From: Rhizoctonia solani
Lineage: Eukaryota > Basidiomycota > Agaricomycetes > Cantharellales > Ceratobasidiaceae
Direction of reading: 5' to 3'
NCBI RefSeq assembly: GCF_016906535.1
Contig: NC_057383.1
Span: forward strand, 682,001-746,000
Length of the DNA: 64,000 bases
Position 1 is the stretch's first letter, and the number at the start of each line of letters is the position of its first letter. Under the pieces are notes generated by a model, which saw nothing but the letters and a program-made list of their open reading frames with translations, made no database searches and was not told where the DNA came from. The position numbers and the translations under genes are program-made. This document shows, one piece after another, positions 1-64,000 of the stretch.

Positions 1-96
1 AGATCCATGCGGTCGTTGACAGCAATCGATTACACGGCCCCCAAGGAAGGATACAAATCCCAGGGTTTGGCGGTAGGGTACACTACTGCAAGATAG
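1..96 (+). CDS. Possible 3' end of a gene cut by the window edge
   Basis: An open frame runs from the first base to a TAG at 94-96 and would encode about 31 residues ending in GYTTAR. No intron signal or family feature can be recognised in so short a piece. The 141 bases between this stop and the next start are AT-rich and could hold the terminator of this gene and the promoter of the next. It may equally be chance coding. Confidence 0.25.
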   Translation, partial: RSMRSLTAIDYTAPKEGYKSQGLAVGYTTAR

Positions 97-237
97 GATA
101 ATTACCTGTTACGGTGATTAAAGATATGTATGACCAATCAAGGACCCTAAGCTAAACATACAAGCAGAACCAAAGCTTCCCAACCGACCCAGCAGTGATC
201 AGCGACGCACACCACAACCAGGTTCGACTAGTTCAGC

Positions 238-2901
238 ATGTCCGTGCGAGTCAAGACACTCGAAATTCGATGGCACCACAGTGCCGAGAAGAACTACAGC
301 GAGCCCATCTATGCATGTGACTTCCAGCCCCTACCAGCCAATCAATTGAAGAAGCTGGTCGCACCGAGGATACAACAAGGTCGAGACAGAGATAAAGAAA
401 AGGATAAGGATCTTTCAGGTCCTGGGTATGGTCAGTGCTACCGACTGGTAACAGGAGGAGGAGATAACAATATCAGAGTAAGTACTCCATTTGTTACGAG
501 TATATGAGCGTTGCTGAACAAGCTTAATCAGGTGTGGATGGTATACCCGAATGTTGCGGCGCCAGGCCAGACAACACCAAGCCAGCCATCCCGTGTAGAA
601 TATCTCGCTACCCTCAGTAAACACACTGCTGCGGTCAATGTAGTGCGCTTCAGCCCCAACGGTATGTTTCGTAATCCATTTATTGCTATTTTTACCAACT
701 GCCACATAGGTGAATTTATCGCGTCTGCTGGTGATGACGGGATGCTCGCCATATGGTCTCCGTCCGACAAACCTGTGCACAACTTTGGAGACAACGCTGA
801 AGAGCTTCAGTACGAAAAGGAACATTGGCGACCTCGGGTTGTTGTTCGGTAAGCGCCCTTGCTGTCCTATCATCCACCCACTAACAAAAGATCCGCAGTG
901 CGACCACTCGTGAAGTCTATGACCTGGCATGGAGTCCTAATGGAGAATACATTGTTACAGGCAGTACCGATAATACTGCACGTGTACACAACGCTCTTGA
1001 CGGCACAGTCGTACGAGAGATCACGGAACACTCCCATTATGTTCAAGGAGTTGCCTGGGACCCTCTCAACGAATTCCTTGCCACCCAGAGCTCAGATCGA
1101 TCTGTTCATGTGCATGCGATAACCACTAAACGAGGCGTGTTCGAAACTCACGCAGTGGGCAAAAACTCAAAAATGAAGGTACGCCAAACGCGTACGCCAA
1201 GTCGGAACCCGCCTCCTCAACCTCATGCCCCACGCATGGTGCGCCGACAATCGAATGCAAGTGACACTGAATCGATCATGACGTCTGCCAGCGAACGCCC
1301 AAGCGAGATGGAGAGAGAACCCTCAGGGCACCCCGTGTCGACGCCGAATCAGGGGCAGGGCCAGAATCAGCAATCATACCGGGCGTCATCCGCCGCATCT
1401 AACACAGCGCCGACCCAACTTACTGCACCACTTACCCCAGCGACGTCGATTGCGAGCACCCCGGTTCACACGTCTGCTCCAATGTTCCCGCCTTCATCAT
1501 CACGTCGATCTTCGATCAGTTCTGCTGCGGCTCCGTCACCTCCTCATTCTGCCATGAGTCGTTACGGCCGATCGCCATCCCCAATGCCCCCGCTCCCTGC
1601 CATACGTACCCCTCTGCCAACGAGTACTAATACCGCTGCATGGGCGACAAAACTCTATGGCGACGAGAATTTTACGAATTTCTTCCGCCGGTTGACGTTT
1701 AGCCCAGATGGTGCACTGATGCTCACTCCTGCCGGACAATTTGAAGATCATTCGCATGCCCTCGAGATTGCGGCTAATACTGGTCGAGCTACCACTCCTA
1801 CCCCGAGCTCGCGTGCCTCGAGCCGGGCTCCCGACGACCCACCTGTACGACCCAAACGTGAACGCCCACTCACTGGTACAGATGCCACGGCGCAATCGAG
1901 TGTATATATTTATGCTCGAGCGGGTCTCTCAAGCGGTCAACATCCAATTGCTCACTTGCCTGGGCATAAACGTGCTAGCGTGGCGGTCAAGTTTTGCCCG
2001 TTGCTATTTGAGCTTCGGCATGGGGTGAATGCTCCAGGTGAAATGAAGCGGGTCTCTTTGGAGATGGGGAAGGAGCAGGTTGTCCACGTGGATATGGGTG
2101 CAGGGGCCAGTCCGAGCCCTAGTATCGGTACTGTCAGCAGTGCGCAACCTCCTTCACCAGCTCCTTCAAACGTATCCATGAGTGGACCGGGGTCAGTCCC
2201 TGCGACGCCGAACAGTGGATCAAAGACCCTACCACCCCCGGCTTTCACCGAAGTCACCCCAAATACCGCTAACAAGCTATCGACGAGTTCCGTTTTCGCA
2301 TTACCTTATCGAATGCTTTTCGCAGTAGCGACGCAGGATAGCGTAATGATATATGATACTCAGCAAGCCGGACCGATATGCATGTTCTCGAACTTGCATT
2401 ACAGTAGTTTCACTGACATGGCTTGGTATGTCCATTATCTATCCAATTGATAAATCATTCATCAACTCTCGATTTTATAGGGCTCCTGATGGCCAATCTT
2501 TGATGCTCGCCTCGTCAGATGGGTACTGTTCGCTCGTCGTTTTCGACGATGTACTTCCATTATATCACACTCAACAACACAACTTGCAGCTACATTCCAT
2601 AGCCGCATCCCATTCCCACCCTCACCCCAACTCGCGGACGCCCGTACGTCCGTCTGCATCGCCAGCCGTGTCAACTGTCTCGTTACCAGGACCTGGCCCG
2701 CGAACATCAAGCGGAGGTGTCCTGAAACGTGCGGCAGATTCAAATTCTAGCTCTGTACTCCCCACTCCCGCGTTAACCACCACGAACCCTGGCGTTCCCG
2801 AAGAAGCACCTCCAGCTGTCGAGCCATCAACAACTGCACCAGAACCCGTCAAGAAGAAACGACGAATTGCGCCAACGACCATTTCGACGCTCGATAAATG
2901 A
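238..2901 (+). CDS. CAC2: Chromatin assembly factor 1 subunit B (p60/Cac2), WD40 protein
   Basis: Five exons (238-477, 532-661, 710-848, 899-2425, 2481-2901) join in frame to give 818 residues; all introns are GT-AG and about 50 nt. WD40 blades are visible in order: an N-terminal segment starting MSVRVKTLEIRWH, then HTAAVNVVRFSPNG followed by SAGDDGMLAIW, then EVYDLAWSPNGEYIVTGSTD, then YVQGVAWDPLNEFLATQSSD, and later ones around RRLTFSPDGALMLTPAG and FTDMAWAPDGQSLMLASSDG. The family (human CHAF1B, yeast Cac2) is the WD40 subunit of the nuclear CAF-1 complex that deposits H3-H4 on newly replicated DNA. Long Ser/Pro-rich linkers separate blades, which makes it longer than the yeast protein. 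The C-terminus has a basic KKKRRI stretch, perhaps a nuclear signal. The start is the first in-frame ATG. The name rests on remembered blade order; another nuclear WD40 protein is the alternative. Confidence 0.88.
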
Positions 2902-4770
2902 TCTTATCCACGTTGTTCATTCTCTTACGACTTATGCGTTTGCCACGATGTTTTATCCCTGCGATACTGCGTAATGTTTCTTTGCGTTTAAGTATGTTGT
3001 TCATCGCATATCGAATAATGCCAGGAAGCTTAGCCTGGTAGATGACTATTTGTGTTACATATCAATAGCCCACGTTGTTGATTTTATATATGCACTCCTC
3101 CATATTCAAGATGCGATAATTGGTTGACTGCAGCTCTGGTAGTTGAAAGATCCCTTGGAGGGGCCTATCTGTCTGGGGTATTCTCTGCGGCAATGACCGA
3201 GAACTATGAGAGTCGCACAATTGCCTCACCAGCGTCCTCAGAGGCACACGCACGGACCAAAATCAACTTGGGTCTGTACTAAATTTGGATATGTAATGAT
3301 GCCTTCGAACGAACCTTCACTTTCACCAGACCATGTACTTTGTGGATGTGTATCTTTTGCCACGTTGGATTCGATGCTGGTACAGTAAGCTCACCAAGCG
3401 TACCTGATTAGGCTAGGATTGGCATGACGCCAGCGCATATGACCATATTTAGTGAACGAGTTTTCAATGGGGTACCTCATGGTCAATCATCGCGTTCGTA
3501 TGGGTGCCGCAGCTGGACACGGCGCTCCCAGCCAGCGGAGCTACCATCATCTAAGCACTGCCGCAACCATGTGCGGGTACCATCACCAGTAGAATTACAG
3601 TTAAATAACATGAAAATTTATATTTGTTTCGCGGTTGTAGATGCCTGCCAATGACAGAATGAAAGTTGTTTTCCTAATCATCGGTTTCCTCATTTCAAGC
3701 CTAACAATCGCAAGTATGATCATAGATTTAGCACGTGGGCATACAGACGTCACGCTTTAATAAATAAGAGTAACTCTAGGTTTAACAATGACCAATAGAG
3801 CCTCCTCTTCACGCCATGGAAATCTCGCTGTCCGGGGAACTTTCTACGTATACTCTCACAAACCTCAGTGGCTGACCAATATTTTGCACCCAGCTGGCGT
3901 TTATCCCCGAAGCAGGTATTCGTTAAAGTTAATGGTGTTAACGCATAGAGCTTATCTCAGCTGATCATGACGACGGAGAGCCGTGTATATACTCCAATCC
4001 CATAATGCACTGGGTGATGCTCTCTCCACAGCATATTTAGACTGAACACTGGGCTTTCGCTAACATCAACTAAGATTATGGTTTCCCTGACCTGGAAACT
4101 ATTCTCTCTAACCACTTCTGCGGTACCCATCGACTACAACTAATCCTTCAGTCGACCTCACTTAGTCTTAAACTCAACTCATTGTCAGATATCCATCACT
4201 CTTGGAGTGGTTCCCCATACACCACGACAACCCAACTCAAGTACGATCTCCCGGTTCGAGTGTCCAGATGACTCGTCAATACAATGCGCTTTCTGGGATG
4301 TTCTGTTAGATGTAAATAATTTTCATATTGCCCTGCCTCCCAATTTTCACATCAGTCTCTAACGAACTCAAAGTATACAGATCTAGATAGAAGCCAAAAG
4401 GCCTCAATGTTTATGCGTAAGATTCCAGCAAAAGTACCAGATGACTAGCGGCTGGGGTGGCTCACTCGTTCAAACCAGGATCACGATGTAACTCTCAGGG
4501 ACCTGGAGCTTTAGGATCACAGTAGATTTATCATGCAGGGTATTTTGCAAGCAGACTGCTGGAGGGAAAATATGATATCATTGACTTTGATCCAAGGCAC
4601 TTCATTTTCACACGTCTATCAATATATGGGCTTGTTGACCAGACCAATGCCACAGAAGGGTGAACTTCACTAGCCCTCCAACAGCTTGCCATGACTTCAA
4701 AGCCAAGTTCTTGCATCAATAATATCAAGAAAGCATGTAAGCAGCTTCTGTATAGCCAATGTCAGTGCAT
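2902..4770. other. Non-coding stretch with no gene seen
   Basis: About 1.9 kb between the CAC2 stop and the first transposon. Open frames are short, lack family features and are not joined by convincing splice sites. The first 100-200 bases probably hold the 3' untranslated region. No tRNA, tandem repeat or inverted-repeat element could be recognised. Confidence 0.5.
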
Positions 4771-5464
4771 ATTGGGTGTCTTTCCGTAAGGATTTTAGAA
4801 AAAATTGGTCTTCTAAAATGGTCCAATGGGACAGCTTGGAATTGGCCCACACGCAGGAGGCTGTGCAAGCTTGGTCCAACAAGTAGACCTGTCCAAATTG
4901 CCTTTCCGTAAGCCATGGCCCATGCAAATAGAAATTGTGTTCTAAAAGTAAAATTTTAATTAAATTTAATTTTACTCCTGTACCAAGTCCGCCCCAATTA
5001 TCCACTGTATGCAGGCATATGTTATCATACGTCATATATGAAGCTACAAAAAGATATAAAGGGCTGTATAACAGCTCAAGGATGTAATTGAATAACTTGG
5101 TACAATGAAATCCCTTGAGTGCTTTGACTACAAAGAGGACACTTGGGCTCAAGAGGCGCATTGGCGTGGCCCTTGCCTTTCTGCAAGGGCCTGGGGTTGG
5201 ATAACGTGTTCTCAGCAGGCATATTGAAGCGGTGAGTGGGGAGCAAGTTTATACAGGTGGGAGAGTGCAGAGGACTGAGGATAGGGGAGGCTGCTTTTTG
5301 TTTGTGCCACCCCTATCCCCTGTCTCAAATATATTGTAATTACTGTTGGAATATATGCACTCACTGCAAAGTGCCAAACTCCCAATTTGGTTACAAATCT
5401 TCAGGGCCTTATCTTATCAGCTTGATCTTGTTCCATTCTAAAGCTAAATACATGTTTTACAAAA

Positions 5465-5492
5465 TAGAAGGGGGGGGGATACCCCCCCTCTA
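5465..5492. repeat. G9/C7 palindrome inside the DNA transposon
   Basis: A run of nine G (5470-5478) is followed after ATA by seven C, flanked by TAGAA and TCTA, giving a near-perfect hairpin with a very small loop. An equivalent G7-TA-C7 palindrome sits in the related element at 15441-15471. Confidence 0.8.
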
Positions 5493-5618
5493 AAAAAAGA
5501 TTTTAGACATTTAGAACACCCCCCCTCCAACATCCAAATCTGCGTCCAAGCGCATTTCACACCAAGTTCCATGGTGTGATCTGCATCTGGGCTGGGCCTC
5601 ATTTCTAAACTGACTTTT

Positions 5619-6181
5619 TGTTGTACACCACTGTAAGGTGGGTACTTGCTGGTGGGTGAGGGCGCTTACGGCCATACTACTACAGACAAGACTAGGTATC
5701 TACTTTCTATCTAGGCTATACTACTTGCTGCGTAAGGCAGCTAACTACTAACTACTGACAAGGGGGCCTGAGGCCTGGGAGGTGTGATGAGTTAAGTGGG
5801 GGTTAACGTCTGGGGACTGATAGGGGCCAGCTACTTAGCTGGCTGTATGATCCTCCTCAAATGAGTATGAGACAAGGTAAAAACAACTTGGGGTCTCCAA
5901 GCGTTTTTCCTGCTGTATATATAGGAGAGAGCATGCTATCTACATGGTCTGTGCGCGTGAGAGCGGAAGTGCATATGTGAAATGAGAATTGTGCTGCGGA
6001 CTGCGCAGAAGCGTGGATTACTCCTAAGCGCCCTTGGCACGGCATCTTGGCGCGGCATCTCGGCACAGATAAGCGCCGAGATCACATGATCGAAAAAGTG
6101 AAGATAGAGAGTCCGTAAAAAATACTAAAAATAATAGAAAAAATAGGCGAATCCAATGGTATAATTCTTGAGGGTGTAACA
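5619..6181 (-). mobile_element. Solo LTR (563 bp) with CTTTT duplication
   Basis: The unit starts TGTTGTACACC, ends GTGTAACA, and is bounded by a perfect 5-bp direct repeat CTTTT (5614-5618 and 6182-6186), the hallmark of an LTR integration later reduced by recombination. A copy in the opposite orientation lies at 13244-13803. Near its right end it shares a block like AAGCGCCGAGATCACATGATCG with the LTRs of the complete gypsy element, so the families are related. The minus strand is inferred from that shared block. It interrupts the DNA transposon 4774-6228. Confidence 0.85.
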
Positions 6182-6518
6182 CTTTTAGAACATCCAGGAC
6201 ATTCTAAAATCCTTACGGAAAGGCAGCCATTGATAACCAATATCACCACGCTAGGCATGGAATTCCATTTCCTTGTATTCAAAGATCACATATAGTAAAA
6301 TTAGCCACCATTCAAGCAGGGTGCAATGTTGCCTGCAAGAAAAATGGCAACAATGATATGTTGAAAAACACATGAACTGTTGCAGTTGCAAAAGATACGG
6401 TGCAGATTGTGCAGGCATTGGGTGAAGATGGATTGAACTACATAGGGTATGCAAACATCTAGATTTTGGTAGGATTTGAGATTTTACACTTGGTTGATAT
6501 AACTATTCTTATGGTACA

Positions 6519-7089
6519 TGTCCTGGACGTCCTTAAGGGGCGTCGAGGCAGCGGGCGCTTGAGGCCGTATAGAACTAAGTATAACCGCGTAAGGCAGTGG
6601 GGTATCTACCTACAACAACAAACTAACTAACTACGGTGTCAAGACGCTACAAGACGTTGACAAGCTACCTAAGTACAGTGAGGGCGACGCTTAAGGCGTG
6701 TATCAAAGTGGTTACCGGCTGTAAGGCCTCGTACAGTGTGTGGAGTGCGACAAGAGGTAATTGACCTGGGTGTTACCATGGTCGGTTGGCCTCCTTATAT
6801 ATTCTATAGTAGTGCTAATTACAAATACATTATATCCAATACCATAACCAATAGGAACCCCGCTCCGCAGTTGGCCTTACTCATGCATACGTGTCACTGA
6901 CGTGTCATAATGATGTCATCAGGTGGAGGTGGCTATGTATGCTGAGGTAAGCGTGGATGGGGACGTGGCTTGGCGCTTAGCGTATGATATAAGCGCCGAG
7001 GTCACGTGATCGAAAATGTTGTCCGTTTGCCTTCGTTTAAATTTGAGAAAATGGGAATAAATTCCCTGGTATCGACTGTGTCTACGACA
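6519..7089 (-). repeat. 3' LTR of the gypsy element
   Basis: 571 bp, TGTCCTGG...CTACGACA on the plus strand, matching 12380-12950 with about eight transitions. The last 56 codons of pol and its stop lie inside this LTR. A TATATAAGG promoter-like motif reads leftward at about 6793-6801. Confidence 0.93.
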
Positions 7090-10000
7090 CTGCCCCCCTC
7101 TAAGGGCCTTGGCAGCGCCGAGGGCCTTCTTTTTCATTTCCTTCTCGAAATTTTTTAGGATTTTTTCGGCGTTCTTGAGGTTTTCCCTTGGTTCCCAAGT
7201 GTTCTCCTCTGATCCATAGCCCTTCCATTTTACCCTAAAGAACCATTTTCCGTCCCTTTCTTCCATGTCCGTGATCCCTTTGACCTTGTATTCTTCCTCT
7301 CCATCCACGGTGACCGGTGGAGGGCGATTTTCAAAGGCGCGTTTGTCATCTCTCTTGACTTTGGACAGGAGTCCTACGTAGAATACATTGTGGATGCGCA
7401 TGGTTGGAGGTAGTTTGAGTTGGTAAGCGCGGTCGGAGATTTTTTCGGTAACCTTGAATGGCCCTAAGCGTTGTTCCGTTAGCTTCGGGCTCAAGGTCTT
7501 CAGGTTTATATTTTTGGCATCAAGCCACGTTTCTTCTCCAACTTTGAATTCTACTGGGGCTCCGTATTCTCCGTCTACCATTCGCTGCTTGGATTGTTGT
7601 AAAGCAGATTCCACTTCCTTCCATTGTGCCTCCATTGTTTCAGCTAGGTCATCTGCTTCTGGTACGTTGGTAGGGACGTTGGATGGTGTCAAATTAGGTT
7701 CCCACCCATATAGGGCTTTGAACGGCGTTTTTCCCGTGCTGCTGTGGACTGCATTGTTGTAGGCAAATTCGGCCATAGGTAACCATTTAGTCCAGTCCCG
7801 TTGGTTAACCCCTGAGTAAGCCCTGAGGAAATGCTCAATGGATGGGTTTACTCGTTCCGTCTGACCATTGCTCTGGGGGTGATAGGCGGAGGAAAAATGA
7901 GGATCAATGCCTAATCGTTTGTACAGGGCCCGCAAGAACTTGTTATTGATAACCCTGCCTCTGTCCGATATAGTCTTTTCCGGCATCCCATGGCGTTTCC
8001 ATACATGTTCCAAGAACAATTCCGCAAGTTCGGGTGCCTTGAGCTTTTTGGAGCATTTAACAAAGATGCCGTACTTGGTGAAGCTGTCCACTATGACTAG
8101 GATGGAGTCATTGCTTCCGTCCTTTGGTAAATCTACAATCATGTCATAGGAAACGTGTTGCCATGGCCTGGATGGGAGTTCAAGTGGCTGTGGGGGGATG
8201 GAGGCGTACTTTGGTTTTTGGATTTGTTGGCAAGTCTCACAGGAATCCACGTGCCAGTATGTATCTGCCCGGATGCCTGGCCAATAGTAGTTGCGTGAAA
8301 CTAATTCTAGAGTACGCTGCCTGCCAGGGTGTCCTGCCAGGGGACTATTGTGGAATATCCGTAGTAGATTTGTCCTTAGAAAGCCCACATCAGGGACCAC
8401 AATACGTCCTTGATAGAACAATAGACCTGCCTCCATTTCGTAATCCTTAAATGCGCGTTTGATAGAAGGTGGGGCTTTGGATTTGTTTTGTAGGAACTGT
8501 AGGATTTCTTCCAAAGACTCGTCCTGATCAAGTGACAATTCAATCTGGCGTTGTAATTCCTTCTCTGGCGTGACTAAGGCTACGTTGGCAAATATGGGTT
8601 CCGGGAGCATGGTTTGGTCAGCGGGTGGGATATCGGCGTGATCAGAACGGCGTGAAAGGGCATCGGGTTTCCCTGACTGCTTTCCAGGGCGGTAAACAAT
8701 TTGGAAGTTGTAGCCTGCTAACAGTAGGTGCCATCTAGCGTGTTGACGGTTAAACGTCCGGGACTCCTTCCAATACTCCAAGTTGCGGTGATCAGTGAAC
8801 ACAGTGACCGGATGAACGGTTCCTTCCAAGAAGATACGCCAATACTCAAAGGAGCGGATGATAGCTAACAGCTCCTTGTCATGGGTGTCATAGTTCTGTT
8901 TGGCACCCTTGAATGACTCAGATAGAAAACCTAGTGGGTGAAGGCGGCCGTCTTCCTGGCGTTGGCTGAGTATGGAGCCTAGTGCTGCCCCTGAGGTGTC
9001 TGTTTCTAGGAAGTAGGGCTTGGACGGATCTGCATGACATAGTACGGGTGCGTTGGTAATAGCGTCCTTTAACCCCTGGAAGGCCTCTTGTTCCTTGATG
9101 TCCCATTTCCAAGGAGTGTCCTTTTTGACTAGGTTGTGTAGCGGCCTAGCCATGTGACTAAAGTTGGCGACGAAGCGACGGAGGAAATTGGCAAATCCCA
9201 GAAATGATTGGACTTCTTTGACCTTAGTGGGTACCGGCCATTCTTGTACCGCCTGGATTTTGAGCTTATCCAGACTAAAACCCTTATTGGAGACAATAAT
9301 CCCTAGGTACTCAACAGAGGTGACGTGAAAGGTGCATTTTGATGCCTTGCAGAATAACTGGTTATCCATTAACCGCTTTAGGACTTCATGAACATGCTTT
9401 GTATGGGATGCGTCATCCTTAGAGTAAATTAGGATGTCATCGAGGTAGATGATGACGCATACATCCAGTAAGTCTTTGAATAGTTCATTCATGAAGTGCT
9501 GGAAAGCGGCAGGGGCATTTGTCAGGCCAAAGGTCATGACCAGGGACTCATAGAGGCCATACTTGGTTCGGAACGCGGTTTTCCATTTGTCACCTTCTTT
9601 AACATGGACATTGTTGTAACCCCATCTTAGATCTAACTTGGTGAAGACCTTGGCACCACGGAGCTGGGCCATGAGGTCATCAGGACGGGGTAATGGGTAT
9701 ACGTTCTTCTTGGTCCGGTTATTGAGGCGGCAGTAGTCTACAACCAAACAACGGGAACCATCCTTTTTGGGTACAAACATGACGGGGGAGCTAATGGATG
9801 ACTTGCTGGGGCGGACTTTTCCAGCTTTGAGTTCGTCCCTGAGCCAGTCCTTGAGTGTGGCGGACTCGGCGTCAGTCATGCTATACAAGGGAGAGTTCAA
9901 TGGGCCTTCTTTGGTAAGTTCTATCCCAATGTCATAGTGCCTGTGAGGTGGGAGCTTATTGAATTCTTCCTCCCCAAACACCTTTGCGTATTGATGGTAT

Positions 10001-10518
10001 TTGGGAGGGACTCCTTCAAGGGGGTTTCGATCAGCTTCCTCTTCTTCAGCGATGGCCACATGTTCTGGTGGTGCATGGGGAAAGGACAGGGTGCGCAAAT
10101 TCCAATCAATCTCTGGGTTGTGGGCGTCTAACCACTTTAATCCTAAGATGGCGGCATGAGACCCTGTGCTACAAATTAGGAAGGTCTTGGTCATTTGTTT
10201 GCCATCAAAGGAGAAGGTGAGTTTAGCCTTCTTCCAGATCTTGCCAGCCTGGGGGCTTGACCCATCAAGCATAGTGACGGTACGGGGTGAAGGGAGATCT
10301 ATGAGTGGGAGGCGGAGTGATTCCGCGGTACGGGGGTGCATAAAGGAGGAGGTAGCGCCTGAATCAATCAGGACTTCTAGGGTTTCCGCTTTTTTCTCTG
10401 GTTTAATTGAAATCGTGAAAAGTGGGGATATTCTATTGTTACTATTTGATATGTTACAGATTTCAACTAAATCAGAGACCTTGGGGTCCTTGCGCGCAGC
10501 AGCAGGTACCCTTAGTCT
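6919..10518 (-). CDS. pol: Gypsy Pol polyprotein (protease, RT, RNase H, integrase, chromodomain)
   Basis: The frame is open from the -1 slip site at 10518 to a stop at 6919-6921, about 1199 residues; the first Met is only at 10341, after the protease active site. The protease motif LIDSGATSSF lies just upstream of that Met. Numbering from the Met: reverse transcriptase with YLDD at 299-302, RNase H beginning near FLETDTSGA (444-452), integrase zinc finger H664, H671, C701, C704, catalytic D733, D793, E829, and chromodomain about 1017-1070 with the aromatic VKWKGY and NTWEP motifs. Pol copies the RNA genome and integrates it; the chromodomain of this family usually directs integration to marked chromatin. 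Expression as a Gag-Pol fusion by -1 frameshifting fits the overlap with gag. The last 56 codons run into the 3' LTR. Confidence 0.95.
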   Translation of the reverse strand, partial: RLRVPAAARKDPKVSDLVEICNISNSNNRISPLFTISIKPEKKAETLEVLIDSGATSSFMHPRTAESLRLPLIDLPSPRTVTMLDGSSPQAGKIWKKAKLTFSFDGKQMTKTFLICSTGSHAAILGLKWLDAHNPEIDWNLRTLSFPHAPPEHVAIAEEEEADRNPLEGVPPKYHQYAKVFGEEEFNKLPPHRHYDIGIELTKEGPLNSPLYSMTDAESATLKDWLRDELKAGKVRPSKSSISSPVMFVPKKDGSRCLVVDYCRLNNRTKKNVYPLPRPDDLMAQLRGAKVFTKLDLRWGYNNVHVKEGDKWKTAFRTKYGLYESLVMTFGLTNAPAAFQHFMNELFKDLLDVCVIIYLDDILIYSKDDASHTKHVHEVLKRLMDNQLFCKASKCTFHVTSVEYLGIIVSNKGFSLDKLKIQAVQEWPVPTKVKEVQSFLGFANFLRRFVANFSHMARPLHNLVKKDTPWKWDIKEQEAFQGLKDAITNAPVLCHADPSKPYFLETDTSGAALGSILSQRQEDGRLHPLGFLSESFKGAKQNYDTHDKELLAIIRSFEYWRIFLEGTVHPVTVFTDHRNLEYWKESRTFNRQHARWHLLLAGYNFQIVYRPGKQSGKPDALSRRSDHADIPPADQTMLPEPIFANVALVTPEKELQRQIELSLDQDESLEEILQFLQNKSKAPPSIKRAFKDYEMEAGLLFYQGRIVVPDVGFLRTNLLRIFHNSPLAGHPGRQRTLELVSRNYYWPGIRADTYWHVDSCETCQQIQKPKYASIPPQPLELPSRPWQHVSYDMIVDLPKDGSNDSILVIVDSFTKYGIFVKCSKKLKAPELAELFLEHVWKRHGMPEKTISDRGRVINNKFLRALYKRLGIDPHFSSAYHPQSNGQTERVNPSIEHFLRAYSGVNQRDWTKWLPMAEFAYNNAVHSSTGKTPFKALYGWEPNLTPSNVPTNVPEADDLAETMEAQWKEVESALQQSKQRMVDGEYGAPVEFKVGEETWLDAKNINLKTLSPKLTEQRLGPFKVTEKISDRAYQLKLPPTMRIHNVFYVGLLSKVKRDDKRAFENRPPPVTVDGEEEYKVKGITDMEERDGKWFFRVKWKGYGSEENTWEPRENLKNAEKILKNFEKEMKKKALGAAKALRGGQCRRHSRYQGIYSHFLKFKRRQTDNIFDHVTSALISYAKRQATSPSTLTSAYIATST
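7092..7103 (-). other. Polypurine tract of the gypsy element
   Basis: Read on the minus strand, AGAGGGGGGCAG lies immediately before the 3' LTR, the expected place for the primer of plus-strand DNA synthesis. Confidence 0.8.
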
Positions 10519-12077
10519 TTTCCCGATTTGGGTCCAGACTCTTTGCCAATTTTGGCAGACTCCTTTTTGACGCCTTCCTCTTTAGGCGTGGCTTTCCAGC
10601 CAGTGCGGCATTCCGCAAATTTGTGGCCCGATTTGCCGCATTTGATGCATAGGCCTTCAGCCCTGCGGCGGTTCCGCTCCTCCTTGGAAACAAAGTTAGG
10701 ATCACTGGAGAGGCGTCCTGGTCTTGTGGCCTGTTGGCCGGTACTTGCCCCCCTGTTGGGGGTGGAGGAGGTTCCAGACTTACTACCCTTAGGCGGGTGG
10801 CTGGCACGCTCCTTGCGGAGGGCGTTATCAATGACCAGGGCCGCGTTCTGCAGCTCCAGGAGGGTGGTTGGGCGCTGTTTGCGGGTGGCAATGAGACGGC
10901 TGACCTCCCAGTGGAGGCCACGTGCAAATTGCCCACGGAGGGCGGCATTGTTCCAGTCCAGGTCCATGGCAATGGTCCTGAACTTAGTGATATACTCAGC
11001 GCAGGTGCTTGTCTGAGTAAGGTTTGTGATCTGCCGCTCCGCGGCCCTTGTGGCGTCCGGGTTCCCAAATGCCGCCAGGAATTCCCTCCTGAAGTCCTCA
11101 ACCGTTTGGATGATGGCCCTGTGGGACCCTAGTTGGTCGAGGTGGGGGTGTGCCCATGCTCCTGCTGTATCCTTCATGTTCATTAGAAGGAACAAAAGTA
11201 CCTCCTGATCCGTAGGGAACATGCGTTGGTTAAGGCGGACCCATGCCATCATTCTTGTGAGCCATTGCCGTGACTCATTCCCAATTTTCCCCGTGTAAGC
11301 GTCGGGGTGATCCACTTTGACGGGGGTTTGGTATGTGGCTACTGAAGCCGCTGGTGGAGGGACAACGGGGGAGCGGAGCCTGATAGGCAAAGGTGGAGCG
11401 GGAGTTTGGACTCTTGGGGGGGCCCGGACAGGAGTTGGTTGGGCAAAGGTAATGGGGGGCTTGGTAGGGTTGGCCCAGGCGATGAGGGGCGCACTAGGCG
11501 CTGGAAGAGGGTCGGCTTTGGGTAGGGGCCTGGGCGTGGCTTTGATTGCCGGTGGTTTCCGGTCTTCTGGTGTGTGGGGTTGGGGCCCATTGCTAGCCTT
11601 GATGCGAGTGAGGGTTTGGTTGACTGCTCCCATCCAGTCTTGGGCTTCCTTGTTGACTTCCTTGATTTCCTCGAGTTCTCGTTTGAGCCGGAGGACTTGG
11701 TTTTGCAATCCCAGGAGGAGGGAGATTGCACGGCTGAGGGAGACCTCCCCATAGACCTTGGGTTTGAGGCTTGTTGGCTCATCGGTGGTTGCCAAAATAG
11801 TGGGTCCCAACTCTCCTTGATTGAGAGGGGACAGGGGACGAGCAGTACTCCGGGAACGGGTTGCCATTTCATGGGGATATGAACGGCCTTGGTGGGAAGT
11901 GGTGCGCTGGGAGGCGCGGGAGGAAGCGCAAGAGGGAGTGCGGGAGGTAATGATGGGCAAAGTGGGGGGAATGGGGGCTATGTAGCCAAAGGTGCCTATA
12001 TCAGGACTTATGGGGCGCTTTATTGTTCTGGCGCTAAGAGTCTGCGTCAACCGCCTAGCGTTGGACAGTCCCTTCAA
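10512..12077 (-). CDS. gag: Gypsy Gag polyprotein
   Basis: 521 residues. The middle part has the retrotransposon Gag-like core (around GNPDATRAAERQITNLTQT and LRGQFARGLHWEVSRLIA). A single zinc knuckle CIKCGKSGHKFAEC (C-x2-C-x4-H-x4-C) sits at residues 477-490. A proline-rich segment and a predicted helical stretch (about 95-125) precede the core. Gag packages the element RNA into virus-like particles in the cytoplasm. The stop lies just past a GGGAAAA slippery site that shifts ribosomes into pol. The start is the first ATG of the frame; about 300 bases of leader separate it from the 5' LTR. Confidence 0.93.
   Translation of the reverse strand: MKGLSNARRLTQTLSARTIKRPISPDIGTFGYIAPIPPTLPIITSRTPSCASSRASQRTTSHQGRSYPHEMATRSRSTARPLSPLNQGELGPTILATTDEPTSLKPKVYGEVSLSRAISLLLGLQNQVLRLKRELEEIKEVNKEAQDWMGAVNQTLTRIKASNGPQPHTPEDRKPPAIKATPRPLPKADPLPAPSAPLIAWANPTKPPITFAQPTPVRAPPRVQTPAPPLPIRLRSPVVPPPAASVATYQTPVKVDHPDAYTGKIGNESRQWLTRMMAWVRLNQRMFPTDQEVLLFLLMNMKDTAGAWAHPHLDQLGSHRAIIQTVEDFRREFLAAFGNPDATRAAERQITNLTQTSTCAEYITKFRTIAMDLDWNNAALRGQFARGLHWEVSRLIATRKQRPTTLLELQNAALVIDNALRKERASHPPKGSKSGTSSTPNRGASTGQQATRPGRLSSDPNFVSKEERNRRRAEGLCIKCGKSGHKFAECRTGWKATPKEEGVKKESAKIGKESGPKSGKD
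10518..10524 (-). promoter_or_regulatory. Programmed -1 ribosomal frameshift site (gag-pol)
   Basis: On the minus strand the heptamer GGGAAAA stands in the gag frame as G GGA AAA, exactly the X XXY YYZ form, followed by GAC and the gag stop TAA. Slipping one base back opens the pol frame (AGA CTA AGG...), which stays open through protease. This is seen directly; actual slippage is inferred from known retroelement biology. Confidence 0.85.
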
Positions 12078-12379
12078 CTAATCAACAGCCGTGAGCGGGC
12101 GTGATGTAGAGCAGGCTTTCTGCAAGCGGGTGGATCTGCTGATTGACTCCGCTGACAATTGGTGCGGTGACCGGTGGTATGCGGACGATTAGAACCCGTC
12201 TGCCTTATAGCAATTCGGTACTACCTGGGGCCGACGCTAGTTTGATTATTAATAGCAAAAGGCGAGCCCGATCAGGTGATTTCCCTTGTGCTAGTACAGG
12301 GGGCCTTCTCGTTTGTTGGGGTCTGAGTAGGTGTGCTTGGTGGGCACGGTTTGCAACCAACTTAAGGTTGATTACCTAG
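12078..12379 (-). other. Gypsy leader between 5' LTR and gag
   Basis: Untranslated leader, about 300 bases. The bases next to the 5' LTR, read on the minus strand, begin CTAGGTAATCAACC and should contain the primer-binding site. I could not match them with confidence to a tRNA 3' end, so the primer (tRNA, half-tRNA or self-priming) is undecided. Confidence 0.6.
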
Positions 12380-12950
12380 TGTCCTGGACGTCCTTAAGGG
12401 GCGTCGAGGCAGCGGGCGCTTGAGGCCGTATAGAACTAAGTATAACCGCGTAAGGCGGTGGGGTATCTACCTACAACGACAAACTAACTAACTACGGTGT
12501 CAAGACGCTATAAGACGTTGACAAGCTACCTAAGTACAGTGAGGGCAACGCTTAAGGCGTGTATCAAAGTGGTTACTGGCTGTAAGGCCTTGTACAGTGT
12601 GTGGAGTGCAACAAGAGGTAATTGACCTGGGTGTTACCATGGTCGGTTGGCCTCCTTATATATTCTATAGTAGTGCTAATTACAAATACATTATATCCAA
12701 TACCATAACCAATAGGAACCCCGCTCCGCAGTCGGCCTTACTCATGCATACGTGTCACTGACGTGTCATAATGATGTCATCAGGTGGAGGTGGCTATGTA
12801 TGCTGAGGTAAGCGTGGATGGGGACGTGGCTTGGCGCTTAGCGTATGATATAAGCGCCGAGGTCACGTGATCGAAAATGTTGTCCGTTTGCCTTCGTTTA
12901 AATTTGAGAAAATGGGAATAAATTCCCTGGTATCGACTGTGTCTACGACA
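12380..12950 (-). repeat. 5' LTR of the gypsy element
   Basis: 571 bp, the partner of 6519-7089. TATATAAGG on the minus strand at 12654-12662 is a plausible promoter for the element. A TCACGTGA palindrome near the right end is shared with the solo LTRs and could bind a bHLH factor. Confidence 0.93.
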
Positions 12951-13243
12951 GTACAATCCTTAGAGCAACATTTGCTGCAATCTGGCTGGTCTTGGTGAAG
13001 CACATGGTTTTGGATGGAGTATCTAATACCAATTTGTACTTCAATGATATACTAGAATGGAGACAAAGTTAGATACATCATACACAAAAGGTGCTCCAAA
13101 CTCCCTATTGAAGCAACATTCATAAATAAACTAGACACTAGAAGGGTTTGCCAGCATGTGCCAGGAGTCTTCATAGTACTGCCCTGTAGCTAACAAGACC
13201 AAACTGGTTCAAGGCATATTGAAGCCCATAAACTGTCATGACC

Positions 13244-13803
13244 TGTTGTAACCTCCTTACCTATACCACTGAACTTGTCCAATTTTTCTAATATTTTTAG
13301 TATTTTTTCCGAACTCAATATCTATTGTTTTTCAATCACGTGATCTTGGCGCTTACCATGCCAAGATGCCGTGCCAAGATGCCATGCCAAGGGCGCCTAG
13401 GAGAAATCCATGCTTCTGCGCTGCCTGCAGCATGCTTCTCTTTTCACATAGACTCTTCCTTTTCCCACACGCATTGACCATGTACATACCGCTACTTTGT
13501 CTATATATACAACAGGAAAATTGCTTGGAGACCCCAAGTCAATTTTACCTTGTCTCAAACTCATTGAGGAGGATATCCAGCCAGCTAAGTAGCTGGCCCC
13601 CTAAGTTGTCAGTAGTTACCCCTTTATCTTACTCACCACTCCTCCCAGGCCTAAGGCCCCCCTGCAGTAGTATAGAAGTAGTAGGCCACCCTAAGTGGTA
13701 TTAGTATAGCCTTAGATAGTTAGTTTACATAAGCCAGTGTAGTAGTACAGCCTCAAGCGCCCGCCCACTAGCGTGTACCCAACCTTACAGTTGGTGTACA
13801 ACA
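13244..13803 (+). mobile_element. Solo LTR (560 bp) with TGACC duplication
   Basis: On the reverse strand it starts TGTTGTACACC and ends GTTACAACA, matching the solo LTR 5619-6181 along its length but diverged. It is flanked by a perfect TGACC duplication (13239-13243, 13804-13808). It lies in the opposite orientation to the first copy, so the pair forms a large, imperfect inverted repeat around the gypsy element, although each arose by its own insertion. Confidence 0.85.
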
Positions 13804-13808
13804 TGACC

Positions 13809-14691
13809 CATGCCTTTGCTGGCATGTCTCCTGACCAAGCCACCTACTAATAGGATATTCCACAGTCTTTAGAAGGCCGCATATACTCACATATATGCAG
13901 TCAGAACTGTCATTACTCTAAGCGCTCATGACTTAGAGACTGACAGTCCACCAGGGTCACATGACCTCCCCCCCTCCAGTCCTTTATCAAATACTATACT
14001 AAACTACTACGGATTTGAGGTGGGGGGGGGGATGACATAATCTCTTCTATAATAATATATTATTCAGACCTTGCCTGTGGACTCCCTTAACATTGGTCCG
14101 TGGCTAGGGGGGCAGGGGGAGTGCAACATCCTCCAGCAATATATATTATTCATATATCACTGTGCATCACATATACTATATATATCTTTGACAGTGGATA
14201 TATATGGTAATAACCTTTCCAGATATGGGTTATGACATAAACACTTTAGATGATTGATTGGATGACAAGCCTGTAATTATGGGAGATTCACCATACTATA
14301 CCAGAACCATTAGAGTGCATCACACGCAGTCTTCATTTTTCAATGACCTATATGCACCTACTGTCTGGAGTAGGCTTGGGGCAAGTGAATTACCTTGTGT
14401 TTTTCTTATACCAGTGCCAGCGCTGAGCTGCATTTTGTAGGCATAGACCTAATGGAGCAAGAAACTAGACTAGACTCTGCCTTTCAAGAGCTCACATTGT
14501 TTTGGAGGATTGATCCCAAACCATATGACCAGGTTCTTCATGATTTATTTTTTTAGGATTGAGTAAACTCAAGCGTTTGTATAGAGCACATTTAACTGCT
14601 ATATGCAGATGCTTAGTACATGTGAATTGACTTATCCATTCTATGCAGAGATTCCTCCCTCTGAATTTTACCATAGATGAATATGCTGATT
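13809..14691. other. Non-coding, AT-rich stretch
   Basis: No gene recognised. It contains runs of TA repeats (around 14140-14210), several G-runs and C-runs (around 13970 and 14020), and short open frames without family features. It probably consists of old transposon remains. Confidence 0.5.
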
Positions 14692-14694
14692 AGT

Positions 14695-15647
14695 GGGTGA
14701 CTACCCGTAAGCATGAGAGCAATTTAGAAGTTCTAGATTGCTTGATCATTGGTCTGTTGGATACGGACCAATTCCGTGCCAACGGGCAAGCGGACCCCAG
14801 GCGCAGACCTCCCCTGTAAAGCCAAAAGGCACGCATCCACGCAACCAATTCTAGAATTTAAAACACACTACCACAATCAACTTAGTCAATTTGTAATATA
14901 GCTGAACATAATTGACCATGCATATAGTTGTCAAGATCAATATACAGTTGGGTTTTAGTAATTATAAACCGTGCAGGGAGCTCAGATACCACCCCTGAAA
15001 GCTATGAACATCATTGAGGATCATCCCAACCTCATGTATTCCATTATACTAGATGACAAAGACACTCAACTGGCTTGTCTCAGAAAAGCCATACGCGTCA
15101 GCGCGGCCTTAGCAGCTCTATACTACCTTGGTACCACAATTTGTAATAGGATCAGAAAGCCTAGCCGTTGTTATCTTACACGCCCAAACCTGCAACCAGA
15201 GCCTTGTCTGGCGCGGTGATTGCACGGGACTATTGGTGGAAGGGATTGGGCAACTTATATTTACTTTGTTCCAGCTCAATCAGGTACGCTTTGGCGTTGG
15301 CGGCCTTTGGAAGAGGTCCAGCAAGCTCCGGGCAGCCCCCCAGAGCATGTATGCGCGCATTGAGTCTCATTTATCACACTCACAGATTTGCACGTAGGTA
15401 TAAGATGTGGACCCTGAGCCATTTAGAATGCATTATGAAGTCTAGAAGGGGGGGTACCCCCCCTCTCTAGATTTCAATGACAATCCTCATGATTTAGAAT
15501 TTAGACTTGTAGGCCAAAGTCACTTCCGGCGGATGCAACGTAATTGGATTTGTTACCAGGGTCTCTATTTACATCCGAAGAATCTAGACCGCTCTGACTT
15601 CTAAATTTTGTTCTAGATTGCCGATTTTGCCTTACGGGTAGTCACCC
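14695..15647. mobile_element. Inverted-repeat DNA transposon, 953 bp, AGT duplication
   Basis: The ends are perfect 17-bp inverted repeats GGGTGACTACCCGTAAG (14695-14711 and its complement at 15631-15647), with weaker similarity going further in (both ends carry TTCTAGATTGC). A 3-bp direct repeat AGT lies outside (14692-14694, 15648-15650). There is no transposase. It shares end structure (GGGTG-CT-CCGTAAG), size and an internal G/C palindrome with the element at 4774-6228, so both belong to one non-autonomous family. Confidence 0.75.
15441..15471. repeat. G7-TA-C7 palindrome inside the DNA transposon
   Basis: TCTAGAA, seven G, TA, seven C, TCTCTAGA: a hairpin-forming palindrome equivalent to the one at 5465-5492 in the related element. 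Confidence 0.8.
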
Positions 15648-15650
15648 AGT

Positions 15651-16991
15651 AAATGGTTTTGAGAGTTCTAATATACCTAATTCAATAGTTTTTAGTCTTC
15701 AAAAACTGGGAAAATGAATTCATTTGGGGAACAATGGGCTATGGTGATTGGAGGTTGTAGCCGTTGGTTGTTTCAATACAATAGTCCATGGAGGGTTGAA
15801 CAAGGACTCAGTGGGGCTAGGTAGGCGCCCTTCGCAAGTCCCCTTTGGCATATATTTATTATTTGATAGGTTCTTGATCTCATTTGTTAGTTTGGACGCG
15901 GACCCGGTCACTCCTCTCACCTCAGCTGTGAATATGAGCCAAGGATTCGGGAAGGAGTCGGCAACTCTGTTGATTCAAGAGAGATGAATTGTTTTAGTCA
16001 CTTTCAGTTTATTCACTTGTACTAAAAGAGTGTAGGTTTGGACATTGCTTGTGGGCCTTTTTTCACATATATACGGATCTCGGACGGAACTTGATAATTC
16101 CCTTGTAGTAACGCACATCCCCCATATGCACGGCCAACCACATTAGCCCCTACTTGGTGGACGGCACGATCCGCGAAAATAGAACACACTGTAAACCTGA
16201 GTAAGTGCTTTCGGTTAATTCATGTGCGTTGAATTCATGGGACTTGTCGATCGCTTGTCAGACCGGGTTTTATCTATCCAGAGAACTCTAAACGATCCAT
16301 GTCAAGTAAGCGTGATAATAAGCTATTGGAGACCGTTGAGCAAATCGGGAGTGTACGAAGAGAATTAACTAGTGGAATGTAGAGCAAGTATCATTTGGAT
16401 CCCTTGATCAAGCAATAAGTGTATGACTCTTTTCTATTGAAATTCTGTACAATGGCTATCGTACACTAATTGATTCGTTGAGAGTTTGGGATGCAGCTAC
16501 ACTAGGACTCTACTCCACCAATTGAGGCAAAATGTTGCGCATAATGGTCCTCAAAGCTATCTGTGACCTTGAAAGTGCCAAGTTGGTTGTAAATGAGGGT
16601 CAAACATGCACGATACAGGTCTATCCTTTTTAACGAGATCCACCTCGAAGAGTCTACAGCATGTACTCTTCGCTTATTATCACAGAACACTCGACCTTAA
16701 TTCAAGCATCGTAGCTTAATCCCACTCATTTCGATGTTATGTTAGTAGTGTCGGACCGGAAATATCATATGTAGTATACACGCCGATCCCACGTATGACA
16801 AATACATGCGGTGCCTGGTCCATGATCACAATTCGAAATACAAGCGCCCGTCCTGCGCTCCAAAGTTCACCACACTCTTCCTACCCGTCGTTCGCTTCTC
16901 AACTCCACTTTTCACTTCACACATAGCCTGCCTACTGGTATAGGATTATTCTTGACTATTACTTCAACTTGGCGCAAGGGTTTGGTTCGAG
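15651..16991. other. Non-coding stretch upstream of the transporter gene
   Basis: About 1.3 kb with no gene I can support. Short open frames on both strands lack family features. The right end contains the promoter of the next gene. Confidence 0.5.
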
Positions 16992-16998
16992 TATAAAA
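16992..16998 (+). promoter_or_regulatory. TATA box of the transporter gene
   Basis: TATAAAA stands 36 bases upstream of the ATG at 17034, in a pyrimidine-rich region. The spacing suggests a short leader. The role is inferred from position and sequence. Confidence 0.6.
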
Positions 16999-17033
16999 GG
17001 ACTAGGTGTTTGTGTTATTGCTGTATCTTTGGT

Positions 17034-18518
17034 ATGGCTGGCGTGAGTACTGAACCGAGGCCTTCGCCGCTCAAGGTGGTGAGTACCATCTCTTGAGAGC
17101 AAGTGTTTCGTGGCTTGGACTCACGGTTTCATGGGAACAGGCGGCTTCCGTATCCTTTTACATGGTCGCTGCGATTGCTGTAAGTCCACCTTTTTTTACA
17201 TTCACGTCTCAGGCGTGAACTGATTTACTCTTCCAGATGATTCTGGCGTAAGCCTCTCACGTACCCCCGCCGAACATAATTCCAAAACTGACTGCATGAC
17301 GACAGTAACAAGTGGGTTTTAAACGAGACCGACGCGCCCGTCTTTTTCCTGTTTTGTCAATTGGTAGTGGCTGTCCTGCTATTTGTCATCGCGCATGTGG
17401 TCGGCATTTTAAAGTTACCGAGGATGGTGGACGGGCCGTTGCTCAAGGGACTAATGCCGATGATCGCGGTGAACGTCTTAGGCCTAAAGTAAGCATTTAT
17501 ACAAAAGTTTCAACTAGGGTATGGACTTATGCTCCAGAGTACAGTTTTAACAATTGGTGTCTCAAATACGTCGATGCATCGTTTTACCAAATCGCACGAG
17601 GGCTGGTGCTTCCGTTTACAGTGATCACGTCGATCATGTTCCTCCGCGCTGCGCCACCGTCGAAACGAATCTTGTTGGCCTGCTCGATCGTCACTGGCGG
17701 GTTCTTCACCGGTGTATTCTTGGACCATGTTACCGCCAGCGGTCTCGCGTCGTCCAAAGATGCTGCTTCTCAACCTCAAGGACCCTCGGCGCTGGGCGTA
17801 TTCTTCGGGATTCTTTCGTCGATGAGTACGGCTCTCCAGGCGGTTGTGATCAAGCGGGCTTTGGACGTGGTAGACGGATCTGCGATCGATTTGGCATGGT
17901 ACACAAACCTACTGAGCGCCATCGGGACTATACCAGTGATACTCCTAGCCGGTGAACTCCCCTCGGTGCTTAGTTTATTATTTGGCACAACCAACAGCGC
18001 CGCGCTGGGCACGTTTTTGTGGGGTACGGCAGTGACGGTGAGTTCGGCACGCGATCGCGCGTCGCATACACACACAAGTATATTAACACGAGTTTCAAAC
18101 TTGCAGGGCTTGTTCGGATTCCTCATTTGCATCGCCACATTATTTAGCATCAAAGTCACGTCTCCCATAACGCATATGATCTCGTCGGCCGTGAGGGGCG
18201 TGATACAGACGTTCTTTAGCGTGTGGATCTTTCACGACGTAATTTCGCTGTGAGTAGTTTCGTGTTTTTCTTTTCTTTTTATGTCATTGGGGCGAGGGGA
18301 GCTGAACTGGTGCCAGGGGCCGAGGGACATCGATTTCGTTGATTCTGGCTGGGTCGATTTATTATACGTGGGTTAAACACGTGGAGGGGCAGAAAAAGGA
18401 GACGTTGCCATCGTCGGGACAAAGCGGGAGTTCGGGGTCGGGGAGAGGAGGATACGAGCCGGTTCCCATGGACGATCTGAAAGGTCGGTCCAACACGAGC
18501 GGGGACAGACAAGACTAG
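17034..18518 (+). CDS. GDP-fucose transporter (SLC35C1 type, DMT superfamily)
   Basis: Seven exons (17034-17078, 17141-17179, 17237-17247, 17306-17488, 17545-18037, 18107-18249, 18317-18518) give 371 residues with about ten hydrophobic segments. One exon has only 11 nt. Blocks typical of the GDP-fucose transporter family are visible: MILANKWVLN in helix 1, NFNNWCLKYVDASFYQIARG, VDGS...YTNLLSAIGTIPVILLAGEL, and GLFGF...IKVTSPITH near the end. The protein should exchange GDP-fucose for GMP across the Golgi membrane. GDP-L-fucose synthase lies about 3 kb downstream, which supports this substrate over other nucleotide sugars. The C-terminal tail is hydrophilic and Ser/Gly-rich. Start: first ATG after the TATA box. 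The alternative is another triose-phosphate/nucleotide-sugar transporter of the same fold. Confidence 0.8.
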
Positions 18519-18724
18519 TACCGGGAGAGGAACAGCTAGACTGTACGCTACGACAGCAGTAATTTTAATTTATGATGTTCGTGTGGCAAAGCATGTGAAA
18601 ACATCATGTTGAAATGGAGTTTGAAATTGGCGCTGGGCGCGTTGTGGTGGCTGTGATAGGGTGGAGCACGTTGTCACACGAACTGTTTTAAACTTGCTCG
18701 GTCGACGACTAGTCGGTGTACTTG

Positions 18725-19959
18725 ATGACCTTTGACACGCCCATCTACTCTGTGGGAGGCACCGTCCGAACTGCCCACAAGCGCCCAAACCGGTCGCGGC
18801 CATCGCCTTGCTCGTCCCCGATATCCTCACCGATGCAGGTATCGCCCTATCCGCCCATCTTCCCCAAGCGAAGCCCCAGTGTTGGTCTTCGCCAGCGCCG
18901 ACGAGACAGCACAGACATTCCCTCTGTCGATGTTGCAGTCCAGGCAGGAAATGGGAATTTGGAAAATTTGTTCGAGGACGACCTGAGCACTCCCGAGCTG
19001 CTCGAACCGCCCTCTTTACCGCCTGCCAAGATCGACTGGGAGATTCCGCGCAAGGCTCTGCATTCCTCCATCGGTATGTCGATCATGATAGCTGGGCGCT
19101 GAGGCTCATACCCTTTGCAGGTTTCCTCGTATTGCCCTTGTATTTTTCGCGTCCCGAAGTCGCCCCGATAATCGAGGCGTTGACATATGGATTGGCATTT
19201 GTCACGGCTGCCGATGTCCTCCGACTCAACATTCCCCCTTTGCTCGCCTCTACGAAAAATTCCTCGGTGCGTTTATGCGAGAAAGCGAAAAGGTGCGGCA
19301 ACCTCATCTCACACTGCCCAAGCGTCACACACATACTGACCGCATGTTTGTTTACTCTTTTCAGAAAGCGATCAACGGCGTCATCTGGTACCTTGTGGGG
19401 GTCATCTTTGTCCTCAAGTTCTATCCTCGGGACGTCGCAGTGGTTTCCATCCTCATGTAAGTCTCCACATCCTCGTGCGCGCGACACGGATCGTTCTTAT
19501 TCCTATTTCGTAGTTTGTCCTGGTGTGACACGGCCGCGTCCACTGTTGGTCGGGCCTGGGGCCGGTACACACCCAAGCTGCCCCGTAGCATCCTCTACAT
19601 CCCCATTGCCCCTCGCAAGTCTCTCGCCGGCGCGCTCGGAGCCATCGTAACCGGTTCTCTTATCGCCTTCTCCTTCTGGGGATGGGCCGTGACTCCCGAA
19701 TACATTCCTAACGAGACTCCCGCCTGGCACTGGGCCCAAGGAGGCTGGCTCGGTCTCGGTGCCCTGAGCTTGTGCTCCGGTCTCGCGGCGGGAATCACCG
19801 AAGCGCTGGGTACGTTCCCATTTCCAATCTAGTCTGTATCTTGCTTGGAACTGACCTGATTTGGCAGATATCGGAGGACTCGACGATAACCTCACGTTGC
19901 CTATCATCAGTGGTGGCCTCGTCTGGGGAATTGCTCGTTTGATTACCGCCTTGCTATAG
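18725..19959 (+). CDS. DGK1: CTP-dependent diacylglycerol kinase (Dgk1 type), apparent 1-base frameshift
   Basis: Exons 18725-19073, 19121-19292, 19365-19456, 19514-19809 and 19868-19959. The N-terminus is Pro/Ser-rich; then come the family motif WEIPRKALHSSIGF and several membrane segments (FLVLPLYF, NGVIWYLVGVIFVLKF, SWCDTAASTVGR, GALGAIVTGSLIAFSFWGW) ending in LIITALL-like hydrophobic residues. This family (yeast Dgk1, related to dolichol kinase and CDP-DAG synthase) uses CTP to phosphorylate diacylglycerol in the ER/nuclear membrane. Exon 2 changes frame at the C5 run 19234-19238: upstream reads DVLRLNIP, downstream FARLYEKFLG in the next frame. Total coding length is one short of a multiple of three; one extra base restores 333 residues. 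It is either a sequencing error or a true lesion. Confidence 0.78.
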
Positions 19960-21160
19960 ACAGCGTCTCGTCAGAAAGTAACATTATGGTCGACTTGAGT
20001 GACCTCGATACCCGACTCCGACCGTACCTCACATCCGTAGTGCCCCTTGCCTCTCCCACCTTTATTTCCTCGTCCTTGATCCTTCCTCCTCCCACCCCAT
20101 CCCGTTTGGTTATTTCTACACATGAAAGCTGATGTCTTGAAACGAACTGACTCTTTCCATTTTCTTCTCTGTTATCTGTACTCTTGTGGATCTAATCCCA
20201 TACGAATACTGTATCTTGGAGCCGTCTACCGCCTCGCTTCCCTCCATCCCTCTGTTTGCCCATTGTGATTCTCTTGTCCTTTTTGTTGGATGCGAGGCGG
20301 TTTGTGAACTCCATGAATAGTTCTCTTACAAAGTATAATACACTCGTATATTTTTTTGTCTTCGGACATGTCGGATCACTATGCCCGCAGTGTGTTCCGT
20401 AGATATTGTATAAGATCTGATGTAACGGTGCGTAAGGTGGAGCATCATAGTCTAGCTCTTGGGTTCCTCCCACTGCGTATCAAGTCTCGTCTCATACGCC
20501 ATAAGTGGAGCCCGATTGTGCAGTCCTTATCTTTCTGATGAGAATTCGTAGTCCTCTGATTTGATTTGATTGTTAATCTCGGTACCTTGGTACAACTTGA
20601 ACCGGAAGTCGACGATACGGCCTTGGGACTGCATACGGCTTTTTCTGAATTTGCTGGATTTCAGTCTGTCTTTGAGGGGGGTCCAACAGATGTTGTTTCA
20701 GTAGCACTTTATACACGATACTGGCGAGTCGTTCTTGGATCTTTTCAAGACTCTTTCAGTGATTATCGAGATCGAGCACATACAGCCTGACACTCTTGGC
20801 TCGGAAAACTGGTCCAGGACTGACGGCAGGGAAGTATGAAAGGACCTATGAAGATTGCTACCTTGAGAGCTCTTCTGAAATTTCGACTCTTCAACATTAA
20901 ATGCATTTCGAGCGAAACATACGGCTGCGTTCAGTTCGATACAAAGTTGATTATCTGTTTTCGCTCATAATGTTATCAGAAACTCGGGCACCATCATACT
21001 TTGGTTCTCAATACGAACAAAAGGAGCAGTGCATACACAGTTCAAATCAATGTTGTATATTTTCGATACCGGAAGATGCATCATGCATGGCTAGTCGGCT
21101 GATTTATGCCAGTTATCTAACACTAACCGAGATTCTGTCAAATAATTGAACTAGTAACAT
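19960..21160. other. Intergenic region between convergent genes
   Basis: About 1.2 kb between the DGK1 stop and the GDP-fucose synthase stop. It should contain both 3' untranslated regions and terminators. I see no further gene, repeat or RNA. Confidence 0.55.
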
Positions 21161-22539
<1,379 letters not shown>

Positions 22540-23127
22540 GATGTGGAGAGGGTATGGGGGTTTGTAACGCGATCAGGGCATGACTCTGTGCAAGGTTATT
22601 ATTTGTCAGCATGGCGTGTTCTTTGGTATTTCCAATTATCCTATGGGCTCGTCTTGTCCATTAACTAAAATTGCCCAGCTAAGTAATGCTATGAACAGTA
22701 GATCACCTCAAATATTGAGCATATAGATATCAAGCACAGAATATGGACAGAGACTAATGTAAATTTTAGGCAGAGGGAGCAGGTGTCCTGAAGGACCTCA
22801 GATGGATGCAAACCCGAAACTGCCTTCAGCTGCCCAGCGGAAATCCCTCGCGTTTCCACATTGTTAGATGCGGAGCCGTCTTCATACTGTTTAATATTTA
22901 ACCAACGGTATAATCGCTTTATTTACTTATGAGACTGATATCATCGGAAGTACAGCATATATAGGGGTACAATATGCCCATTCGATTCATAACTCGAAAC
23001 TTTGCTACCTCGCTCCTTTTAGCACCGTTAAACAATTCAAACTCAAAGAAAAGAGCCCCCTTAGTTTCTTTGATAGGCGAGGTTCTGGCCCATCAGGTCA
23101 TCTACGCCATCCGCGAGGAGTGAGAAT
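22540..23127. other. Intergenic region
   Basis: 588 bases holding the promoter of the fucose synthase gene (right of 22540) and the 3' end of the next minus-strand gene. No other feature seen. Confidence 0.5.
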
Positions 23128-24900
23128 CTATCCTTTCAAAGCTGCATTACGACAATATCTTACCCCTTTCAGGACTTGAGTTTTTGCTACCTTTTGTCCA
23201 GTCACGCTATCCCTTGATTGATTTCTCTGCCCCATGGGTTCAGTTCGCCCGGTAGAAGTCACAAAGCGTACTGCCGTTAGGACCGGTTTCAGCGCAGTCA
23301 ACGTGGTTTGCATCATTGAAGGCGTATTTGAGGTTGCAGCGGATGGAGCGCGGGCTACCTCCGACGGAGCTGTAGACGAGGCCGGAGTATTAGGCGCGGC
23401 TGTGAATGTATGTTTGGTCGCCACAGTTTCATACCCGGGTGTCGTCGGGGAACGTATTGGTGTCATGGCCATCCTTTTTGCTTCGGGTGCCCCCATTGTT
23501 ACCTCTGGGGGCGCTACCCACGCTGACGCTGGCACTGTAGATGCGATTTGCATCATTGAAGGTATATTTGAGGGCGCGGCAGGAGGAGCCCGAACCACCT
23601 CCCATTTGGCGGTAGATGAAGCCGAAGTGCTAGGTACGGCTACTGAGGACGCCTGTCTGCTTACCACGGTTTCATGCTTAGAAGACTTTGATGGGTGTGC
23701 TGGTACTGGAGTCCTCATTTTTGCTTCGGGGGTACCCATTGCCACTACTGAAGGCGCTACTCTCGGTGGTACTGATGCTGATACACCTCTGGGGGCTGGA
23801 GGCAGAGCTTTCGTGCTCACGGGAATATTCGTCGCATTTGAGAAACTTGATGCGCCGTCATGATGTATATGATTCACCAGTGCTGGCATGAAGTGCGCTT
23901 CTCTTGTTGCAAGCTCCTCCTCCGGTGATGTATTATTCCTCCGTTTAATTGCGTGGTGGTCTAGTCCTAATGACGCATAGTCTGGGGGCGGCAAATAGCT
24001 ATCTGATCTTAGTATTGATTTTGATGCATAGAAGGACAACTCGACGCTGAGACGCATCTCGGTGATATCCTCCACAAGATTCCAGCTCCCGGAAGTTGTG
24101 AACCCCTGTCGATTCCTCCAGAGATTCTTAGGCGCACCTGCATGCTCTGGTCTGGAATCTATAGTCATGATCAGTGCATTGAACCTTGTATCAGTACTTG
24201 GTTCAACAACAATTATCCCTGTAGAGACGCAGGTAAAGGCGGGCAGTTCGTGGGTAAGAGCCGTAGCTCCGTTTGGGGCGCTATTTTTAGAGTGCGAGAT
24301 GAGCAGATCAAGGTCATGTCGCAGTGTCCGTTTGTCGATAGGGCCTCCCAAGACGGTCTTGACGTGTTGAGTAACCTTATCGTCAGTCGTTGACTCCGTT
24401 AAGTAATTTTGATGAATAGTCGTGGTATCAAACGTATTGACGACGATGGCAGTTCCCGGAAGACGATCTATTGACTCTTTGAACGCCGTCCAGTCGAAAA
24501 AACGAGGACTCCCGTGAGAAAGTACGATGTGAGACTTGGCGAATCTCTTTAAGTTTTTACATGGATCATTAAGAGAAACAGGAGTCGCAATGGAGTTAAA
24601 AAACCGCGAGGTTGAATCTATATCATAGTAATTAGAGCGAAATAGGTAATTGACACAGTCGGAGTAACTCACATCGGCTCCTGCGGAACGTGAGCGAAAT
24701 GAAAGATAATGACATCGAAGCAAGTACTCACTGCATAATAGATATAAAACCAATGGGGGACTGCGGCGAGCTTGGGATCTATGGAAGTATGAGCTGTGGT
24801 ATGTCGTGAAAGGCTTGGACTTAGGGGGAGATGGACCTAGGTTCAAATAGGAGTACGAGTAAGACCGTGGATCGGTCAAGGTTGGAGGTGCGGTTGCCAT
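23128..24900 (-). CDS. Paralogue A of a divergent pair; unknown, Pro/Ala/Thr-rich tail
   Basis: Two exons (24900-24732, 24617-23128) give 552 residues. Exon 1 encodes an N-terminus identical to that of the gene at 26453. Exon 2 begins with a globular part (about residues 57-300) that resembles the paralogue, e.g. FFDWTAFKESIDRLPG against FCWDSFKDAINHLPDA. Then comes a long low-complexity tail with two tandem repeats of roughly 73 residues, both containing MG-PEAK and ending near SNxPSMMQ. The globular part faintly recalls the Cyt/volvatoxin-type pore-forming fold (W-x2-F near the start, Y-x-I-x-F-A-x-P-like strand in the partner); that is a weak impression only. Unspliced reading is also open through the intron, so a longer 590-residue product is possible. 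Promoter and first exon lie in the 912-bp inverted repeat. Confidence 0.6.
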   Translation of the reverse strand: MATAPPTLTDPRSYSYSYLNLGPSPPKSKPFTTYHSSYFHRSQARRSPPLVLYLLCSEYLLRCHYLSFRSRSAGADVSYSDCVNYLFRSNYYDIDSTSRFFNSIATPVSLNDPCKNLKRFAKSHIVLSHGSPRFFDWTAFKESIDRLPGTAIVVNTFDTTTIHQNYLTESTTDDKVTQHVKTVLGGPIDKRTLRHDLDLLISHSKNSAPNGATALTHELPAFTCVSTGIIVVEPSTDTRFNALIMTIDSRPEHAGAPKNLWRNRQGFTTSGSWNLVEDITEMRLSVELSFYASKSILRSDSYLPPPDYASLGLDHHAIKRRNNTSPEEELATREAHFMPALVNHIHHDGASSFSNATNIPVSTKALPPAPRGVSASVPPRVAPSVVAMGTPEAKMRTPVPAHPSKSSKHETVVSRQASSVAVPSTSASSTAKWEVVRAPPAAPSNIPSMMQIASTVPASAWVAPPEVTMGAPEAKRMAMTPIRSPTTPGYETVATKHTFTAAPNTPASSTAPSEVARAPSAATSNTPSMMQTTLTALKPVLTAVRFVTSTGRTEPMGQRNQSRDSVTGQKVAKTQVLKGVRYCRNAALKG

Positions 24901-26682
24901 GTCCCGTTAGATCTATGTCTACGAATGTAAGCTTGTACATACTGAACCATCTGAGTTGAACTGAACACAACTCGAGGTGGACTCGTTGCTCGATCCTGTG
25001 CTCTCATGACATTGACAATACATTGGAAAGGGCACATCGCATCCCTCGAAGCTTGGCAACAAGCCAATCCGGCTCATTCGACCGTGGGTTGTGTCACTTT
25101 TCGGTGGGCTTGTCATATTACCAGCGGAATATGCCAAGCACGCAGCCTTTCCATAAAATAGACCACGTGCCTAGCGCTAGCACGCCTTCTACTGAGTGTA
25201 TTGATAGTAATAGTTTGTTTGAGCTCCTGAGGAAGAAAGCTTCCGGCCTAATCTACATTAGAAGATGGGCGCTGATTAATCATAAAAACAGAAACAGCGA
25301 GATGCTCCTATCCAAGCTACAACTATATGTCTGTACAGCAAGAACACAAACTACGTAAAGAAGTGTTGTTGGCTAATAGTCCTGCGGTAAATCCTCCAAC
25401 GCGGCGCATTGCCAAGGTTATATGCGCGAAATGTATCGATACACTTGAATTTTACTGTCAGGTTCAATCGGCATGGGTGATGTTGTAAGCGCTGTGCTGA
25501 TAGCCTTTATCTATTCCATGCATGTGGCCATGTCGTGTTTACAACGAGGCTACCTTGCGCTGTTCATCCATTAGCATGCTCATCGGCGCTAGTCTGCACC
25601 AGCGTTCTGAGGCTAGAGGTATGAGACAAACTACAATATTTTATGTTTGAATGTATTGGACCCGAGCTACCCATTGTAGAAGGGGGACCAGTGTGTCCAA
25701 CAGCCTCCAATGTCATATGACTATATACCCAACATAGCTTTATCTCATCACTCCCAGCGCCACCCTGGAGTGAGCATGCTAATGGATGAACAGCGCAAGG
25801 TAGCCTCGTTGTAAACACGACATGGCCACATGCATGGAATAGATAAAGGCTATCAGCACAGCGCTTACAACATCACCCATGCCGATTGAACCTGACAGTA
25901 AAATTCAAGTGTATCGATACATTTCGCGCATATAACCTTGGCAATGCGCCGCGTTGGAGGATTTACCGCAGGACTATTAGCCAACAACACTTCTTTACGT
26001 AGTTTGTGTTCTTGCTGTACAGACATATAGTTGTAGCTTGGATAGGAGCATCTCGCTGTTTCTGTTTTTATGATTAATCAGCGCCCATCTTCTAATGTAG
26101 ATTAGGCCGGAAGCTTTCTTCCTCAGGAGCTCAAACAAACTATTACTATCAATACACTCAGTAGAAGGCGTGCTAGCGCTAGGCACGTGGTCTATTTTAT
26201 GGAAAGGCTGCGTGCTTGGCATATTCCGCTGGTAATATGACAAGCCCACCGAAAAGTGACACAACCCACGGTCGAATGAGCCGGATTGGCTTGTTGCCAA
26301 GCTTCGAGGGATGCGATGTGCCCTTTCCAATGTATTGTCAATGTCATGAGAGCACAGGATCGAGCAACGAGTCCACCTCGAGTTGTGTTCAGTTCAACTC
26401 AGATGGTTCAGTATGTACAAGCTTACATTCGTAGACATAGATCTAACGGGACATGGCAACCGCACCTCCAACCTTGACCGATCCACGGTCTTACTCGTAC
26501 TCCTATTTGAACCTAGGTCCATCTCCCCCTAAGTCCAAGCCTTTCACGACATACCACAGCTCATACTTCCATAGATCCCAAGCTCGCCGCAGTCCCCCAT
26601 TGGTTTTATATCTATTATGCAGTGAGTACTTGCTTCGATGTCATTATCTTTCATTTCGCTCACGTTCCGCAGGAGCCGATGT
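24671..26682. repeat. 912-bp inverted repeat with 188-bp spacer
   Basis: The left arm 24671-25582 is the reverse complement of 25771-26682 around a 188-bp spacer. Every position pair sums to 51353; no insertion or deletion and no mismatch was seen in the parts compared, and the three-way mirrored open frames have identical translations. Both arms carry the promoter, the start codon and first exon of divergent paralogues, and the outer boundary of identity falls inside intron 1 of both genes. A transcript across it would fold into a long duplex. Confidence 0.93.
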
Positions 26683-27311
26683 AAGTTGCTTTGATTGTGT
26701 AAACTAATGTTCTCATTGCTGATTTACTGGTAGCTTTATCATTTTTTGAAGGCCACCAGATCCCAGCCGAGCTTGAAGAAAACACCCTTCAAGTGACCAA
26801 GTTTGCTGGATACTTCCTTAACATGTCAGGAAAGCCTCCGGGCTTTTGTTGGGACTCATTCAAGGATGCGATTAACCATCTACCAGATGCCAAAATTGCT
26901 TTCGGTGTCCATGACAGTACCACTTTTCACCAACAGAATTCCAGAGATACGAATGTGCTCGATCAGGTCGCCCATTATATTGTCAATGTGGTTGCCGTTG
27001 GGGTTAAAAAAGATCTGCTAAAAACGAAATTCGACTCCGTTTTCGAAAGCTCGTCATACAGCAACGTATGTTCGGGGAAGGTCAAGTCTAACTCTGGTTA
27101 TACTTATGGGATCGTATTCGCGTTCCCGAGCGGTAAAAAAATATTTGATTCTGTGATTATTACAATCGACGTGAAAACGGAAGAGGTTAAAATTAGACGA
27201 TACGGCCTCATTTCCTCGATTCGGGGTAATTACATGGCTACGATTACCGCAGCGCGTCTTACAGTAGACAAGACCTTCGAGGCTCCAGATGCAGATCGAT
27301 ATAAATGCTGA
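26453..27311 (+). CDS. Paralogue B of a divergent pair; unknown
   Basis: Two exons (26453-26621, 26734-27311) give 248 residues. Exon 1 is identical to that of paralogue A; exon 2 is diverged. It lacks the repeated Pro/Ala/Thr-rich tail and stops after the globular part. Visible pieces are FCWDSFKDAINHLPDA, TYGIVFAFPSGKKIFDSVII and ATITAARLTVDKTF, which suggest an alternating beta/helix fold. No signal peptide is obvious. A distant relation to Cyt/volvatoxin-like cytolysins crossed my mind but cannot be supported without a profile search. Splice sites GTGAGT and TTACTGGTAG join exon 1 and exon 2 in frame, and the same join works in paralogue A. Identical promoters suggest co-expression. Confidence 0.62.
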
Positions 27312-28578
27312 GATGAGGATGTTTCCTTCAGGTCAGTTTCAAATTGCCGTTGTTCATTTCAGTTCTGTAAGGAAGTTTAAACCCCGGTCTAACGTCCAGG
27401 CCAATAATTTACTTCCTTTCTTTTGAATACCTCCGCGGCGCAGTTCAATCTAAGCTGTACAAAAGTCAAAGCTATATCGAAGGGTCCTTCATTTCATGAG
27501 GTTGCATAGTTTAGAACATCATAAAGAAAAGTGTAAATCTCTCTATGATTCAACGAGTGAAAATAGCTTGTCATTCTGGACGACTGAAATGCCTACGATA
27601 TGAATTAATTGTGGTTAAGACTTTCTTTGGAGTGTTTGAGCGCTTCCTTTTTAGCTCTCGGCGGCTAAAACTATTCAGCTACGATAAAATTTACGAGCCG
27701 GGTCAGTGTTCGCTGTCCCAGATTCGTGATATGTGCATATGTAATCGTGGTCTTAGAGATCTCAACGAGGGTCGCCCGGTTCGGGCCTATACGAGTTCAC
27801 ATGAAGAGTTATATAAAAGGTGGAGCATTCCAGGGAAGTCCGAAATATTTTGGGTGCCAGGGTGTATATGTTGGAAGGCGCCTAGAGCTTTCCTTATCGA
27901 CGCAGACCTGGACCCAAAAAGGTTCTGATCATTCAATTCCAAGGGCTAAATAGTAGGAAGTCTGCATCCTCTCTCATTAGAGAGCGTTTTTAGCTGATAG
28001 GGAGATGAAATAAAAGGCTAACACACCTACAAGAGCCTGGGTACTCTTGAGGCCAAATCTCAGAGGGACTTCATGAGTGCATATATTGCGCTCTTGAAGT
28101 CTGAGGGGCGACAATAGGGAGCAATGGACTATGAGCCAAAATGCTCACTTGGAGGTTAGAGGCCCCATAGGTAACCACTTGATATATATGGCGCCTGTAA
28201 GTTTTGTGCCATCGATAGTCCTTAGGGCTTTATGCTTTGTTTCCGTTCATATGGTACGCATGTCTACTTATTCGAGTCTCACTGTCCTTGTATCATTTTC
28301 TGAAGTTTCTTGCCTCTCTTAAAGTTCTCAGAGTTGATCTCTTAGTGGATTTGATTTTGCTCGATATAGTTCTTTAACATAATTTTCGAATATCAACAAA
28401 TCGTGGTCAACCTTGAGGGTTGGTTGATACCATAGTGCGACTAAGCACCCTGATAGGCACGTGACAAACGCGTCTCCCGTTTCATTCTCGGCCTTCGAGC
28501 CACCTAACAAAGATGTTGACTACAAGCCAGTGTGTTTAAATATAGCTTGCTCCATTAACGTTTGTAATAACCAGTATT
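27312..28578. other. Non-coding stretch
   Basis: About 1.27 kb with no supported gene. Small open frames (for example around 27545-27928) lack family features and splice partners. It probably holds the 3' end of paralogue B and the promoter of MRE11. Confidence 0.5.
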
Positions 28579-31525
28579 ATGTTCAGACAAGAACACGTGG
28601 CCCTTCCTCCGATTAGTGACGAACGTAAGTTCTTACTGTTCTCGGTCTCGTTTCGGCATTGGGAAGAAAGCTTTACGAAGGTCCAACTACGAGCCAGCTA
28701 TCCTTGCTTTCAGATTCTCCTTTTAATCAGAAATACTGATCGTATTTAATTGATGGTTTTTAGTCCCCGATGACACAATCAAAATCATGCTCGCGACTGA
28801 TAATCATATTGGATACAACGAACGTGATCCCATAAGGGGACAAGACTCCATTAACACCTTCAAGGAGATTCTAGAGCTGGCGAGAAAACACGACGTAAGT
28901 CCCTTCATCAATCAAATTATTCACTCGTTTAAACTTGAACCGGCAGGTAGACTTTATCTTATTAGCCGGAGATCTCTTTCATGAAAACCGACCTTCGCGA
29001 GACAGCCTATATCGCACCATGGCACTACTTCGAGAATACACCCTGAACGATAAACCCGTTCAAATCGAACTACTCAGTAATCCTGATGAAGGAAAAGCAG
29101 ATGGGTTCAAGTAAGAACGTTAACGCCTACTGGAGGTTGGTCTGGCATCAAACTCACCAGGTTTCATGGAACAGCTTCCCTGCCATTAATTACGAGGACC
29201 CAAACTTGAACGTCGGCATTCCTGTATTCTCTATTCACGGAAATCATGATGATCCGCAGGGTGCTGGCCCCGACGGTGCACTATGCGCCCTCGATATGCT
29301 TTCTGTCGCGGGGTTGATAAACTATATCGGAAAATCGGACCTCTCTGCATCAGACGACCCCAACGCTGGAATCCAAATCAAGCCGGTTTTACTCAGGAAA
29401 GGAACAACGCAACTATCACTATATGGGGTTGGGAACGTCAAAGATCAAAGGATGCATTTTGAATTGAGAAGTAACCGTGTCAAAATGTTCATGCCGAAGG
29501 ATAAGGATGACTGGTTCAATATTCTCTTAGTTCATCAAAATCGGTATGTGTTTCTTGTATTATTTAGTAAAATGTTATGCAAATATCTACTCAGTGTCAA
29601 GCGGGGACCACTTGAAGCGGTTCCTGAGGGCATGTTTGATGATAGTATCAATCTCGTTGTCTGGGGACATGAACATGATTGCCGAATTGTGCCCGAGCCT
29701 GTAGCAGGGAAAGAGTATTTTATCACACAACCGGGTTCTTCAGTTGCTACCTCTCTTGCTGACGGAGAAGCTATCCCCAAGTGAGTGTCGGCCAAGTTTG
29801 ACCTATAATCATCCTTATGATATACCACTCCCAGACACGTAGCCTTATTAGAAATACAACACAATACCTTCCAATTAACGCCTATTCCTCTACAAACTGT
29901 ACGGCCTTTCGTACTGGACGATGTCAATCTTAGCGAGGCAGCCGAAACCGATGGTATTGACATCACGAATCAGGTCTCTGTAATGAAATTCCTGCGAGAA
30001 AGGGTAAGTCTATGTTTGTTGGATGAGTTGTGATTCAACGTTTGCGTTAGGTCAATGCCTTGATCGACCAAGCACAGGAGGAATGGCATGAACGTAACGA
30101 AGCCGCTGGTATTTCTCCCGCAGAAGCGGGCGAAATGATGCTCCCCCTTGTCCGCCTGAAGGTTAGATACTGGGAGTATACAAGGAAAAAAAACTCATTC
30201 GTATTTTAGGTTGAAACCACCGGAGTGTCAGTTATGTCGAACCCAGTCCGATTCAGTCAAGAGTTCATCGGTAGAGTCGCCAACCCCAGGGATGTTTTGG
30301 TCTTCCACCGAGCAAAAGCAATGGCCAAGGGTGCGTCACAGCAAGCGATTCGAAACCATGATGTCTGATACTAGTTTCATCTCAGGCAAAGTCGTAGCCG
30401 ATGAACCCGAGCTATCTATCGATGACCCAACCATCCCAGTGGCCGAAAAGCTTCAAAAAGTACGAGTGCAAAATCTTGTTCGCGAATACTTGGCTGCCCA
30501 GGAGCTCCAACTGTTAGGAGAGCTAGGAATGTCAGACGCTATCCAGACGTTCGTTGAAAAGGATGAGAATAGAAGTATATCAGAGTAAGTCTAAGTATCT
30601 ATCAACATATACTCGTCGGTTTTAATTCTCCTTGTATCCAGGTTCGTTAGCAAATCGCTCAAAGCCTATGAAAAGAAACTTAACACCCGAGAGATTCACG
30701 AGGCGAATTTGGATGACGCCGTGAGTGAGGTGTTTCTTGCCCAAGTAACTGTACTAAGTAGCTTTTAGCTTTATGAAATAAAAGAAGAGCATGAGAAGGA
30801 ATATCAGGAGACTCAGCTCGGCAAGGTAATGTATATAACTTTCTTTTTGATCAGAGCGTGCATTTTTAACTGGCCATAGGTCCCAAAAGCGAAAGGAAAG
30901 ACTCGTGCAAAGGAAGACGAAGATACGCACTCTGTTGATTCAATGGAGGTTGATGACGAGATGCTTTCTGGAGTAGGTGGTGGTGACGACGATGAAGCGT
31001 TTTCTGAGGAAGAGCCACTGCCACCACCCAAGAAAACTACCACATCACGAGCAACCAAGGGGTCCACTTCAAAAGCTGCTTCCAAATCTACTGCCAAACC
31101 CGCAACAAAGGTTCCAACAAAAAGGGTACGAGAGGGAAACAACTGGTATGGTTCTTCCATAATGTGTTGACTTTCAAGCTGAGTGTATGCTGGTAGTTTG
31201 TCCCCGATAGTGATGAAGATGAGGCAGAAATAATTGATATGCCGGACGATGACGACGACGACGAGCCAGAACCAGAGCCAGCACCGAAGCCCAGAGGGAG
31301 AGCAGGCATCCTGAGGTACGCGAAAACGGTATATCCATAGATATGTGTATTGATTAATTGCTGGATAGTGGTGCCACTAAGAAGGCCCCAGCGAAAAAGG
31401 CCACGGCTGTCAAGGGAAGACAGACAAAACTCACTATGGGCGCAAGCCAGACTAGCACCCGCGCTCCAAGAGCAGCAGCCAAGAGTGCGCGGAGTAAAGT
31501 GCAGGCCGCAGTAGGTAGTCTCTAA
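28579..31525 (+). CDS. MRE11: MRE11 double-strand break repair nuclease
   Basis: Fourteen exons (28579-28624, 28764-28894, 28947-29110, 29175-29543, 29595-29780, 29835-30003, 30051-30161, 30210-30330, 30386-30584, 30642-30720, 30769-30825, 30880-31125, 31197-31315, 31369-31525) join in frame to 717 residues. The metallophosphoesterase motifs are all present: ATDNHIGY, LAGDLFHEN, SIHGNHDDP, LLVHQNR and VVWGHEHDC. The capping/DNA-binding part follows (VRPFVLDDVNL..., VRFSQEFIGRVANP). The C-terminal region is acidic then basic, with Lys/Ala-rich segments as in other Mre11 proteins. Mre11 is the nuclease of the nuclear MRN complex that resects broken DNA ends. Near the C-terminus RQTKLTM resembles a PCNA-binding box, an inference. 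Start: first ATG; a 46-nt first exon is short but in frame. Confidence 0.95.
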
Positions 31526-32150
31526 CAAAGGCTCATGTCATGTACTTATGTCACTTTGCATCGACAGATTGAGCTTAGTGATTAACATTTAAAGGAAGAT
31601 AAGGACTCTGAGTATACATGTCATCTTAGCCAAGCACATACATAAGAAGCCTACTTCGTTTATATACTTATAGCCATTTATGATTTTTTACATCACTAAG
31701 TCAAAGTATTGGTGATTGAATCTTTGAGAGTTGGGTTGGGGTTATGGTGCTAGCTATTTGACAAGCGGGTAGCCAAATACTTTTATCGGCCCGGTTGAAG
31801 AGATTCTTCTGCCCCCTAAGAGGATAATTCTGAGTTCGGTCGTGCCTCGCACTCCTGAATACAGCTATTTTTCTTTGGATCAGATATATCGATTGTATAG
31901 GTAACTATGGTTTCTTTTGCTTTGTAGTTCATATGAAGCTTGAAGGCTGAGGAACTTCGGTCTCTTCACTTATTTCAATATGAGAGCCTGCGTCAAAAGC
32001 CTAGCATTGAAGTACATTTGGGATTTATTATAGCAAAGGTTGTGTATGGCAAGTAGCTGTAGTAGATAGACTCTAGGTAAAGGCCAAGAAAGATACGAAA
32101 AGAGGAGATCCCGAAATACATGCATACGGGTGGGGCGGGCTGCAAAATTA
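31526..32150. other. Intergenic region between convergent genes
   Basis: About 620 bases between the MRE11 stop and the stop of the SNF2 gene, expected to hold two 3' untranslated regions. Nothing else recognised. Confidence 0.55.
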
Positions 32151-35100
32151 TTACTCGTCATCGGAGTCTTCATGCGAGTGTTTATTGAACAATTTCATAA
32201 TATCATCCAGGCGGAGCCTATTATTATTGAGCTTGTCTCCACTCAACGCAGCCTTGGCCAAGTCTCGCTTTGCATCTTGTAACTAACAAGACAATAATCA
32301 ATACTGATTAAATGAATGTACTTGTTAGCGCACCTTGAGTATACGCTCTTCAACCGTATGTGCAATAGTCAATTTGTAAATGTGCACGTCTTTCGTCTGT
32401 CCGAGACTGGTGACCCTATTGGTTAGGGAACTGAAAGCTGGTAGCACTGCCCAACCTACCGATGAGCACGGTCAAATGCTTGATCCTCCAAGGCAGGGTT
32501 CCACCACAAGTCTACCAGAATGACATTGTTGCACGCGGTCAAATTTAGGCCTGTGGACCATGTTAAGGTATTTGCTAATCCAGTGCAAGGGTATATGCGT
32601 ACCAGTGCTGCCGGCCTTGAAAGAGATGAGAATAACTTTAGTTCGAGACGAATTACGAATCTTGTCAAGAGCCACTTCTCGGTCCTTGGGTAGCATGGAA
32701 CCGTCCACTATAGCATCATGTTAGTTAATATGAGATCAGATGTAGTGAGTCATCTAAACTCACAGCGAGTAAAGCTAATGTCTGCGTCTTTCAAAAATGG
32801 TTCAAGAAGATCTAGCATGGTTGTAAACTAAGATATCATGGTAAGGCACAACCTTTGAATACGAAATTAAGAATCCTCACCTGCGAAAACACAATGGTCT
32901 TGTCTTCGCCATTGGAGCGATCGTCGATCTCTTCAAGCAATGCAACCATCTTGCGAATCTTCGCGCTCGATGGAGGTAACCCCGACTTGGCGGCTACAGA
33001 TTTACGCCGAGATTGTGCGACTAAATTGGCTGCACATTCCTCGCAATACTTTTCATCGTCAGCGTCGGCGGGTAACCTAGAATGGCCATCAGTTAGGCTC
33101 AATGGGATAATTTTGGAGCCTTACTCAGTTTGGCAAATGGTGCAAGTGAGAGCACGTTTATCAACCCCCATTTTTTGGAAAAGGTCTGCGAGTTCGTCTT
33201 CCTCTTCGTCATCCTTCTTGGCGGGTTTACTCTCGACCGCGTCTATATCTTTTTGAAAGTCCTTGCTAACCAACGATGGGTGGTCGCACGCTACTCGAAC
33301 CCATTAGCCACCGATCCGACTACTGGCATTTTAAAGTTACCTTGTCGTAATCGCAAGAGAAGCAAAAGAACGCTCGTATAATTCTTCATCACCGTTCCAG
33401 CCTTGATGAATTTGTTAAGGGTTAATTCTGTCTTCTGCTCCAGTGCCTCATAGAAAGCGCGTTCATCCTCGTCGAAGTCGCACATTAATGTTTCGACTTT
33501 ACGACCGGGAAGATTGAGGAGTGGAGCACCATTGATAGTCATGTCCTTTGTCCGTCGGAGCATAATAGCTTTGAGCACGATCTATTAGGCGGTGACAATT
33601 AGAGTGGGTTTGTCAGGATCATCAGCAGACTCACATGAAGACGTTTCATGGCTCGGGTACTCCTTCCCTGTTTGACTGGTTGGGCAATCGTTGTACGGAA
33701 TTCATCCCAATCGTTGAGGGGTCGGACTCCCAAGAACTTGAACAACGAGTATAATTCCTCTACGCTGTTCTGGATCGGGGTGCCAGTGAGACACCATTTG
33801 TTACGTCCACGAAGTGCGCAGCATGCAAGAGCCGCCTTAGTTGTGCGATTCTTAATGTTCTGAGCCTCGTCTGGGAATAGTTAGGTTGGTAACTGGGACA
33901 GTTGTTAATGCGCATACCTAATACAATACGCCACCATTTGACTCCAAACAAAGCAGCCGGCTTAGGTTTATTCGACCCGGCAGATTTCTTCTTGGAGGCA
34001 GCCCCGCCATCCGAATCGGAACTCAAGCCGGAGTCATCCGACTCTATCTACGCGGTTCGTCAGCATGTAAAGACATAACACCTCAGGTTGCCGACGTACC
34101 CGTTTCTTGGCCTTGGCATTTGCGGTTTTCTTCTTGGGCTGAGCTGCGGACGAAGCTGCTCCTCCCAAGTGCGCGGCGTGTTCAGAAGACACAACTTGAT
34201 AGGACGTAATAACCACATCGGCGTTTTCAAGAACCTTTGAAACTTTCAAGAGTATATGCGTTGAGAGAATATCCCAGCCTTGATCAGAAAGGACAAACCT
34301 TTGGTACGAGATGGCCCGTGGTGAGAAATAGTGCGAACCTTCAAGCACATTTTTTTGATTTCCGACTCCCACTGAGCAATAAGCCCAACGGGGCAAATAA
34401 TCAATGTGCCCCCTGTATATCCATTATCCCGGTCCTCCTCCGTCGGTTTTCCTTCAACCACTCTGGTCAAAGTCTGAATCGTCTTCCCTAGACCCATCTA
34501 CGTATGGGCCGAAAAATACAATAGCGCCCGCTCAATCCCCGTTACTGAATTCAACCCAACTGAATACTTACGTCGTCGGCCAGTATTCCTCCGCACTTCT
34601 TCCCTGTCTCACGTTCCCTCATCCAGGCCCGTCCTTGGACCTGATGAGGCATAAGTGTGATACCTTCCCTGAAGCCCTTGACCGTGGCGTCCTTCATATC
34701 GAGCCCGTCGAGACCTGCACCTATAGCGCCTTCAACGAGTTCCTTCAACGCTCGCTGCGCGTCGTCGGGCGTAGACTTGAAGTCTTCCCCGCCGATCTCG
34801 ACACTGAATTTCTCGCCTTCGGCATCTTCGGTTACTCCGCCTTCGTAGGCTGTGGCTACCATTGTTGGTGGTTTGAACGGGGCGCCTGGTCCGGATGGGC
34901 GATAAGGGTGAGGTTCTGGCATTGAGATTCCACCTTCTCCTGGGAGCTTCCCGGGGTTGTAGGATGATCCTAGGACAGAACTGATTCGAGGGATGGGCAT
35001 CTCTGGTCTGTCACGAACTCAGTGTCACGAGCCACCTATAAACCAAAATATGTATGCGACCTACCCATCATTGTCTCTATCGTATCCTCCATCGGATTCT

Positions 35101-35245
35101 TCGTCAGAACTCACGAGATTGATAGGCGCAGAATCATGAACGGGCTGTGCGAGCGTGGCGTTTGCTAGCTTTTGGCGACTGGAATTCAAGGGTATTCAGT
35201 GTATACTTGGTAAATTTGCTTATTTCTCACTTACATTCGTTCCAT
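32151..35245 (-). CDS. SNF2-family DNA translocase with RING-like insertion (Uls1/Rad5-type)
   Basis: Fifteen exons (35245-35235, 35178-35065, 35007-34572, 34497-34299, 34242-34100, 34047-33918, 33870-33635, 33581-33341, 33290-33125, 33076-32881, 32827-32764, 32707-32603, 32550-32460, 32406-32334, 32282-32151) give 778 residues. ATPase motifs are clear: [10 protein letters not shown] (Walker A), [10 protein letters not shown] (motif II), TGTPIQN (III), then the C-terminal helicase half with FSQFTTML, RLDGSM, FKAGSTGLNLT and [17 protein letters not shown]. Between the halves is a small Cys cluster, TCTICQ...YCEEC, like a RING finger. The family remodels protein-DNA complexes in the nucleus during repair; Uls1-like members target SUMO conjugates. 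The first exon has only 11 nt, chosen because it gives the only in-frame ATG. The subfamily is uncertain. Confidence 0.87.
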
Positions 35246-35713
35246 CTCTAACGGTACACGTCAAGTCACAAGGTCGCAGTGGTAGTTCGGTCCAGAAGCC
35301 CACGACGCGGTTGCCTTGGACCATACAGATACGCGCGTGACCATACAACGCGATCACATGACTTATAGCAAGTGCTACTTGAAGCAATAAACGGTAACAT
35401 GAAACATAGTGATTGAGGCGGGGAGGGAACAACCAAGAGAGCCCATAGACACGGTATAGTTACACAACAAACATAGCGCGAAGAGAAAAGAGAAAAGAAA
35501 AGAGAAAACCACAAACACAAAAACAAACATATATCCCCAAAGATATCTAAATCCCAGAGCCGAGCGTAGCATAGCGTAATAAAACAGAAATCAAGTCCGA
35601 TTCACGCTCCCACTCCGGGAAGCATCATCATCATCATCACAATGATCATCTACCAACTAGAGAAAAGAGAGGGGAGAGGGCGTATCAGGTTGGTGCACAA
35701 ACGACACAACACT
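35246..35713. other. Intergenic region with simple-sequence tracts
   Basis: About 470 bases with an A/G-rich stretch near 35480-35530 and an ATC repeat near 35624-35640. It separates the SNF2 promoter from the 3' end of the Zn2Cys6 gene. Confidence 0.5.
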
Positions 35714-38649
35714 CTATTGGAAGAATACCAACCCTGATGATGCTATTCCTGCCATCATATCCATACTCGGTAGCCCCGAAAACCCGTCGTTCGGGCCGTT
35801 GGGAAGTGACCAGGAAATACCGCTCGCGAATGGCAAGCCCTCGAACGAGAGATCGGTCCCTCCCGTGCTCGGCTGTGAAACGTCCTCGATGGTTTCTTGG
35901 GGCGATATGCCGCCCGAGGCAAGCAGCCGGTTTCCGTGCCCGACCTTGGACCGTCGGTTCTCGACTTCTTCGCATAGCTCAAGCGTGATGCGGGCGTTAC
36001 GGACCGAGTGAGGGAGCCGTTGTCTGATCATCGCCAACCTGGACGCAGAATTCACATGAATATGGGATTTTTGCTAGATTGAATAGGGAAACTCGTACCT
36101 GAAAACCTCAATTTCGTTCCTTATCAAAGTCTAAAGCAATTCAACAATGAGCACTTGGTCGTTCACACGCCATGTTCAGAAAGACCTCACCGCTTCGGCT
36201 TGTTCATCTGCCTCCAAAACCTTTGCATACTTCCTCATCAAAACTTTAGACCCAACGGTCCAGAAGAACTACAAGATCACATCTCATCAATATCTCTCGG
36301 CGATGAGATCCAAATCAGCGAACGAGGGCATACCGTAAAGACGTTGGTCAAGTGGGAGAAATCAAAGCTTGTGCTTGATAATCGGTAAACGCCGTCCAAG
36401 ACGAGCCGCGTTGCTTCGAGACATTTTATTGAAGGTGCGCAGTCGAGGGATGCACTGCTATGAGGTTCTTGCAAAATGATTGTCGCCCTGAAGGAGAAAA
36501 AAAACCATCCCATTAGGCAAGTCTCGGAGAAAAAGATGTTCAAAAACTCACATGAGAGGAATCGTATGTGCCATGAGCAATATCGGATCCACGCCATTCG
36601 CAAACGGATCACGAAACTTCTTTGGGAAACTCAACCTGAACGAGGCAATCTGGGATTCGAGCGTTTTAAAGGCCGGGCTTTGCGGCAAGTCGGCCATGTG
36701 GCCGTGACGAGTCCGAAGCCGTACGTTAAAGTTGGATACCCTGGACATGCTATATCAAGAAAGATATGAATTGGGAGGCGATCATCAATTGGGAAAAGGA
36801 CTTACAGCATGACCGATTTAACGTAAAGAATAAAAGAGTCGGTGGCATTGAGGGCGTGAGTCGTCAATAGGCCTGGACTGGATAACCGTTGTAGTTGTAC
36901 ATCTGGAGGAAGCACCTATACATTCGGGTCAGAGGATGATAGTTGGGGGGACTAAAGGTGGACGCTTACCCCCGCATCGAAAGCGCTCTGTGTGAGAGGA
37001 AGCTCCTGTCCGATATCCAAGTCATCAACGGCCATGGGCCATGCGGTCGCGGCACCTTGCACGCGATCCAACACTGATATCCAGTATTAGACCAAGTTCC
37101 CACAGTCAGAACTCATCAACTTACTATACGCATGCCAAAAGGCTCTTCTCCTCAACTCGACTTCGGTCGAGTCTGTCGTCGGCTGCATGATCGTATCCAC
37201 TTTCCAATTCGTCGAGTGTCCACTAACACCCCCTACAGCACCACTGAACATATCGTCAAACGTGATAGATTTACTCAACCCGAGGGGGATGCAATATCCT
37301 AAAACATCCTTTAGATATCCGAAAATAGCACACTCGAGCAACGAGACTCACGGATTGTCAGCCCAGTGCTAATCCACAGTTCGGACCATCTGGCATTGGC
37401 ATGCTGCCACCAAGACATGACAATAAACGCTGGGAGTTGTTCTATCAGTGATCGCTTGATCAGCATTTCGCACGACGAGGTACACACCCTGTACAGTCTC
37501 GAGCAACCGTTTTCCCATGCTGGCATCTTCCAAGGCCTTGGCCATGCACAGCCCTGCATGCATTGCGCCGAATCCGCTAATTCCATTGGGACCAGTGGTT
37601 CCACCCTGGGCGCCATAGAGAGACGCATCGGCACATATCGCATGAAGAAGTGCGTTGGACGGATATTGAGGATGCGAAGGTGGGAGCTGAAGACGAGATA
37701 GGAAAGAAGAACGATGAAGTAAAGTGTTTGCAAAGATCTGGCACTGGAAGAATGTCTGAACTCTGTGGAGCATCAAAAACGGAGTGTTCAGTTCGCGTGG
37801 TCAGAAGTAAGAGGGGGCGATCACGTACAGGTGCAACAGTATTTCGGGTGATGGCAAATCGGTCGAGTACCCAGACGGGATGGTATCGAATAACGGTACA
37901 CTGTTTTGTCCGAGTTCAGGTGAATGTTCCATTCCGGGCATGGGGCCACTTGAGAATGGTGAAATGGGCGAGACGGAAGCGCCAACACTATCGCTTCGAT
38001 GAGGACCTGAGGAGCCTACCGAGGTGGAGAGGCCGGACGAGTGGAAAGCCTGGGTATGGTGAGAGTGTTGATTCCTGGGCGATATTGTCGTCGCCGCAAC
38101 ACCAGCTCGAATATGCTGTGTTCCGTCTTCATGATGGGGTGACCCATGTCCTGAGCGGTCATGATGATCTATTCTCCAGTTCAACGAGGGGCCAGTCTCG
38201 AAGGAATTGTACTTACCGTGATGGTGACCATCCGAGTGTTGCGCAATAGCATTACCGGGGGCGCCAATATGGGCGACTTGGGGAGGCAAATGGACTTCGC
38301 CGTCCTCGTCATAGTCGCCGTCGTAGGTACACTCAGGCACAGGGGGGAACGGCTGGCCAGCCTTGACCAAATTTGCGACGATCGTTCCATGGGATCTGAC
38401 GCAGCCGCGGCAGGGCCTTTGGGCGTCGCTTCGGAGAAACATCAAAATGTAAATTCGTATTCGGTTGCCAGCTAAGAAAGTGGCCTACCATTTCATTTTG
38501 CGTTTGCGGCATTGGCGGCAAGCCTAAACGAAGGTCAGACGACGAGGGAGGTGCTGGCATGCGAGACGAACCTGATTGCGCTTGAGAGGAATTACGGGCT
38601 GCTGACCGTGCCCGTGATGAGCTATACTTGATGATGTATCCTTGGGCAT
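35714..38649 (-). CDS. Zn2Cys6 transcription factor with fungal-specific TF domain (copy 1)
   Basis: Fourteen exons (38649-38572, 38523-38489, 38428-38217, 38168-37829, 37762-37488, 37429-37352, 37298-37125, 37073-36970, 36915-36806, 36749-36552, 36487-36334, 36268-36191, 36130-36099, 36038-35714) give 730 residues. The N-terminus has the binuclear zinc cluster: [12 protein letters not shown], then DAQRPCRGC and a sixth Cys in PECTYDG (spacing C-x2-C-x6-C-x5-C-x2-C). An acidic/His-rich linker follows, then the fungal transcription factor domain with LLHRSSFLSRLQLPPSHP, LLHAICADASLYG and RRRAFWHAY. Such proteins bind DNA as dimers and regulate nearby or pathway genes. Two related copies occur at 43119 and 52102, sharing exon borders. 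The target is unknown. Confidence 0.88.
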
Positions 38650-39129
38650 GATAGAACGAGAAGAGAACTGGGGGTAGTGTGGCCGGTCGAGAGCGGCTAC
38701 AAATACGAGGGGGACTCTAGTGGCAGACGCTGGGCGGCCAGGAGTCAAGTACAATACCAAGTAGCAGTGAGAAGAACAGGAGCTAGTAGGCAAAAATAAA
38801 GAGGCCGACTGGAGCGGGAGATAAGTGTGTCGGTGATCGTGAGGGAATGGTACGACAAGATCAGGTGCAGATGGCTTTGAGGATTTCCGCACTCAATTCC
38901 TGATCGTAATCAGGAAGCCGCCGGGTCGAAAAACAGGGTCACAATCCACTCGGTGTACCAACCACAACCAAGTCCACTGTCACAGTCCTTGCGGTGGCTG
39001 TGCATTCATAATCCACTCGGCCGATCACGGACCCTCCCAGCCGCCGGTTCCCCACACCCATTCCCATTCCTTGCCTCAATACCCGCGGCAGCCCTCCTGA
39101 ATTGAAACTCTATTTCTCATCGAAGCTCC
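38650..39129. promoter_or_regulatory. Divergent promoter region
   Basis: 480 bases between two genes read in opposite directions, so both promoters must lie here. GATTACGATCAGGAA-like and CCACTCGG repeats are visible but no TATA box stands out. Confidence 0.4.
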
Positions 39130-39905
39130 ATGGCAACATCTCCCCAGGACACCGAACACGTCCTCAAAGACTTCTTGGCCTTTCCCTTTCACGAGGACAG
39201 TGCCTTTCTCGTATGCATCTCTATCCCCAACCCATCTGTGATCCAATTGACCCTTGGACCAGGAAGGCCTTCAGTTGCTGCTAGGTCAACCCATTGTCGA
39301 GTCGCTTCAACGAGGGGGCCCCATTACTCCGGAGCTCGAACAGTCGCTCTTGGGTCCTAAACTCTTCTACTACAACAGGTGTGTGACTTTATAGCCCCCC
39401 GCGTACCGCCTATACCATTTACCCAAATACGCCCCCCTCTCTCATGTTTACGTAGACAACACGGAACAAACCTCACCCCCGAGCTCGTCAACGAATACAC
39501 TCGGGCCCAACCACAAACTACTGCCCAACCCTCAACGCCCGACGAGGACCGCCAGCTAAGTCTCGCAGAGCTCACACGCCTCATCGAGACCGGACAAACG
39601 CACCTAATTCCCCATAACTACACGATCCCTGATGGGGTCCAGGCAAGTTCGAATTCTCCACTACCGCACATGCCGCAGCTCACCCGCCGGTTGGCTATTT
39701 AGACCCAGGCCCCTGAGCCCTCCAAGATCCCCATCAGGAAAAAGCCGTGGGAACGCACAGACCAAGAAGAACAGGTGAGCTAACCTCTTCGAATCTCATT
39801 TGTATCTCTGTGTCGGCAACCCTGTATATAAAACATATTCCTGTGCCTAGAGGCGGTAGTGTACACACTTTGTTTTTTTCTCAGGTTGTCAGGGCTATCT
39901 TGTAA
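39130..39905 (+). CDS. Small protein with KPWE motif (possibly PEX39-like)
   Basis: Five exons (39130-39210, 39263-39378, 39456-39642, 39703-39774, 39885-39905) give 158 residues. It has no membrane segment. Visible parts are EGLQLLLGQPIVESLQRGG, a helical region LSLAELTRLIETGQTHLIPHNY followed by IPDGVQ, and RKKPWERTDQEEQ near the end. A conserved K/RPWE motif after an IPxx-type segment is a feature of the peroxisomal import factor Pex39 (yeast Yjr012c, human C6orf226) as I remember it, so that family is my best guess. Intron 3 must use a GC donor (CAG|GCAAGT). The last 7-codon exon is the least certain; translation may instead end in the preceding intron. Confidence 0.55.
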
Positions 39906-42136
39906 TAAGATTAGAGCAGACACCTTGTCAGTAGCACACATCCTATTCTGTACGAGCGAGCATGTGCAAACTTTTGGCCGAAGCCGAGCACAACCCATCC
40001 GAGCAACACAATGGAATTCCGAAAAAGCATCGCGCCCGCGCGGGTCACACATGCATAACAGTCACGTACGTTCAGTACGTACGATCGGCCCAAGCCCAAA
40101 AAATCGCCTGACTTTGATCGGGTCCCGGCGCGGGCTCAGAACATACTCGGGGCCGCATTCCGTTTGTCGGCGCTAGACGGGTTGGTAGATCCGTGCCACC
40201 GCATACGATCGCCTTGCGATCCTGGTCGATCGATCTGACGTGGTATGTACGGGATAGGAGAGTCTATTTTACATCGTCCATGTGCGACCAGCTGCCGTGG
40301 TATCGCAGTACAGCGCAAAGTTGACCAGCTCATCGACATATTCCCCCCTGCCCCCTGCCAGCCGAACCCACGAGCTAAGAACATGTGAATCACCATGTAT
40401 ATTATGAACCCGCGCGAGAAAGGCGCCATTTACATCTCAACTCTGAGGCGAGTATGTATTGACTCGATATGATTGGATACAGCACAGGCAGTATATTTGT
40501 ATAGCAGTGCATCGGAATCTCAGTTCGGCGCAAAGTAGAAAATCCCGCACTCTGCTGTTCCTGGGGGATTTACACCGGGTGTCTAGACCGTTCCGAGCTA
40601 CCTGCACCCATATACGAAGGCGGCGAGTTTAAGTTCAACGCTGGTTAACTTACTCGTCGTGGTAGGTTAAGCATAAGCGAGAGCGGATATCTTGCTCTTC
40701 CCGACTTGAACGCGAGCTTATGCTACTTTTCACGAGCCTCGAGTCTTGATGTTTACCCCGATTGTAAGTTTGACTGACAAGCTTGTCCACTACTCCTATG
40801 TTACGCGATTACACTGGAGTTAGCAAATTCTACTCACAAAAGTCTCACGCTCTCGAGACAGGGGAGACCGATGATCACGAAAATCTTGGGCAACAAGGGG
40901 AAATCGGTAAAGCATACCGGCAACATCCATAACTATATAAATCCGGATAGCCCGTCAATAGTGCATACAAATAGGAGATCCCCGAAACCGTCTACACATG
41001 GGTATTGCTTTTCGATGTCACGGGGATCGACAAGCGACGGGTATCAAACGTTGTATATGCGGTTGCACACAATCATGGCTTGGCATTTGACGAATATATG
41101 CACACGGCCACCTTTTTCGTTGTTTAGTACACTCGAGGTGGCAACTGACTTGTGTGGTTTACGAGTACAAAAACTCGGTTGTTTGCGTACGGACCTCCCA
41201 TCAATGATTAACTTATGGTCATCTCGTTAATAAAAGTTAAACAACTAACTCGTTGCTAACAAATACACAAGTAACGCATCTGCAGTGATGTAGATTGATA
41301 GTACCTTGAATGCCGGCAGTTACATTTACCATGCAATATTGTTCCGTTGAGATCGGTACTAATATAAACGCAGCGAGAAAACTACGGCACCAACCAGTAG
41401 CGTTTGTTAGCGGTGAAAATTTACACCCCTGCATAGTCAAGTTGGTGGTGATCGTGCCACAATATATCGATCGCTCATACTCATACATCAGACATAGCCA
41501 ACAGTTATGATCCTGGAGACCATCATGTATCTATCTACAATCAGTGTCCTCAGTTTAACCGGGCCTAGGCTAGTCGCCGGCCCTGTTACCCATGATAATT
41601 ACAGTATCTCTCATTGGCCCTCTCCTGCAGGCCGGCCAAGAGTCTCCACTTCTTTCTCCCCTTCCGACTAGAGCAGAAATCCAAGTGGGGCCTCGGAGAC
41701 CGAAGTAGTGGTTCAATTTTTGATCATCCGTCCTGTGCTCCTGAGCGGCGAGTTCAGGAGGGACGGGCTACTTGCCGCACGTCCGGCGGCTTGATAATAG
41801 GCTATATGCAATCCAGTTGTTTGTCAGACTTAATTTACGTCCTGACGGATTCATGCGAGTACCGCGTGGGTCTTGGTTTACATGGAATCGTTGGTGCGAA
41901 TTGCGAGCGCATATGTACGAGTGATACTCGGGAGGTCGCGGCGCGATCGGAGTTGGGACCGAAGTACCGTGTGGATGAACACATGCATTAAAACTCAGTA
42001 ATTTGTGTCTATTTCTTCTTGTACACTTTGCTACTCAAAACACGTGGTGGCATAATTTTCCTAATGTCGGTGCAAGGCTATTTTAGGGTATGAAATTCAG
42101 AAGAGGGACCATCTTGTAAGTTTATAATCCATATTG
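39906..42136. other. Non-coding stretch, no gene seen
   Basis: About 2.2 kb. The longest open frames (about 120 codons near 40871 and 41614) have no recognisable family and no intron support. I could not delimit any transposon here. Confidence 0.45.
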
Positions 42137-42348
42137 CACGGTGAACCCCAAAAGTACGGAAAATCCGCATGACATCCAGATTTTGCCAGACATCCGCACC
42201 TAAAATCGCAGGATCCGCACCTTGACAACACACAGGGGTGAGTTGAGGATGCGGATTCATGGAAAAACTGGTCGGATTTTGCCAACACTCCGCATATAAC
42301 GCGCGATTTTTTACGTTCAGAAAATCTGCACTTTTGGGGTCCACCGTG
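42137..42348. mobile_element. Small inverted-repeat element (MITE-like, 212 bp)
   Basis: The ends match as inverted repeats: CACGGTGAACCCCAAAAGT at 42137-42155 and, on the other strand from 42348, CACGGTGGACCCCAAAAGT, one mismatch in 19. The interior repeats the word ATCCGCA or its complement several times. No clear target duplication was found, so class and exact ends are unsure. Confidence 0.55.
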
Positions 42349-42818
42349 TTTTCGAAATAAGGAGGTTACGCTCAGAAAATATCAATGTTATCACTTGTAC
42401 GTGGGCGCTCTAATACCGTAGCATCTTATGTGCGTTGTAGCTTCCCCGTGAAACCGTTGAAAGTATTTAAAACTAGCATGCTGTTCTACTGAGCCAGATC
42501 CTAAATAACTGAAATAACTCGAGTATAGATGCGCTTTACTATTCAGGAAGCGAATGATGGAGTTCTTTAGCTAAACCATTTCTAAATAGACTGAAGCGAA
42601 GGTGTGGTCTGTATTCTACCGAGCACTACATATCTTCTTTTTACTACATTGGTTCCAAGCACCCTATTCTCGGAGCACATGCGTTACTCGGGTACTAGAT
42701 AGTTTGTGCAGGAGGACAGGAGAGAAGAGTACGCATAGTAGGGAATCGGAGAGACCAAGGGCACATGGCATTATGTTCGAGAGAGTTCTGACCACGGCAT
42801 TGTCATAGTGAAAGGTAA

Positions 42819-42859
42819 TCCAGGTGTATTAAGGGGGTAACCCCCTTGACACACCTGGA
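42819..42859. repeat. 41-bp hairpin palindrome
   Basis: Arms TCCAGGTGT and ACACCTGGA enclose AAGGGGG-TAA-CCCCCTT; 17 of 19 base pairs match with a 3-base loop. It lies just outside the duplicated segment that starts near 42880 and resembles in style the G-run/C-run palindromes of the transposons at 5465 and 15441. Confidence 0.75.
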
Positions 42860-42879
42860 ACACCTGTTTCCCCACAGAG

Positions 42880-43985
42880 TTCACATCGGCCCTCAATCGC
42901 GAGCCCTTTCAGTCACGGTCAAGGCCTCAAAAAAATCAAGGGTCACTTTGCAAGTACGAACCTGCCTCTGAAACAGGTTCAAGTGTCTAATAAATGCTTC
43001 ATACTTGTACCACATAGCACAAGCCAAACCCGTACGTAGCCGAATCGTATTCCAAAAAGAACTGGTAGCCAGCAAGGTAAACATTATGAATATCATTCCC
43101 CAGACACCACATGTCATCCTAGTGTCCTCTCCTCATTATAGCATGAGTGCCCACCGAACCTGAGGCTGAAGCCGGATCCAAGCCAAACCCGGCATTGTAC
43201 GCTCCAGCCTCATCCACCAGTCCAAAGTTGATGCTCCCGTCCCCGTTAAACGTCAGCCCCGAAGCACTAAACGCATCCGGCCCAGGCCTGTTATCGTTTG
43301 CAGGGTTCGGCGTTGGCAGGTCCATGTTGGGCGTCACGTTTGACGACGACGTAGGTGACATTTCGGTTGGGATGATCGGCGAGCCGATGTCAGCCATCCC
43401 GGGCGCCCCGGGTCCTCCGGTGATATGGTCGTCGTACGATGCCGAGGCTGTCAGACCAATAGGAATGCAATATCCTGTCCAAAAAAGACAAACAGAGATT
43501 GTCAAAGCCAAGGTCCACGAAAATAGCACGCAGCCTAGCGACTTACGCATGATCATCCCGGTGATCGCCCAGTCTTCGCTCCACCGAGCGTTGGAACCCA
43601 TCCGCCATGCGAGCACAATCAGTACCTGCACGTTTTCCAGCAGCCTCCTGCCGATCCGAGCGTCGTCGGGCACATTGGCGAAACACAGGGCGGCATATTA
43701 GTCTCCGAATGACATGTCGTCGAGCGGGCCGCTGGACTTGGCTGCGCTTCGTGTGGGATATAGTGTATGCGTCAGCCGCCTCGAGTCTCTCTCGCAGTCT
43801 TTCAATCTCTTCAACTTTCTATCTTCAGTAGAATACGGATCCGACGACGGGGCCAGAGCCAACATCGATATCCGGGGATGGACATGGCGCGAGTGCGAAT
43901 AATACTCCAACGGCGGTAGTCGCATGGAAAGGGCGAGGGTGGAAAGGCTGGATAGATATGAGGGAGAGATGGTCGGGCAACGAAT
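42880..43985 (-). pseudogene. Broken copy of the Zn2Cys6 regulator (copy 2)
   Basis: This segment is a duplicate of parts of 50.9-54.7 kb. Its right portion (43160-43985) matches the middle of the transcription factor domain of the gene at 52102 (for example [21 protein letters not shown] and [14 protein letters not shown]). The DNA-binding N-terminus is absent, and the C-terminal exons (52090-53905 of the other copy) are missing, so the sequence jumps from downstream flank straight into the domain. A stop codon falls after DDMSFGD where the other copy reads on with [11 protein letters not shown]. It is therefore not a functional gene. Confidence 0.8.
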
Positions 43986-44645
43986 GGCGGTTGGTGACAG
44001 CCGCTGAACATGACATGTGCCACATCGAACACCTTGGTCGTCCACCACGCGTTGTTTTATCTTTACTTTCTCGCCGAATACGTTGTAGAACTCACTGGTC
44101 CGTTCAAATTGCACCCACCAGGGTTTCCGGTCCAGTACCGGCGACCTTTGGATGTGTGCTTGCTGTCCCGGAAACCAGCCATATTGATGCTGTGCTCCGG
44201 TGGTGAGACGCCCGGGACGAGCCAACGCAACTAACGACCCTCTGGTGTCTCCTCGATTGCGCGACATGCAACTGAGCTTTTGGTAAAGGTCCGGCTACAT
44301 GCCGGTCGGAACGATCGAGTGGGCGGCTGTTCATAAAATGCTTCCGCGACTCTGTTGACCTATGACGTCACCGCCGCGCGACATGACAGGAATCGGTTGG
44401 ACACAAAACTATGATGTATACCACAAGTGTGAGTATATTCGCTCAGGTATCGCATATATCCCATTGAGCCAAGTTAATTGCCCCACTCTATCGTCCAACT
44501 TATCTTATACTACCTTTCGTCACTTCATTCACTAGGTTGGGCCATCTGCCTGATGGAGAAGAGAGAAGCTACAGATGAACGAGGAGCGGCACCTTGTTTG
44601 ATTGTCGGCGCCTGAATACCGTTGTTATTTCATGATCATATCTTG

Positions 44646-44890
44646 TGTAGAAATATCATGTATATGGTAGTAAATACAAGAGAATCTGGAATGTACTGGA
44701 ACATGCATGTACTCGAGTCAAGCGACGATACCTAGTCATATACTAGATGACTCGGCTATAATTTAAAGGTATAAATACGGGTGCACTCGACCGTATAGCA
44801 CCTCACCTCTCTTTTCTCTTTATTCACACTACTGTCTTTACTATCGTTTTGTATTCATATAATTCTATTTACAAAATTATTCTTTCTACA
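44646..44890 (+). mobile_element. Solo LTR (245 bp) with TCTTG duplication
   Basis: It starts TGTAGAAATATC and ends TTTCTACA, with inverted terminal TGTAGAAA, and is bounded by a perfect 5-bp duplication TCTTG (44641-44645, 44891-44895). TATAAATA at 44770-44777 is a promoter-like motif and gives the orientation. The ends match those of the larger insertion at 50956-51504. Confidence 0.82.
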
Positions 44891-44895
44891 TCTTG

Positions 44896-46042
44896 CGCTA
44901 CAAACACCGGCCGAGCCAGCGCCTGACTCCACTATACCACAAAATCGAAATAGCGCGTGTTCGCAACGTGCGGGTCGCGCATATATCGCATTCCGTTGCA
45001 TGGCCTCGTTTCCATGTACATTTTCGGAGGGGGAAAGCAATCGAGGGCCACATGAGGATCATTTGGTTACGAGGAGCATGTGTGTAGTCAACAAGCAAGT
45101 AAATAAGTTGTGTGCGCCTAACCACCAAATATGCCCATCACTAGCATGCAAGTGACCGGCTAAGACAATCAATAAGGTGATCCCAGTCCCATTCCTATTC
45201 GACTCGCGCAAAAAGGGTACTACAGAAAGATACCCAAGACGCACACCTGGTACATTGCTGTGCTCCAATGCCGGGCAATGGCACGTTGTGTTCCAGACCC
45301 AAGAGCGCATAGAACATGCCACAACAGCCTGATGTCTGGCGGGAGTGGCGTTCAGGGGCTAGGGCCAAGGGGAAGTGCTTCCCAAGGAGCTGAAAGATAG
45401 TCATAGGCACAGGAGCATTGCCTATTGTGGTAACGAACAGGTACATGGGATCAGAAGGAAGACGGTATGCTTGTTCCAAAGCGCGCACTTGAAACGGGCA
45501 TAACGTATGTGGAGACGCTGACGTGGTTTTCGCTGAGTGTATGGCCAGTCGGCTGTTTTCTCTGAGCAGTGGAAGCGGCATAAAGAACATTCGATATGAA
45601 GGATCAGCGTTGAAACGTAACACGTTCTCGCATTCTAGATCTTATAATTAGGCGCCCAAGTTACCGCAGTGTCAGATCCTGTGCACAACTCGCACTACAA
45701 GCACAGCAACGCATCGACCAGCATGCAGGCACGAGTTCTGAGCTCGGAGAATAGGCCTGTCATGGTCGATCGATTGGCGATGTGGATCCTGATAAATGCA
45801 CAGATGAGCCAACTAAACCGGTGGTCATTGCACGACCTGATTCCCGCAACAAGGCATTGCAGTTAGAACTTGGGTTCTGGCTGAAGTATACAGGTATGTA
45901 TACTCATGGACATGAGAATGGATGCTTGGAGTACACAGAGAATGCCTCTGATATAGTTACTCCACCTTTTATATGCAGGGGTTATCATCGAGCACCCCAA
46001 ATTGGCAGACTTCAAAGTTTGGACGAGTCTTGTGATTCTACC
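44896..46042. other. Stretch upstream of the CHAT gene, no gene supported
   Basis: A 142-codon open frame on the minus strand (45195-45623) contains residues such as YRMFFMPLPLLRENSRLAIHSAK, which read like protein, but no family, start or exon partner was found; it could be a gene relic. The right end must hold the promoter of the TPR-CHAT gene. Confidence 0.4.
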
Positions 46043-49000
46043 ATGAGTAAAACGGTGGTGTATGCAGATCAGCTAAGGGTAGGAGATGTGGACAGCGAGC
46101 GCGTGAGTGGAAAGGGTCGAAATGAAGGGTCGCTGCTTACCAGCGTGCTAATCACATAGCCACAGGACGGTACTGAGGTCACATCTGCGTCGGCCATGAG
46201 TCAAGAAGAAAAACCAGAGAGTGCTGCAAGCGGGCAGAATCACAGCGAAAGCGTTCAGGTCAAAAGCTTAGGTATATATTTGGATAGCATTTAGCAATTT
46301 GCACCTGCACTCACGTAGTGTGCAAAAGGTCCGGAAGAGCTATATAAACTGGGGAAATCCCATCTTAACGAATATGATCGCTTCGGAAGAATAGACGACA
46401 TTGACAAGGCAATCAAGTATCATGTTTGTGCAGTAGATCTGACGACGCACGGCGATCCAGAGTTGGCAGAACGACTGACTGAGCTTGGGATTTGCTATGA
46501 CCGGCGATATCGGAGGCTCGGAAAAGTGGAAGACATGGAGGGGTCGCTGGAATGTGATGATCGGGCGGTTGAACTGACGGCTGAGGGCGATCCAGAGCTG
46601 GCACGGAGGCTGGCGAACCTGGGGATATCTTACAGTGAGCGGTACCGGCGGCTGGGTGAGGCTACTGACCTCGACAGGTCGCTTGAGCATAGGTCTCGCG
46701 CACTCGCACTCACTCCCGACGGCCATCCTGACTTGCCAGACCGGCATGCGTCTCTAGGCGTGTCATACAGCGATCGATACCGACGGCTGGGTGAGGCTGC
46801 TGACCTCGACAGGTCGCTTGAGCACTTGTCTCGGGCACTCGCACTCACTCCCGACGGCCATCCTGACTTGCCAGGCCGGCATGCCTCTCTAGGCGTGTCA
46901 TACAGCGATCGATACCGACGGCTGGGTGAGGCTGCTGACCTCGACAGGTCGCTTGAGCACGACTCTCGGGCACTCGCACTCACTCCCGACGGCCATCCTG
47001 ACTTGCCAGGCCGGCATGCCTCTCTAGGCGTGTCATACACCGATCGATACCGACGGCTGGGTGAGGCTGCTGACCTCGACAGGTCGCTTGAGCACTTGTC
47101 TCGGGCACTCGCACTCACTCCCGACGGCCATCCTGACTTGCCACGCCGGCATGCTTCTCTAGGCGCGTCATACACCGATCGATACCGACGGCTGGGTGAG
47201 GCTGCTGACCTCGACAGGTCGCTTGAGCACGACTCTCGGGCACTCGCACTCACTCCCGACGGCCATCCTGACTTGCCAGGCCGGCATGCCTCTCTAGGCG
47301 TGTCATACAGCGATCGATACCGACGGCTGGGTGAGGCTACTGACCTCGACAGGTCGCTTGAGCATAGGTCTCGGGCACTCGCACTCACTCCCGACGGCCA
47401 TCCTGACTTGCCACGCCGGCATGCCTCTCTAGGCGTGTCATACAGCGATCGATACCGACGGCTCGGTGAGGCTGCTGACCTCGACAGGTCGCTTGAGCAC
47501 TTCTCTCGGGCACTCGCACTCACTCCCGACGGCCATCCTGACTTGCCACGCCGGCATGCTTCTCTAGGCGCGTCATACACCGATCGATACCGACGGCTGG
47601 GTGAGGCTGCTGACCTCGACAGGTCGCTTGAGCATAGGTCTCGGGCACTCGCACTCACTCCCGACGGCCATCCTGACTTGCCACGCCGGCATGCCTCTCT
47701 AGGCGTGTCATACAGCGATCGATACCGACGGCTGGGTGAGGCTGCTGACCTCGACAGGTCGCTTGAGCACTTGTCTCGGGCACTCGCACTCACTCCCGAC
47801 GGCCATCCTGACTTGCCAGACCGGCATGCGTCTCTAGGCGTGTCATACAGCGATCGATACCGACGGCTGGGTGAGGCTGCTGACCTCGACAGGTCGCTTG
47901 AGCACTTGTCTCGGGCACTCGCACTCACTCCCGACGGCCATCCTGACTTGCCAGACCGGCATGCGTCTCTAGGCGTGTCATACAGCGATCGATACCGACG
48001 GCTGGGTGAGGCTGCTGACCTCGACAGGTCGCTTGAGCACTTCTCTCGGGCACTCGCACTCACTCCCGACGGCCATCCTGACTTGCCAGACCGGCATGCG
48101 TCTCTAGGCGTGTCATACAGCGATCGATACCGACGGCTCGGTGAGGCTGCTGACCTCGACAGGTCGCTTGAGCACTTGTCTCGGGCACTCGCACTCACAC
48201 CGCTTGGTCATCCGGGCTCTCCTCTGCGCCACTTCAGTTACGCTGTCTCATGCCACGATCAGTATTTGCACACAGCCGATTCCTACTTTCTCCAAGTCTC
48301 CCTCGACTCCTTCCGAAAGTCCTCTAGCTTGCTCGCCGGCCCGCCCCGTGATGCCTTTGACATGGCTATGCGCTGGGCGAACCTTGCGGCCAAGCACAGC
48401 TCCCTCCAGCCCATTCAGGCTTTCCATGCCGTGGTCGACCTTCTGCCTCACTACATATCTCTTGGTTCCACCACCACTCAGCGATACCATGATCTGCTGA
48501 GCGCACAAAACATCGCTGTCCGCGCTGCATTCATTGCCATTCAGTCCTCCGACCACACCCTGGCCCTTGAGTGGCTCGAGCATACCCGATGTGTCGTATG
48601 GAACCAATCCCTCATGCTTCGATCTCCCCTCCAAGACCTCGCATCTGCCCATCCAGACCTTGCCAGTCAGCTCCGGTCTGTCTCTCACCAGCTCCACCAT
48701 GCCACTTCCTCGTCGCTGTTGCTCGATGCCAACCTCTCCACCACCGACACATCTGAGCATCGGTACCGTCTGGCAAGGCAGTACACCGATCTGATAGCAC
48801 AAGCACGCAGTCTGGCTGGGTTTGAGAGCCCACTCGGGCCAATGGATGCCGCCGGCCTGGTTCGCGCTGCTCGACATGGACCCATCGTTGTCATCAACTG
48901 CTATGAACACTGCTGCGATGCGCTCATCGTCACACCAGGCAGCAGCCATATAGCCCACCTGGCTCTGCCCAACTTCTCCCAGGAAGCCGCTCGACATGCG

Positions 49001-50002
49001 CTTTCGAACATGCAAGCAGCCCTGAGGCGTAAAAACATCCGTGACCGTGGGGTCAAACGCATAGGCGAGCACCCGCCGAACGAAGACATCGGTCGTGTAC
49101 TTGCCGCTCTGTGGAACAACGTCGTCAAACCCGTGCTAGACTACATGGGATACACCGTGAGTAGAATCTGTGCTGTCTGGATGAGGTACTCTAACTGTGT
49201 TGCTGCATTCAAGAACGCCGTACCAGTAGGTGGTATGCCGCATATAACATGGTGCCCGACTGGTGCACTATCCTTCCTCCCGCTACATGCAGCTGGCGAC
49301 TACGACCTGACTCAATCAAAGGTGTTCGACTATGCCGTATCATCCTACACTCCCACTCTTACCGCCCTTCTTGGGTCTGGCTCAAGCCTCACAAACTGTC
49401 GACCTCGCATTCTAGGCGTTGGCCAAGCCGCTACGCCCGGTCTCACACCATTGCCTGGCACTACAACAGAGCTTGGGTATCTGCAAGCACATAGCAAACA
49501 GCGAACGGACTACTGGCAGCTGACCGACGAGCGGGCAACGAGAAAGGCGGTGCTTGATGCCATGGACGAATACGACTGGGTGCACCTCGCCTGCCACGCC
49601 AGCCAGGACCTCAGAGACTCGACGAAGAGCAGGTTCTACCTGCACGATGGCACGCTTGACCTCTCAGCGATCAACCAGCGCACATTCAGAAGCAAGGGCC
49701 TTGCGTATCTGTCGGCATGTCAGACTGCAACAGGCGACGAGAAGCTGCCGGACGAAGCGATCCACCTGGCGTCGGGGATGCTGATGGCAGGCTACCGGAG
49801 TGTGATCGCAAGCCTGTGGTCGGTTATGGACGAAGACGCACCGTTCGTTGCGGACAAGGTGTATGGACGACTACTGGAGGATGGGAAGGTGGGAAACGGA
49901 GAGGCGGGGAGAGCGCTGCATGATGCTGTAGCGGGTCTGCGTGAGAAGGTGGGGGAGAAGGAGTTTGGTCGGTGGGTGCCATATATACACATTGGGTCTT
50001 AG
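46043..50002 (+). CDS. TPR-CHAT protein (caspase-HetF-like peptidase with TPR array), copy 1
   Basis: Four exons (46043-46102, 46166-46271, 46329-49156, 49214-50002) give 1260 residues. After a hydrophilic N-terminus come three degenerate and twelve near-identical 45-residue TPR-like repeats (about residues 80-620), then a helical region, then a CHAT domain from about residue 840. The CHAT catalytic pair is visible: His in WVHLACHA and Cys in LSACQTATG; ITWCPTGALSFLPLHAAG and MLMAGYRSVIASLWSV are also typical. CHAT proteins are caspase-like cysteine peptidases; TPR-CHAT proteins in bacteria act in immunity as regulated proteases. The last intron (57 nt) also lies at the same place in the second copy at 62755. 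The upstream exons are less certain; start at 46043 has a good ACCATGA context. Function in the fungus is unknown. Confidence 0.88.
46629..48204. repeat. Twelve tandem 135-bp coding repeats
   Basis: The word GACCTCGACAGGTCGCTTGA recurs every 135 bp from 46667 to 48152, twelve times. Units are almost identical in DNA; differences gather at five codons per unit. The twelfth unit breaks down at its end. The array is in frame inside the TPR-CHAT gene and is bound to be unstable in copy number. Confidence 0.96.
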
Positions 50003-50955
50003 ACGTAGGCTCCGGTGACTGATGGGTGTGCACGACTGGCGGCTGGAAAACTATGGATGCTATCATGTGAAGAATACTCATGGTAAGCTATGATGTATAT
50101 ATGCTATGAATGGATGTGAAACTTAGCTAGTACTACCTGACTGGTGTATACATGCTCGATGAAGCAGTGGTGATCGTTCTGAGTTACAGGCATAAGGGCC
50201 AACGACGAGTTGTATGTGCTTGCCAAGGTGAGTCAAACTATCGGGCCTCACAATTACCAGTGCTATATACGTAGATACTACGGATATAGCCGATGACCCA
50301 TGGATCTGTGAATGGATGTATCCTAAGTTCGATATTCGTCCTGCTTGTGGTATAGGGGAGCACCGGTGTGGAAACACAGATTTGATTGATCATGTTTAAT
50401 CAATAAACTGGGCCTCGGGTAAATGCTGAGTGAGTACTCAGAACTCGAACAGCTCTTATGTTCTACAGGCACGATATGTCCGTACATACATACTGCGCAT
50501 ACACTGACTGGGTCGCCCATTTGACTCGATTATACATCAATATAGTAGGTTTTACTCATGCCTAGAACTCGTGTATGCACCTGACTACATGTATATTGCG
50601 CATGGGAGCATACGGGGAAGTACGTCTGCTTCCGCCGTGTTCTGAACCTGTCCCCATCGTATGCCATAATCGAGCGTCTTATGGTCAGACCAAGGTTTGT
50701 GTTCTACTCTATAAAGCTATACCATTCATGGACAGACCGTTTCTAAAAGACTGCTCGAAGTCTAACTGAGTGCGAGGGACCCTTTTGCAAAGGAAGATGC
50801 TCGGCACATAGTGATAGGTGCAGTTCTGACGTGTACAGTTTGAACATGTTCAAGGTAGCATGTCTGTATGCCAAGCTTCACAGGATGCTGCCCACAGAGC
50901 TCATATCAGCCCTCAATGGTGAGCGCTTTCCGTCACAGTCAAGGCCTCAAAGAAC
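50003..50955. other. Intergenic region right of the CHAT gene
   Basis: About 950 bases with no supported gene. From about 50880 it is similar to 42860-42930, the start of the duplicated segment. Confidence 0.5.
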
Positions 50956-51504
50956 TGTAGAAATAAGTGACTGTAAATAGTAACAATATTGTTGAAGTAA
51001 AAATAGTGTGAATATATATATACTTCTTATATATATCTTGCTCTAAGTCGTTGAGCTCTGATTATGTTGTACGACAATATTCTGTATAAAACGAGCCCAT
51101 CTATTTAGTGCATGATGCATGTGTGTTAAATACAACTCTGAATGAGATATGAACGCGGGAGTAAAAGGTACGATAAGAACAGAGATGAGACAGTACATAG
51201 TATGAGATACGGAGCATACATATATATGTCTCTTGTGAGATCGGTTATTTACTTTAACAAATATATATTAATGATCTAGCTAAATACAATGAGAGTATGA
51301 ATGAGTGTGAGTGAGAGAGAAACGATGTGGATGGGAGGCTCATCATGCCCCCTTTTATACCTTTGAGAAGTAGTCCAGTCATAACAAAAGACTTACGCGT
51401 ACTACTGCGCTTTGATACACTTAGTAATGTTTATTTATGCTCACTCATTCGATTACATACTAGAATGTTCTAGTATACACTAGTATTTACATGAGATTTC
51501 TACA
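50956..51504 (-). mobile_element. Solo LTR-like insertion (549 bp)
   Basis: It begins TGTAGAAAT and ends ATTTCTACA, with near-identical 5-bp flanks AGAAC and AAAAC. The related segment at 42930-42940 lacks it, so an empty site can be compared directly. TATAAAAG on the minus strand (51352-51359) gives the orientation. It is longer than the related LTR at 44646-44890. Confidence 0.72.
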
Positions 51505-51591
51505 AAAACATTGAGGGTCACTTTGCAAGTACGAGCCTACCTCTGAAACACGTTCAAGCGTCTAATCAATACTTCATACTTGTACCACATA

Positions 51592-51948
51592 TGTTGAACG
51601 CAATGCTTCCCTACCGCTCGTGCTCTTCACTACACCAGTGAACCCGCGTGTACTTGTCGCACAATCCGTTTCTTTCTCATACTCTATTTCTCTCGATGTC
51701 AACTACGCGTACCGCGCACTCTGTTGTCTTATCGACAGTCCTACTCTTTCTCTCACACGTATGAGCATTTACACCGCATGTATGAGCCGTATGTAGATAC
51801 ATCACCTTATATACACCACCATACTCGTACTACAGCTTCTTGGCTTATTTATAGGCTCATCACTATCCAACCCGTGTTCTATTCACACGCTTGTACTCGC
51901 TAAGTTTGCATGTTTACTTTGAGGCCGCATTCACCGTCCTCGACAACA
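51592..51948. mobile_element. 357-bp insertion, TA-flanked
   Basis: The duplicated copy near 43012-43020 lacks this segment. Ends are TGTTG...CAACA, flanked on both sides by TA. It has no coding capacity. Either a TA-target DNA element (Tc1/mariner type) or an LTR fragment; the flanks do not show a 5-bp duplication. Confidence 0.55.
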
Positions 51949-52101
51949 TAGCATAGGCCAAACGCATACATAGCCGGGTCACATTACAAGAAAAACCGAT
52001 AGCCAGCACAGCAAACAATATACATATCATTCCCCATACACCACATCCCGTCCTACTGTCTTCTCCTCGTTATAGCATAAATGCCCACTACTCCACCCTC
52101 C

Positions 52102-55100
52102 TTACTGCTGGTTCTCATGGGCCCATATCAGACCACACGCCGCCAAATCACCTCCCGCCGAGTACTCGCCACCCGCCTGAACGTCCACATGACCTTCCCG
52201 TCCCGTCGCCTGGTACATCCACTCTGTCCTCGGATCGCTCGCCCGCGCCGCATCTCTCGCCGACTGGCCTTGCGTCTGTCCTAGCCCGCCTTGGCCTTGT
52301 GTCTGACCCATCCCACCCTGCCCCTGCCCCTGGCCTTGCCCTTGCCCTTGCGCCTGGCCTTGTGCGCGATTCAGCTGCGCCTTTCGCTCATCTATGTCGT
52401 CCATCGCCTGCTGCTCCACTTCCTTGCACAGCTCAGGGATCACTCTCGAGTAGCGCGCCCCGTGAGGCAGCCGTTCGCCCATTCTCTCCATGCCTTGTCG
52501 GAACACCTCGATCTCCTGTCGAATGATCATTGCGTTCTCATAGTCCTCCATGAACAGGGCCGAGCCGTATAGCCGAATCAGCCACCTCGATGCGACTGTC
52601 CAGTAGTACTGTTCGAGACATGTCAGCCATAAGAAAAGAGAAATAAGAACAAGGGCAACGTACTATCAGACTATGAGGCAAATGCGAAAAGTCAAACGTC
52701 GTGCTGATCAGCCTGTACAGCGCATCCAGTATCGCCCGCGAGGCGTTTGTACACTTCATCACCGACCCATCGTTTCGAGAGTCTGGATCGCAATGTGGGT
52801 CATGCAGCAGTATAGTCGCCCTAAAGTCAGAGTCGAGTTTAGCCCTTTCAAACCACGCAGAGAATGATTCAACACCTACACATGAGGCACTAGCAGTGCA
52901 GCCAACAGTATCCCGTCAAACACCCCGCTCCAGGCCCGACTCCGCCTCCTTCGGTCGGTCCCCACCTCAGCACCCGACCGTGCTGGTCAAACATCGCACC
53001 CGGCGGAGGCGCATCAAACGCGTCTCGGTATGCCCGAGGAATGCTGAGTCTGAATGCGGCAATCTGCGAATCCAGAGTCTTGAATGCTGGCACGGTACGC
53101 AGGTCCAAAGAGGGTGATGTGTCGCCCAGTCGAGTGCGAAGACGGATGTTGAAGTTCGTGATTCGAGACAGTCTGAAACGAGCACATGGTCAATCCTGAG
53201 CGGAGCGAGCGAGCGACGAGCACATACAATGCGTTGGCCTTCAGCAGCAGCACAAACGAGTCTGTCATCGGCATCTCATGGTGCGTCAGCAAGTCTGCCG
53301 TCATTAGTTTCTGCCGCTTGTATCCATTCGGCTCTTCCTACTTTGCTCTTCAGTTTGGTCCCTGAATGACCACTAACATCACTTACCCCACATTCGAACG
53401 CACTCAGCGTCAAAGGAAAGTCCTGGCCAACGTCCAGGTCATCGATCGCCATCGGCCAAGCCGTCGCAGAGCCTTGACCTCGATCAAGCACTGAATACAA
53501 AACAACACCATGTCAGCATGTGTATCCCTGTCTCATGAGATCGCATCCCCCTCGCGCAAGGGTTTGAGTGCCTGACCGCTGCAGTAGCCACTTGCTTGCG
53601 GACAGCTCATCCCGACGCAAACCACTCGGAATGGGTCTGTATGAAAATCTCCGCACTCACAGTACGCATGCCAAAACGTCCTCCGCCTTCCTTCACTCTC
53701 GACCACATCATGCGTCGGCCGCAGTATCGTCTCGCTCTTCCAGTTCCCCGCTCGACCTCGACCCCTTCGTGGCGGCCGAGTACGCGTATGGTCGTTCACC
53801 GGATCCACGCGGGATCCAGCGCTGAACATGAACGACGGACTACGAATCGATGTCGGAAACGTCTGACCAAACGGCCTGGCACCTGTACCCGGACCTGTAC
53901 CGGCACCCGAAGCTGAAGCTAAACCCGGATCCGACCCAAACCCGGCATTGTACGCTCCAGCCTCATCCACCAGCCCAAAGTTGATACTCCCGTCCGCGTT
54001 AAACGTCAGCCCCGAAGCGCTAAACGCATCCGGCCCAGGCCCGCTATCGTTCGCAGGGTTCGGCGTCGGCATGTTCATGTTGGGTGTCACGTTCGACGAT
54101 GGCGTGGGTGACATTTCAGTTGGGATGATCGGCGAGTCGATGTCGGCCATCCCGGGCGCGCCGGGTCCCCCGGTGATATGGTCATCATACGATGCCGAGG
54201 CTGTCAGGCCAATAGGAATGCAATATCCTGTCCAAAAAAGACAAACAGAGATTGTCAGAGCCAAGGTACACGAAAATAGCACGCAGCCTAGTGACTTACG
54301 CATGATCATCCCGGTGATCGCCCAGCCTTCGCTCCACCGGGCGTTGGCGCCCATCCACCATGCGAGCACAATCAAGGCCTGCACGTTTTCCAGTAGTCTT
54401 CTACCGATCCGAGCGTCGTCGAGGGCCTTGGCGAAACACAAGGCGGCGTGTTTGTCTCCGAACGACATGTCGTCGAGTGGCCCGCCGGTCTTGGGTGCAC
54501 TTCGTGTTGGGTATGTACCAGATGTCCCAGCCGCTTCGAGTCTCTCCCTCAGCCTCTTGATCTTTTCGATTTCCTCTCTCGGGCGGAACACAGATCCGAC
54601 GATGGGGCCCGAGTCGAAATCGAGAGACGGACCGGGTTGAGGTGCGTAGAGTGCGCCGACGGCTGAGATGGCATGTAAAAGTGCAGGGGCGGGGAAGGCT
54701 GCGTGGGTAGGGGGGAGAGCGAGTCGAGTGAGGAAGGTCGGTCGATGTAAGAGATGCGGGGCCAGTGCGTGCGATGCGAAAAACGTGCGTGTCCTGTGGA
54801 GAATGTTATGTTGCTTATCGTCGGAGAGCACGGTATCGAGCTTACAGGTGCATCAACACGTATGGTTCGGGGAGCTCTTCGGGCCAACTGTGGGGTACCA
54901 TCGCGGATGGCTCGGCTCCGAAATTAGGCTCGAAAGGAATATAGGCGTCGGTGAGATTGATTGGGGTGTTGTTATCTTGGAGAATGGTAGGGTTGACATC
55001 ACCGAATAGCGTATCGAGACCAGTTGCGCCGTCGAACAAACTTGGCAGTGTGGTGCTCAGGTTCGGGGCCTGCGGCTGGGGCTGAGACGTTGGGGAGAAC

Positions 55101-55550
55101 AAGGATGGCTGGGCCTGGGAGCGAATGGTAGACTCATAGTGATGGGGAGGTGACTCTTCTTGGTCATCGCCGTCGTATACACAATCGGGCTGAATAGAGT
55201 CGAGGGGGAGGCCCTGTTTGACGAGATTGCCAACGGCGGCGGCGTGTGTCCTGAGACAGGCCTTGCAGGGACGGCCCGCATCGCTGGGAAGAGGTCATGA
55301 CCAGTAGAGCGCTGAGATCGCAGATGACACACCATTTCTGGAATCGCGTCAGATAGATAAGCCGCACCGTACCACGCTTTACTCACCATTTTGCGCTTGC
55401 GACATTGTCGACAGGCCTGGCAACACTAAGCATCAGAGAGTGTCACAATGATTAATAAATAAACAAATAAACCTGGTTGCGCTTGAGTGTGTTGGCAGGC
55501 TTGGTGTGGGCTTTGGACCCGGTGGTGGTAGGATCGGAAGCCTTGGGCAT
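52102..55550 (-). CDS. Zn2Cys6 transcription factor with fungal-specific TF domain (copy 3), frame disturbed
   Basis: Eleven exons: 55550-55473, 55416-55387, 55337-55333 (5 nt), 55283-54846, 54793-54300, 54227-53661, 53490-53387, 53337-53228, 53172-about 52880, 52820-52664, 52608-52102. It parallels the gene at 35714 exon by exon. The zinc cluster [21 protein letters not shown] requires the 5-nt exon AAATG to supply the third Cys. The fungal transcription factor domain follows ([28 protein letters not shown]). The C-terminus has Gly/Gln repeats (GQGQGQGQG). Near the C4 run 52923-52926 the expected frame ([14 protein letters not shown]) is one base off, and the next junction does not close in frame, so the gene is either mis-sequenced or decaying. 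It is read divergently from the RING gene 187 bases away. Confidence 0.72.
55333..55337 (-). other. 5-nt micro-exon AAATG
   Basis: It lies between TTCCAG and GTGTGT (minus strand) and supplies Lys plus two bases of the third zinc-cluster Cys codon. In the related gene at 35714 the same codons are continuous with exon 2, which supports the reading. Confidence 0.65.
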
Positions 55551-55737
55551 GGTTATAGGAGCGAAGCGCCGAACAAGGACTTCTATAAAGCTTCTTGGCT
55601 GACTGGGTGCCTAATCCCCCATCGCCCGGTGTTTTTATAAGTGGTCCCTCGAGCTCTCGAGTGACGTAACCCTGAGCCGGCTGATCCGCAGTGGCGGTAC
55701 TCATCTTCCCATCACTCGATCCAACCGACTCCAACTA
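55551..55737. promoter_or_regulatory. Shared divergent promoter (187 bp)
   Basis: The start codons of the Zn2Cys6 gene and the RING gene are only 187 bases apart and face away from each other. The region must contain both promoters; a shared control is likely but inferred. CGGNNNCCG-like direct or inverted CGG triplets were not obvious. Confidence 0.5.
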
Positions 55738-57189
55738 ATGGATGCTCCATCAACACCTAATAGACCCCGTCAAACACCCAATCACGGGCCTCCTACACGC
55801 CCAAGTACTCGTAGTCGTCGAGTCACGCGCTCCGTCGCTGCCTTGCAAAATAACCACCCGTCGCCAGCTCCCAGTTCGAGTCTGTCTCCCCCTCCAGAGA
55901 CGGAACAAACACAAGAGCAAGAACAAGGCGGTGCAACAGACGAGACTGTGCCCGCAGACGATAACATCTCTCACATTCAGACCGTAGCTGCGGTATCACC
56001 ACTCGATCCACAAGCGCCCACGGCGAGCACAACCACCCCCACTAGCAAGAAACGTAGGTCACCGGCCGAAGACGATGATGACCCCACCGATGGGCCCTTG
56101 CTCTCTGAATACATGTGTCCTATTTGCCTCTCACCGCCTTCCAGCGCCATAGTCACTCTGTACGTACATCCTGTTCCTTCGTCTTCCCCTCACCTCTCGA
56201 ACTGACCGCTACTTTTGCCATTCGCTGCTATCCTCCGCGCGTCTGCTCGATCGATCATTTGACTCGCTCGTGATCATTCGTGAAACGATACGTCGCGGGA
56301 TGACTCGATTGACACCAATTCGTCTGACTAATGATACAACTATCATGGGCTTGGCGCGGGTTTTCTTGACGTTTGTGGATCGTATGCTGCATAATTTGGC
56401 TGTGCTCCTGCGCCGTGGCTTCTTGCCTCGATTCACAAACGGACCATTGTCTTCTGGTCGTGCCATACTACACGTACGCGAATCGACTCTTTGGACGGAC
56501 GCGTCGCCTCGCACCCATATGGAATGCGCAATCTGCCTCTCCTCGTACATTCGTTTCTTGGAAACCCTCTTGTTCTTCACCCCGCCACGTACGCTCCCAT
56601 GATGATCCTGTCGACCCGAATCTCTCCATACGCCGGTCCGTATCTCGCCATACCTCTCCTCCGTCCTCCGACCTTTCTTCTCTTTCATGTCCGTTGGAAT
56701 CCCATCTCAACGCTCACCTCCTCTCTACTGATCAACCCCACTTACTCACTCAACGTTCTTCATGCTCCGCTCTATCCCCTCATACATCGACTCTACAGAT
56801 GCGGTCACATCATGTGCGGCTCCTGCCTCTACGGCGCACTAACAGCCCGCGGAGCACCCGCCCAAAAACTCTGCCCCGTCTGCCGAACTCCCATCCCCGA
56901 CGTCCAATTCATTCGTGCCCAAACTGAGAACCCCGCCCCCGCTACCCCTCCCCCTCCTCGTCCAGCCGCTCCTCAACCACGCACGACGCGTAATGGAATT
57001 AGACTTCCGACCGCCGGGAGGGACATGGTCCTTTCCCAGACTCCGGATATCAGAGAGCAAGAACCGGAGGTGATTGATGTCGACGTTGATATGGATGAAC
57101 CGGCGAGAGTCGAGCCGAGGTGGGATCCTGCGCGATCGGGTGTGGTTGGGTTGGAGATTTTGACTTTGGGAGTGGATGAGGTTGTATAG
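55738..57189 (+). CDS. RING-finger protein (E3 ubiquitin ligase type), copy 1
   Basis: Two exons (55738-56159, 56799-57189) give 270 residues. The N-terminal half is Pro/Ser/Thr-rich with a basic TRSRRVTRS segment and SKKRRSP, a likely nuclear signal. The RING finger is split by the intron: YMCPICLSPP in exon 1, CGHIMCGSCLYGAL and KLCPVCRTPI in exon 2, i.e. C3HC4 spacing. Just before the RING stands a short acidic stretch (DDDDPTDGPLLSE), and after it an acidic EVIDVDVDMDE. The C-terminus ends in a shared motif WDPARSGVVGLEILTLG. This arrangement resembles SUMO-targeted ligases (RNF4/Slx8), a guess. Copy 2 is at 60850. The intron is 639 nt, far longer than the ~50 nt usual here. Confidence 0.82.
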
Positions 57190-60100
57190 GCGGTTGGCGG
57201 GAGGTGATCTTGGTCTTTCTTGTTGTGTTTCGTTGACTTGTATTTCGTTTGTACATTAGTAGTAAGCTATTAGATACATGATTTATTTACGTTCTCGTGT
57301 AATTTTATTATGTAGATCGCCTTTCCAAAAGATAGTGCTTTGGCTCTCCTCACTTGGATAGGGAAGTACATTAGCATACATATATGGTTCAAACCACGCA
57401 ATGCATATGCCGTCTCGAATGAGGGAAGTGCCTTGCGAACGACCCTGAGCTAATAATTCCCTCGCGATCCTCATTTCGTCCCGATTGCAACAGTTTTCTG
57501 CTCTAGCGTGTGAACTCGAACCATTGAGAGAGTGCAATGGGTACCGACCATGTTGCCCCCGAGAAATCATCAAATCCAATATCAAACTTTTGCCTACTGT
57601 CTGAAAATAATCCACACGCAGCAACCGCTCTCCATTCACACCTCAGCCCACTACTCCCACCTGAAGGAACCGGATAGATCTCTTCTCCGAGCACAACACA
57701 AATGCCACAGAGCAGCGCGCGTACATCTTACTTGCGCGTTGCGTACACTACGCGCAATCGAACGATTCCGGTACGGTCCCAATGGTACGAGGGTGCGATT
57801 AGAGATGCCCCCACTCTGTAGCCGCCCCGAAGCAAGTAGCACTACTCCATCTCCCTAAAATCTCTAAACACATTGAGTTCTTCCGGCTTCGGCACCGCAC
57901 TAGCACAAACCGTTGACAGACGCGTTCGTGCATGGTCAATTTTGTCGATTGGGACTTCTTGAGCGTCTGTTGAGCAAATTTAGGAAGAGCAATTCCATTG
58001 TCCTGCTTCGCCGGGGGAAAGGTCTGATGCTACTGAGTACGTTAGTGAAAGGTACAGGCGCGACGAGCAATTCATCACGCATACATGTTGGGAAACTGTA
58101 CAAGCCGGTCTCTAGTCACCGAGCATGTCTATCATGAACGCTCACTGCCGTAGGATCCGCAGTGATCCGTTAATACGGCGCCCAAGCTAGGCTAAAATTA
58201 AGCATTCCCCATGCATGCACGCGCAGTGATGCCGACGTCACGAGAGACCCATGCCGAGTGCATACACGCAGCATTATTTCCCATCCTATTTGCGCTTCTC
58301 CCGCTTGGATTCCTATATAATTCATATCGTTGATACCCATTCAAGGGACACGACGCCTATGCTGTGCAAGAGAAGCTCGCGAAGCTTTCGAAGGGTGTGC
58401 GAGGGATCGACACGGTGTTGATCAATGTAACTGAGCGCGGTCGACTCTTTGGGCTACGGACTCGCGCCACATGAGGCATGGGTGCTTCCGAGTCGGACGA
58501 TCTGGTTCTGAGCGTGTAGCGCGAATCGCATTAAGCGCCTCTTATTGAAGGATGCCCTTGGCTCTTGCTATTGAAGTTGCTGATGGAGCGTCAGGCGTTC
58601 ATCGGGTCCAGATTACAAGCGCGTATTAGGGTGCTTATTATGAAGAGGACCCTGATTTTGATCCCTCTGTTATTCAGTTGTCGTTGGTCCCGATTTCCGA
58701 CCCATCATAATTATCCTCAAGCACCGGCCAACCGAGTTCAAACTTCAAAGAAACTCAACATGCAACGCTTCATATCATTACCTACGTGTTCTAGACTGTA
58801 TCGGTCACCATGGACAACCTCCGCCGAGAGCTAATAACCACCAACCCTGAATCGCACAATAAATAGGCGACTTCCCAATTCGGAGATGCGCAACAATCCG
58901 CAGGGAGCTGATCTCATGGTCTGCGTCATGTATGCACCGCTCGGATCGTAGTCGCGGCCATCTCGGCGAGTTTCGATAGAGGCAGGTGTCGAGCATGTTG
59001 GGTTTTAGTCCATGACATACATACATACCCAATTTAACTACACGATTGTGCCTGGTTCGACATTCTTCTTGTGCCTAGGACGTGGGAAACTTGGTCTCGT
59101 GTGTGCTTGACGAGAGATGGGGAAGCGTCGTTGGGGTATGTACCTCAACCCTGCATAGACGCTCGGGTGTATAAATGACTAATGACTAATGAGGCGAGGA
59201 TAAGGTGCTCTCACGCTTTGTTACTCGCTTAGGTTGCTCGATTTAGCTTTCTTAGTGGAGTGTCTGGAATTCCGTTTCCAGACGCGTCAACCGCAAAGTC
59301 ATGTGATTAAAATGTGTCGCGAATTCAGACTCACAATGATTAAAGTTATCTGATGTTTCTAGCTACTGTATGTACAAGCCTGTGTGACTTCAGTTTAGAA
59401 CAATTGACTCTGGCCCCTTGGTTCGTGGGTCGGGTAGTGTGACTGTCCGAGACTGGTTCTTCGGCCACAGGAATTCATTCAGCTCTACCCGCTCACCTCC
59501 ATGTGGATCCTGAGTACCTTTCACAGTTATGAAAATTCTCACGGATTATTATATTAATGGTTATATATATACTACATCATAAGAGTTATTCATTGTGCAT
59601 TTTGAGTCAGGATTGTGGTGCTTAAAACTTGGTCGTCTGTTATAAGTTTGCATAGCAGAAGAGGCCAAGGTGGCGTTACAGAGATCAATGCAAGAATTCC
59701 TTTAACTGAAAAAGAAGAATTCGTGCTCTGCTGAAACCGAAAAGGCTCAGAATCTCCTTGGAGTGCCACATGGCCCTCATAATATTTGGGCGCCCACGCC
59801 CACCAAAGATCTACAGAGATATTTGTTCTTTGAATACTTATCCTGATTAAGGTAGCTTTCACAAAATAAGTCAAATATGAGCTGAGGTGAAGGCGACAGT
59901 TGAGACTAATACACCAACAATCTAGAGAGCCAGGATAACAGTTTGCTCATTGTCATAAGAGATTGAGTAGATGAATGCATGGTGGAGGTTCTTGAGGATG
60001 GATGTACTTGATCTAAGAGCCACGAAGTCACAAACGCAATAAGGCGAGCTATAGTTGATTGAGAAATTGTATAAGGATCTAACATGGGTAGGGGTGAACA

Positions 60101-60849
60101 GGTTAGTCTATTGTTCGGAGAGCTCTATTGAAAAGGCTTTTCTGAAATAGCTATCATTCCCTGCACTTGATACGGTACTAGATCTAGTTAGCATTTTGTG
60201 GGCAACATAATTGAGTCCTATCGATCCAGGTGACCGAATCGAGTCCACTGGCGGATCCTTTTAATATTTAACTTTTTAATTTCTCACCTTTCTAGGTTTT
60301 GTAACTCGTCGAAATCACCACACTCTCAAGGTCATCTGTATTTGCCGGCTAAGACTTATGTATGGATTAGCTCCATTGGAAACGCAATAAGTTACACAAT
60401 CATGAAATGATAAGACAGTCGGTCCTGAATGACCACCGAGGACAGCAATTATATGTATGGTGGGAGACTATTAATATATATGAAGAGTTTCGTCCATAAT
60501 TCAAGGATACTGCGAGCGGGTTATTAGTTCTCAGTTGACAGCGTAGTGCAATCTGTCCTCATATGAAAGCTCACCAAGGCGTCCACTTTATTGTGCACAA
60601 TGTTAAATATCAACCATGTGCAAGGTGGCCAGCACCGCCATTCTTTATGTATTGATTGGTACATCAGACCCAGTTTCAGCGGACACCCACGCTTTGTTAG
60701 CTCACAGAAAAAACAACTAGAAACACTCGGTATCATGAACTGGTATGATGTGGATGCATATTGCTAACCGAGAGTAAGTTTTCCGTTGCAACAGTGGCTT
60801 GAGCTTAAGCTTCGGACATAGCCAGTAACATGCATGATATAATCTAGAG
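57190..60849. other. Long non-coding stretch
   Basis: About 3.7 kb with no gene I can support. Short frames (for example 57283-57639 minus and 59590-59874 minus) have no family features. AT-rich parts, no clear LTR or inverted-repeat boundary found. Confidence 0.45.
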
Positions 60850-61952
60850 ATGGGATCAATGTGGCAGTGCTCATCTAACTTTGACGTGATGCCTTCTGCT
60901 ATACGCGATACTCATGATTACGCTGCGGTCGTTGACTTGACACGAATGGAGGGTGACCTTCTTCCTGCGCCTTTGACCTCACGAACCTCTAGACCTAGGT
61001 TGTCCCCCCAACTACCGGGCAGACGTACAAGCCCCAGAGCTCAAAGGCTAGCTACTAGGTCCGGAAGTCGCTCCGTTTATTCGAGTTCCGTTGTGCCTCG
61101 ACATACTTCACGAACAGCTCCCTTATCATTCGGAAGCCAAGCATCCAAGTATATAAGTAAGATTACGGGTGCTCCCATCTCATCACATCCAAGTAACATG
61201 GTACCTATCGACATGTTCGCACAAATGCACCCAGACTATATCGACTATGACCCAGTGTCCACGTTTCTATCTGATTCCGAGAACACATCCGAAGATACGG
61301 GCATTGATAGCTCTCTTAGGAAGCATAAAGTAACATTACTGGATGTGGACGATCTTGAGGAACGAGGGCCATTGCTATCCGAATATATGTGCCCAATTTG
61401 TTATTGCCCGCCTCGAAACGCGGTAGTTACTCTGTGAGTGGTGGTTTGTGATTCGATTCATCGTGCCCATAATTGATCCTTTCGGATTGCTTTGTTTGAT
61501 AATATGCTCATAAATATGGCTTCATATAAAAAAATCATTCATTCACATCGTATTGACCATATTTCCTATTTTGGGTGTCATTGACACATCTTTGACCCTG
61601 ACCTGGGTGTCCACTTCGAATACCACCTTTGTGATGAACTTGCTCAACACCCCTTTCCTTACACCGCAGGTGTGGACACATCCTTTGTGGTCCATGTCTA
61701 CACGGCGCTGCAACGGCGCGTCAATCTGCAGGCCAACCGCTCTGCCCTGTTTGCCGAACGCCTATACCGAGCTTACGATTTGCACTTCCGTCCATCGAGT
61801 TCAACCTGAATCCAAATGTTCCACTTAACGTTATGAACTGGGACCAGACATTCAGCGCAAACGCCAACAACAAGGACAGTGTGGAGGACAAATGGGACCC
61901 AATGCGATCCGGAGTGATCGGATTGGAGATATTGACGGTTAACAAGATCTAG
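60850..61952 (+). CDS. RING-finger protein (E3 ubiquitin ligase type), copy 2
   Basis: Two exons (60850-61433, 61670-61952) give 288 residues. The RING finger is again split by an intron at exactly the same codon: YMCPICYCPP | CGHILCGPCLHGAA ... PLCPVCRTPI. The shared C-terminal motif WDPMRSGVIGLEILTV is present. The N-terminal part is diverged from copy 1 (Ser/Arg-rich, then acidic), with SEYMCPIC common to both. Intron 236 nt. It is read convergently with the second CHAT gene. Function probably as for copy 1, ubiquitin transfer to an unknown target. Confidence 0.82.
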
Positions 61953-62754
61953 AACTGCGACCCCTGCATTTATCTTAAGCTTGTTTGGTGTTCGTTGCCA
62001 GGCAACTAGTGTTTGCAAATTATTGTAGCCTGTATCCGTTCGTATCTTTATTAACACTCCAAGTAGGAGAGTCTCCGTTTTATCAAAGGTTGTGACCGTA
62101 GCCAGACCTGTGCACCATAGGCAGTTTCCTTTATGTTCATAGATAGTTTATTGAATGGCCTTGATCCCATAGTACAAAAAAAGCCATCGCATGTACCTGT
62201 TCATATCACCCAAGGACTTTCAATAGATATCTTGTTACATGAGCTTGGAGAAGAGGCTTAAATGTTCAAACCCCGGAATTCAATGGTCGACTGGGTGCGA
62301 TTGCTTTTGGTTTGAGCTAGTACGAGTGCAAGGAAGCGCATCCAATTAATTGTCTGTAATAGTCGCTCCGAAATACTGGGTAAGGTTCATTATATTTGGA
62401 CTTCCATACCGATTCGTATTTAACCGAGTTCATCCAGTTTCTGTAGATCTCCCCTTTTCTAACCACGTAGAACTACAATCTTGCCAATAAGAATCGCAAT
62501 TAGGGCTTTCAGATCACTTTCACTTTAATAGGTTATATCATGTCTCTTTATTTATTACCACGTTCGAGCGCCAGGTTGAGCCCCCGTCTCTTAACAACTA
62601 GCTAAAGGCAAGTTTTATTCTAGTCGGATAATTCAGACAGCATATTCATGCATCGGGAGCACATTATCCATACAACGTTATGAAGCATGTAAATGCGGAG
62701 TCAAGGATAAAAAACATGTTAACAGAGCGATGCACAGAAGCCTTTCGCATACAA
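61953..62754. other. Intergenic region between convergent genes
   Basis: About 800 bases with no gene recognised; both 3' untranslated regions should lie here. Confidence 0.5.
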
Positions 62755-64000
62755 TTATGAGCCTATATGAATGTGGGGCACCCAGCGTCCAAATTCCACC
62801 TCTCCAATCTGGTCTCGCAATTGGGCGACAGAGCTATGAAGTGCTTTGCCTGCTTCTCCGTTTCCAAGCTTCCCCTCTTTCAGCAGATTGGCGTATACTT
62901 TCTCTGCTACCAATGGTGCGTCTATGTCTTTCACGGACCACATGGTCCCAATGACACTAGTATATCCAGCCATAAGCATCCCTGATGCAAGATGAATTGC
63001 CTCATCTGGCAGCCTCGCATCACCAGTCGCAGTCTGACATGCGGAGAGGAATGCCAGTCCTTTGTTCTTGAATGATCGGAGATTGATGGAGGCCAGGTTC
63101 AGTATGCCATCATGGAGGAGAAATCCACTCTCGCTTGGATCTTCAGCACTTTGGTAAGCGTGGCAAGCGAGGTGAACCCAGTCGTGTTTGTCCATCGCAT
63201 CTAGCACACCTTTGATAGTTGCTTCATCGCCTGCAGATTCTGAGAATCCAACGTAGCCTATCCTTTTGGTATGCTCCTTTATATATGCAAGTTCCTTGGC
63301 TGTGCCAGGTAATTCATCCAACCCATGTATTGGCGCAGCCCCCTGCCCTACCCCAAGTATTTGGGACCCTGGTGCAAGGGATGTAGGAGAGCATGAGATA
63401 AGAGCGGCGAGGGTTGGAGTGTAAGATGAAATTGTATACTTATATACTCTTGAGTTCGGTTGATCGTAATCCCCAGCTGCATGAAGTGGGAGGAACGACA
63501 CTATGCCCGTTGAGCACCAGGTTATATGCGGTAGGTCACCTGGTGGTACGATATTCTGAGATTACGTTAGTACTAAGGAACTATCACCAATATGACACGT
63601 ACAGTATGTCCAAGAAAGTCCAGGATGGGTTTAACAACACTGTACCAGAGAAGTTTCAATACAGCCCCAAAGTTATCCTTTGAATCTTGCTCCTGTCTCG
63701 GCCTAGGTCGTAGCTTGATATCGCGCTGTCTCAATCCCTGATGAGCAAGTGATTTATGTATCTCTTCCCGTGCGTAACAAGCTTTCTCGTATGAAAACAT
63801 AGGAAGTGGGACAAAATCGATCTGTTCTTTCCCGGGCTGAGCAATAAGTACATCGCATCTGGCTTTGTGGATGTTGATTACAGCGATGGGGCCATTTCGG
63901 GCAGCATGAACAAGCTTGTTTATCTTCATTGGCTGAAGGAAGTCTTCAAACCCATGGAGCCGACGTATTTGGTCCAATAGGTCATTGTACTCATGAGCTA
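62755..64000 (-). CDS. CHAT-domain protein, copy 2 (5' end beyond the window)
   Basis: Two exons are visible: 63555-62755 and from 63603 to the right edge, about 400 residues. The CHAT domain is complete with ITWCSTGIVSFLPLHAAG, catalytic His in WVHLACHAY and Cys in LSACQTATGDARLPDEAIHLASG, and it ends GRWVPHIHIGS, almost as in copy 1. Upstream lies the same helical linker (HAARNGPIAVINI, WYSVVKPILDFLGHT). The intron is placed as in copy 1. Whether it carries a TPR array is unknown because that part lies outside. It is a caspase-like peptidase by family. Confidence 0.88.

Follow-up and report, generated by a model that had tools for sequence, protein, structure and literature searches.

What does a fungus do with a protein that joins a string of nearly identical TPR-type repeats to a caspase-like CHAT domain? 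In the 64,000-nucleotide stretch of Rhizoctonia solani contig NC_057383.1 analysed here (the window; positions 682,001 to 746,000 of the forward strand), one such gene runs on the + strand from an ATG at 46043 to a stop ending at 50002, both in place where the initial annotation had put them, and judged by its sequence it looks like a fast-evolving sensor of self/non-self or of invaders. A two-intron model reproduces the public protein P0001 (1279 aa) letter for letter. That annotated sequence very probably retains a further, in-frame intron of 57 nt (49157-49213), because models P0003 and P0004 are without the 19 residues concerned (Table 1). The Pfam families listed for the protein are CHAT, TPR-type families and a globin match (PF01152) which, like a match to TIGR04348, lies inside the repeats and was taken as spurious; PF20308 (TPR-S) reaches 31.6 bits against a cut-off of 27.6, but no single stretch rises above that cut-off.

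Table 1. Features of the TPR-CHAT gene, in window positions
Feature	Positions	Strand	Remarks
Exon 1, including start ATG	46043..46102	+	model matches P0001 exactly
Exon 2	46166..46271	+	GT...AG introns on both sides, 46103-46165 and 46272-46328
Exon 3: two degenerate TPR-like units, 12-unit array, linker, start of CHAT match	46329..49156	+	
Two degenerate N-terminal units	46370..46630	+	profile matches at P0001 70-110 and 112-156
Array of twelve 135-bp / 45-residue units; variable unit codons 21, 37, 2, 44, 12	46631..48250	+	
Linker from array to CHAT match; conserved among orthologues	48251..49105	+	
CHAT match, PF12770, 114.7 bits, split by intron 3	49106..49999	+	
Probable intron 3, 57 nt, in frame, GT...AG	49157..49213	+	kept in public protein
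Exon 4: remainder of CHAT, stop	49214..50002	+	
Catalytic-type His codon (LACHAS)	49595..49597	+	aligned to His of 7zoq
Catalytic-type Cys codon (SACQTA)	49718..49720	+	aligned to Cys of 7zoq

TRF reports a single array (46631-48198, period 135, 11.6 copies, 95% matches) with a score of 2821, which rules out chance or low complexity as its origin, and agrees with the gene model on the twelve near-identical units first described, the second half of unit 12 being diverged. Among the inner ten units (2-11), 11 of the 135 nucleotides vary, and mean identity is 96.3% at the nucleotide level and 94.3% at the amino-acid level over 450 aa, bearing out the high internal conservation (HIC) proposed for this array and lying above the threshold for HIC repeat domains of more than 85% identity over at least 100 aa (PMC4986451). 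The amino-acid changes in these units fall on exactly the five positions singled out at the start, codons 2 (S/T), 12 (A/T), 21 (R/L/D/F), 37 (D/G/R) and 44 (V/A), and three others (8, 20 and 40) vary silently. The two degenerate units upstream have counterparts in P0002-P0005 and P0010.

Are the units reshuffled? Four-gamete incompatibilities give an Rm of at least 4 among units 1-11, a pattern that recurrent mutation can also generate. Orthologues from other assemblies, 83-96% identical in linker and CHAT, differ in the order of their units and carry 12, 8, about 7-8 and 3 of them, counts drawn from proteins that do not come from one population and that include three models fragmented within the array (P0003-P0005) and one marked partial (P0010). 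Such repeat-number polymorphism is another property of HIC domains, and together with the Rm value it upholds the proposal of reshuffling inside the array. The alleles are also mosaic across it: P0001 is nearer P0003 (96.2%) than P0002 (82.1%) at the N-terminus and nearer P0002 (94.8%) than P0003 (88.3%) at the C-terminus (Fisher p about 8e-5 on each side).

This genome holds about 60 CHAT loci, 17 of them on one chromosome (p 6e-9, with tandem copies not independent). We analysed 24 arrays, using full-length units without indel or stop and leaving out the duplicates L011 and L013 and the second copies L001-L005, L007 and L008; L025 and L027 have too few inner units to class, and 11 of the other 22 are 'conserved'. 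In these 11, 101 of 130 units have their nearest relative within their own array, as expected of concerted evolution; the 13 other arrays give 22 of 127. CHAT-TPR relatives are also found among Mycena and Fusarium proteins.

Which positions stay diverse within units that are otherwise so alike? Ranked by amino-acid substitution rate across the 11 conserved arrays, position 21 comes first, followed by 2, 6, 37, 3, 34, 44 and 41. (The pN/pS, substitution-rate and silent-rate analyses were made without the two end units of each array; residues at positions 21 and 37 were tallied over all units.) At position 21, amino acids change faster than the array's silent rate in every one of the 11 arrays (pooled ratio 2.45, bootstrap 1.69-3.94), and only there does the interval stay above 1; it is borderline at position 2 (0.94-2.69) and lies on both sides of 1 at position 37 (0.5-1.96). 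Unit pairs share their residue in 20% of cases at position 21 vs 82% elsewhere, and the residue there is K, D, H, F, N, Y, S, R or L in 126 of 130 units. A mutation hotspot is not supported, silent difference at equal amino acid being 0.155 at codon 21, where silent sites are few, vs 0.203 overall. Database proteins with at least six full units, P0001 not counted, supply 55 conserved arrays, and there too variability is highest at positions 21, 37 and 2; position 21 ranks first in 22 and in the top three in 38, and ranks low in four (13, 17, 22 and 26). The earlier view that variation is concentrated on a few residues is upheld, and one of them, position 21, has the pattern of diversifying selection. 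Over whole arrays pN/pS stays under 1, at 0.74 for this gene and 0.56 for the pooled set. Among the top 14 of 45 codons per set, no per-codon binomial test gave a significant result.

Placed on the TPR fold, four of the eight fastest positions coincide with classical groove positions as listed in PMC1261162 (p 0.013; rank test p 0.0037). Position 21 corresponds to TPR position 24 of helix B, outside the classical groove residues. TPR position 24 is usually packed between helices. With a kinesin-light-chain alignment in place of the designed-TPR one, position 21 moves on by about two turns of helix B; we prefer the designed-TPR alignment, since the invariant A, L and P agree there.

The CHAT domain scores well above its PF12770 cut-off of 24 bits, and the initial annotation's apparently intact His-Cys pair withstands closer inspection. 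Both residues have aligned counterparts in 7zoq, a TPR-CHAT chain of solved structure (the match is weak, at E 0.027), and among the best 120 of 3037 matches, this gene included, both are present in 118, His in 119 and Cys in 119; all 26 of the loci fetched from the R. solani genome itself keep both. Loss of the catalytic residues is ruled out by this retention in relatives. Constant repeats, silent or scattered variation and loss of the His/Cys pair had been named in advance as observations contrary to the original reading, and none of the three was seen in the protein models and the one genome covered.

How does this architecture compare with known systems? Csx29 has a TPR region followed by CHAT. 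This gene has the same order and alignable His and Cys residues (Csx29/Craspase, PDB 7zoq), and the NCBIfam model NF041237 (Csx29 TPR-CHAT) matches its CHAT part (E 1.3e-7); at 30.8 bits against a cut-off of 300 we reject membership, and Csx29, by its family name, is bacterial and CRISPR-associated, unlike this gene. PADLOC defence models gave no match. Another likeness is to the HIC domains (TPR, ANK or WD40) found in NLRs of fungi (Dyrka et al. 2014, PMC4986451; HNWD genes, PMC12222747), which share near-identical repeats, repeat-number polymorphism, concerted evolution and a few positions that appear to diversify, in the TPRs of NLRs at sites in the concave groove (PMC4986451). That paper already describes, for TPRs of fungi, a turnover of repeats together with selection on the groove. 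The protein differs from these systems in that it comes from a basidiomycete with about 60 loci in one genome, its top position is no listed groove site, and its effector is a C-terminal CHAT domain without a NACHT/NB-ARC switch. Because no NACHT, NB-ARC or HET family is among the Pfam families listed for it, it falls outside the definition of the NLR/HET type to which it had been likened. Immune receptors of fungi are known to follow this pattern, but they usually have a switch domain that this protein lacks.

A second parallel lies in Podospora anserina, where a TPR-bearing, caspase-like CHAT protease activates a gasdermin and is proposed as a death-triggering sensor-protease (PMC12881547, whose section 21 does not mention HIC repeats). 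A gasdermin partner was not identified here, in contrast to the Podospora pair: a Pfam scan of the 20 other ORFs of the window, read unspliced, found no gasdermin-type neighbour, and a PF04598 (gasdermin) search returned 0, but 0 in its controls too, and so says nothing either way. In R. solani AG8, CHAT was described as the most abundant peptidase domain, possibly acting in programmed cell death (Hane et al. 2014, PMC4014442), in passages on the expansion that do not analyse repeat arrays, turnover or selection. Among open-licence PMC literature, judged by titles, abstract openings and selected passages, we found no paper on HIC arrays in TPR-CHAT proteins, and an eLife 2020 paper on conflict systems mentions neither TPR-S nor CHAT.

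We consider it reasonably probable that the gene encodes an intracellular repeat sensor joined to a caspase-like protease, without a NOD switch, and evolves as the HIC repeats of fungal NLRs do. The sequence shows TPR-type units that exchange or conversion keeps homogeneous, with a few positions per unit staying diverse. From there we infer recognition, proteolysis and cell death by the TPR-CHAT protein along the following lines. The variable residues could make up a surface that binds a variable ligand, protein or peptide, which may come from a non-self partner met in hyphal fusion, from a mycovirus or from some other invader or competitor. Binding might relieve the CHAT domain or gather several of them, and CHAT would then cut a substrate, plausibly a cell-death executor. 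About 60 such loci would constitute a repertoire that recombination can re-tune.

The array could also be the product of neutral turnover. Unequal exchange would then make the DNA uniform, the variable codons would be leftover polymorphisms tolerated at unconstrained surface sites, and selection would act on no recognition surface. Whole-array pN/pS fits this account, as do the three silent codons that vary alongside the five amino-acid ones in the inner units, and V/A at position 44 could be a CpG change. The excess at codon 21, where silent change is not raised, counts against it, because neutrality predicts equality at most, and the same positions lead in other arrays; we regard it as rather unlikely. 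A technical origin, with draft assemblies giving wrong repeat numbers and frames, would account for the frame changes inside 8 of the 24 arrays, the fragmentation of P0003-P0005 and the 7 mismatches and 11 gap openings that separate the duplicated locus copies L010 and L011. However, the unbroken models P0001 (12 units) and P0002 (8 units) differ from each other at positions 2, 21, 37 and 41, and a sister gene about 13 kb away, with a degenerate array, is collinear between assemblies at similar divergence (with its relative P0122, residues 1-899, 93.9%, one gap), leaving artefact with very little probability.

Many TPR proteins are scaffolds. A structural role here, with CHAT serving an ordinary process such as separase-like or developmental proteolysis and repeat number tuning length, would suit the likeness between CHAT and separase stated in PMC12881547, but neither so large a family with 17 of 60 loci on one chromosome nor array turnover with residue-specific diversification is expected of a housekeeping scaffold, and we hold this to be improbable. 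The chance is slimmest for a secreted or pathogenicity-related factor that targets the plant and diversifies under host pressure: R. solani is a crop pathogen whose predicted effectors have raised dN/dS (PMC4014442), but no signal peptide is evident by eye at the N-terminus, and CHAT-TPR relatives occur in Mycena and Fusarium as well.

If the gene is a sensor-protease, what might it sense? Somatic incompatibility in basidiomycetes has been described as poorly understood (PMC8229728), and in the C2 fusion reaction of R. solani anastomosing cells frequently die (PMC4070963). A large family that shuffles repeats, diversifies residues and carries a fused caspase-like domain makes a concrete candidate for this process, and it suggests that the way in which fungal NLRs diversify their repeats also operates where sensor and protease are fused directly and no NOD domain is present. 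We would go further only as an improbable conjecture, that the TPR-CHAT family supplies the receptor repertoire for C2 incompatibility and reads ligands modularly, each 45-residue unit contributing one main specificity residue (21) helped by 37 and 2, and recombination between units writing new recognition strings. Repeat-variable residues in TALE or PPR proteins offer a comparison for such modular reading. Position 21 is in any case the first candidate residue in each repeat; in the conserved array of Mycena rebaudengoi P0123 it is N in six of seven units.

As read from sequence, the TPR-CHAT gene joins an array of recombining repeats, in which certain residues diversify, to a probable protease of the caspase-like CHAT type (PF12770). 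Its top protein match, P0001 from Rhizoctonia solani, is 100% identical and represents the same gene. The models of two orthologues, P0003 and P0004, both splice the third-intron interval and lack its 19 residues, so this interval is very probably an intron retained in the public protein; it is also kept in P0002, P0006 and P0010, and its removal would give a protein of 1260 aa.

Features of the TPR-CHAT gene and its surroundings (window coordinates)
Feature	Position	Strand	Remark
TPR-CHAT gene	46043-50002	+	ATG at 46043, stop ends at 50002; exon model yields P0001 exactly
Exons	46043-46102, 46166-46271, 46329-50002	+	translation equals P0001 exactly
Third intron, very probable	49157-49213	+	GT...AG, 57 nt, in frame
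Twelve 45-residue units	46631-48250	+	preceded by two degenerate units, then linker
CHAT end of second TPR-CHAT gene (L029)	62755-63501	-	gene runs past window end; ~13 kb from array gene
Ty3-type retroelement ORFs	6919-12077	-	RT, RNase H, integrase and chromodomain in one; gag in another

The ten inner units differ at just 11 of 135 bases, which fall in five codons that change the amino acid (2, 12, 21, 37 and 44) and three that are silent (8, 20 and 40). These five are precisely the positions that the initial annotation had singled out, and all of them are within the eight most variable positions (21, 37, 2, 6, 44, 41, 3 and 12) of 55 conserved arrays from the database matches listed, where 114 proteins other than P0001 carry at least six full units. 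The variable residues also appear to have been shuffled between units, as that annotation had proposed, because the codon pair CAT-AGG (codon 20 silently changed, codon 21 encoding Arg) is accompanied at codon 37 by Asp in unit 1 and by Arg in units 6 and 8, and because the four-gamete rule demands at least four recombination intervals among units 1-11, unless identical changes arose repeatedly.

Is this variation selected? Overall, amino-acid change is rarer than silent change (pN/pS 0.56 pooled over arrays, 0.74 in the window gene), and per-codon binomial tests were not significant for any of the top-ranked codons listed. Yet all 11 conserved arrays of the genome change amino acid at position 21 faster than their own silent rate (ratios of 1.03-12.9), and the pooled ratio is 2.45 (1.69-3.94 when arrays are bootstrapped); position 2 is next at 1.61 (0.94-2.69), followed in these arrays by 6, 37, 3, 34, 44 and 41. 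By the number of different residues, position 21 leads, alone or in a tie, in 9 of the 11 and comes second in the other two; among the 55 database arrays from the matches listed it takes first place in 22 and a top-three place in 38. Position 21 does not appear to be a hotspot of mutation, since unit pairs sharing their residue there show a silent difference of 0.155 per site at that codon, from few sites, against 0.203 overall. We regard these selection numbers as strong but not exact, because the arrays are related, the pairs are non-independent and the proteins, taken from a capped list, belong almost wholly to one species group. In P0123 from Mycena rebaudengoi, a conserved 45-residue array with CHAT, six of seven units have N at position 21 and other sites vary, so the hotspot of variation may be confined to Rhizoctonia and its relatives. 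Within the genome, 126 of 130 units draw on a narrow set there (K, D, H, F, N, Y, S, R, L), and different arrays often use the identical codon, as if from a shared pool.

The matches of profile A1 include designed TPRs (7obi, E 3.6e-10) as well as kinesin light chains. On our reading of the designed-TPR alignment, unit positions 37, 40, 44, 2 and 3 fall on TPR positions 2, 5, 9, 12 and 13, with 30 and 31 falling on 33 and 34; these TPR positions form the set described as most variable and concave (PMC1261162). Of the eight unit positions that change fastest, four belong to this set (p 0.013, or 0.0037 by a rank test). Position 21, aligned to TPR position 24, lies outside it.

Six further database proteins (P0002-P0006 and P0010) share 83-96% identity with P0001 over linker and CHAT, and all except P0006, a fragment without the N-terminus, also match its N-terminus. 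Unit number ranges from 12 in P0001 to 8 in P0002 and 3 in P0010 (marked partial), with about 7-8 in P0003, P0004 and P0005, whose models are fragmented within the array, and at least 2 in the P0006 fragment. The position-21 string of P0002 (units 1-7, K-R-R-R-D-F-D) is unlike that of P0001 (units 1-11, R-L-D-L-D-R-F-R-L-L-F). The kinship of P0001 reverses across the array: N-terminal identity is 96.2% to P0003, 85.3% to P0010 and 82.1% to P0002 and P0004, whereas C-terminal identity is 88.3% to P0003, 94.8% to P0002, 95.0% to P0004 and 96.1% to P0006 (P0003/P0002 contrast, Fisher p ~8e-5 at either side). Because these relationships flip, alleles seem to cross over within the array. The sister gene L029 has degenerate units (mean identity 0.39) and is collinear with a relative, P0122, over residues 1-899 (93.9% identity, one gap; 96.6% in the CHAT part), so that it serves as a natural control for the unstable array.

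What would such a protein do? The array would bind a ligand and activate CHAT, which would in turn cleave a death effector; the closest experimental precedent we met is a CHAT protease with TPRs from Podospora, which activates a gasdermin (PMC12881547). The CHAT match scores 114.7 bits, and the His of LACHAS and Cys of SACQTA line up with those of 7zoq (weak match, E 0.027). Both residues are kept in 118 of the best 120 of 3037 matches, the gene included (the exceptions are P0118, with Gly in place of the Cys, and P0033, gapped at the His), and in all 26 loci fetched from the genome, a number that includes the window gene itself and two pairs of duplicates. No NACHT, NB-ARC or HET family is among the protein's Pfam matches; elsewhere the genome has 85 NACHT matches (83 above cut-off) and 4 NB-ARC matches. 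A Pfam scan of 20 further ORFs in the window (18 out of the 33 that reach 150 aa, plus two shorter), which intron-split genes would escape, recognised no death executor; it found a CAF1B/HIR1 propeller, the Ty3-type retroelement, transporter-like and phosphoesterase matches, one fungal transcription-factor domain and RING matches below threshold.

TPRs with high internal conservation (HIC), repeat-number polymorphism and selected groove positions have been described in fungal NLRs (PMC4986451), as has CHAT abundance in R. solani (PMC4014442). In the open-licence literature searched we met neither HIC-type evolution in NOD-less TPR-CHAT proteins nor a single dominant position or allele mosaicism of TPR-CHAT.

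The window lies at 682001-746000 of contig C14 in a genome of 40.7 Mb and 16 contigs, which yields 62 PF12770 matches and 73 with the CHAT half as query, the latter merged by eye into 60 loci, fragments counted. Seventeen of these are on C14 (5% of the genome), many in its first 40%, and ten on C4, many near its left end. We analysed 24 arrays, 22 with enough inner units to class; inner-unit identity is at least 0.65 in 11 ("conserved") and at least 0.85 in five of these (L009, L014, L016, L019 and L021). In the conserved arrays, 101 of 130 units have their closest counterpart within their own array (just 8 of 19 in L015), versus 22 of 127 in the 13 others: some arrays evolve in concert and others decay. 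The reading frame changes inside eight of the 24 (L014, L021, L022, L023, L024, L027, L031 and L033), through decay, introns or assembly errors; three of these, L014, L021 and L024, are conserved arrays, where decay or assembly error would apply. An inverted segmental duplication links C11 (~1.61-1.81 Mb) and C13 (~0.28-0.48 Mb), with CHAT and NACHT matches of equal score in mirrored order, one TPR-CHAT stretch of 6,977 bp identical between copies (L012/L013) and another 99.6% identical (L010/L011).
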